Positions 1 through 34,872 of a stretch of 34,872 nucleotides of DNA are shown one piece after another. The notes under the pieces were generated by a model. It was not told the DNA's origin. It saw only the letters and a program-made list of their open reading frames with translations, and did not search any database. Source of the stretch: a virus. Each line of letters opens with the position of its first letter. Position 1 is the stretch's first letter. Location of the stretch: positions 1-34,872 of the IMG/VR virus record IMGVR_UViG_3300008121_000009, one strand, 5' to 3'. The position numbers and the translations under genes are program-made.

Positions 1-40
1 TTGATTGGGATGAAGGGGCAGCCCAGCTAATCTTAAAAGA
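1..40. repeat. Terminal direct repeat, left copy (circular contig overlap)
   Basis: These 40 bases are identical to the last 40 bases of the window. The exonuclease reading frame continues perfectly across the join when one copy is removed, so this looks like an assembly overlap of a circular or circularly permuted genome rather than a biological terminal repeat. Confidence 0.9.
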
Positions 41-180
41 TGGTTAAATGTCAGCGATCCAAAGCGGGGGTTTCTTGTCCCGAGGTATTCCATAAACTGA
101 TCACGAGTCGGCTTTATCCCAAGGTCTTTATGTAAGGCCTTTAGCTTTTCAACAAAGTCCAATTCCTTCTGGCTCAGCAT
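1..180 (-). CDS. DnaQ-like 3'-5' exonuclease, N-terminal part (gene split by contig ends)
   Basis: This is the first 60 codons of a 318-residue protein whose remainder lies at 34056-34832 on the same strand. The ATG at 178-180 is the first start in frame, and no strong ribosome binding site is visible. Residues about 22-55 contain a segment (KPTRDQFMEYLG, then FGSLTFNHLLRLAGL) that resembles the small helical DNA-binding repeats attached to homing-type and phage nucleases. This resemblance is by eye only. The frame continues without a stop through base 1 into base 34832. Confidence 0.85.
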   Translation of the reverse strand, partial: MLSQKELDFVEKLKALHKDLGIKPTRDQFMEYLGTRNPRFGSLTFNHLLRLAGLPLHPNQ

Positions 181-233
181 ATAAGTTAATGGTCACAACT
201 TAAATAGAATGCGTCTAGTCTTTATTTTGTTAG

Positions 234-270
234 CTTATAAGGTAATAAAGTTTAGAAAAAATTACTTTAT
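234..270. other. AT-rich intergenic inverted repeats
   Basis: The gap between the exonuclease start and the last minus-strand small gene is very AT-rich. It holds the palindrome CTTATAAG (234-241) and a 7-bp inverted repeat ATAAAGT/ACTTTAT (245-251 and 264-270) around a 12-base loop. It could end leftward late transcription or carry the exonuclease promoter. The T-run sits in the loop rather than after the stem, so an intrinsic terminator is not convincing. Confidence 0.3.
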
Positions 271-273
271 AGC

Positions 274-417
274 CTATTTTTTTGCGGATAAATGTCGAAT
301 TATCTTTTCGATTAGGGCGGCGGTCTTGGTGTCTCCGTTGCTTAGCGCGACCGCTTTCTGCGTTTCAAGATTTGCTATGGTCTGGGCTTTCTGAGTTTTT
401 GGGTCAGTATGTGCCAC
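274..417 (-). CDS. Small helical hypothetical protein (47 aa)
   Basis: A GTG at 415-417 opens a 47-codon frame ending in TAG at 274-276. The product is hydrophilic and Ala/Lys/Thr-rich (TQKAQTIANLETQKA... then IEKIIRHLSAKK), with the look of an amphipathic helix. The start lies only ten bases after the stop of the upstream spanin-like gene, and an AGG overlapping that stop may serve as a weak ribosome binding site. It would be the last gene of the leftward late series. No family is recognised. Confidence 0.5.
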   Translation of the reverse strand: MAHTDPKTQKAQTIANLETQKAVALSNGDTKTAALIEKIIRHLSAKK

Positions 418-427
418 TTATTGTAAC

Positions 428-742
428 CTATTGGCAGCGCTTGGGGCTTTGAATGCAAATCTCTAGGCGCTTGGTTACATCGTCGTAATGATCTTTTAGC
501 TTTTGGTAGTCTTCTGGCGAGGTGGAAATGTAGCCAAAGCAGTCGGTGTCATACTCGGCGCGACCATCAAAACAGGAGCAAGTAGACTCTTCAAGCACCA
601 CGCACTGTGGGATCTGTGGGGGCTTGATCCTTGTGCTGTTGCATGAGGTGATTGTCGACAAGCCAAAGAGTGCGATTATAAGCCCGAAGCTTGATAGAAT
701 CACGTTGCGCTCTTGCGAGAGAAATGGCTTTGATAATTTCAT
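428..742 (-). CDS. Spanin-like outer-membrane lipoprotein
   Basis: The 104-residue product has a basic N-terminus, a hydrophobic stretch (LSSFGLIIALFGLSTITSC, about residues 15-33) and a lipobox-type ITSC followed by Asn. The mature part is short, Pro- and Cys-containing (IKPPQIPQ, STCSCFDG) with a helical tail. AAGGAAGCCAGGG precedes the chosen ATG at 740-742, which fits better than the longer frame. The gene sits at the end of the lysis region, downstream of the endolysin, and its 5' half overlaps the 591-881 gene in another frame. This recalls Rz/Rz1 spanin pairs. A role in outer-membrane disruption at lysis is inferred from layout and lipobox. The Cys content is higher than in typical Rz1. 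Confidence 0.6.
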   Translation of the reverse strand: MKLSKPFLSQERNVILSSFGLIIALFGLSTITSCNSTRIKPPQIPQCVVLEESTCSCFDGRAEYDTDCFGYISTSPEDYQKLKDHYDDVTKRLEICIQSPKRCQ

Positions 743-881
743 CCCTGGCTTCCTTTGTTTCCTTGTGCTCTGATTGAATCTTTTGAACTTTAGAAGAAAT
801 AAAGGCCGCAACAAATTGCTCTGCTAGCTTTGCAGTAGTTTCCCACGCGTTAATAGCGGCAACAATTGCGGCCCAATTCAT
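591..881 (-). CDS. Coiled-coil lysis-region protein, possible spanin partner
   Basis: The 96-residue protein is mostly helical, with an Ala-rich N-terminus (MNWAAIVAAINAW) followed by a charged heptad-like stretch (SSKVQKIQSEHKETKEARDEI, about residues 29-49). Its ATG shares one base with the upstream stop (TAATG at 879-883). The last half overlaps the lipoprotein gene out of frame, as Rz overlaps Rz1. However, the N-terminus carries Glu and Lys and is not a convincing membrane anchor, so calling it an inner-membrane spanin is only a hypothesis. Confidence 0.6.
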   Translation of the reverse strand: MNWAAIVAAINAWETTAKLAEQFVAAFISSKVQKIQSEHKETKEARDEIIKAISLARAQRDSIKLRAYNRTLWLVDNHLMQQHKDQAPTDPTVRGA

Positions 882-1144
882 TATGCTTTCTCAATAAGCT
901 TAACTTTCTCGTCCACTTTCTTGATCAGTGAAACAACTTCAGCGACGTCCAAGTCCTTCGCTTCATCGAATGCCTGGCCAAGCTCAGAGAATGCAGAAAC
1001 AATCTCGGGGATTTTTACAAGAACTTCCATTGCTGCAGGAATGTCTTGGAGATCCACCTTTTTATCATTGCTGATTTTCTTGGCTGCCACTGCAACGTGA
1101 GCCAATGCGTCTACTAGTTGCTCAATTTTTTCTGTCCCGATCAT
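881..1144 (-). CDS. Small helical protein of the lysis cassette
   Basis: This 87-residue, acidic, strongly helical protein is rich in Val, Ala, Lys, Glu and Asp (KIEQLVDALAHVAVAAKKI; VVSLIKKVDEKVKLIEKA). No membrane span, signal peptide or metal motif is visible. It sits two bases after the endolysin stop, so it probably belongs to the lysis or terminal virion group. Similar short helical proteins of unknown function are common next to phage endolysins. Confidence 0.7.
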   Translation of the reverse strand: MIGTEKIEQLVDALAHVAVAAKKISNDKKVDLQDIPAAMEVLVKIPEIVSAFSELGQAFDEAKDLDVAEVVSLIKKVDEKVKLIEKA

Positions 1145-1146
1145 GA

Positions 1147-1539
1147 TTACTCCTTTGTGTCCACACTATACTCGCGCCCCAATTGAAGATGGAGGTGTGG
1201 TTGTGGTTGTTTTGATTTGTTAACAATAAAACGGCGCTTGCCATCAGACGCGCTAACTGCGCCATAGTCTCCGAACTTGCCCTGGAATTCCTCAATGAAA
1301 GTCTTTAGAAAAGATTCTGGCCAGTCACGAGTGCGAACGTCTGCCGCTCTTCCTTCACGATGTGAGGCTGATTTTCTGCCTAGTTTTTGATCTTCTTCGA
1401 GAGTTGAAAGCGTTGCGGTCACAACAAAGTCATGTCCTCTTGCTTTGCAGAAGTAGCCCATCTCAATCAAGATAGAAAAAAGAACCTTAGATATTCCCGG
1501 GGCCCTTTCTTCAACTTGTTTGGTTTTGTATTTGATCAT
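1147..1539 (-). CDS. Endolysin, M15-type peptidoglycan peptidase
   Basis: The 130-residue protein carries the M15/LAS metallopeptidase signature. His60 and Asp67 lie in SHREGRAAD (HxxGxAxD), and the HxH is PHLHLQLG with His115 and His117. Family members cut stem or cross-bridge peptides of the cell wall with zinc. There is no signal peptide, so a holin or similar would be needed for release. The ATG overlaps the stop of the upstream gene (ATGA at 1536-1539). It lies near the end of the late series as expected for lysis. It is about the size of a stand-alone M15 domain. Confidence 0.85.
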   Translation of the reverse strand: MIKYKTKQVEERAPGISKVLFSILIEMGYFCKARGHDFVVTATLSTLEEDQKLGRKSASHREGRAADVRTRDWPESFLKTFIEEFQGKFGDYGAVSASDGKRRFIVNKSKQPQPHLHLQLGREYSVDTKE

Positions 1540-1865
1540 GGGTTAGCAAATTCTCTAATTGCAAAATTGTAAAAAACCGGTGATCCGGTAGCGTATTGGA
1601 TTGTGTCCCCTGAATTTAGGATAAATGAATTTCCAAAGAGATTAGCAAAATCAACAGCGAAGTTTCCGTCGCCATCGTTTTTTACCGTTCCGCCAATCGA
1701 AAGACTGTAGCTCTGCGGAATGCCTGGGCTATTTCTAACGTATCTCTGTACAAAAACTTTTGCATATCTATTCGCGGGAACAGTGTAGACGGTGGCATTT
1801 GTATTGCCCGATCCTGATACTTTTTTTATCTCTAAAAGAGTTTCGCCACCGAAGAATGTCGCCAT
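1536..1865 (-). CDS. Hypothetical virion-associated protein
   Basis: The 109-residue product has alternating polar and hydrophobic residues suggesting a beta-sandwich (ATVYTVPANRYAKVFVQRYV; NSFILNSGDTIQYATGSPV). It lies between tail fibre-like genes and the endolysin, so a small tail or fibre accessory protein is likely. It resembles phage proteins that end fibre clusters, but no named family is recognised. Confidence 0.7.
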   Translation of the reverse strand: MATFFGGETLLEIKKVSGSGNTNATVYTVPANRYAKVFVQRYVRNSPGIPQSYSLSIGGTVKNDGDGNFAVDFANLFGNSFILNSGDTIQYATGSPVFYNFAIREFANP

Positions 1866-1876
1866 GTGTTATCCTT

Positions 1877-2425
1877 TTAAATGGGTCTAAAATAGATAGT
1901 AAATTGCAGAGTCGCTCCTGCGGTCATCCCTGAAATCAAATCAAGGCGAACACCCTGTCCTGCTGTAAATCTTAAATTTGAAGCAGGAAAAATTGTTCCA
2001 ATTGAGTGACCCGTTGGGAGTGCTAGTGTGGTCCCATCACTCCATCGATAAGCTGAGAATGAACCCGATGCAGCCGCACTTGTAATGGTGGGGTTAATTA
2101 GAAACATATCACCCAGGACTGTGCCGCCAACGTCTAGTCTCTTAATAGCTATCTCTGTTGTGCCTGATGTGCCGGCGGTTCCATTGTAGAACATGTGCGC
2201 CACGATCTCAGCGTCAAAGGGAAAGACGAAAATGCCATCAGGTCCAGTTGAACCAACACCTAGACGATAAGGACCATTAAGGTGCCAGTCATGCTTGTCT
2301 GTCTGTCTGCGATTGATGAAGTTGATCGAGCCGCCAATTTTATTGCCGACCGCCTCGGACACAGAAGATCTAAATGCAACGTCCTCTAGGGCGATATCTT
2401 TTCTGGCCTCTGGTAGATTTGCCAT
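1877..2425 (-). CDS. Putative tail fibre/tip accessory protein
   Basis: The 182-residue protein is Gly-, Thr- and Ser-rich with predicted beta structure. A polar N-terminal helix (EARKDIALEDVAFRSSVSEA) is followed by a jelly-roll-like body (PDGIFVFPFDAEIVAHMFYNG; TLQFTIYFRPI at the C-terminus). This pattern of a short N-terminal attachment helix and a beta-rich head fits a receptor-binding or fibre-cap protein. The position after the tail tip gene supports this. Function is inferred. Confidence 0.7.
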   Translation of the reverse strand: MANLPEARKDIALEDVAFRSSVSEAVGNKIGGSINFINRRQTDKHDWHLNGPYRLGVGSTGPDGIFVFPFDAEIVAHMFYNGTAGTSGTTEIAIKRLDVGGTVLGDMFLINPTITSAAASGSFSAYRWSDGTTLALPTGHSIGTIFPASNLRFTAGQGVRLDLISGMTAGATLQFTIYFRPI

Positions 2426-2434
2426 TTTTATCCT

Positions 2435-4840
2435 TTAAAAGAAAGCGTAGTAATTTCCACCATCAGGGAACTCGACAAAGTCTATCAAGTCACCCACAAC
2501 AAAACCGAAGTCTGGCTCTCTGTTTATTGTGATGATGTTTCCACTGATTGACAATACTGTCACGTCCGAGAATCGAGAGTAAAGCTCATCTCTAAAGCGG
2601 ATCTCAAGGCCAACGGAGTAAAGTGAGGGATCGGCTACCTCAAACTGAGTTGGACCAATAACGTCTGTTATCTCATCGGCTTTTGTCCAAGAACAATGTA
2701 GTGCCTTATAAAGTCTGCCCTCTCTTGCGCTCGTTGTGTCATAAATAGGCACATCTACAACGTAGTCCTCAAAAGCATTGGTAATTGCTGGGCTTACCAA
2801 AATCTCATTGGGCCTTGAGGCTACAATGCCAACGATAGTAGTTTCCTCGAATGATGCCCAATTCTCGGTGCGCACAATGATCTTTTGACCCACATAATCC
2901 CGCCACTTTTCTGCCTCATTCGCGTTGGTGGCAGTTGAGTATGATCTCTTTAGTCTTAAGTTGGTGCCAGTTGAGTCAACGTCTAGGATAGATGAGGGTG
3001 CCCATGTGCCGTATCTGGCTTGGGTTGAGTAGCCGGTATCCGTGACCTCTAGCTTAACTTCGCCGGTCTTTAGGTTAATCGACTTGTTTGTGACCTCCAT
3101 GATTCTGGGATCAAAGTCTCTTGTTCCGTTGCGGGTGTCGGCAAGCTTTAATTCTGCACCCTCAAGGATAACAGTGTCGCCAACCTCAACGCCAAAGCCC
3201 GTCTTAAAATTAGTCTGGACGGTTATCTTCTCTGCTCCATACTGGTAGCGATCAAGAAAGCGGCGCGATTGAATATCGATTGCTTGTTGGGTTGCTGGGT
3301 TATCTCTCAACCCATTCGATTCAATCGTGAGGTATTTGTTGCCGATTTTAATCCGATTGGTTGAAAAGCTAGACTGTCTGATTCTCGCAGACAAAAAGCG
3401 ATCAGAGATAGAGTCAACACCATACTTATAAACAACAGCATTATAAAACCTCTGGTTAGTTGTTCTTTCAATCGATAAAGCTTCCCCATTGGTTATGTTA
3501 CTTGCATCAAGCGTGACCGTGTCGGCCGAGGCGATTGGTGGAGTCGTAACGTTACAAGAGATTCTTCCTTTGCGAGGCACTGAGTAAATACCGGCAGGAA
3601 AGTAAAGCTCTTTATCCAGAAAATCAGAAGCGTTTTGAGTGTCTTTAATGTAGATCTGAAGCTCAGACAATGAGGATGATATGAGGGTTTGCAGTCTTTC
3701 GAATTGAGCAATGTCTACCTGGTAGGGCTTTAGGTTGCATCCAAAGTTAAGCACGTTATACCTGGAGGTAAATCTTGCCACCGCAGGAGAATCAATCTCC
3801 GGGACAATAATGCCATCCGTGATAATGTATGAACCTAGAGAAGATTGACCAAAGCCCACGATCTGATATGTGCCATTGTTTGAAACAGAGGAAACAATCT
3901 CAACCTGATCGCCAATAACAAGACCAAGGCTTTCCTGAATGTTAAACTCTTCAAAGAAAATAGCGTTATTAATTGAGGTTGATGAATCAATTTGCACAAA
4001 TCTTGGAGCCGGTCTTTCTTCAAAAACAAGGTCGCCGCCAGACAAAAGAATCTTTAAGGCAAGATCAAACGCTGTGCCCTCTAGAGCGTAAAAGGATTCC
4101 ACATCGGCATCGAGGTCGTGATCTGCCTCAATGGTTCCCAGTTGACCTCTGAGAAGGGCTGTAAACTCAGTTGACGCTTGGGCGTCGACTCGCATGATCT
4201 CATCGTCTATGCGGACGTATTGAGTAAGCGCATCTTGAGATTCAATAAATCCCAAAGTTGTTTCAACCAGCGCGCTTGTCTCTCCAACCAAAAGCTCTTG
4301 CGTGAGCTTGGTCGTAGCCTTTGGCAGAATGTCCTGGCGCTTTAATTGATCAGGGTGAGCGACATTAAGAACCACTGACCCCTGCTTAAATTGTAGATTG
4401 TCGATAATTCCAATGAAAAGAACAGCAGCGTCACGAGGGAAAGAAGCTTGTGCGGGCATCCAGTAGACAGTGGCCTCAACCCCTAATGGATCTGATAGCG
4501 TTTGCCCCGGTGAAAGGATGCGGGTTAGCTCTGAATTCTTATCAATAAGTGAAATCTTAAACGAGGTAATCGAGGAGCCTTCAGCGCGGTCAATGTTAAT
4601 CTGCTGTGAGATGTTATTGGTCGTGCCGTTTAGCATGATCCAATCGCGGGAGTTTTCAGCCTTCAAAACGCCACCGATCTTCGAGCCATCACCGATAAAG
4701 AACTCTCCAATGCGAAGCGCCTCAAAGACTGCCTGCGCGCCAAAGATAAGCGGAAGACCTTTGATCTCAAGGACAATATTTGGCTCAATGGCTTGCTCAG
4801 ATAAATAAGCCTGTGCGGTTGCGCTTAATTGAATCGCCAC
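2435..4840 (-). CDS. Tail tip/baseplate hub protein
   Basis: This 801-residue protein follows the fibre cluster in the tail module. It has a beta-rich N-terminus with recurring short barrels, a stretch of the type TQYVRIDDEIMRVDAQ followed by LLRGQLGT (about residues 205-240) often seen in phage tail-tip proteins, and further modules with VGDTVILEGAEL- and VVGDLIDFVEFPDGG-like turns. No enzyme motif was found. Length and location fit a central tail tip protein that contacts the cell surface and closes the tube. It shares its final base with the next gene start at 4840. Confidence 0.7.
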   Translation of the reverse strand: MAIQLSATAQAYLSEQAIEPNIVLEIKGLPLIFGAQAVFEALRIGEFFIGDGSKIGGVLKAENSRDWIMLNGTTNNISQQINIDRAEGSSITSFKISLIDKNSELTRILSPGQTLSDPLGVEATVYWMPAQASFPRDAAVLFIGIIDNLQFKQGSVVLNVAHPDQLKRQDILPKATTKLTQELLVGETSALVETTLGFIESQDALTQYVRIDDEIMRVDAQASTEFTALLRGQLGTIEADHDLDADVESFYALEGTAFDLALKILLSGGDLVFEERPAPRFVQIDSSTSINNAIFFEEFNIQESLGLVIGDQVEIVSSVSNNGTYQIVGFGQSSLGSYIITDGIIVPEIDSPAVARFTSRYNVLNFGCNLKPYQVDIAQFERLQTLISSSLSELQIYIKDTQNASDFLDKELYFPAGIYSVPRKGRISCNVTTPPIASADTVTLDASNITNGEALSIERTTNQRFYNAVVYKYGVDSISDRFLSARIRQSSFSTNRIKIGNKYLTIESNGLRDNPATQQAIDIQSRRFLDRYQYGAEKITVQTNFKTGFGVEVGDTVILEGAELKLADTRNGTRDFDPRIMEVTNKSINLKTGEVKLEVTDTGYSTQARYGTWAPSSILDVDSTGTNLRLKRSYSTATNANEAEKWRDYVGQKIIVRTENWASFEETTIVGIVASRPNEILVSPAITNAFEDYVVDVPIYDTTSAREGRLYKALHCSWTKADEITDVIGPTQFEVADPSLYSVGLEIRFRDELYSRFSDVTVLSISGNIITINREPDFGFVVGDLIDFVEFPDGGNYYAFF

Positions 4841-5082
4841 TATTTCCTCATCAAATGATTTTTAATGTCTCTCACATCGGTCTTTATGTCATCTAGGCGC
4901 TGGTTTATGTTATCCATGTCGTTTTCGCGCATCTTTTCTACTTGAGCTATTACCTTTAACTCTACAGCTTCTAGTTCATTCTGATGCCACTTTACCCCTG
5001 TATAAGTAAAGGATGCTATGGCAACACAGATAGCAATAAACTTAGAGGCGAAGAATTGGAATAGCTCAAGTAGTTTGGTCAC
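4840..5082 (-). CDS. Membrane protein with coiled coil, candidate holin or spanin
   Basis: The 80-residue product has one N-terminal membrane span (FFASKFIAICVAIASFTYTGV, about residues 10-30) followed by a charged coiled coil (NINQRLDDIKTDVRDIKNHL). The start is GTG at 5080-5082, overlapping the TGA of the fibre gene, with GGAG seven bases before. Topology (short N-terminal span, long cytosolic or periplasmic helix) suits a small holin-like protein or an inner-membrane spanin. It is separated from the endolysin by three structural genes. Confidence 0.7.
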   Translation of the reverse strand: MTKLLELFQFFASKFIAICVAIASFTYTGVKWHQNELEAVELKVIAQVEKMRENDMDNINQRLDDIKTDVRDIKNHLMRK

Positions 5083-7505
5083 TGACGCACTCCATGGCAG
5101 CTTATATTAAAGTTTTGCTGACTGTTTGCTCCGCTTGAGTTTGACGTATAAACAGAAGCGGTTGTGTTGGAGCTAGCCCAGATCGTCGCCTCCCCAGAAG
5201 CTCCGTTATTAAATTGATTAGCCACACAGTTTGGGCTTGAGCCAGCCCCCCAATAGTTTGTCGTGTATGTACAAACTCTCGGGTTGGCATTAGTACAAGA
5301 TGCAAAGCACCCACCAATCTGATCTGATATAACGCCAGTTGATGAAATTTTAGCAGAGCACAGTCCGGGCTTACCTGCTCCGGGACTCACCACGCTATCA
5401 ATAAACGTACCAGCCACAGCAGTCTTAGGTCTAAAGTCTACGCCTTGCTTTTGGCAGATGATAGCCTTGGGAAGTGACGTTGTGTTTATACCTCCCGTAT
5501 CCGTAAACAATTGGAAAGAAACAGAGGAGGCGCTTGATGTATGCACAACCGAAAATGACTGAGATCCACCAGCATTATCCGCCGTAACCACACAAGCCGG
5601 AGCATTGGTAAATACGCCAGCATTAAATGTGCACACCATAGGGTTTGCGTTTGTGCAGCTACCATTTATAAAGTCTATGTTTTCTGTTGTAACTGCGCCG
5701 GTAATTCCAATCTTCGCACTAAAAGTATCAGTACACTCATAAGGATCAGCACACTTTTCAATTCCTTCAAAGCTGCCTGTGATCATGTTGCGCTCTTTGT
5801 AGTCTGCGCCTTGTTTAACGCAAGTTACATTAAACCCAATGCTTGTTGTCGCTCCGCTTGTTGTTAGGATTGATCTGTATGTAAAGGCGGAGGATGATGG
5901 CGACCCCGCAGAGAAGTAGCCACCCCCATCTGTCACGTTTGTTATCGTGCAGTTTGGAGCTACTGTAAAAATGGAAGAATTAAAAGTGCAGGTATACGGG
6001 GATGAGCCTGTGCAGTTTCCACTTATCCAATCTAAATTCTCATCACTCACCACACCCGCAGCACTCACCTTAGCACTAAACACATTCTCACAATCACTAG
6101 GCTTTCTACATTGTTGAGAGTAGAGAGATACACGAGAGTTGAGGCCTGCGCCACGGAATTTAAGAGTAAAGTCATATGCAAGATTGTTGCTTGCAAGTGG
6201 ATATGACCCCGAAGATGCTAGGCGAAGATCGGTAAGATTATTTAAAACATAAACCTGAAAAGTAGAAGCGCTTGTTGCAACGACTTTTCCCAGACCGAGG
6301 GAGCTTGCCACTAGATCGGTTGATGTGTTTGCGTAACCAACAACAGCGCTATTTAGTGTTTGATCTGCTGCCTGGGCAGCCGTCAGTACGCCCGTGAATG
6401 CTTGATTTGAATACAGCGGGACAGAAGAGTCAAACGTAATTCCTGCTGGGAGAGAAAAAATATACCCACCAGAACCATTTGCACCCCCGGCACCGGATGC
6501 CTGAGCTAGTTTATATTGGCATTCATAGTCAGAGCCAGAGACTCGACACCGGACGCTGTCTTGTTGGCGAGTTGTCGCCTTGGTCGGGTTTGTTGTGGTT
6601 GCGGTAATAGTAATTGGACCATAATTAAACCACGGACCCACTGCCCCTGTCTCTGTGATCATGCCAGGCTTGATAAGGCCGACGTAAGCTTTGTCAGCAA
6701 TCAGTGTCCCTGTAGAGCTTGGCGTGTCAATCTCAATGCCTGATGAGGCTGTCCCTAGGACGAATGGGATCTCGTATGCAGTCCACCTATCATCGGTTGC
6801 AAGATTTACGCATAGGTTATTTTGGCGGGCGCCATTTACTCTTGGACAAACTCTTGAGCCGGCAGTTGTGTTTCTTATCCATGCAAAGGCAAGGCCCTGC
6901 AATCCACCAACTTGAGAAGCATAGAGTGTCGTGTCTTGGAATACGTTATTTGTTTGAGATGCAGTAACAACTCTATAGGCTTTTAATCCTGAAAGCTCTG
7001 CGGTTGTCTCAACTGATCTTGTGCCTGTGCCCGAGCTAGTCCAGCCTGTCGTGTAGGTTTCATGCTCAAACTCTCCATTAAGGAGTAGGTTTCCATTGTC
7101 GGTGTCCACAAAGACTTCATTGGGGTTTGACCTGACTGCTTGCTGATTGGGAAATCTTTGGCTTGTAAACTCAGCCGTTGATTGCTGTTGCCCGCCAATT
7201 GCCACGCTTGAAACATTAGTTTCTTGCCCAGATGAGTCGAGCTTATAGAGGTTATTGTCCGACTTAAAGTAAAGTCGATTGAATCCGCTTGATGGGTTGC
7301 TCGGTGTAGCTTGTTGCTGTTGGGTTACGGGTCCAGGAGTCTGAAGACCTGAAGAGAAATTAAACCCTGTTCCGGTAGCGTCAAGTGTTGCGCCATTGCC
7401 AAGCAGAAAACCATTCTGGAAGGTTTGGAGTCTGTTCCCATTGGGCCATATCGATGCCGCTTGGGCGGTTATTGTTAATGCAATAAATAGTGCAACGAAA
7501 CGCAT
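5079..7505 (-). CDS. Large fibre-like protein with signal peptide and Cys-rich repeats
   Basis: The 808-residue protein begins with a classical Sec-like signal (MRFVALFIALTITAQA, then Ala-Ser), which is unusual for a virion protein. It then has a Gln/Ser/Gly-rich linker, a beta-rich region with possible carbohydrate-binding sandwich folds (about residues 140-290), and three related repeats near the C-terminus starting around residues 465, 584 and 712. Repeats one and two share a Cys-x5-Cys, the pattern FSAK(V/I), NCT or SCT, then CTFN and later Cys residues. The third is shorter at its start. Paired cysteines suggest disulfides formed outside the cytoplasm. Position in the tail cluster suggests a side fibre or a secreted adhesin-like product. 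Confidence 0.75.
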   Translation of the reverse strand: MRFVALFIALTITAQAASIWPNGNRLQTFQNGFLLGNGATLDATGTGFNFSSGLQTPGPVTQQQQATPSNPSSGFNRLYFKSDNNLYKLDSSGQETNVSSVAIGGQQQSTAEFTSQRFPNQQAVRSNPNEVFVDTDNGNLLLNGEFEHETYTTGWTSSGTGTRSVETTAELSGLKAYRVVTASQTNNVFQDTTLYASQVGGLQGLAFAWIRNTTAGSRVCPRVNGARQNNLCVNLATDDRWTAYEIPFVLGTASSGIEIDTPSSTGTLIADKAYVGLIKPGMITETGAVGPWFNYGPITITATTTNPTKATTRQQDSVRCRVSGSDYECQYKLAQASGAGGANGSGGYIFSLPAGITFDSSVPLYSNQAFTGVLTAAQAADQTLNSAVVGYANTSTDLVASSLGLGKVVATSASTFQVYVLNNLTDLRLASSGSYPLASNNLAYDFTLKFRGAGLNSRVSLYSQQCRKPSDCENVFSAKVSAAGVVSDENLDWISGNCTGSSPYTCTFNSSIFTVAPNCTITNVTDGGGYFSAGSPSSSAFTYRSILTTSGATTSIGFNVTCVKQGADYKERNMITGSFEGIEKCADPYECTDTFSAKIGITGAVTTENIDFINGSCTNANPMVCTFNAGVFTNAPACVVTADNAGGSQSFSVVHTSSASSVSFQLFTDTGGINTTSLPKAIICQKQGVDFRPKTAVAGTFIDSVVSPGAGKPGLCSAKISSTGVISDQIGGCFASCTNANPRVCTYTTNYWGAGSSPNCVANQFNNGASGEATIWASSNTTASVYTSNSSGANSQQNFNISCHGVRQ

Positions 7506-7506
7506 A

Positions 7507-8235
7507 TTAAACCTCGGTCAAAAAATTAATCGCAAGAACACCAGACGTTACAGCAGCTTGCCCCGTCAGTAATCGAATAGAAATCCGACTATTGGGAGGG
7601 ATTGAAACAAACTCTTCTGCGCCACCAGGATAAAGAATAAACTCATTTGCCTCGGAAGATGCCGCCCCTACTGCGATAAAAGCAAGGGAGCCGGCGGGGT
7701 AAAATGAAGTGATCTTCTTAACCTCAAGCGCTCCCGAGTCGGCTACAATTTGAACATAAGCGCCATCGGTCACGTTAGAAACACTCATATTGAGTGATGC
7801 GAAAAAGCTCACGGCTAACCTCTCTTTGTCTAGTCTTTCCCAAACAGCCGCGCCCAATGAGGTGCTAATAGCTGTAAAGATATTTCCGTTCGATACGTTT
7901 ACCCATCTAGAGCCAGCTTGATAGCCATCACCAATGTCATCGTTGACGGTCGGATCTGTTGTGGCGGTAAAATTACTTAGTGGGTTTGATGTTTCAAGGG
8001 CGGCAATATCAGACTGAGCTTGAGTAATATCAAGTTGCGCCTGATCAATGTCGGCCTCAGCCTGAGTTAGTCTTGTGCCTTGATTGTTTATTGTGGCTTG
8101 CGCGTCTGTGATTTGAGCGCCGGAACCAGACTTATTAAGGGTTAATTGAGAAATAATAGTAGAGTTTGCAGTCTTTGAAACGAATGCGCCATTCAGCGTA
8201 TTGGCATCACATAACTGTCCGTTGGAAACACTCAA
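7507..8235 (-). CDS. Tail fibre protein with trimeric-type coiled coil
   Basis: The 242-residue protein has an N-terminal attachment region, a heptad-repeat stretch of about 50 residues (ITDAQATINNQGTRLTQAEA, then DIDQAQLDITQAQSDIAALE), and a beta-rich C-terminal half (residues about 90-242) with VNVSNGNIFTAIS and VSIPPNSRISIRLL. This is a common plan for trimeric phage fibres. It is one base away from the larger fibre gene at 7505 and follows the tail genes in the same direction. The host receptor cannot be predicted. Confidence 0.75.
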   Translation of the reverse strand: MSVSNGQLCDANTLNGAFVSKTANSTIISQLTLNKSGSGAQITDAQATINNQGTRLTQAEADIDQAQLDITQAQSDIAALETSNPLSNFTATTDPTVNDDIGDGYQAGSRWVNVSNGNIFTAISTSLGAAVWERLDKERLAVSFFASLNMSVSNVTDGAYVQIVADSGALEVKKITSFYPAGSLAFIAVGAASSEANEFILYPGGAEEFVSIPPNSRISIRLLTGQAAVTSGVLAINFLTEV

Positions 8236-8238
8236 AGT

Positions 8239-9009
8239 CTACTCCTTTAGTCTCCACTTTAGTTTCCCTGTTTCAAAGTATTCAGGCAACCCACGACCAT
8301 ACAATTCTTCTAGGCGGTAGCCCGTACCAGACGATGAGGATGGAGTTGATTCTAAAATGATTGTTTGATAGGTGGAGCGATCAGTTTGGTCAGGCATAAA
8401 TTCAAGATCGCCCTTTGTAATGCAATAGGCAAGAAATTGGCGAAGCTTAAAAACGCCTTGCGAGTCTGTGCGAATGATGCCCGTTCTTCCCTGGTCAATG
8501 TCTGTCGCCAGCGTAAGATTGAACTCCATGAATGATCTTTGCCCGATTGAATAAACCTCAACCTCTCCCGATGCTGATTCATTAATTTTAGCCTCGGCAA
8601 ACTCCTTAAAGTCATCAAAGCCAATAAAGTCTTGGGGTGGGAACTGTGGAGTGAACTCTTTGCCCGCTGTCTCGCCGGTGTAAGTTGTAAGGCCCGTAAG
8701 GTCTGCCCCCACAAAGCCAAGAACCGAAAATGCAGATAGGCCAGCATTTGAGCCGCTTGTAATAAGCAAGTCAAAAGGAGCCGCTGCTGAGATTGTAAAC
8801 TGTCTGGTTGTCCGATTAAATGTGCAGGTATAATCCTGACCGCCAGCATCCGACATTGCCCTAGATACTTCTACCGCTAAATTCTGAGCGGAGTAGTTGC
8901 CAGGTCTTAACTGTGCTGCAACCTCTAAAAGCCCATCTTGGAAGTTTAAATAAAATGACTCGGCTGTGACGCGAAAATCAAAGTAAAAAACTGGAGTAGT
9001 TTTAATCAT
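8239..9009 (-). CDS. Tail protein downstream of tape measure, distal-tail-like
   Basis: The 256-residue product starts immediately after the tape measure gene (ATGA overlap at 9006-9009), where distal tail or tail tip adaptor genes usually lie. It is mixed alpha/beta, with an N-terminal barrel-like part (FYFDFRVTAESFYLNFQDG) and a C-terminal part ending YFETGKLKWRLKE. No catalytic motif is visible. The distal-tail assignment rests on gene order only. Confidence 0.65.
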   Translation of the reverse strand: MIKTTPVFYFDFRVTAESFYLNFQDGLLEVAAQLRPGNYSAQNLAVEVSRAMSDAGGQDYTCTFNRTTRQFTISAAAPFDLLITSGSNAGLSAFSVLGFVGADLTGLTTYTGETAGKEFTPQFPPQDFIGFDDFKEFAEAKINESASGEVEVYSIGQRSFMEFNLTLATDIDQGRTGIIRTDSQGVFKLRQFLAYCITKGDLEFMPDQTDRSTYQTIILESTPSSSSGTGYRLEELYGRGLPEYFETGKLKWRLKE

Positions 9010-10838
9010 GCAAACACCGAGGCGCGAACGTTATTATTAAGTGATGACTCTTTTAGGATATTAGAGATTCTTAGCCCTGTCTCCTCAGAATCAAACACAT
9101 CGCCTTGAATGTTTACCGTTACCGCAGTGCTTGGCTCAACTCTTTCTTGTGAGCTTGCAAGGCCTGTGCGTGGATCAGCGATTGATTGCCCGCCGATAGT
9201 GTCGCCACCATTTGCAGCAGTGGGAGATCCACCGCCCGCGCCACCCCCAGAGAAGGCCGTAAGTGCCCCGCCAAACGCAGCAAGAGCAGCACCCGCACCG
9301 ATTAGGGCCGAGCCTGTTGCCTGAAACCCTGGGACGAACTGGTAAGCCAAACCCTGAAGGATAAAAGCCGAACCTTGTTGAATTGCGATCTGGCCAATTG
9401 ACGAAATAAACGCTTTGGCAAATGCCTCCAAGGCATTATTACCTGTCGCAAGAGCTTGACCGAATTGGGCAAATGCCTGGCCCGCTCCGTTGGCAATTCC
9501 CGCTTGTAGGTTGTTTCTTATTTGCTGGCCAAAGGCCTTAGTCTTTTCGGCAAAGTTAGCGAGAGTTATTTCTGCCTGAGTAAACCCGGAAAGAAAAGAA
9601 TCAAGGAATGAGCCGCCACCCTCTGTTGTAACGGGTGGAGTAATTGCGTTTTTAATTCCACTAGACTCGATTTGTCCCTTGGCTGACTCTAAGTTTACGC
9701 GAAGATTTTCAAGAAATGCCTCGCCCTTTCCAAATACTGTGCCATCAAATAAGCCATCAACGGCTTCTTTTGTATCAAGCGCGACACCTGTAAACACCTC
9801 GGCAGATGACTCTCTGAATGTTTGAAATGCTTGCGTGAGTCCGTTATCGACGCCAATCTTGTTTAAAAGATCCCCGATGAATCCGACTTTCTGACCAATT
9901 AAAGCAACTGATCCGGCCACAATCGTATTGATGCCGTTAAAAATAATCTTTGCAAAATTAAACACTAGCTCAAGGGGCGCAATGACAAACTCGTTTACGG
10001 CCGCTCCAAACTTAATGATTCCATCAATCGAAAAGACCGATGAGAGGTTAAGTTTTTCTACCTTGCCCTTTAATTTAAAGAACTCATCTCCGAGCGTTTT
10101 AAGTAGAGCAATGATCACGGGAGAGTCAACGATAGCCTTTCCAAACTCTTCGAGAACTGCCCCGAAAGCGTTTTGAAGTCTTGTTAATTGTCCTGCAAAT
10201 GTATTGATTGACCCAGCGTTAGCGCCACCGAAAGCCGTATTAATTGCTGTTAGTGCGTTAGCGAATGTCTGTGAATCAGTCGTGCCTTTTTGAATCTCAA
10301 GGCCAAACTTTTTAAATGATTCAACCTCTCCATTGGCAGCGCGACCAACAAGGCGAGCAGCAGTCTCAAGGTTGACCCCCAGGGCTGCTGATAAATCAAG
10401 TGCGGCCTGAGTGGCTGGTTTTAAACTGGCAACATCCAGCTTTCCGATTGATTGAATCAATGAAGCAGCAGAGAGTGTGGCATCTGCAGAAACGGCTGAA
10501 GTGTTCTCAATAGAATCTGCGTATTGTTGAAATGAAAGCGATGCTTTTTCCGAGAACTGACCAGTCAGCGCCAGGGATCTGTTAAAAGCATTTAAAGAGT
10601 TTTGTGCATCAATAGCGCCACGAATGGCCTCTCTAAATGACAAAGCCCCGGCGACGGTTGCGCCAAGAATAGCGATCTGCCGAGTAAGCCCGCCAAAGAT
10701 ATTTCCACCGAAAGACTTGGAGAATCTATCCCCCGCCTCTTTGCCTGTGCGCTCAATCTTTGATTTTTTTGCATCAAGCTCTTTGTCGAAGTTCTTTGAG
10801 TCAAGGTCTAACTCAACACTGACAATAGGTTCAGCCAT
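9006..10838 (-). CDS. Tail tape measure protein
   Basis: The 610-residue protein has the features of a tape measure: a charged N-terminal coiled coil (LDLDSKNFDKELDAKKSKIE), long Ala/Gly/Leu-rich helical regions, hydrophobic segments around residues 290-315 and 515-545 (ALIGAGAALAAFGGALTAF), and a polar C-terminus. It overlaps the chaperone frame by eight bases. At roughly 0.15 nm per residue the tail would be near 90 nm. The presence of a tape measure plus frameshifted chaperone and no sheath gene argues for a siphovirus-like tail. Confidence 0.9.
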   Translation of the reverse strand: MAEPIVSVELDLDSKNFDKELDAKKSKIERTGKEAGDRFSKSFGGNIFGGLTRQIAILGATVAGALSFREAIRGAIDAQNSLNAFNRSLALTGQFSEKASLSFQQYADSIENTSAVSADATLSAASLIQSIGKLDVASLKPATQAALDLSAALGVNLETAARLVGRAANGEVESFKKFGLEIQKGTTDSQTFANALTAINTAFGGANAGSINTFAGQLTRLQNAFGAVLEEFGKAIVDSPVIIALLKTLGDEFFKLKGKVEKLNLSSVFSIDGIIKFGAAVNEFVIAPLELVFNFAKIIFNGINTIVAGSVALIGQKVGFIGDLLNKIGVDNGLTQAFQTFRESSAEVFTGVALDTKEAVDGLFDGTVFGKGEAFLENLRVNLESAKGQIESSGIKNAITPPVTTEGGGSFLDSFLSGFTQAEITLANFAEKTKAFGQQIRNNLQAGIANGAGQAFAQFGQALATGNNALEAFAKAFISSIGQIAIQQGSAFILQGLAYQFVPGFQATGSALIGAGAALAAFGGALTAFSGGGAGGGSPTAANGGDTIGGQSIADPRTGLASSQERVEPSTAVTVNIQGDVFDSEETGLRISNILKESSLNNNVRASVFA

Positions 10839-11118
10839 TGAATAACCTCTCTATGTCGTCGAACTTAACTATCTTCGGCTTGTTGTTCGGGAAGGCTTTT
10901 TTATGGATCTCTTTGTGAAGATTTCTGCGCTCAGAAGCATTGATAGTAGGAAAATCAGCACAGCGCATTTTTTCAAGGGTTTCTCTGTTTGATAGTACTT
11001 CTTCTGCCAGCAGCATCATCTTAAAGTCCTCGGCATCCATGCCCTCAACGTAATCAAGCGACCAACCATAAAAGCGGCAAAGTCTGGCCATCTCGATTTC
11101 AAACTCAGAGACTAGCTT
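10831..11118 (-). CDS. Tail assembly chaperone, frameshift extension (gpT-like)
   Basis: This frame is open from the A9 slippery run through the ATG at 11089-11091 to a stop just inside the tape measure gene. A -1 slip yields the sequence KLVSEFEIE joined to the 86-residue segment that starts MARLCRFYGWSLDYVEGM. As with lambda gpG/gpGT, the longer fusion (about 172 residues) would bind tape measure and tube subunits during tail assembly. Independent translation from 11091 is possible, but no good ribosome binding site is seen. Confidence 0.75.
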   Translation of the reverse strand, partial: KLVSEFEIEMARLCRFYGWSLDYVEGMDAEDFKMMLLAEEVLSNRETLEKMRCADFPTINASERRNLHKEIHKKAFPNNKPKIVKFDDIERLFNG

Positions 11119-11348
11119 TTTTTTTGCCCTGTAAGAACTGCAACAATCTCTTGAATGTGATCAGGCTCCATGTCTAATGTGGTCGCCTCAGGCAAACCAA
11201 GCTCAGACAAGAAACGCACAGTCATATCAAGGTCTGATTCATCTTCTTTTTTTACTGTTAGCTCTTTGATCTGCTTAACGGTCGGGAACCTCAAAGCGAA
11301 GTCCTGACCGTCAAACTTAAGATTTAAAACTTTTCTTTTCAGTTCCAT
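11112..11348 (-). CDS. Tail assembly chaperone, short form (gpG-like)
   Basis: The 78-residue protein (starting MELKRKVLNLKFDG) lies between the tail tube and tape measure genes, the usual place for tail assembly chaperones. Its ATG overlaps the tube gene stop (TAATG). The frame ends GQKKS just after an A9 run. A longer frame back to 11372 exists, but the coupled start is preferred. It includes a helical C-terminal region typical of this group (SDLDMTVRFLSELGLPE). The known role is to chaperone tape measure assembly. Confidence 0.8.
   Translation of the reverse strand: MELKRKVLNLKFDGQDFALRFPTVKQIKELTVKKEDESDLDMTVRFLSELGLPEATTLDMEPDHIQEIVAVLTGQKKS
11115..11126 (-). promoter_or_regulatory. Programmed -1 frameshift site, A_AAA_AAA heptamer
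   Basis: On the minus strand the zero frame reads GGG CAA AAA AAA AGC TAG. The run of nine A residues (11117-11125) contains the slippery heptamer in correct phase, directly before the stop. Slipping back one base gives AAG CTA GTC and continues into the downstream frame without a stop. Confidence 0.8.
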
Positions 11349-12283
11349 TAAGCATCCAGGTCTTGAGTCCAATCACCTTTAGCAAAGAGGTTAATCTTTG
11401 GGTTCTTGGAGAGATCGAGGTAAGCGGTAAACTCAACTGCGAGAGTTTGGGGTGCTGTTCCATCGAAGTTTAGAGTTTGTGGCTTTGGTGCTGACTTCCA
11501 AAAGATAACATCATTCGAGAAATCAGTTTCAGGTAAGCGGATTGGGTGAAGGATCAATTGGCCACCGAGAGAGTCGAGAGATTGAAATAGACGAGATTCT
11601 CCGTAACCCACAACAGAAGTCCCGGAAACAGGAGTGACGCTATCGCCAGTCACCTGACCAACAAGCACGTCAAAGCGATCCTTTGAGACTTCCAAGAGGC
11701 TCATGGAAAGAGAAGCCGAAGATCCTGTGTAGATTTGAGAGGCAATGATTCCACCAGTCTGATTGGAGGTAATGTCTACTGTCTGTGCTTCCATGGCAAG
11801 CTCAATGCCTTCAGAAGTTGCACCAAGGTCAAGACCAACACCCTCAACAAGTGTGGTATAGGTAAAGCCTGTGCTTGAAACGTCTGTCTCAGGGGTTACT
11901 TTCCCAATGAACTTGTTCTCGATTGTGAGAACTGCACCGGCTTGGTGAGTAACCTTGAGAGGCTTGTAACCGGAAACAGTGTAAGCATCGAGAAGAGTCT
12001 TAATGGCAGTAGCAACCGACGCAGCAGCTTGCCCGCTTGTTACGCTGACTGAGCCAATGAGGGTAAGGCCAGTAGGGGCAGGGTCAACAGCAGGGCCATC
12101 ATCAAACCACACATAGCCGCGAGTCTCAACAAGGTTTGGAGAAAAGAAGTTTAGAACAATGTAATCACCCGCAAGCGCGTTAGCTGTATTTGCTACCGCT
12201 GTGAGTGTACGACAGTGGAGCTTGCCCCACTTTACGCGGGCCGCTTCGAGGACTGCATCAATTCTTTTTGTGGTTTGTGCCAT
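11348..12283 (-). CDS. Major tail tube protein
   Basis: The 311-residue product lies directly upstream of the tail chaperone genes. It has the long beta-rich profile of tube proteins, starting with a basic helix (MAQTTKRIDAVLEAARVKWG). Two Thr/Gly/Val-rich domains follow, with an insertion around residues 60-130, and a C-terminal strand set (PQTLAVEFTAYLDLSKNPKI). It would polymerise around the tape measure to form the tube. The assignment comes from context plus fold-like composition. Confidence 0.8.
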   Translation of the reverse strand: MAQTTKRIDAVLEAARVKWGKLHCRTLTAVANTANALAGDYIVLNFFSPNLVETRGYVWFDDGPAVDPAPTGLTLIGSVSVTSGQAAASVATAIKTLLDAYTVSGYKPLKVTHQAGAVLTIENKFIGKVTPETDVSSTGFTYTTLVEGVGLDLGATSEGIELAMEAQTVDITSNQTGGIIASQIYTGSSASLSMSLLEVSKDRFDVLVGQVTGDSVTPVSGTSVVGYGESRLFQSLDSLGGQLILHPIRLPETDFSNDVIFWKSAPKPQTLNFDGTAPQTLAVEFTAYLDLSKNPKINLFAKGDWTQDLDA

Positions 12284-12292
12284 TTTCTTCCC

Positions 12293-12715
12293 TTAGTTAA
12301 ACGTGAAATCTGCTCTCACTGTTAAGTTTATAGTTGCTTTAAACGTCTTGTCATTAGTGTTTAAGCTCTCCATTGTGACAGACTGAACCTCAATGTCATT
12401 AAAAGAGGTCTGAGTCTTAACCAACAAGGGCGAGATAATACAATTCTTTACCAATAAAGCCTTAGTGTAAAGAGCATCAAAGGCATCAACCTGCACCTGC
12501 TTGGATTTCTCGTAAATCTCAATTGAGACCGAGATGCTTTCGCCATAGCTATTACCTGTGTAGAATGGTGCGTTATCGCCAAACAAGATTTTGTACTGGC
12601 AATCAAGATTAACCCGACTCAGATCATCGTCCCCAATTGGGTCATCGACCTGTCTCAAGGATGCGTCAACCTCTGCGATTCTTGCCTTGAAGTAGCTGCG
12701 AATGGCTGCAATCAT
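12293..12715 (-). CDS. Tail completion/terminator-like protein
   Basis: The 140-residue protein starts with an amphipathic helix (MIAAIRSYFKARIAEVDASL) and continues with alternating strands (SISVSIEIYEKSK; FKATINLTVRADF). This size and alpha/beta plan immediately upstream of the tube gene is typical of tail terminator or completion proteins that cap the tube and join it to the neck. Its ATG overlaps the preceding stop by four bases (12712-12715). Confidence 0.65.
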   Translation of the reverse strand: MIAAIRSYFKARIAEVDASLRQVDDPIGDDDLSRVNLDCQYKILFGDNAPFYTGNSYGESISVSIEIYEKSKQVQVDAFDALYTKALLVKNCIISPLLVKTQTSFNDIEVQSVTMESLNTNDKTFKATINLTVRADFTFN

Positions 12716-13383
12716 CGGCGCACCAATCGACCAGAGGTAAGGCTGATCACTTGCTCAGGCGTTCCACTTTGGTTTGGGTCGAGGGTAATAAACGCTCTAG
12801 CCGCTGACCGCTCGGAAAGCTCTTTGTAGGTCTGAGACTTTTGGGCAAAGAAATCACCAACCTCATTTTGAGCGTTGGAAAAGATCATGGACAAGACGAG
12901 AAACTTTGACCACTGCTTAACTTCTTCCACATTAAAGAGATCATTCTTTGTTAGCGGAACGCCTGAGTCTGTGTAGTATCCGCGCTGAGAGAGTGAATCA
13001 AGGATAAGCTGTTGGGCCGATCGGTGAACGTGATTGAATGAGCTAAAACCCTTTGGGAGGTAGTCATAAACGTTTGCCTCATGGGCCACAAGATCCTTAT
13101 CGGAAGAGAAAAGTCTATCTTGCGCCTGAGTTAAGACTGTGACTGTTTTTGTCACTGTTTCCACATCCATGCCCCGAGCCAGCCTGAGCGTGACTGTCTT
13201 ATCACCCTCAAGGTCATAGGCCCAATCAAGAGTTTTGTCCGCTGTTACATCAATAAACCCTGTGCCTGGATCAATCTCGTAGAGAGTGACAGGCGCACCA
13301 TTCACGAATGAAGAGGATGCGTCGAATCTTATCTTGTCCGAGACTTGAACCACTGAGTCAGATTTAAGGATAGGGAAAATCAT
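12712..13383 (-). CDS. Head-tail region protein with PKD/Ig-like N-terminal domain
   Basis: The 223-residue protein has an N-terminal beta domain of about 85 residues that reads like a PKD or Ig-like fold (DKIRFDASSSFVNG, ..LYEIDPGTGF, GDKTVTLRLARG). A helical C-terminal part follows (HVHRSAQQLILDSLSQRGYY; KQWSKFLVLSMIFSNAQNEV) that resembles connector or neck proteins. It lies between the giant beta-helix gene and the tail completion gene. Surface-exposed Ig-like domains often decorate phage virions. Role inferred. Confidence 0.6.
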   Translation of the reverse strand: MIFPILKSDSVVQVSDKIRFDASSSFVNGAPVTLYEIDPGTGFIDVTADKTLDWAYDLEGDKTVTLRLARGMDVETVTKTVTVLTQAQDRLFSSDKDLVAHEANVYDYLPKGFSSFNHVHRSAQQLILDSLSQRGYYTDSGVPLTKNDLFNVEEVKQWSKFLVLSMIFSNAQNEVGDFFAQKSQTYKELSERSAARAFITLDPNQSGTPEQVISLTSGRLVRR

Positions 13384-13390
13384 AAATTCC

Positions 13391-16300
13391 TTATAAGGTT
13401 GCTGGTATTAAATCCGTATTCTTTTTAACATCTGCCACTTGTGCAGTGGTCGCAACTCCCGAAAGATCTGCATTTTCCAGAGTGTCTACCTTTGCCTTAA
13501 TTGCAGCAATGTTAGCGTTGTCTGGGGCCACAGCATTTCTTGAGCTAATAGTAGTATCAACCCGCGCAAGCTCGGTGGCAAGCTCGGAGCGTACCGCCGA
13601 GGCATTTGCTGCAGCACTTGGAGCCGCCGGGATTGAGGCAATCGCAGAATCAAGTTCTGCTTTTGTCGGGGCATCATAAGCAGCCAAGCCCGCATCAACC
13701 TGCGCTCTGACTTGAGTGGTTGAGATATTGTTAAGGGCAGCCACCTGAGCAGATGAAGCGCGAGTGTTTACGGTTGCATCTTTAGCCAAGATAGTTGATG
13801 CCTCAATTTGCGCCAATGTCGGGCGAGCCGCAACAGTGGTCTCACTTGCCGGAGATGCCGGGAGGTTGTCTGTCTTGAGCTTAATCTGCCCAATGTCAAA
13901 GTTGGCAGGGGCAAGATAAGAGGCCGTTGGCAGCCTGCTTGAGATTGTTTCGTCAAGGTTGTTTAGTCTTGAGTCAGTAGTCAGAAGCGGATTAGTCGGA
14001 ATGGCATTCACACTTGTCTGGCTTGCTCTTGTGTTAACGGTTGCCTCTTTGGCAAGAACAGTTGAGCCTTCGATTGCCGCAAGTGAAGGACCATTTACAA
14101 GGGTATCTGTCTTGGCCCTAATCGCTACAATGTCTGAGTTGGCCGGGGCAGTATAGCCAGCGGTTGCCAATCTTGTAGACGTAGCCACATCAATTCTTGC
14201 AAGCTCAGTCGCAAGCTCTGTACGAACAGCGGCCGCATTGGTCGCAGCAGACGGCACAGATGGGAAAGCGGTAGTTAATTCTCTTGGGCTGTATGACCAA
14301 ACATCGGCAGCGGTCAGTGATCCACCGCCGCCACCCGCAGGCGCTTGCTCAAGGGCTTTGGTTGTAAAGCGCAAACCAGATACGTTTTCCGTGAGCGTAT
14401 CAAGCTTTGAAAGAGTCGCATCCTGAGCAGGGCTTAAGCCTGAACCGACAGCTACCGAAATAACAAGGTCTGGATTTGAGAATATTGTGCCGCCCGTTGT
14501 GTCGATAAGAGTTAGCGTCTCATTGGTTACAGAGTCACGACCCCAGCCTCCAGTGATAACAAGTGGTACACTGGGAGAGCTTACGTTTTTAATCTTAAAG
14601 CCCTCAATTAAATAGTTAGCGGAATCAATTGCCGCGATAAATCTTCCTTCATCTCTAATGCCTGCTTCGGTCGTGAGCCATGCGGTTTCATAAGCATAGA
14701 TTTCTGACCATGACAAAGTGCCGTCGTTAATCTCAAGCAGTAATGCGGCGTCATCAATCACAATACCAGTAACAGCAAAGCCATTAATAGCATTGGCGAC
14801 ATAGACCGGATCAACTTCGGGCACAATTGTTCTTGATAGTCCATTAATCGTAACAGTGTCTTGGAACTCTATAAATGCGTCAGCCGTTGTGCTTGTGGCA
14901 TACATTACTCGCACCCTAGCTGTGTAGTTTCCTATAAATGGAGCTGCGTATTCTAGACTTGTTCCCGCCACGATCTGATTAAATAACTCAACAGTATTGG
15001 TCACATCGTAAATCTGAACACGAGAGCCAGCGCGAAGACCTGCAAGGCTAATTGTCGCAAGGTCAAGCGGGTAAAGGTTGTTCTGCTGAGCAAGAGCAGT
15101 TGATACGGCATCAACCCTAATAGTTGTTAGAGCGTTACCAGTGTTGGCAACGGTCACGACCGCTCTAATTTGAAGCCTAAAGCCTGCACTTGGCGAGATT
15201 GTTTCGGCTGAGAGGTTGGTGGCATTCAGCGCTTTGTATGACCCAGAGAACCCTGTGTCGGTATCGATGCGATAAGTGAGTGTGAAGTTACCCGTGTTGG
15301 TTCCTGTGATTGTTGGCGCTACGTTAGCAAGTGCAGTATATCCAAGAGCAAAATAAGGCATCGTGAAGATTGCTTCATCGTTTACGTTTGGCATAACAAG
15401 CTGACCTGCAGAGGTAAAACCAAAGCCTGGACCAGATACCACATCTTGAAACTGATCAGCCGTTGATGCAGTTGGCTCATTATAGCGAAGGTTAATTTGC
15501 CCCGCCGTGTCCGAGGTAAACATATCGAGCCAGTGAGATCCGTAAACAGATGACTGGCCAGTAGTTAAGCTTGAGGCTGATCTAAAAGCTCTAAACTGAG
15601 TGTTGTTAGAGTTAAACTGAATAGCTCCTGTCGTCCCATAAACATGGTCGGCGGTGATATTCTTTGAGGAGCTTACTGTTGAGATTGGGTTAGTTCTTGT
15701 TGCTGTTAAATAAATGCGCTGAAGCCTAAATGTGTCATTGTTGCCGGAGTCTACAAAGATGTTAGCAGGTGGGTTGGTTGCGCCACCGATCCTAGAGGCA
15801 AATGTGCCCATGCTTCTCATGGTAACGTTTGAGCAGTTTGAAGATGATAATAACGCGCCATACGGATGAAGGTTTGCAATCGTATTATTTAAACCAAATG
15901 CAAGGCCGTTCATGAAAATATTGTCACAAGACGTTAGGAGGTTAAACACGTTTATCGCCGAAGCGGTCGTGGTTGCACCCACTATCCTGTCACTGAAATC
16001 AGTGTTATTTATTGTGAAATTTGCGCAAGTGTTAATAGAGAACGACTGATTGAATATTTTAAAAGCGTTAATGACTACGTTACGGCACTGAGAGAAAAAG
16101 ACCGTTCCAGTGCTTCTGGCAAATGTAATCACAGAAGAAAATACGTTGGTTAGGTTGTAGTTGCTGCAACCAGTAAGCGAGATGGGGTGTCCGTTAGATG
16201 CGGCATCTAGTCGGTCAAACTTACAGTCAATTATATCCCCGCCAAGTGAGTTATTAAGAAGCACAAGACCTGCCCCGGCAAGCTGCTTACCAACAACAAA

Positions 16301-17365
16301 GTTTTCAAGATAAGACGGGGATGCTTCGTTTGATGATTGGTGTGTGTCCATGGTTGCCGAGTGAACCACGCGCACCTTAAACGCTGAGGCAAATAGATGA
16401 TACCAGTCATTGATAAAATACTCGCAATCAATCTCGCCTGCCGCTGTGGTGGTAAAATCTGGGCGGTTTGCTATCGTAGTGTTGGGAACGAGGTTAAAAC
16501 TTCTGTTGGCGGCAGACGTTTGGCGACCTATTACATTAGGTATTCTAATCTTGCATCCCGCTGGCGGAACGAATCCGCAAGCGACTGACCCGTTGCCCCC
16601 AATGAATATTGTTCCGTTCGAGGCAATAGAGCAAACATACTTAGAGCGAGCATCCGTTCCAAGGTTGGCGGCAATCATGTTAGCCGCTGGCAAAGATGGG
16701 TAGGATTCATAAACGTTTGACCCTGGCGCTGTTTCAATCCAGAGTGCTGGCCATAGAGGGTTGCCTGCCGCCCCGCCGTTATTTGGCATATCGATGGGCT
16801 GATTGGCTGTTCCGTTTGTTGTCTGTGGAAGCTCATACCATGTGCCACGGGTTCTAAAGAAACCCAAGCGCGGAACTGTTATGGCCGTAGACTGATCCAT
16901 CACGACTTCAAGCCATGATGCCTTATCAGGCCCAGATGCCGTTGCTCCAATTCCAGTGAGTGCGCCAGCTGCAAATGAGCCGCCAGTTACTTCTCTAAAC
17001 TTAATAAATCCAGACGCAGGCATTGATGTGCCAGGCGCGCCGGGCGCTTGAGTAATATTTAAATAAACCCCGAGGAGATAACCAGAGACACCGCCTTGGG
17101 TGATTGTTGTTCCAATGGCGGGAATGTTACCTGTGCCTCCAGTGAATGAAACTTCTCTAATCGCTGTGGCATCAACAAGAACACCGCCGCCAAGAGTTGA
17201 CGAAATTGTTAAGTTACCAAGTGAGCCAGTAGTGCCAGCGGGTTTCCCAATATGCCAGCGAGTGTCTGTTCTAATGGTAAGAACACCGCCATTCATGTTC
17301 CACACTTCGCCCGCCGTTCTAGCTGTTCCATCGTCGAGAAAAGTATTTGTGGTAATTGTCGCCAT
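13391..17365 (-). CDS. Giant beta-helix virion appendage protein
   Basis: At 1,324 residues this is the largest protein in the window. Residues about 390-580 contain a ladder of short repeats with Cys-x-Asn at turns (GCSNYNLTNV, QCRNVVINAF, TCANFTINN, SCDNIFMNG, NCSNVTMRS), as expected for a parallel beta-helix. Beta domains follow (about 680-960), then a Gly-rich linker (GGGGGS near residue 1010). The C-terminal Ala/Thr-rich region holds two copies of AVRxELATELAR(I/V)D near residues 1040 and 1252 and a repeat of LAK(E/D)ATVNTRAS. It lies next to head genes, so a head or neck fibre that binds polysaccharide is likely. No catalytic site was recognised. Confidence 0.7.
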   Translation of the reverse strand: MATITTNTFLDDGTARTAGEVWNMNGGVLTIRTDTRWHIGKPAGTTGSLGNLTISSTLGGGVLVDATAIREVSFTGGTGNIPAIGTTITQGGVSGYLLGVYLNITQAPGAPGTSMPASGFIKFREVTGGSFAAGALTGIGATASGPDKASWLEVVMDQSTAITVPRLGFFRTRGTWYELPQTTNGTANQPIDMPNNGGAAGNPLWPALWIETAPGSNVYESYPSLPAANMIAANLGTDARSKYVCSIASNGTIFIGGNGSVACGFVPPAGCKIRIPNVIGRQTSAANRSFNLVPNTTIANRPDFTTTAAGEIDCEYFINDWYHLFASAFKVRVVHSATMDTHQSSNEASPSYLENFVVGKQLAGAGLVLLNNSLGGDIIDCKFDRLDAASNGHPISLTGCSNYNLTNVFSSVITFARSTGTVFFSQCRNVVINAFKIFNQSFSINTCANFTINNTDFSDRIVGATTTASAINVFNLLTSCDNIFMNGLAFGLNNTIANLHPYGALLSSSNCSNVTMRSMGTFASRIGGATNPPANIFVDSGNNDTFRLQRIYLTATRTNPISTVSSSKNITADHVYGTTGAIQFNSNNTQFRAFRSASSLTTGQSSVYGSHWLDMFTSDTAGQINLRYNEPTASTADQFQDVVSGPGFGFTSAGQLVMPNVNDEAIFTMPYFALGYTALANVAPTITGTNTGNFTLTYRIDTDTGFSGSYKALNATNLSAETISPSAGFRLQIRAVVTVANTGNALTTIRVDAVSTALAQQNNLYPLDLATISLAGLRAGSRVQIYDVTNTVELFNQIVAGTSLEYAAPFIGNYTARVRVMYATSTTADAFIEFQDTVTINGLSRTIVPEVDPVYVANAINGFAVTGIVIDDAALLLEINDGTLSWSEIYAYETAWLTTEAGIRDEGRFIAAIDSANYLIEGFKIKNVSSPSVPLVITGGWGRDSVTNETLTLIDTTGGTIFSNPDLVISVAVGSGLSPAQDATLSKLDTLTENVSGLRFTTKALEQAPAGGGGGSLTAADVWSYSPRELTTAFPSVPSAATNAAAVRTELATELARIDVATSTRLATAGYTAPANSDIVAIRAKTDTLVNGPSLAAIEGSTVLAKEATVNTRASQTSVNAIPTNPLLTTDSRLNNLDETISSRLPTASYLAPANFDIGQIKLKTDNLPASPASETTVAARPTLAQIEASTILAKDATVNTRASSAQVAALNNISTTQVRAQVDAGLAAYDAPTKAELDSAIASIPAAPSAAANASAVRSELATELARVDTTISSRNAVAPDNANIAAIKAKVDTLENADLSGVATTAQVADVKKNTDLIPATL

Positions 17366-17372
17366 GTGTCAC

Positions 17373-17873
17373 CTATGAGTAAGTAAAGGAGGTAAGTGTT
17401 CCTGAAGTATAATTAAGCGTCTTTGTTAAATCAATGCCACTCGGAGTGTCGCCACTTAAAACGATTGAGGTCAAAACGCCTGAAGTGTAGTTAAGGGTTT
17501 TAACAATGGTAATCACGCCATTCGTGTAGGTGATTGAGGTTAGCACACCCGATGTGTAGCCAAATGTCGGAGTGAGATTGTCGAGGTTCTTTGATACTGT
17601 CTCAAACGTGGGTGTAAATGATGAACCCGCAGGCCCTTGTGGCCCCGTTGCGCCATCAGCACCCTTTTCTGCAATGACCTGCCAAAATAGATTATTCGTC
17701 GGTAGGTTTCCCGTTGTAGCCTGAATGGCCACATAGGACGAACCTTGATAAGAGACAGAATCACCAGTAACGTAAGACGTTAAAGGATTAAACTCTCCCA
17801 ACGGATTTAATCCGCTATTGAGATTAATCTGAACCGGAGCATCTAAGAGCTTTACGACTTTAACCGTAGACAT
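17373..17873 (-). CDS. Collagen-like repeat protein of head module
   Basis: The 166-residue protein has three parts. Residues about 28-66 (FNPLTSYVTGDSVSYQGSSY, then NNLFWQVIAEKG) resemble small carbohydrate-binding modules of the CBM5/12 type. Residues about 68-82 are a short collagen-like Gly-x-y run (GADGATGPQGPAG). The C-terminus has three imperfect repeats of YTSGxLTSx starting near residues 104, 127 and 153. Such plans occur in head decoration fibres and fibre tips. It is eight bases upstream of the giant beta-helix gene, suggesting the two proteins form one appendage. Confidence 0.65.
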   Translation of the reverse strand: MSTVKVVKLLDAPVQINLNSGLNPLGEFNPLTSYVTGDSVSYQGSSYVAIQATTGNLPTNNLFWQVIAEKGADGATGPQGPAGSSFTPTFETVSKNLDNLTPTFGYTSGVLTSITYTNGVITIVKTLNYTSGVLTSIVLSGDTPSGIDLTKTLNYTSGTLTSFTYS

Positions 17874-18141
17874 AACTACCTCTTAGTGACCATGCCTTAT
17901 CAAACAGATTACTAGACCCAGCAAGTAGGACACGAGTTGTCTGCCCCACTTTGTCGATTCTGGTAATTTGCCAAACAAGTGCTGATTGAGATGAGCCAGG
18001 AACCGCGCTGCCCACATAGGTCGTATTGCCGATAGACTCAGTTAGGGTAACAAGAGCAGTATCATCACCAACGCGCACAACAGTCTTGCCGTCTGCTGAT
18101 TGGTAGAATTTATCTATCTCATTGTCTGGTCTACTCTTCAT
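17860..18141 (-). CDS. Small head-region protein
   Basis: The 93-residue product starts with a charged tail (MKSRPDNEIDKFYQSADGKT) and continues with beta strands (TTYVGSAVPGSSQSALVWQI; TTRVLLAGSSN). It overlaps its neighbours on both sides by 11-14 bases and lies between capsid and appendage genes. A decoration or adaptor role is possible. No family is recognised. Confidence 0.65.
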   Translation of the reverse strand: MKSRPDNEIDKFYQSADGKTVVRVGDDTALVTLTESIGNTTYVGSAVPGSSQSALVWQITRIDKVGQTTRVLLAGSSNLFDKAWSLRGSYVYG

Positions 18142-18337
18142 TTAGCTCCTCAATGGTTGCGAGCTTTCGATAAAACCATGCGACCCACTTCTTTTTTCCA
18201 TTCTCATCGAATTGCTGAATGTCAAAGTAGGTAAACTGATGCCCTGCTTTAGCGTTTGTCATAAACATAAGGCGACGCAACCCCGGAAGGGATTGCGCCA
18301 CGATATAGTCTGGAATCAAATCGCTGTGCTTGGTCAT
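18131..18337 (-). CDS. Small head-region hypothetical protein
   Basis: This 68-residue protein starts on the stop of the capsid gene (TAATG), so translation is probably coupled. It has aromatic and basic residues near the C-terminus (GKKKWVAWFYRKLATIEELN) and no clear motif. Location suggests a capsid accessory protein. Confidence 0.6.
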   Translation of the reverse strand: MTKHSDLIPDYIVAQSLPGLRRLMFMTNAKAGHQFTYFDIQQFDENGKKKWVAWFYRKLATIEELNEE

Positions 18338-19173
18338 TAGTCGCGGAGAGCCGCGATAAGCTCAGAGTTACCAGCACCAAGCTGAAGACCGCCAACGCCA
18401 TAAAGAACGTCAACAGCAACTTGCTTGCCGCCTGTGCCGTACTGAAGAGCAGTGTCTTCAGCAACAGATGGAGCCTTTTGGAATGCGAAACCGCAACCCT
18501 CTGTGTTTACCATGAAAGCCTGACGAGCGCCGAGCTGTTGATTGATTACGACTGGAACGCCGTAAACAGAACCGATAGCGCCGTTCACGATTGGGCTAGC
18601 GCCGTTTCCGCGATAGTCATAACGTGAGAACTCAGCAAGCTTGAGCATTGCTTTCTCTTGGTCAGCAGCGATAACAAGCACTGTGCGGCTCATGTCTGCG
18701 AAGTTAGAGATAAGGAATTCACGCATATCGAGGATAGCGTTAACAGTGATGTCAGCAGGAACGCCAGCGTTCACAGAGAGACCAGCGCGAAGTGTCCACT
18801 CAGCGATGATGTCTGTGTTAATTTGACGGCCATGAGCAGCAGAGGCGCGAGCGATTGCAGCAGCCATGTAGTTGATGCTTGACTGTTGCTCGTCGTGTGA
18901 GTCGTATCCGAAAAGAATGATCTTGTTCTTGTTCAGTGTGATCACGTCAGTTGAGTCAGTGAGAGCAGCGTTTTCAGTTGCAGCAGCGCCGAAAGCGCGG
19001 TCCTGAACTGTGAAGCTAGAAAGCTTCGGGATTTCGATTTGCTTAGCACCTTTAACTGCGAGCCCAGAGTAATCAGTAACGAAAGGAAGGAGAGAGGCTC
19101 TTTCCAAAAGTTCACGTTGAACGAGGGCGGCAATTAGGTCTGCCTTTGTGTTTGTTAGTACGTTAGCGGCCAT
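18337..19173 (-). CDS. Major capsid protein
   Basis: The 278-residue protein follows the scaffold gene and has the usual features of an HK97-fold capsid subunit of the P22/phage coat type. It opens with MAANVLTNTKADLIAALVQRE, a hydrophobic core (YMAAAIARASAAHGRQINTD), a strand set around VYGVPVVINQQLGARQAFMV, and a Gly-rich C-terminal strand (VDVLYGVGGLQLGAGNSE). The ribosome binding site is strong (AAAGGAG before the ATG), fitting high expression. No protease gene was found nearby, in line with a scaffold-dependent capsid without a fused protease. Confidence 0.85.
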   Translation of the reverse strand: MAANVLTNTKADLIAALVQRELLERASLLPFVTDYSGLAVKGAKQIEIPKLSSFTVQDRAFGAAATENAALTDSTDVITLNKNKIILFGYDSHDEQQSSINYMAAAIARASAAHGRQINTDIIAEWTLRAGLSVNAGVPADITVNAILDMREFLISNFADMSRTVLVIAADQEKAMLKLAEFSRYDYRGNGASPIVNGAIGSVYGVPVVINQQLGARQAFMVNTEGCGFAFQKAPSVAEDTALQYGTGGKQVAVDVLYGVGGLQLGAGNSELIAALRD

Positions 19174-19175
19174 GG

Positions 19176-19760
19176 TTAAACTCCTTTAAGTTTTTGTAAA
19201 ATCTCTTCTTTAGACATTTGATCTAGTGATTTTTCGCCACCAGATGAAGGGCGAGAAGCTGGTGCAGCGTCATTGATTTTTACAGTCTGAGAAGAAAAGA
19301 GGAATGAGTTCTCTTTCTTGGCCTTCTCGATAAGCATGGAAAGTGATTCCTGCTTTAGATTGTAGCCATCAGCATCGGCTTGCAAAGCTTCAAAGTCACT
19401 TTTGTCGAGGAGTTTGATTAACTTATCAGGACTCTGACAACCAGCTTTCAAAGCCTCGGTCTTGATCCCGGTCGTTATTCTTTCCCAGAGATAGGTTTCC
19501 CGCTCTTTTTTAACCTCGGACTTCACGCGCTCGTTCTCTTCCTTGAGTTGCTGGATTAGCTTTTCGTATTGACCAGCCTTCTCCATTTCCTTGCGCTCGA
19601 ATTCCTGGACGCGAGACTCTAGCTCTTGGGCGCGTTTCCTTGCGTTCTTTTCTGCTTCTACTGATTTGCGAAATGAATCATAGGAAACTTTGTTACCCTC
19701 TGACCCCTCGCCACTGGCTGGTGGGTTTGAACCCTCTGGATTCTTGACTTCTTGTTCCAT
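19176..19760 (-). CDS. Capsid scaffolding protein
   Basis: The product is highly charged and helical: an acidic, Gly/Pro/Ser-rich start (MEQEVKNPEGSNPP), a long coiled coil (about residues 30-95: KNARKRAQELESRVQEFERK and following), and a basic C-terminal helix (KSLDQMSKEEILQKLKG) that in known scaffolds binds the coat protein. The start at 19760 has GGAG at a good distance. An in-frame ATG at 19787 lies nine codons further upstream but places the Shine-Dalgarno inside the frame. It lies two bases before the capsid gene. Confidence 0.85.
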   Translation of the reverse strand: MEQEVKNPEGSNPPASGEGSEGNKVSYDSFRKSVEAEKNARKRAQELESRVQEFERKEMEKAGQYEKLIQQLKEENERVKSEVKKERETYLWERITTGIKTEALKAGCQSPDKLIKLLDKSDFEALQADADGYNLKQESLSMLIEKAKKENSFLFSSQTVKINDAAPASRPSSGGEKSLDQMSKEEILQKLKGV

Positions 19761-19783
19761 TTTCGAACTCTCCTTTGATGTTG

Positions 19784-20284
19784 TCAATTGCGATAACGTG
19801 AAAGTATCGCCGTTCTTAGCTTTTCGCTGATTGATTTAACGTACTCTGGACGGGTAAAGACCTGGGAAAGAGATCTTCCTAGATCTGCTTGCCATTCAAA
19901 TATCTGAGCAATCGAGGCTGTCTTGCCCTTTGATTTATTGCCAGTCGCATATTTTTTATGCTTTCTGTTTAGCGGGTTGATATTGAATCTCAGCTTTGTT
20001 GCGAGGTATTTACCGCGCAGTGAGTCTAATAGCTGCCCTGTCAGGGTTAGGTTTGACTTGCCCGCCTGATAGGATGGGTGTGTCTCATTGAATCTTGAAA
20101 GATATTGGCGAGACTTTACTGTGCTTGGTGCCAGTCCTGGCTCAATGCCGTTATTTCTTGCTTCTTCTGTGATTGATTTTCGCAACTCCTCTGCAAAGCC
20201 TGATTCAGCAATGGCGCGATTGATCTTGGCTTTAATCCTGGGCGTGACTGTTTCAAACCCGGTCAGTCTAATCTTCGTCAACAA
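19784..20284 (-). CDS. Phage virion morphogenesis protein (HK97 gp10-like)
   Basis: The 166-residue basic protein has an N-terminal helix set (TPRIKAKINRAIAESGFAEE) and a region typical of minor head/neck proteins (LAPSTVKSRQYLSRFN; LTLTGQLLDSLRGKY). LTLTGxLL is a pattern common to gp10/GpG-type morphogenesis proteins. It overlaps the preceding gene by 17 bases. Two related genes in a row (this and 20268-20759) may form a hetero-oligomer or result from duplication. Confidence 0.65.
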   Translation of the reverse strand: MLTKIRLTGFETVTPRIKAKINRAIAESGFAEELRKSITEEARNNGIEPGLAPSTVKSRQYLSRFNETHPSYQAGKSNLTLTGQLLDSLRGKYLATKLRFNINPLNRKHKKYATGNKSKGKTASIAQIFEWQADLGRSLSQVFTRPEYVKSISEKLRTAILSRYRN

Positions 20285-20759
20285 TAAACCCGATGTTACG
20301 GATGATTTCTGCGATGTCTAATTGTTGCCTTTGCTCAAACACATTGGCAACACCGATGCCGCCAGCGATTGACTCAATCTCTTCTGTCGTAAGGCCAAAG
20401 TAGGTGCGCTTTGGAAGGGTATCACCCACGTTATGATTATAGGCTTTAGACACCTGATCAGCCTCAACGAATAGCTTTACGCGAGATCCGTCAACTTCTC
20501 CCGCTGTTCCCGATAGCATTGCACTGGTTAGGGTGAGGTCAACATCACCGCGAGAAACGCCCTTGAACTGAGCATACTCCTCTGAGTATTGCTTGAACGC
20601 CCGCCCGTTGATATCAAAGCCTGCTTGTGTTCTTTCGATGATCAGATTGATTGCCTCATCCAGAAACTCACGCGCCTCTACCTCGCTAGGGTTTCTGCCC
20701 AGCACTTCTGAAAGGTCGATCTCTTGGCTTACTTCATCAAGACTGTACTTCGGTCTCAT
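20268..20759 (-). CDS. Phage virion morphogenesis protein (GpG/gp10-like)
   Basis: The 163-residue protein has the sequence pattern of phage virion morphogenesis proteins. FDINGRAFKQYSEEYAQFKG is followed by DLTLTSAMLSG, HNVGDTLPKRTYFGLT and a helix end. The PKRxFFGLT-like segment is a hallmark of this group. Residues before it form a helical arm (DEVSQEIDLSEVLG). It starts within the last bases of the portal gene (23-base overlap), suggesting coupled translation. Confidence 0.75.
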   Translation of the reverse strand: MRPKYSLDEVSQEIDLSEVLGRNPSEVEAREFLDEAINLIIERTQAGFDINGRAFKQYSEEYAQFKGVSRGDVDLTLTSAMLSGTAGEVDGSRVKLFVEADQVSKAYNHNVGDTLPKRTYFGLTTEEIESIAGGIGVANVFEQRQQLDIAEIIRNIGFIVDED

Positions 20760-22266
20760 CTTCGACCTCTTCCACTTGTTCTGTCTCTTCCTCGAAATCC
20801 ATTTCTTGGTCTGATTGGATCTCTTTGTACTTTTCTAGTGCTTGATCTCTTGAAAGCCCTTCAAGCTGCATGATTGCATGAATTGGAGAGGCTAGGCCCA
20901 TCTCTATTTTCTTTGCCCACGTGTCAAGCTTGTCTGACTCGGATTGAACCATTTCGGGCTGGTGGTACAAAACAGTCACTTCAGAGTCATCCGGGACCTG
21001 CACAGAATACTCAGGGCTAAGGCTTTGTGTTCCACGTAGAACATTCATCCATCGCTTAATTAGATCATAGAGATCACTTTCAGCTTTCGAGAAAAGATCG
21101 TAGTCAGACTTAGAGGCTTGCATCTTGTCGATCAAAGAAAGCAAGCGATCAAGCCCCGATGTGAACTGATTGGACTCTCCGTTCATTGTGACGGTCTTCG
21201 GGTCAATGCCATTAGATGACAAGAACCCCGAAAGCATGACCTCAAGGAACCGAATAGAGCCTTCAATATTAGCCGAGGGGGAGGCAAACTCAAACTCTGT
21301 CTTGATGCCATTCACCTCATCATTAGGAAGATGAAGAATGTAATTAGGACCAATTTGAAGATTGTTAAAGCGCATCTCTTTAGGTGCCTTAACAATAGCA
21401 ACGGCAAAGGATTGCATCTTAACAGTCTGACGAGTCTCGGTCATTGCAGCGTTAAACTCAATGGTAAAATCAGTGTACGCATTGGCTTGGCGCACCCAAT
21501 ACTCGAAATCTTTTTGCTCAGACACCTCAACAAACGGAAGAAAGCCAATAGGGTTAGGCAATACCTCCCCGAGAATATCCCCCGCGCCGTTCATCATAAA
21601 GTTGTCTTGCTCTGTCCAGACAACGTAGGTCTTATTTTTTTGTCTTTCCTGCTCGCGCATATCAGCGTTCTGGATGAAGCTGGCCGTATACTGCCCAGAG
21701 ATAGAACGCTTTCCGGTGGCAGGGTTTACTTCGTTATCTTGGAAGTTTGCAGTCTTATCGTAAGCGCTAATGACATATGCAATAGCCTTCTCGGGATCGT
21801 CGGGCGAGGTAATTACATCCCACTGGTGAGGATGAAGAACACGCATGATCAGCTTGCCATTCTTTGGGATAACCTGGAGTAGGACTTGCTTGTGGAGCTT
21901 AAACATCTTGTTAGCAAAGTCGAGCTTTTTATTAGCTCCCATGTCGTGGTAAATCCTCCACATGGTTTCCTGGTCCTCGTCTAACAGATCCGACCATGTT
22001 CGCTCTGGTGCGTTCGAATAGATCATTGACTGATTATTTACGCAACGCTTTGCAATATTAACCGACTTGACCAGTGGCATCTCTGAAATGGTCTGCTCGC
22101 TGAATTGTTGACGCAACTCCTCAACCACGAATTCTCTTAGGCGGTCATAAAACACTTCGGTCTGTTTGAAAGATTCATTCTTCCTCCCAATATTATCTTT
22201 TGACTCGATGTGCTGAATTAGCTTTTTTCTGCCTTCGGGTGTGGCGAGCATTTCAAGATTAAGCAT
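20737..22266 (-). CDS. Portal protein
   Basis: The 509-residue protein fits the SPP1-like portal family in length and layout. It has a helical N-terminus, an alpha/beta core with MRVLHPHQWDVITSPDDPEK, a long stem/crown helix region (TDFTIEFNAAMTETRQTVKM), and an acidic C-terminal tail (EMDFEEETEQVEEVEDETE). It lies between terminase and morphogenesis genes. It would form the dodecameric DNA channel and docking point for the terminase motor. No fused protease or other domain is apparent. Confidence 0.85.
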   Translation of the reverse strand: MLNLEMLATPEGRKKLIQHIESKDNIGRKNESFKQTEVFYDRLREFVVEELRQQFSEQTISEMPLVKSVNIAKRCVNNQSMIYSNAPERTWSDLLDEDQETMWRIYHDMGANKKLDFANKMFKLHKQVLLQVIPKNGKLIMRVLHPHQWDVITSPDDPEKAIAYVISAYDKTANFQDNEVNPATGKRSISGQYTASFIQNADMREQERQKNKTYVVWTEQDNFMMNGAGDILGEVLPNPIGFLPFVEVSEQKDFEYWVRQANAYTDFTIEFNAAMTETRQTVKMQSFAVAIVKAPKEMRFNNLQIGPNYILHLPNDEVNGIKTEFEFASPSANIEGSIRFLEVMLSGFLSSNGIDPKTVTMNGESNQFTSGLDRLLSLIDKMQASKSDYDLFSKAESDLYDLIKRWMNVLRGTQSLSPEYSVQVPDDSEVTVLYHQPEMVQSESDKLDTWAKKIEMGLASPIHAIMQLEGLSRDQALEKYKEIQSDQEMDFEEETEQVEEVEDETEVQS

Positions 22267-22368
22267 TTATGGCCTTTGGATGAAAGTCAACTTGCTTTAA
22301 TTGTGTGGGAAAAGATTTAAAGTGTCTATCTCTTGATGTTCTGCGTTTATTGTGCGAAAAGTCGCAAT

Positions 22369-22887
22369 ATGGAAAAATACCCAACACCTGGATACGAAGG
22401 GCTTTACGAAATTACTCTTTGTGGAAGGGTGTTTTCCTGCACAAGGATGGTTGGTCACAATAAGGGTGGACTCAAGAGGCTCGAGGGCAAAGAGCTTAGG
22501 GTTGGCAAAACCAAGGCTGGCTATCCCTGCATAAACCTGCACAGGGAAAATAAGACTGGGCTAGTTTATTTGCACAGAGTATTGGCGCAGCTATTCATAC
22601 CCAACCCAGAAGGCAAGCCCACAGTTAATCATATTAATGGGGACAAGTCTGATTTTAGATTGGAAAACTTGGAGTGGAGCACTTATTCAGAACAAAACTC
22701 ACACGCCTACAGGACTGGCCTGAAAAAAGCCAAAAGCATTTTAACTGAGTCACAGGCTATCGAAGCTTTGAAGCTATGCCGTTTAGGCGTATCTCAAGAT
22801 AAGGTTGCAAAAATAATGGGTGTCACAAGGTCTTGCATTCAGGGTGTTGCCAACAGAAAGACCTGGAAACACCTATCTCCTACTTGA
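22369..22887 (+). CDS. NUMOD4/HNH homing-type endonuclease
   Basis: The 172-residue product starts with a NUMOD4-like DNA-binding motif (EKYPTPGYEGLYEITLCGRV). An HNH core follows (LHRVLAQLF with His69, VNHINGDKSD with Asn87/His88, LENLEWST with Asn100), and a C-terminal HTH (VSQDKVAKIMGVTRSCIQGV, about residues 141-160). It is the only plus-strand gene in the packaging/structural region, wedged between portal and large terminase genes, and its 3' end overlaps the terminase stop by 15 bases. Upstream in-frame ATGs exist at 22333 and 22336. The chosen start is where the motif begins. It is a probable selfish insertion. The cut site is unknown. Confidence 0.85.
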   Translation: MEKYPTPGYEGLYEITLCGRVFSCTRMVGHNKGGLKRLEGKELRVGKTKAGYPCINLHRENKTGLVYLHRVLAQLFIPNPEGKPTVNHINGDKSDFRLENLEWSTYSEQNSHAYRTGLKKAKSILTESQAIEALKLCRLGVSQDKVAKIMGVTRSCIQGVANRKTWKHLSPT

Positions 22888-24081
22888 GGATGGTCCAACA
22901 TTAGTGTAGTCCTGCTTGATCGGGAAAAGACGCCACGCCGCATATCCCGCGCAATCTGATATGTGTGTTAAAAGCTTATCTGACGTTCCATCGAGATCAG
23001 ATCCTTTCCAAGATACCTTTTCGAGGTCATTAATTAGTTTGACACACTTGGGCGAGATAATCATTCTTTTCTTAACCAGTAACCTGTTTACGTTATTTAC
23101 CCTGTCTGTTACGTGCGGATTAAATGTCGGCATAAGATTAAAACCAGCCTCTCGGAGGATAATATGATCAGACTTGCCTGATGTTTTTCTGTTTCCACCA
23201 GTTGAGTCAGGTATCACTGAAATGCCAGCATAGCCTCTCTTTACTAGCTCTGCACTCATCTGAAATGTATCTGAGTTGCGCAAAAACACCTCGTCAAAAA
23301 TGTGGATAGAATCATTGACAACCTGAAACACAACCGCGGTCATGGGGTCTACATTGAAATCTAGCGCGGCGTAAATAGGCAAAGCCTGTCTTTGGATCTC
23401 GGCAAGATTGTCCTCGCGGCTAAAGGCATAATAAACCTTTCCAGCGGTCAGGTTCACAAAGAGACCCATTAGCTCTTGCTCTACGAGCTTGTCATCGTAC
23501 TCGCTTTTCAGTGAGTCCAGGTATCCGCTTGGGAGGTGCTTGTTGGTAAATGAAGATGCCGTGATGAGCTTATATCTTTTGGGGTCGTGCTTTTCGCCAG
23601 ATGGGTGAAAGTAATCATAAACCCAATTAAAGCCCTTTGGGGTTGTCGTGATAAGCGTTTGAAGCTTGCCGCCCTTATCCCTGAGTCGCCCCTTCATGGT
23701 CAGAAAAGCATCATAGTCATTATAAGCCGCTTCATCTGCCCACCAATTGCCTACCTCTATACCTCGGTGTTGGTCGTATGAATCAAGAGACAGGCACAGA
23801 AACCGCTTTCTTTTGTTGATCGTGAGAATCTTTCTTTGCTGGTTAAAGTCAAACGGAACGCCCCATTGATCAAGATTTTTAAACACGCTTGCTAGGGTTG
23901 CGTTTATTAGCTGTCCATAAGTGTTTGCAGTGATGAGATCAAGAGAGTCTTCTTCGTATTTCTTCATTATCCAGGCAGAGCCGCAGTAAGTCTTTCCAAG
24001 CCCCACGCCGCCGATAAGGCCAGTGTTTTCGTGAGTTGAGTTAACCGCATCCCACTGGTGTGGCAAAAGGTTAATTTGCAT
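22873..24081 (-). CDS. terL: Terminase large subunit
   Basis: The 402-residue protein has a packaging-motor ATPase (Walker A GGVGLGKT at residues 24-31; Walker B WWADEAAY with Asp116/Glu117; coupling TTTPKG around 146-150) and a C-terminal RNase H-like nuclease with conserved acids at ALDFNVDP (Asp241), VIPDSTGG (Asp292) and HISDCAGY (Asp376). It translocates DNA through the portal and cuts it. The length is at the short end for the family but all core motifs are present. The ATG overlaps the small subunit gene by 11 bases. Confidence 0.95.
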   Translation of the reverse strand: MQINLLPHQWDAVNSTHENTGLIGGVGLGKTYCGSAWIMKKYEEDSLDLITANTYGQLINATLASVFKNLDQWGVPFDFNQQRKILTINKRKRFLCLSLDSYDQHRGIEVGNWWADEAAYNDYDAFLTMKGRLRDKGGKLQTLITTTPKGFNWVYDYFHPSGEKHDPKRYKLITASSFTNKHLPSGYLDSLKSEYDDKLVEQELMGLFVNLTAGKVYYAFSREDNLAEIQRQALPIYAALDFNVDPMTAVVFQVVNDSIHIFDEVFLRNSDTFQMSAELVKRGYAGISVIPDSTGGNRKTSGKSDHIILREAGFNLMPTFNPHVTDRVNNVNRLLVKKRMIISPKCVKLINDLEKVSWKGSDLDGTSDKLLTHISDCAGYAAWRLFPIKQDYTNVGPSSSRR

Positions 24082-24448
24082 CTTTATTGAAGGTGAGCTG
24101 GATTGGATTGTGGTTATGAGAATGATCCACAGAGTCTTTTAGGTCGGTAACGTTCTTGGCAAGGAACATGGCAAAGGCTGAATTGTAGTGACCAGCAAGA
24201 CCGCCCTCAATAAGAAGATCCTTCTGAATTTCTTTGCATTGCTTATATGCCTCTAAAAACAAAGGGTTTGCGTCGCACCAATTTAGAAGTGTCTGGTGGT
24301 GTACGCCAATTAAAACCGCAAATCTTTCAAAGGTTGGGAACTTAGTTACTCTCTTGTCGCCTCTGGCCGCATAGGTAACACAATCTACTGAAAAAAACTT
24401 TAGCATTAGCTCGGGGTATTCTTCTTTGTAGCTGGTTGGTCTAGCCAT
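24071..24448 (-). CDS. terS: Terminase small subunit
   Basis: The 125-residue protein has the HTH profile of small terminases (RPTSYKEEYPELMLKFF; FERFAVLIGVHHQTLLNWCD, about residues 42-61) and a C-terminal region with AGHYNSAFAMFLAKNVTDLK, a sequence pattern usual for this family. It would recognise the packaging site and recruit the large subunit, whose gene it overlaps by 11 bases. It also overlaps the preceding small gene by eight bases. Confidence 0.85.
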   Translation of the reverse strand: MARPTSYKEEYPELMLKFFSVDCVTYAARGDKRVTKFPTFERFAVLIGVHHQTLLNWCDANPLFLEAYKQCKEIQKDLLIEGGLAGHYNSAFAMFLAKNVTDLKDSVDHSHNHNPIQLTFNKDAN

Positions 24449-24629
24449 GATCAGCCTTTATAAATGCAACAGTCAGGGAGCGGTCGCTTGATGCCCACAG
24501 GTGCAGTAAATTTGAGATTAGCTTTTGATCTGTTGGGAGAATGTCTAGCTTTACACTGACTGATCCATCAACCTTTGTGGCAACACCAGAGAGAATGGCT
24601 TGCGCTGTGCCTATTTCTTGAACTTCCAT
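24441..24629 (-). CDS. Small terminase-adjacent hypothetical protein
   Basis: The 62-residue protein (MEVQEIGTAQAILSGVATKV at the start) has a beta-hairpin-like N-terminus and a helical second half (DQKLISNLLHLWASS). GGTGGGTAAAT precedes the ATG at 24627-24629 and fits a ribosome binding site. It is the first gene after a candidate promoter, directly before the small terminase. No family is recognised. Confidence 0.65.
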   Translation of the reverse strand: MEVQEIGTAQAILSGVATKVDGSVSVKLDILPTDQKLISNLLHLWASSDRSLTVAFIKADHG

Positions 24630-24662
24630 ATTTACCCACCGGGTTAGCAACTTGCTTTATTT

Positions 24663-24692
24663 AACCCTAGGGAATTATTTACAGGGTGTCAA
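24663..24692 (-). promoter_or_regulatory. Candidate sigma70 promoter or operator upstream of terminase genes
   Basis: On the minus strand a perfect TTGACA (24687-24692) follows the TAG of the upstream gene by zero bases. Seventeen bases further lies TAGGGT, which matches TATAAT at only three positions. The palindrome CCCTAGGG (24665-24672) overlaps this weak -10, so a repressor or activator site is conceivable. The gap to the next start (24629) is the widest within this leftward series before the HNH gene. Confidence 0.4.
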
Positions 24693-24878
24693 CTACTGCT
24701 TAAATAACACTTCGGGCACGTCAAAGACAGATGCCTTGCCCTGAAGGGTGGTAACAAAATCAATTAGTCCATGGTTGGGCTTGGATTTATTTAGATCAAA
24801 CCAATAAGCGCAAAGAGCTATGCGCTCTGCGTTTGTCAGCTTGTTCCAGTTATCTATTGAATCTTGTTTTGCGTCCAC
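24693..24878 (-). CDS. Small hypothetical protein
   Basis: The 61-residue product starts with GTG (24876-24878) behind a G-rich stretch that may act as a ribosome binding site. It is helical and aromatic (DNWNKLTNAERIALCAYWF), then FVTTLQGKASVFDVPEVLF. It overlaps its upstream neighbour by 25 bases out of frame. Unknown function, likely early or replication-associated by location. Confidence 0.55.
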   Translation of the reverse strand: MDAKQDSIDNWNKLTNAERIALCAYWFDLNKSKPNHGLIDFVTTLQGKASVFDVPEVLFKQ

Positions 24879-25102
24879 GATGGTGGCCCCCCAACTTCAT
24901 TCAGCGCAGATAGAATTTGCTTTGGCGAAAGCATTAAAACATAATCAGGGATTCTGTGGGCGACAATTTCTTGGTCTGCATCAATCCACTTTGGCTCTAA
25001 AAATGATCCGACTATTTGCTCGATTGGCTCAGTCCTTAGAATATAAAGCCAGAGCAGTATGTTTCTCTTTGAACTAGCGTTTAATGCTTCCCAATAACTC
25101 AT
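24854..25102 (-). CDS. Small hypothetical protein downstream of ATPase
   Basis: This 82-residue protein begins MSYWEALNASSKRNILLWLY and ends with SPKQILSALNEVGGPPSW. Its ATG overlaps the ATPase stop (ATGA, 25099-25102). No membrane anchor, metal site or known motif is evident. Its helical first half and conserved spacing suggest a partner of the ATPase, which is inference. Confidence 0.6.
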   Translation of the reverse strand: MSYWEALNASSKRNILLWLYILRTEPIEQIVGSFLEPKWIDADQEIVAHRIPDYVLMLSPKQILSALNEVGGPPSWTQNKIQ

Positions 25103-25896
25103 TTGGCGGCATCCTTTAAAATTTTCTTTAAGTCATCAAACGTTGCCGGAACATCTTTAACATAACTAGACAGCTGCGGGTCATAGGTGAGTAAAAATAA
25201 CCGCTTGTTGGCCGCAGTGTGATGCCTAGCCTTGTCGATAAACAAAATTGATGGTTTTCCGGGCAGTGCGTGGAACACCGTTAGCGTGTAAATATACGCA
25301 GCCGTGTTAGACAGGGTCATGTTCCCGCGAATATTGTCCCCTGTCGCAATGCCCCTATTTTTATTAAAGCCCTTTTCTGTGTGAGCCACAACAATAACCG
25401 GCATATCCGAATCATACGCCATTTTGCGTAAAGTGACCGCAAACTGCTCTTGAGCCTTAGGGGTATTCCTTGCCATGTCTGAGGTCGTAAAGTTGTCTAT
25501 AATCAAAATTTGAGCGCCTGAGCGTATAAGCCGAACGTTTAAAGCAGAAACATAGTTAGATCCAAGCTCTTTGGGGCCTAGCTCAAGCTCTGAATCTATC
25601 CAAAGATTAGACAAGAGGTGCTCGTAGTCCTTGGTGAAAAACCCAAGAATGTTGTCTCGGTATGACTCGGTGTATTCCTCGGATAGTCGAATGTAGACCT
25701 TTTTGCCTTGCGCCAGCATCTCCACGACCCAGGCCCTGACTAGCGTCGACTTCCCGCCGCCCTTCTCCGCGATAAAGGTATGGAGCTCGCAAGGCCTAAA
25801 CCCATTGTGAATGTTAAGGTGTGCAAACTTTGAGTTAAAATAAACCCTATGAGTGCGGTCGTCGGATCTTTCTTTGGCTTTCAGGATTTCGCTCAT
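25099..25896 (-). CDS. RecA/DnaB-fold ATPase, replication helicase-like
   Basis: The 265-residue protein has Walker A AEKGGGKS (residues 43-50), Walker B QILIIDNF (Asp134) and a sensor-like VIVVAHTEKG. The arrangement matches the RecA-fold core of DnaB/RadA/KaiC-type proteins rather than an AAA+ loader. It lacks the N-terminal DnaB domain. Coupled to the putative initiator by an ATGA overlap, it most likely loads or acts as the replicative helicase. The lack of a polymerase gene means the host replisome would be recruited. Confidence 0.8.
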   Translation of the reverse strand: MSEILKAKERSDDRTHRVYFNSKFAHLNIHNGFRPCELHTFIAEKGGGKSTLVRAWVVEMLAQGKKVYIRLSEEYTESYRDNILGFFTKDYEHLLSNLWIDSELELGPKELGSNYVSALNVRLIRSGAQILIIDNFTTSDMARNTPKAQEQFAVTLRKMAYDSDMPVIVVAHTEKGFNKNRGIATGDNIRGNMTLSNTAAYIYTLTVFHALPGKPSILFIDKARHHTAANKRLFLLTYDPQLSSYVKDVPATFDDLKKILKDAAK

Positions 25897-26642
25897 GGCA
25901 TACCTTCCAGTTGAACACCTGGGAACATATCTTTTAGCATGGCGGCAATTTTAATATCCTCCCCTTCGTTTGGATTGCAGTTCTTGGCCTCATCCAGGTA
26001 GGTCTCAAATTTCCCTGAAAACAGGGTTGCTGGCCTGATGTACTTTGCCATTTTTGGATCTTTGCCCCAAGCCTTGTTTTTAAACTCAACAACAAGGGAA
26101 CAGTCCGCCAGGGTGTAGCCTTGCTTGATTAGCTTTTGAATGTCTTGTTTAGATTTTTGCGTCATGCCGTCGGACCGACCAGAAACCTCCTGGTAGGACT
26201 TGACCCAATCCTCCCAGTAAGCCCTCTGCTCAAGCGTTACGGGCTCGCCCGTCCGCGTGTGTGTATGTACGTCTGTCTGTCTGTCTGTAGAGCACGTATC
26301 CGCAATGTTATTGATCGAATCCGATCGTGTTGAAATTACATTGCTGCCCGTTTTTTCAACGCACCCCATTGATATTAACGATTTTATAGCGTTTTCAACG
26401 GATTTTTTGCTGATTTTAGTTTGATCTGAAATCATCTGGGGATTAATTTTGCATGAACCTGATTTCATTTTTTTAGAGGCTGCGCAAAGAATATAAATAA
26501 AAACAAGTCTAGTTTCTATATCTGCCTGGTAAAATTCTGGGTCAAAAAAGAAATCATTACTCATCCTGAACCAGCTTGCGGACTTAACATCTGATCGAGG
26601 GTTGTGCTTTTCCCAATTAACGACCTGAAGCTCAAAGACCAT
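25893..26642 (-). CDS. Phage replication initiator/replisome organizer
   Basis: The 249-residue protein has an N-terminal winged-helix-like region (CKINPQMISDQTKISKKSVENAIKSL region, about residues 63-90), a variable Thr/Asp/Arg-rich linker encoded by a short tetranucleotide repeat, and a C-terminal segment typical of conserved phage C-terminal domains (FKNKAWGKDPKMAKYIRPAT, then LFSGKFETYL). This plan is shared with lambda O-like and DnaD-like initiators. The linker repeat could mark an origin inside the gene, as in lambdoid phages. It precedes the ATPase gene, as initiators and helicase loaders often pair. Confidence 0.75.
   Translation of the reverse strand: MVFELQVVNWEKHNPRSDVKSASWFRMSNDFFFDPEFYQADIETRLVFIYILCAASKKMKSGSCKINPQMISDQTKISKKSVENAIKSLISMGCVEKTGSNVISTRSDSINNIADTCSTDRQTDVHTHTRTGEPVTLEQRAYWEDWVKSYQEVSGRSDGMTQKSKQDIQKLIKQGYTLADCSLVVEFKNKAWGKDPKMAKYIRPATLFSGKFETYLDEAKNCNPNEGEDIKIAAMLKDMFPGVQLEGMP
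26256..26288. repeat. GT and GTCT short tandem repeats inside initiator gene
   Basis: The plus strand reads a GT-rich stretch followed at 26271-26288 by four and a half units of GTCT. On the coding strand this encodes the linker TDRQTDVHTHTRTG. It could be an unstable linker, or part of the replication origin if initiator binding sites lie within the gene. Confidence 0.75.
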
Positions 26643-26820
26643 AGAGTGCCTTTAAAAAGCCCTGCCCAACCGCCTGAGTGCTTAGCAAAAGAAACTCAAG
26701 GGCCGAACAGGGTTTTATCTCTTTCGAGATTTTTGACTTAATTTGATTGCTTGCTAAGCGTCGGTAATCTATGCCAATTTTTTGCACCTGACAAGATCCT
26801 GCGTAATTATTGCAAGCCAT
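26632..26820 (-). CDS. Small leader-region hypothetical protein
   Basis: The frame overlaps the initiator start by 11 bases. From the ATG at 26818-26820 the product has 62 residues (MACNNYAGSCQVQKIGIDYR...EIKPCSALEFLLLSTQAVGQ), with three Cys and a hydrophobic C-terminal helix. A TTG at 26841 would add seven residues. No good ribosome binding site is seen for either start, so it may be leaderless or regulatory. It would be the first gene of the leftward transcript. Confidence 0.5.
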   Translation of the reverse strand: MACNNYAGSCQVQKIGIDYRRLASNQIKSKISKEIKPCSALEFLLLSTQAVGQGFLKALYGL

Positions 26821-26867
26821 TGATTTTGCTATAAAATGCAATTATTTAGGGCTTATTCTTAGGATGC

Positions 26868-26896
26868 CTTATAATGGTTAAAACAAGGGGAATCAA
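26868..26896 (-). promoter_or_regulatory. Leftward sigma70-like promoter
   Basis: Minus strand: TTGATT (26891-26896), 17-base spacer, TATAAG (26868-26873). This is four of six at -35 and five of six at -10. It would drive the leader ORF, initiator, ATPase and possibly the whole leftward series. Confidence 0.6.
26870..26875 (+). promoter_or_regulatory. Rightward -10 element overlapping leftward promoter
   Basis: A perfect TATAAT on the plus strand shares bases with the leftward -10 through the palindromic TTATAA core. The best -35 candidates 16-18 bases upstream are poor, so the promoter may need an activator. A 47-codon gene with a good ribosome binding site begins 22 bases downstream. Confidence 0.45.
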
Positions 26897-27040
26897 ATGA
26901 ATAAGAATCTTGTCATGGTGTCCTGCGATTTCTTTAGCTCTAAAGCTGTTTATAATGACTTTCTGGCCAATCATCCAGGGGTTAAGTTCTGTTATCGATG
27001 CTGGCATGACCGCAGCCTCGTGTTGGTTTTTGAAATATAA
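26897..27040 (+). CDS. Small hypothetical protein, first gene of rightward series
   Basis: The 47-residue frame is MNKNLVMVSCDFFSSKAVYN... ending FCYRCWHDRSLVLVFEI. AAGGGG six bases before the ATG is a strong ribosome binding site. Cys at positions 10, 32 and 35 (CYRC forms CxxC) might bind metal. The gene sits just after the overlapping divergent promoters, so it is probably expressed early. No family is recognised. Confidence 0.65.
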   Translation: MNKNLVMVSCDFFSSKAVYNDFLANHPGVKFCYRCWHDRSLVLVFEI

Positions 27041-27202
27041 AATCTTCACAATCAGCTTGCATCTTTAATCGTCCATGATATAACCCCTCTCGTATCTGCA
27101 AAATACACTACAATTTTTCGCCCTTCCTTGTTTTGGGCGTTATCGCACCCGCTGAGAATTCCTTGCAGATACTCTTGGCGGGTGTCCTTATTTGGAGGTT
27201 TT
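27041..27202 (+). promoter_or_regulatory. Rightward leader with promoter-like and inverted-repeat elements
   Basis: The 162-base gap holds TTGCAT (27057-27062) and TATAAC (27079-27084) with a 16-base spacer. It also has a 10-bp inverted repeat GTATCTGCAA (27092-27101) / TTGCAGATAC (27163-27172), a smaller CGCCC/GGGCG pair (27119-27123 / 27135-27139), and a 7-bp stem CACCCGC/GCGGGTG (27146-27152 / 27178-27184) ending just before the GGAGG of the next gene. Together they look like an operator or structured leader controlling the plus-strand operon. The repressor is unknown. Confidence 0.5.
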
Positions 27203-27451
27203 ATGGCTGTGAGACAAATACTAACGGCGGCACAAAAAAAAGAAATAAAGACGCTTTACGGGCAGGGAATTAATCGCACGTCAATTGCTACCAAGCTAGG
27301 TGTTAAGTATGCCACTGTTTGTTATTGGCTACCCGCTTCCCACAAAAGGAAAGCCAAGAAAACAAATCAGACTGCGCGTCCAGCGGGCATCAACTGGAAA
27401 CAAAAATACCTTGATGCCGTTAAAATTCTAGCCGAGAACGGGTTGGTTTAA
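27203..27451 (+). CDS. HTH DNA-binding protein (Hin/resolvase-type HTH)
   Basis: The 82-residue protein is one HTH followed by a basic tail. LTAAQKKEIKTLYGQGINRT is followed by SIATKLGVKYATVCYWL (residues about 6-42), then a Lys/Arg-rich linker and a helical C-terminus. Similar HTH_7 or transposase-type HTH domains occur in phage regulators. GGAGG lies seven bases before the chosen ATG, while the longer frame begins upstream in untranslated leader. It is first after the repeat-rich leader and might regulate it. Confidence 0.75.
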   Translation: MAVRQILTAAQKKEIKTLYGQGINRTSIATKLGVKYATVCYWLPASHKRKAKKTNQTARPAGINWKQKYLDAVKILAENGLV

Positions 27452-27709
27452 ATGAAAACATCTGACAATCTAACAAAGCTATGCCAAGAGGCAAGTGTCC
27501 TTGAGCTAGAGGATCAACCAATACCCTCTCATTGGCTTGTATATGGACTTATGGAGGCTTTTGGGACTCAGTCCAGTGCTCACCTTGTCCAGATAATCCG
27601 GGATGCTGTAGCGGTTAAAGAGAAGCTAATAGAGTTTCATGAAGAGGCTGAGCTGCTCGGCCATGCCGCAAGCAAGGTAAACGATCTTGTTCGGCGGGCA
27701 CATGATTGA
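27452..27709 (+). CDS. Hypothetical helical protein
   Basis: The 85-residue acidic protein starts directly after the HTH gene stop (TAAATG). Two helical parts (WLVYGLMEAFGTQSSAHLVQ; IIRDAVAVKEKLIEFHEEAE) are visible and there are no motif residues. Early position in the operon suggests a takeover or regulation role, but no function can be assigned. Confidence 0.65.
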   Translation: MKTSDNLTKLCQEASVLELEDQPIPSHWLVYGLMEAFGTQSSAHLVQIIRDAVAVKEKLIEFHEEAELLGHAASKVNDLVRRAHD

Positions 27710-27794
27710 TTTTAGCCTAATCACCGGCGAGCTTCTTTGGGAGATTACAGTTTTTATAACCCTGATATGGATGGTTGATTTATGTCTGGAATAG
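27702..27794 (+). CDS. Predicted 30-residue membrane peptide
   Basis: MIDFSLITGELLWEITVFIT, then LIWMVDLCLE, with a hydrophobic core long enough for one membrane pass. The frame overlaps the preceding stop by eight bases and the next start by 13. No strong ribosome binding site is visible, so translation may be coupled. Confidence 0.4.
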   Translation: MIDFSLITGELLWEITVFITLIWMVDLCLE

Positions 27795-27985
27795 AGCTTT
27801 ATTACTGTGCCAAATGCAAAGACCACCACGAGTGGGATAGCGAGGGTCAGATTGATCGCTGTAAAGATTACAAGAAACCAATAATAGATTTTGAGTCGGT
27901 GGTAAAGGAACTTGCTACCGAATTGATGAGGAGAAAACATGAGCAAAGCATACACTTGGGAATTAATAATGGAGGAAATAGATGA
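27782..27985 (+). CDS. Small Cys/His-containing protein
   Basis: The 67-residue protein has CAKCKDHHEW near its start and a further Cys at DRCKD, a possible metal site, followed by a helical, charged tail. Its stop overlaps the ERF start (ATGA, 27982-27985). Its 3' part also overlaps a different reading frame that starts at 27939. Confidence 0.6.
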   Translation: MSGIELYYCAKCKDHHEWDSEGQIDRCKDYKKPIIDFESVVKELATELMRRKHEQSIHLGINNGGNR

Positions 27986-28097
27986 AGAACTTAATGAGTG
28001 CCCTGATCAAATTTCAGAAGGAAGTGCCGACGATTGTGAAGGACAAATCCAATCCGTTCTTCAAAAGCAAGTACAGCGATCTGGCGTCGGTGATTAA
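27939..28097 (+). CDS. Possible overlapping gene spanning ERF start
   Basis: A 52-residue acidic frame, MSKAYTWELIMEEIDEELNE... with QISEGSADDCEGQ and QSVLQKQVQRSGVGD. It starts inside the 27782 gene and runs 116 bases into the ERF gene, both out of frame. GAGGAG five bases before its ATG is as good as the ERF ribosome binding site. It could be a real overprinted gene or chance. No homology can be stated. Confidence 0.4.
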   Translation: MSKAYTWELIMEEIDEELNECPDQISEGSADDCEGQIQSVLQKQVQRSGVGD

Positions 28098-28581
28098 TGG
28101 CGTATCAGAAACGCTTGGAAAGTGCGAGCTTGCCGTATTTCACAAGACACGCATACAGGATAACAGAAACGTATTAGTAACAATTCTTGCCCATTCATCA
28201 GGCGAGTTTGTTGAGGCTGAGCTTTTTATCCCAGAACAGAACGATCCACAAAAGCTTGGGTCACTGTTTACCTATCTCAAGCGTTATTCCTATATGGCCA
28301 TTCTTGGCATCGCGTCGCAAGATGAAGACGATGACGGGCACCATGCATCGAGTAGTTATCGGGACGCTAAACCCGCACCCAAACAAGAGCCAGTCGGCAC
28401 AGAATTTCCGGCTACGGAGAAACAAAAAGACCTGATTAAGTTTCTTAGCGAAAAGCTGGGTAAGCCCTATGTCGAAGCCAAGACCTTTAAACACGCCTCG
28501 GATCTTATTAACCGGCTAAAAGAGCTTGAGGGTGAGAAGCCAAAGACTGCCGGAGCAAATTCTTTCAAGCTTAAGGAGTAA
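27982..28581 (+). CDS. erf: ERF-family single-strand annealing recombinase
   Basis: The 199-residue protein shows the ERF family core: LMSALIKFQKEVPTIVKDKS, followed by NPFFKSKYSDLASVINGV, LAHSSGEFVEAELFIP and LGSLFTYLKRYSYMAILGIA. These proteins anneal complementary single strands and aid circularisation or recombination of phage DNA. GGAGG precedes the ATG and the start overlaps the previous stop (ATGA). Residues from about 115 on are a linker and helical tail. It pairs functionally with the exonuclease and the RusA-like resolvase near the right end. Confidence 0.9.
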   Translation: MKNLMSALIKFQKEVPTIVKDKSNPFFKSKYSDLASVINGVSETLGKCELAVFHKTRIQDNRNVLVTILAHSSGEFVEAELFIPEQNDPQKLGSLFTYLKRYSYMAILGIASQDEDDDGHHASSSYRDAKPAPKQEPVGTEFPATEKQKDLIKFLSEKLGKPYVEAKTFKHASDLINRLKELEGEKPKTAGANSFKLKE

Positions 28582-28583
28582 CC

Positions 28584-28790
28584 ATGTTTATTAGGCAAGA
28601 ACTAACGGATGAGCAAGTACAGGCATTTTATAAGCACCTTGAGGCTATTAATGATCTAGCCACCTCGCTGACTGACCATAACGCTATTTGCAGCTATGCC
28701 GAGAAAATTGGCTACGACAGAATGGTCCAACTAACGGACTCAAAAATAAGGCTTAATGAGCTAACCCAAGCATGGCGGGACATTAAATGA
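28584..28790 (+). CDS. Hypothetical helical protein after ERF
   Basis: The 68-residue protein (MFIRQELTDEQVQAFYKHLE...) is helical and charged without a visible motif. AAGGAG precedes the start, just two bases after the ERF stop. Its stop overlaps the next gene (ATGA, 28787-28790). Confidence 0.65.
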   Translation: MFIRQELTDEQVQAFYKHLEAINDLATSLTDHNAICSYAEKIGYDRMVQLTDSKIRLNELTQAWRDIK

Positions 28791-29152
28791 AACCCTACGG
28801 AAAGAATGTGGCGGTCCTACTTGTTGAGGGACGCAAGAGAAAAGGCATATCTCAAAAGCAGCTTGGCATCACGCTGGGCTATAAATGCGATGGGCAATAT
28901 ATTTCAAATGCCGAGAGAGGTAAGAATAACTTAGCGCCAAAGCTTGTGGCGAGAGTGTCCGAGATTCTTGAAATACCCATAGAGGATCTATCAAATGCTT
29001 TAATAGCTGATGTTATTGCTTGCACCAGGTACGAAATACAGAGGGGCGTAGATGAATTTCTCGATAATGCAGATCAAGGCAATTTTGCGATTGTGCCCAT
29101 TAGAAGAAAGGCTCGACTTGCTGACGTCGCTAACCTTGGACTCTTGCAATGA
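28787..29152 (+). CDS. XRE/Cro-family HTH regulator
   Basis: The 121-residue protein has a clear Cro/C1-type HTH (about residues 6-66: VEGRKRKGISQKQLGITLGY, then QYISNAERGKNNLAPKLVAR). A C-terminal helical segment of about 55 residues follows, with no protease or ligand domain. It is a likely transcriptional regulator acting on one of the two promoter regions upstream. Its last 100 bases overlap the next gene out of frame. Confidence 0.8.
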   Translation: MKPYGKNVAVLLVEGRKRKGISQKQLGITLGYKCDGQYISNAERGKNNLAPKLVARVSEILEIPIEDLSNALIADVIACTRYEIQRGVDEFLDNADQGNFAIVPIRRKARLADVANLGLLQ

Positions 29153-29315
29153 CGGGGTTGTTCGATTCTGCGAAGGGTACCGCTGGATTCTCGGTAAGGA
29201 AGATCGCAAAGAACAAGTGGCAAATAATGAGCGCATCCAAGCCCTTATTGATCGTGCCCACAAAGACACGAGCAATGAGGTGGATCGAGAAGAAAGCGAA
29301 GGAGAGAAACAATGA
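29052..29315 (+). CDS. Small hypothetical protein overlapping regulator gene
   Basis: The 87-residue frame begins at an ATG with GAGGGG five bases upstream, inside the XRE gene, and overlaps it by 101 bases. The product MNFSIMQIKAILRLCPLEER... has helical and charged residues with a Lys/Glu-rich end. Starts further inside are less well supported. A role next to the regulator is likely but unknown. Confidence 0.6.
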   Translation: MNFSIMQIKAILRLCPLEERLDLLTSLTLDSCNDGVVRFCEGYRWILGKEDRKEQVANNERIQALIDRAHKDTSNEVDREESEGEKQ

Positions 29316-29599
29316 CAACAACATCTGAGCCAACAGTTTATGGCCTGACGTTTTACCAGATAATCAAGATGCGAGAGTATTTTGTGAGAAATGGAATAGA
29401 CCTCCCAGATCCTAACCCAAAAAAGAAAGTGGTGAGAAGGTTATACATGATGGCTTATCAGTCTGAGATTGGTTGGATGGTTAACCATGAGATGGTAGGC
29501 ATTGATTTCAGAGACATTGATGGAGTTGAAAGATTTCCCAGAACACCCCGAAAGATTCTGGAGAACTCTCCATTCATTGATGTTGAGGCAGAAGAATGA
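29312..29599 (+). CDS. Hypothetical protein
   Basis: The 95-residue protein (YGLTFYQIIKMREYFVRNGI; then basic KKKVVRRLYMMAYQSEIGW) is alpha-rich with an acidic C-terminus. It overlaps neighbours by four bases at both ends (ATGA), which marks it as part of one translated operon. No domain is recognised. Confidence 0.65.
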   Translation: MTTTSEPTVYGLTFYQIIKMREYFVRNGIDLPDPNPKKKVVRRLYMMAYQSEIGWMVNHEMVGIDFRDIDGVERFPRTPRKILENSPFIDVEAEE

Positions 29600-29682
29600 A
29601 CAAACTTGAATCTATTTACTTCACAGTCTTTATGATTGTGTGGGCTATTGTGTTAACTTTATGGACATTGGGGGACTTATGA
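29596..29682 (+). CDS. Predicted 28-residue membrane peptide
   Basis: MNKLESIYFTVFMIVWAIVL, then TLWTLGDL: one hydrophobic span with a polar N-terminus. It starts on the previous stop (ATGA) and ends on the next ATG, so it is well framed in the operon even though it is short. It may be an early membrane-acting toxin or exclusion peptide, which is speculative. Confidence 0.5.
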   Translation: MNKLESIYFTVFMIVWAIVLTLWTLGDL

Positions 29683-29906
29683 TTGAGCAAGACTATTTAG
29701 ATATGAAAATTCTTCATAAAAATATCGGAGAAACCATGAACTTAGCAATCTCCTTTGCTATGGCAATGCTTCAAATTGAAAAGCCAGACCTTAGAGAATT
29801 TACCTACCTAAAGGGCAAGCTTCTTTGTGATGATGGAGGGGAATACTTCTTTTCAATAATTCATTCTGATGGTCCAAAGATTAAAATACCAGAAGTGACA
29901 AAATGA
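29679..29906 (+). CDS. Hypothetical protein
   Basis: The 75-residue product begins MIEQDYLDMKILHKNIGETM and ends IIHSDGPKIKIPEVTK. GGGGG lies just before the ATG at 29679. A longer frame from 29640 exists, but this start is coupled to the upstream peptide. Mixed helix and strand, with no recognised motif. Confidence 0.6.
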   Translation: MIEQDYLDMKILHKNIGETMNLAISFAMAMLQIEKPDLREFTYLKGKLLCDDGGEYFFSIIHSDGPKIKIPEVTK

Positions 29907-30079
29907 AAAATCTATTACTTTGCCTAGGCATCCTGCTCATCGCCACACCCTTCGTGCTGCTGTGTCTTTATGCTCTTACACCATGGGAGCCGTATCGTGG
30001 TGAGGCGGCCGCGGTGACTGGTTTTATCAGCATGATTCTTGGATGGCTCTCTATTATGACAACACTGGACATGAGGTAA
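29903..30079 (+). CDS. Predicted two-span membrane protein (58 aa)
   Basis: The frame begins MKNLLLCLGILLIATPFVLL and has a second hydrophobic stretch (TGFISMILGWLSIMTTL). A polar loop with PWEPYRGE lies between. It overlaps the previous stop (ATGA). Two-span small proteins in phage early operons can be antiholin-like, exclusion or inner-membrane takeover factors. Function is not shown here. Confidence 0.55.
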   Translation: MKNLLLCLGILLIATPFVLLCLYALTPWEPYRGEAAAVTGFISMILGWLSIMTTLDMR

Positions 30080-30083
30080 CAAA

Positions 30084-30539
30084 ATGAAAACAACTGACGA
30101 ACAAATTGAGAAGATGGCGAGAGAATATGCGGAAAAATATACGCTGGATGGGTACATCTGGATTAATGACGAGTGGACTACTGACATATTTCAAGAGATG
30201 GGCGATGCCTACAAAGCAGGTTTCAAAGCTTGTGAAGCTAAGATGCTGGCAGAAGTCGCTAACGCTCCTGTGGCGAGTGAGGGTTTTGAGGAGTGGAGAA
30301 AGAATTATATTTCAACACACACTGGGTACTTTAAAATGATAGGTACTGACGATCTTGCAGACATAGCTTTCACCGCTGGCGCAATGTCACAAGCTAAAGA
30401 AATCCAAAAGCTCAAAGCTGATAGAGAGGTGATGACTAAGGCATTAAAGAATATAAACAAATCAACCTGCTATGGACTTGGGTGTGATGCTGTGGCAGAA
30501 AAAGCTCTAAAAGCTATCGGAGAAATAAGCACCGATTAG
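30084..30539 (+). CDS. Hypothetical phage protein with coiled-coil end
   Basis: The 151-residue protein starts with a helical, acidic segment (DEQIEKMAREYAEKYTLDGY), then a middle part with AYKAGFKACEAKMLAE, and a helical end with the pair QKLKADREVMTKALKNINKS and CYGLGCDAVAEKALKAI. This layout resembles uncharacterised phage proteins with ear-of-operon positions. No catalytic motif is visible. It begins four bases after the membrane gene and ends directly before the next. Confidence 0.65.
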   Translation: MKTTDEQIEKMAREYAEKYTLDGYIWINDEWTTDIFQEMGDAYKAGFKACEAKMLAEVANAPVASEGFEEWRKNYISTHTGYFKMIGTDDLADIAFTAGAMSQAKEIQKLKADREVMTKALKNINKSTCYGLGCDAVAEKALKAIGEISTD

Positions 30540-30989
30540 ATGATACAAACTAGCGCATATGTATCAACTAAACGCAAATTAGCACAACCAAATGGATTAA
30601 AAATGATTAGAAGCTTTTCAAGTGTGCCCGCATTTCAAACGGCTTTGCGTGAAACCCAGATGGGCGGCAAGGTAGCATCCTATTATTGGCGCAGACGGGG
30701 CCCTCGGCTTATTAATGTTTACTTTCAAGGGCGACAGATAGCGGAAACAGATTCAACTATCTCTGCCATGCTTCTAGCTAGGGATCACGCCAAGAGAGTT
30801 GGGTTATGGTTTGAGGCTGAGGTTCCCGAGCACTACTTTAGATTTGATTCTAACAAGAAAGAATGGGTGCTTTATGTCGGGGGCAGGTTTAATAAAAAGG
30901 GCAAGGTCAAGGCTGAGCTTGAAGAATATTTGCGCGTGGTTGCCTGGATGAAGTCGGGCGAGCACGGCAGTCAATGGAGTTCAAAATGA
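30540..30989 (+). CDS. Hypothetical basic protein
   Basis: The 149-residue protein is rich in aromatics and Arg (GGKVASYYWRRRGPRLINVY; VPEHYFRFDSNKKEWVLYVG). An alternative ATG 21 codons downstream (30603) would start at MIRSFSSVPAF. Neither has a clear ribosome binding site. It could be a nucleic-acid-binding protein judging by charge, but no fold is recognised. Its stop overlaps the methyltransferase start. Confidence 0.6.
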   Translation: MIQTSAYVSTKRKLAQPNGLKMIRSFSSVPAFQTALRETQMGGKVASYYWRRRGPRLINVYFQGRQIAETDSTISAMLLARDHAKRVGLWFEAEVPEHYFRFDSNKKEWVLYVGGRFNKKGKVKAELEEYLRVVAWMKSGEHGSQWSSK

Positions 30990-31597
30990 ACATATTAATA
31001 GCGTGTGAATTTAGCGGAACTGTTCGAGATGCGTTTATCGAAAAAGGGCACAATGCTGTATCCTGCGACCTTCTGCCATCTGACTCAAATTTTGGTGACC
31101 ACTACCAAGGTAGCGTGTTTGACATAATAAACGAGGGGTGGGACATGATGATAGCTCACCCACCATGCACATACTTAACCAACGCTGGGGTCACGTGGCT
31201 TTACAATAAAGATAAAACAAAAAACGAATTGCGCTGGGAAGAGATGGGGCAGGGTGCTGAATTTTTTAAGCGGCTACTTAATGCTAAAATCCCTAGGATA
31301 TGCGTCGAAAATCCAATTATGCACAAATATGCAAAGGATATAATAGGCGTAAACCAATCTCAGATTGTTCAGCCGTGGATGTTTGGTCACCCCGAGTCCA
31401 AGGCTACCTGTCTGTGGTTAAAAGGCCTCCCATTGCTCCAGGAAACGAACAACGTGAAAAAACAGTTTTTGGCTTTACCAAAAAGAGAGGCGCAAAGGCT
31501 GCACTATTTGCCGCCATCGGCAGATAGATGGAAAATACGAAGCAAGACTTACGACGGGGTGGCGGCAGCCATGGCTAGTCAGTGGGGCACAAAATGA
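30986..31597 (+). CDS. Compact DNA cytosine methyltransferase-like protein
   Basis: The 203-residue protein has C5-methyltransferase-type signatures: a cofactor motif near the start (MNILIACEFSGTVRDAF), the catalytic PPC at residues 59-61 within AHPPCTYLTNAG, ENP at 108-110 (motif VI-like), and a C-terminal segment (DGVAAAMASQWG) resembling motif X. It is much shorter than typical C5 enzymes of 300 or more residues and has little room for a target recognition domain. GGAG precedes the ATG at 30986. No restriction partner is adjacent, so protection of phage DNA from host nucleases is the simplest role. Confidence 0.7.
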   Translation: MNILIACEFSGTVRDAFIEKGHNAVSCDLLPSDSNFGDHYQGSVFDIINEGWDMMIAHPPCTYLTNAGVTWLYNKDKTKNELRWEEMGQGAEFFKRLLNAKIPRICVENPIMHKYAKDIIGVNQSQIVQPWMFGHPESKATCLWLKGLPLLQETNNVKKQFLALPKREAQRLHYLPPSADRWKIRSKTYDGVAAAMASQWGTK

Positions 31598-31722
31598 CGC
31601 ATCATAAGTTTATGTGCTTTGGATTTATGACTTGCGTTTTTATGCTGTGCTTGATCTCATTGGACTATGAAAAAACTATGCTTAATTTTATTAGTTATCT
31701 TGGCAGGTTGCTCACAGGTTGA
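31594..31722 (+). CDS. Small membrane protein overlapping lipoprotein start
   Basis: The 42-residue frame begins MTHHKFMCFGFMTCVFMLCL and has a hydrophobic span of about 18 residues. GGGG lies six bases before its ATG, and the ATG overlaps the previous stop. Its last 56 bases overlap the lipoprotein gene out of frame. It is likely translated, and may serve mainly to couple translation. Confidence 0.45.
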   Translation: MTHHKFMCFGFMTCVFMLCLISLDYEKTMLNFISYLGRLLTG

Positions 31723-32182
31723 GGTTGCCAAGACTCCCGAGATTGTCTTTTCCCAAGAGCGCGACATTACTTACACCAAGTCACAGCTTCAATTTATAAA
31801 AGAGGCGGTGGATTTCGCCAACCTGATTGTAAAAACTGACCAATTTAAGGCATCGGTTTTAAATAGCACATACGAGCAAACGACCGACACAGCTCAAGAA
31901 ATCTTTATTGTTATGACCAGTGGGGCAGTGTCCGAGGTAAAGCCTATTTATCCCAAAAATAGATTTACGGCCATGACTGCGACAACCTTTGCCAATGATC
32001 CAGCTATTTATCTAAATGCCCGCAGAGCCCGAACCAAGGCTTTATGGGTTGGATCTGTACTGCATGAGCGTTCCCACAAGGTTGGTTACCGGCACAATGG
32101 AAATAGCCGCGCAGGAAACGAGAAGACTGTGCCTTATCGCATGACCGAGATTGGAGAAAAGCTTGCATATTTATGCAAATGA
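31667..32182 (+). CDS. Lipoprotein with metzincin-type zinc motif
   Basis: The 171-residue protein starts with a lipoprotein signal (MKKLCLILLVILAGC, lipobox LAGC with Cys15). Residues 133-143 read HERSHKVGYRH, a perfect HExxHxxGxxH metzincin site (His133, Glu134, His137, His143). Met159 further along could be the Met-turn. The protein is therefore a predicted zinc protease tethered to the inner or outer membrane. It is in the early region, not with the lysis genes. A role in superinfection exclusion, periplasmic remodelling or host defence is inferred. The length is near the small end for metzincin domains. Confidence 0.75.
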   Translation: MKKLCLILLVILAGCSQVEVAKTPEIVFSQERDITYTKSQLQFIKEAVDFANLIVKTDQFKASVLNSTYEQTTDTAQEIFIVMTSGAVSEVKPIYPKNRFTAMTATTFANDPAIYLNARRARTKALWVGSVLHERSHKVGYRHNGNSRAGNEKTVPYRMTEIGEKLAYLCK

Positions 32183-32408
32183 GTGGTGTCTTTATTGCGA
32201 AGAGCCTATATCAGGCGAGCGCATAAAGATTTACAAGGGCCTAGATTGTGATCAGCCTTGGAATTTCTGGCCGCTTTGTGTAAACCATTCCCACCGTAAA
32301 AAATGGGTAGTGACAAAAAACTACCTTGAGGCTAATGGTTGGGAAAAAAGATGGAACAGAGGCTTTTGCCGGAGGGACGCTAATGACTGGATCTCGAAAG
32401 ACGTTTGA
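32163..32408 (+). CDS. Small zinc-binding-type protein
   Basis: The best start is TTG at 32163-32165, with GGAG six bases upstream, giving 81 residues. CLYC (Cys9/Cys12) and CVNH (Cys39/His42) are spaced like a small zinc ribbon. Aromatic residues (QPWNFWPL; NGWEKRWNRGF) follow. It overlaps the lipoprotein by 20 bases and the HNH gene by 26. Similar small zinc proteins accompany phage recombination genes. Confidence 0.6.
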   Translation: MHIYANEWCLYCEEPISGERIKIYKGLDCDQPWNFWPLCVNHSHRKKWVVTKNYLEANGWEKRWNRGFCRRDANDWISKDV

Positions 32409-32718
32409 AGCTCACGGACACGCTTGCGTAATTTGTTGGGCGCAGGGTGAGGGGCTTGTAACCTGGCATCATCTTTACACAAAAGCTGCTTTTCCCGAAT
32501 ACAAAAACGCTTCATTTAATTTAATTCCCGTCTGCCAGATGTGTCATTTGCAGTTCCATGCCAAGGGCACTGCGCATATGGCTGAAAAATTTTCACGCGT
32601 TAAAGATTGGCTTTGTCGAAGAGGGTGGGTTTATGATTCATTTGCAAAAAAATGGACCCATGGAGGAGAGAGTGAACCAGGAACCTACGGCGCAACAGAC
32701 AAGCAGCGAGCAGATTGA
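32383..32718 (+). CDS. HNH nuclease-type zinc protein
   Basis: The 111-residue protein has Cys15/Cys18 (CVIC), His29/His30 (TWHHLY), Asn46 (SFNLIPV) and a second pair CQMCHxxFH (Cys51, Cys54, His55, His59). This is a beta-beta-alpha-metal fold like HNH nucleases and NinG-type recombination nucleases. GGAGGG lies six bases before the ATG at 32383. A longer frame from 32326 is less well supported. A helical C-terminus (SRVKDWLCRRGWV) may bind DNA. It lies upstream of the RusA-like gene. Confidence 0.75.
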   Translation: MTGSRKTFEAHGHACVICWAQGEGLVTWHHLYTKAAFPEYKNASFNLIPVCQMCHLQFHAKGTAHMAEKFSRVKDWLCRRGWVYDSFAKKWTHGGESEPGTYGATDKQRAD

Positions 32719-33022
32719 CTATAAATACGACCTTACTAAGCTGACATACAAGGGCCGCTCCGCTTACTTTCAATACTCGTCTGGCAAAAAACTTGTTTTT
32801 GTTAAAAAATGCCTAACCTGCGAGAGAGACTTTTTCTCAACCAAGAGAGTTAGCCGGTGGTGCGGCGGTAAGTGCAGATCAAAAGAGATTACAAAAAACC
32901 TTTCTCGAAATGTTAGCGAGTGGCACTACGTCAAAGATATACCCAATTATTGGAGCTTGGAAAAAGGCAAACACACCAAAAGTCTTTTAAAACTATTGAA
33001 GAGGCAAAAGACTACCGCATGA
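32672..33022 (+). CDS. Cys4 zinc-finger-type protein
   Basis: GTG at 32672 with GGAGGAG just upstream gives 116 residues. Cys47, Cys50 (CLTC), Cys64 and Cys68 (WCGGKC) form a probable zinc finger. The C-terminus is Lys-rich (KGKHTKSLLKLLKRQK). It overlaps the HNH gene by 47 bases. ATG starts at 32633 and 32660 are alternatives. NinF-like proteins of similar design exist in lambdoid phages, but identity cannot be claimed. Confidence 0.65.
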   Translation: MNQEPTAQQTSSEQIDYKYDLTKLTYKGRSAYFQYSSGKKLVFVKKCLTCERDFFSTKRVSRWCGGKCRSKEITKNLSRNVSEWHYVKDIPNYWSLEKGKHTKSLLKLLKRQKTTA

Positions 33023-33040
33023 AATTTAAGACAGATCTAA

Positions 33041-33445
33041 TTAATAGGCTTGGCGACTTTCCGCAGGATGAATCGACCACGTCCGAACAAGATCAACCTC
33101 AAAAGACCAATTAACTGCGTATTCTTTGCGGGCTACAATCTCAGTTATGCAAGCATCGTTTATGCCCAATGGTTTACATATAGCGTCAATTAAAAGCTTA
33201 AGCGCTCCATCCAGGTCACCGGCGACCTTGTTGATTTTTCCTTTATTAGTGAGCCATGGGCCTCTATAGACAAGCGTAAACTTAAGCGCCTCGTCACAGT
33301 CTTTTAATTTAGCAAAATGATTAAATGAAACCGCTGAGATCTTAGCTTTATAATCCTTGCCCTCGTCAGTCATGAATCTCCGACCATTTCTGGCGGTTGA
33401 GTAAACGCTGTTCATGCTCATGGGCTTAAAATTAAAAATTAGCAC
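33041..33445 (-). CDS. rusA: RusA-family Holliday junction resolvase
   Basis: The 134-residue product (GTG start at 33443-33445 with GAGGG six bases before) has the RusA plan: FNFKPMSMNSVYSTARNGRR, a TxxGK-type middle, then AGDLDGALKLLIDAI and KPLGINDACITEIVARKEY. Asp77, Asp79 and Asp97 are likely metal ligands, with Lys107 in the usual basic segment. RusA cuts four-way junctions. With ERF and the exonuclease it completes a recombination set. It is antisense to the rest of this region. The frame could extend far upstream, but only this start has a ribosome binding site. Confidence 0.85.
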   Translation of the reverse strand: MLIFNFKPMSMNSVYSTARNGRRFMTDEGKDYKAKISAVSFNHFAKLKDCDEALKFTLVYRGPWLTNKGKINKVAGDLDGALKLLIDAICKPLGINDACITEIVARKEYAVNWSFEVDLVRTWSIHPAESRQAY

Positions 33446-33504
33446 GACGATCCCTCGCAAGTTTGAAACAATATACTCGTGGCTTCCTCGCCTCAAAGTG
33501 TGTG

Positions 33505-33542
33505 AGCCCGGTGTGCGACACGGACGTTTCCTCCGGGCTTTT
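33505..33542 (+). terminator. Hairpin with T-run between divergent genes
   Basis: AGCCCGG (33505-33511) pairs with CCGGGCT (33533-33539), followed by TTTT. The 21-base loop contains a second small stem (GTGT/ACAC). On the plus strand this fits an intrinsic terminator that would stop rightward transcripts before the HExxH gene, though that gene is then left needing its own promoter. The reverse strand lacks a T-run. Confidence 0.5.
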
Positions 33543-33560
33543 CTTACCAAGGATAGTAAA

Positions 33561-33866
33561 ATGATCCCTAAGAAATTAGACATTCTTGGCGACTCTGTCC
33601 AGATAAAGCAAGTGGACGATAAGACCATGGATGAATTTAATGGGCGGGCTGATGAGACACTTGGACTAGCCATGCTACTAGACGCCCTGATTGCTATTAG
33701 AAAAAGCTGTCCCGAGAAAAGCAAGCGCCCAATATTAGCACATGAGGTTTACCACTTTGCGCTCTATCAATCCGGGATCTCGCAAAGCATCCCACCAGAG
33801 ATTGAAGAGGCCCTATGTCAGATGTTTAGTAGGCTGTATTTTCAGCTTAAAAAGCAAGGTCTGTGA
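33561..33866 (+). CDS. HExxH metallopeptidase-like phage protein
   Basis: The 101-residue protein begins MIPKKLDILGDSVQIKQVDD, has a helical middle and the motif LAHEVYHFAL (His61, Glu62, His65), followed by acidic residues at PPEIEEAL (Glu80-Glu83). This resembles small phage proteins of the form IPKxFxLxG...HELxH...E. AAGGA precedes the ATG. It lies on the plus strand between RusA and the exonuclease on the other strand. Zinc binding is likely. Substrate unknown. Confidence 0.65.
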   Translation: MIPKKLDILGDSVQIKQVDDKTMDEFNGRADETLGLAMLLDALIAIRKSCPEKSKRPILAHEVYHFALYQSGISQSIPPEIEEALCQMFSRLYFQLKKQGL

Positions 33867-34111
33867 GCGGTCGGGTAATTTTCTTCCCCTTGCGCTTTAT
33901 CCAGTCAGATGAAAAACTAAGAGAGCTTGCCCTGTGCCAGGAAAAACTACACTACGCTCGCATTGAGTTTTTAAATATGGTTAAAAGAGAGTCGCTATGG
34001 CAGCAGCAAATAGCCCATGCAAGGCTTAGAATAATCATTAAAGAGCGGTTAAAAGTTATTTCATCAGAGACTTGCGAAGCTGAGCAGACAGAAGATTCTT
34101 TGTGTCCCTAA
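33863..34111 (+). CDS. Hypothetical helical protein
   Basis: The start is GTG overlapping the previous stop (GTGA). The 82-residue product is helical with charged residues (LRELALCQEKLHYARIEFLN; RIIIKERLKVISSETC). Its last 56 bases overlap the exonuclease 3' end on the opposite strand. It appears coupled to the HExxH gene. No known family. Confidence 0.55.
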   Translation: MSGRVIFFPLRFIQSDEKLRELALCQEKLHYARIEFLNMVKRESLWQQQIAHARLRIIIKERLKVISSETCEAEQTEDSLCP

Positions 34112-34872
34112 GATTGTAGCCACATTCAACGCATTGCCATGTTCTAAACACGCCCGCGTTTGTTGTTATTGGCCCTACCTCTCTAAATTCCTTGGACCCA
34201 CACGAGCAGATATTATCCTGATTAAAGATGTTAAAGCGGATTGATTTATCGTATCTGCGAAGCTTTAAATAAACCGCCTCAAGGGTTAAAACGTCCCGAC
34301 AGTTGTATATCTCTAGTTCAATAAATGCCTCAGGGTTTCCTTTGGCGCATTCTGAGAATAGCTTCATCCCTGGAAACTTGCCGTGATCCAGTTTGTTTAT
34401 AACGTCTAAATATTTTGCAAGGTAGTCCAACTTTGCACTAGTTAATTTGAAATTGCGCCTTGCTATCTTGAGTGTGCAAATCGAGCGCCTGTCTCGTTCC
34501 TTTTCAAGGCCATAAAAGAGCCATCTTGCCCTTAGCTTCTTGGTGTCGAAATCAGAATTGTGGGCGACGATTACCTCGGCTTTATTCATTAGATCAAAGG
34601 CTTTTTGGCAAACGTCCCTATCGTTTCTTGGGTCATTGGGGTCAACTTGATAATAAATAATGTCCTCGCTGTCTGCCCACTTTGCAGCAAAGGAAAGGAT
34701 TGACCAGTCGCTTATAATTTCAGTGTGCGCGATATACTGATCTCGGATGCCCCAGGATTGAACGACCATGGGACAAACCTCTATATCGATGAAAAGTATT
34801 TTAGGCGGGGCCGGGTCTATCTCGGCAAGAGCTTGATTGGGATGAAGGGGCAGCCCAGCTAATCTTAAAAGA
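34056..34872 (-). CDS. DnaQ-like 3'-5' exonuclease with C-terminal zinc ribbon (partial at contig end)
   Basis: With bases 1-180 the full protein has 318 residues. Three exonuclease motifs are present: FIDIE (Asp76/Glu78), AHNSDFD (Asp154/Asp156) and YNCRD (Asp240). The C-terminus has ICSC (Cys269/271) and WQCVECG (Cys294/297), a zinc ribbon. The core resembles the RNase H-like exonucleases often annotated in phages as PolB-type exonuclease domains. It could supply single strands for ERF or edit DNA. The window cuts the gene at its N-terminal linker. An internal ATG at 34769 lies after the first catalytic motif and cannot be the true start. Confidence 0.9.
   Translation of the reverse strand, partial: LLRLAGLPLHPNQALAEIDPAPPKILFIDIEVCPMVVQSWGIRDQYIAHTEIISDWSILSFAAKWADSEDIIYYQVDPNDPRNDRDVCQKAFDLMNKAEVIVAHNSDFDTKKLRARWLFYGLEKERDRRSICTLKIARRNFKLTSAKLDYLAKYLDVINKLDHGKFPGMKLFSECAKGNPEAFIELEIYNCRDVLTLEAVYLKLRRYDKSIRFNIFNQDNICSCGSKEFREVGPITTNAGVFRTWQCVECGYNLRDTKNLLSAQLRKSLMK
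34833..34872. repeat. Terminal direct repeat, right copy (circular contig overlap)
   Basis: Exact copy of bases 1-40. Removing it gives a unit of 34,832 bp. It lies inside the DnaQ-like exonuclease gene, not at a packaging site, which argues that the linear ends are arbitrary. Confidence 0.9.

Follow-up and report, generated by a model that had tools for sequence, protein, structure and literature searches.

The product of gene P0001 is very likely a lipid-anchored zincin, and we conclude that this small zinc peptidase, which belongs to an uncatalogued family, probably has its targets in the envelope of the host cell. The gene lies in a viral DNA of 34,872 nucleotides (IMG/VR record IMGVR_UViG_3300008121_000009; hereafter the window). 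A 40-base direct repeat at 1–40 and 34833–34872 indicates that the genome, circular or terminally redundant and about 34.8 kb long, is complete; an exonuclease gene spans the join. The reading frame at 31667–32182, described in an earlier note as a phage lipoprotein with a complete metzincin motif, is real and encodes 171 aa as stated there. The features of the gene and its neighbours are as follows:

31667–32182, plus strand: coding sequence of P0001, putative lipid-anchored HExxHxxGxxH zincin, 171 aa
31667–31711, plus strand: signal peptide and lipobox, residues 1–15 (predicted lipidation at Cys15; Ser at +2), read from the sequence; lipoboxes also occur in phage relatives
32063–32095, plus strand: zinc-binding/catalytic motif HERSHKVGYRH (predicted function), residues 133–143; the only match to the HExxHxxGxxH codon pattern on both strands of the window, with none in 100 dinucleotide shuffles
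32126–32137, plus strand: family motif [ST]V[PN]Y, TVPY in P0001 (residues 154–157), opening the C-terminal helix; S/T at 154 in 71/71
30974–31597, plus strand: DNA-methyltransferase-like gene, upstream neighbour (PHROG 757, 1.4e-59)
32151–32408, plus strand: small Cys/His-rich protein, downstream neighbour; a relative directly follows the zincin gene in the related phage locus L038
32383–32718, plus strand: HNH endonuclease-like gene; L038 has a 60% relative at the corresponding position
33041–33418, minus strand: RusA-like Holliday junction resolvase, convergent (PF05866, 2.3e-7)

The N-terminus reads MKKLCLILLVILAG followed by CSQ, with a clean LAGC. A basic n-region (KK) and a hydrophobic core are also present, as expected of a Sec/SPII substrate, so that the earlier description of a lipobox protein was upheld. 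The zinc motif is exact, and the catalytic Glu134 had been placed correctly in the sequence. By the E. coli sorting rule, the Ser at position +2 predicts that P0001 goes to the outer membrane. The mature part contains one Cys after the lipobox, Cys170, and therefore lacks the disulphide pattern of the exported relatives. A small hydrophobic ORF of 46 aa (31582–31722, plus strand), read in a different frame, overlaps the beginning of the zincin gene.

No Pfam, NCBIfam or PADLOC family covers P0001 and its relatives, and no PHROG gave a convincing match (a profile match above the cut-off over the domain). Matches to the Cor superinfection-exclusion and Rz-spanin PHROGs were rejected because they covered the signal peptide alone. 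When P0001 was used as a single protein query, no close relatives were revealed in the collections of viruses, phages and genomes searched. Relatives were collected with a degenerate DNA pattern for HExxHxxG[FY]xH...VPY, which matched 69 and 22 viral stretches; nearly all of these code for proteins of 140–240 aa that align over most of their length. The zinc motif together with an invariant [ST]V[PN]Y was found in about 80 distinct phage proteins and at least about 130 bacterial proteins. The homology extends past the search pattern, as follows from the S/T at position 154 in all 71 aligned members, which was not part of the viral search pattern, from N117 (kept in 58/71), and from a BLASTP match of P0001 to L015 that covers the domain (32% over 123 aa). 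Against the collected set, phmmer and blastp linked P0001 to L015, L065, L008 and L006 over the domain with E-values of about 1e-9 to 1e-15.

Residues H133, E134, H137, G140 and H143 are invariant in alignments A1 and A2 (52/52 in A2). Tyr157 is invariant as well, in part because Tyr was in the search pattern. Three members (L300, L301 and L302) were recovered independently of the zinc motif, by searching with L065 via other peptides; all three are lipoproteins with an intact HExxHxxGxxH and with SVNY or TVNY in place of VPY. Loss of the motif in close homologues had been named as a refutation, but it is kept in the nearest obtainable relatives, these three included, which are only about 25–33% identical. 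Judged by its sequence, P0001 belongs to a predator/phage [ST]V[PN]Y zincin family characterized by HExxHxxG[FY]xH, [ST]V[PN]Y and a common N-terminal half. In the tree P0001 is the sister of the phage lipoprotein L006 (support 0.935).

The AlphaFold2 models of P0001 obtained with two alignments (pLDDT 90.2 and 89.1) agree with each other and contain a helix at 38–54, three main strands, an active-site helix at 124–138 and a C-terminal helix at 155–170 beginning at VPY. The backing helix, active-site helix and twisted five-stranded sheet of metzincins were sought in the model; helix 38–54 and active-site helix 124–138 were found, but only the three main strands, and there was no significant fold match. 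Metzincins are defined by the zinc motif and the Met-turn, a conserved methionine below the zinc (PMC9848320). The methionine that could form the Met-turn considered earlier, Met159 within VPYRM, does exist, but this position is Met in only about 4/203 family members and Ile, Val or Leu in 165/203. Any Met within 22 residues of the third motif His was found in only 58/203. Since Met159 is unconserved and sits inside the predicted C-terminal helix, a Met-turn is not supported for P0001. Hence, of the membrane-tethered zinc protease with a complete metzincin motif that the earlier note had proposed, the tethered protease is well supported, with the motif in all homologues, a confident model and recurrent lipoboxes, while the complete-metzincin label does not, as there is no conserved Met-turn. 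P0001 is accordingly described here as a minimal zincin that resembles metzincins rather than as an established metzincin. Tyr157 may replace the astacin tyrosine in function and would probably stand in for the Met-turn elements.

Searches of PDB sequences with the family profile revealed 9tpb (1e-4), astacin (1.1e-4), and selecase and deuterolysin (about 1e-3); the 9tpb alignment spans the N-terminal helix, sheet and active-site helix. With the P0001 model, Foldseek gave weak zincin matches, with Wss1 and deuterolysin on top (prob 0.87–1.0; E 0.02 or worse). Membership in the Wss1 group was rejected, since its best Foldseek E-value of 0.02 is not significant and the match was gone with the second model.

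Comparison with known systems revealed both common and distinct traits. The HExxHxxGxxH motif with invariant Glu and Gly is common to the P0001 family and the metzincin clan (astacin, matrixin, adamalysin, fragilysin; PDB 9tpb, HomA 9tpy), but the family differs in having no conserved Met-turn, 11 residues from His143 to the last helix, and a best fold match at the E-value given above. Wss1/SprT-like proteins, selecase and deuterolysin are, like the P0001 model, small zincin folds, whereas their third-ligand arrangement differs. Listeria Mtz is a phage-derived secreted metzincin which, with its TIMP-like lipoprotein partner Tim, increases sensitivity to phage lysis (PMC8235301). Mtz and P0001 are both phage-linked HExxHxxGxxH peptidases that are exported, P0001 by prediction. 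However, Mtz has an AIMLD Met-turn, is soluble and acts with a separate lipoprotein, while P0001 is peptidase and lipoprotein in one, and no gene for a partner was seen. By profile (E 1e-20 to 1e-40), uncurated exported peptidases of Bacteriovoracaceae are members of the P0001 family; they share its motifs and are often lipoproteins. The phage clade is distinct from them: its proteins are shorter, show SVNY/VPY variants and often contain additional Cys.

Such a gene had been considered unexpected in a phage early operon. This was wrong, as many related phages carry it in the same region. Family-bearing phages often also have other genes of the window (ERF, exonuclease, HNH, RusA, an M15-like gene and fibre), and in the window's branch the zincin gene is usually the last early-operon gene, with convergent RusA or lysis genes close by. 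P0001 is the closing gene of the early/recombination operon; the lysis cassette of the window is located elsewhere (428–1539, minus strand). Locus L038 has the same order as the window (zincin, Cys/His protein, HNH, RusA), but its zincin has no signal peptide. RusA relatives were found near the zincin gene in L038, L087, L029 and L045, and in L065 the zincin gene is about 2.5 kb downstream of a 53% relative of the window's methyltransferase-like gene.

Several further genes of the window should be mentioned. A second HExxH protein (HEVYH) is encoded at 33414–33866 (plus strand, likely start near 33561), with a match to PHROG 1233 (2.7e-8) and a weak DA1-like match; its relatives adjoin an exonuclease gene in several sister phages. 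At 428–881 (minus strand) there is a spanin-like pair, whose lipoprotein frame overlaps the 591–881 gene in another frame; lipoproteins with a Cys pattern resembling the spanin-like one were found in L089, L300 and L308. An HNH gene at 22333–22887 (plus strand) runs opposite to the terminase gene and overlaps its end; a relative adjoins the terminase in L296.

Under the export rule applied in the analysis, a signal peptide or lipobox is present in 19/77 phage members from several separate clades, a slight undercount because L302 was misassigned as unexported through start choice, and 58/77 have no signal peptide. Lipoboxes were found in L006, L030, L057, L076, L089, L300, L301, L302 and L308. 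At least two Cys in the mature part occur in 18/19 exported members vs 22/58 non-exported ones; Cys richness is expected of periplasmic proteins.

Some relatives, unlike P0001, occupy a lysis-cassette position (L089, L002, L062 and L078). In particular, L089 (a lipoprotein) and L002 are each flanked by a small holin-like gene on one side and by lysis-region genes on the other, with a Phage_lysozyme gene (2.8e-12) downstream of L089, while L062 and L078 are immediate neighbours of a same-strand M15-like gene. The L006 gene and an M15_3 endolysin gene (4e-18) face each other 132 bases apart, and the L019 zincin is near lysis-type (holin-, endolysin- or spanin-like) genes; these names are partly sequence readings, with Pfam support only for two of them, the lysozyme at L089 and the M15_3 gene at L006. 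Within 3 kb, lysis genes were recognised for only 18/77 phage copies, a count limited by locus ends. Two tandem zincin copies are located among tail/baseplate genes in L043 (7872–9132), suggestive of a virion-associated form, and L069 and L083 are also in tail regions.

The search for bacterial homologues that the earlier note had advised did uncover the family, concentrated in predatory Bdellovibrionota. Among the bacterial pattern matches listed, 58/80 had titles naming Bacteriovoracaceae, Bacteriovorax, Halobacteriovorax, Bdellovibrionales or Oligoflexia. With the A1 profile (E <= 1e-10), matches were found in 24/192 Bdellovibrionota genomes vs 2/198 Bacteroidota and 1/199 Pseudomonadota genomes, one match in each of the latter two groups being the chosen centre genome. 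Several Bacteriovoracaceae genomes have 5–9 copies each, mostly lipoproteins or proteins with signal peptides. Over 14 kb, the phage contig L032 shows 99.9% identity to a Bacteriovoracaceae genome contig (prophage copy L154/L032), on which the phage genes continue into genes that we interpret as cellular, among them respiratory-complex and uvrA-like ones. Thus at least one family-bearing phage is integrated in a relative of the predators. L190, in a predator genome, groups with the phage clade with weak support; at 4969–6242 of this locus a predator-type lipoprotein copy and a secreted copy of phage type converge, which may reflect phage-to-host transfer. The predator proteins of L129 and L192 (about 375 aa) combine the family domain with an additional C-terminal part.

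As for the host of the window phage, a search via the 808-aa fibre-like protein gave no result. The nearest TerL match in the sampled genomes was a 65% fragment whose contig had been binned to Bdellovibrionota, as compared with at most 33% in 399 Pseudomonadota. This clue from sequence is suggestive only, because the contig may be misbinned.

Based on these data, we tentatively propose that P0001 is an outer-membrane-anchored peptidase that cuts envelope proteins of the host or prey, most likely weakening the envelope for lysis. After Sec export and lipidation at Cys15 the protein would be anchored in the outer membrane, facing the periplasm, where zinc would be held by His133, His137 and His143, and Glu134 would serve as the general base. 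Its substrates would be envelope proteins of the infected cell, and the weakened envelope would permit efficient virion release by endolysin and spanins; should the host prove to be a periplasmic predator, the wall of its prey could be another target. Proteolysis in the envelope is suggested by the predicted export and the invariant catalytic centre, and easing of lysis is favoured by the lysis neighbourhoods of relatives and the precedent of Mtz and Tim (PMC8235301). We keep the lysis role tentative because the P0001 copy is in an early region and most phage members seem cytoplasmic.

That cytoplasmic majority fits an ancestral intracellular role, in which the family would cut a cytoplasmic host or phage protein (in takeover, counter-defence or DNA-protein crosslinks) and P0001 would be an exported offshoot. 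The early-operon synteny with ERF, HNH and RusA is in line with it, as is the crosslink protease Wss1 as the best Foldseek match of the first model; yet P0001 and its nearest relatives are predicted to be exported, the Wss1 match is the one discarded above, and there is no PADLOC link, so we consider this role rather unlikely. Superinfection exclusion, which the earlier note had suggested and in which the anchored peptidase would clip receptors or entry factors that phages use on the infected cell, seems a little less likely still. Its predicted envelope location and early-operon position fit, and the P0001 N-terminus resembles a Cor-type lipoprotein signal, although only over residues 1–23 (E 0.016); however, most family members are not exported and some are in lysis or tail regions. 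Known exclusion lipoproteins are small binders that lack an enzyme motif, which counts against this role for P0001.

We regard as equally improbable that P0001 is a fitness gene for a putative predator host, an additional exported peptidase of a multi-copy host set that aids prey invasion or digestion during infection. The multiple, mostly exported copies in several Bacteriovoracaceae, the excess of profile matches in Bdellovibrionota over the two other phyla and the prophage copy argue for it. On the other hand, no integrase was recognised in the window, and the phage clade is largely apart from the main predator clade. A non-catalytic or virion-associated role, with the zincin fold as a structural or binding module, would agree with the copies in tail regions, including the tandem pair, but the catalytic Glu and three His are invariant across very divergent members, making it very improbable.

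Returning to the proposed envelope peptidase, it can be speculated, with considerable doubt, that phages of predatory Bdellovibrionota captured the multi-copy exported peptidases of the predators. Soluble and lipid-anchored forms would then provide a protease arm of lysis alongside holin, endolysin and spanin, breaking the predator envelope and perhaps the prey wall.

Zincins as such are already known, and exported phage-linked metzincins have precedent. In the libraries and literature searched we found neither this family nor its phage lipoprotein form nor its tie to predators. Our data define a sizeable zinc-peptidase family that is missing from current curated libraries, centred in predatory bacteria and also carried by phages. 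If the phage copies act on envelopes, a protease would be added to the known lysis tools of phages, and the family would offer a handle on the dismantling of cell walls by predators and their viruses.
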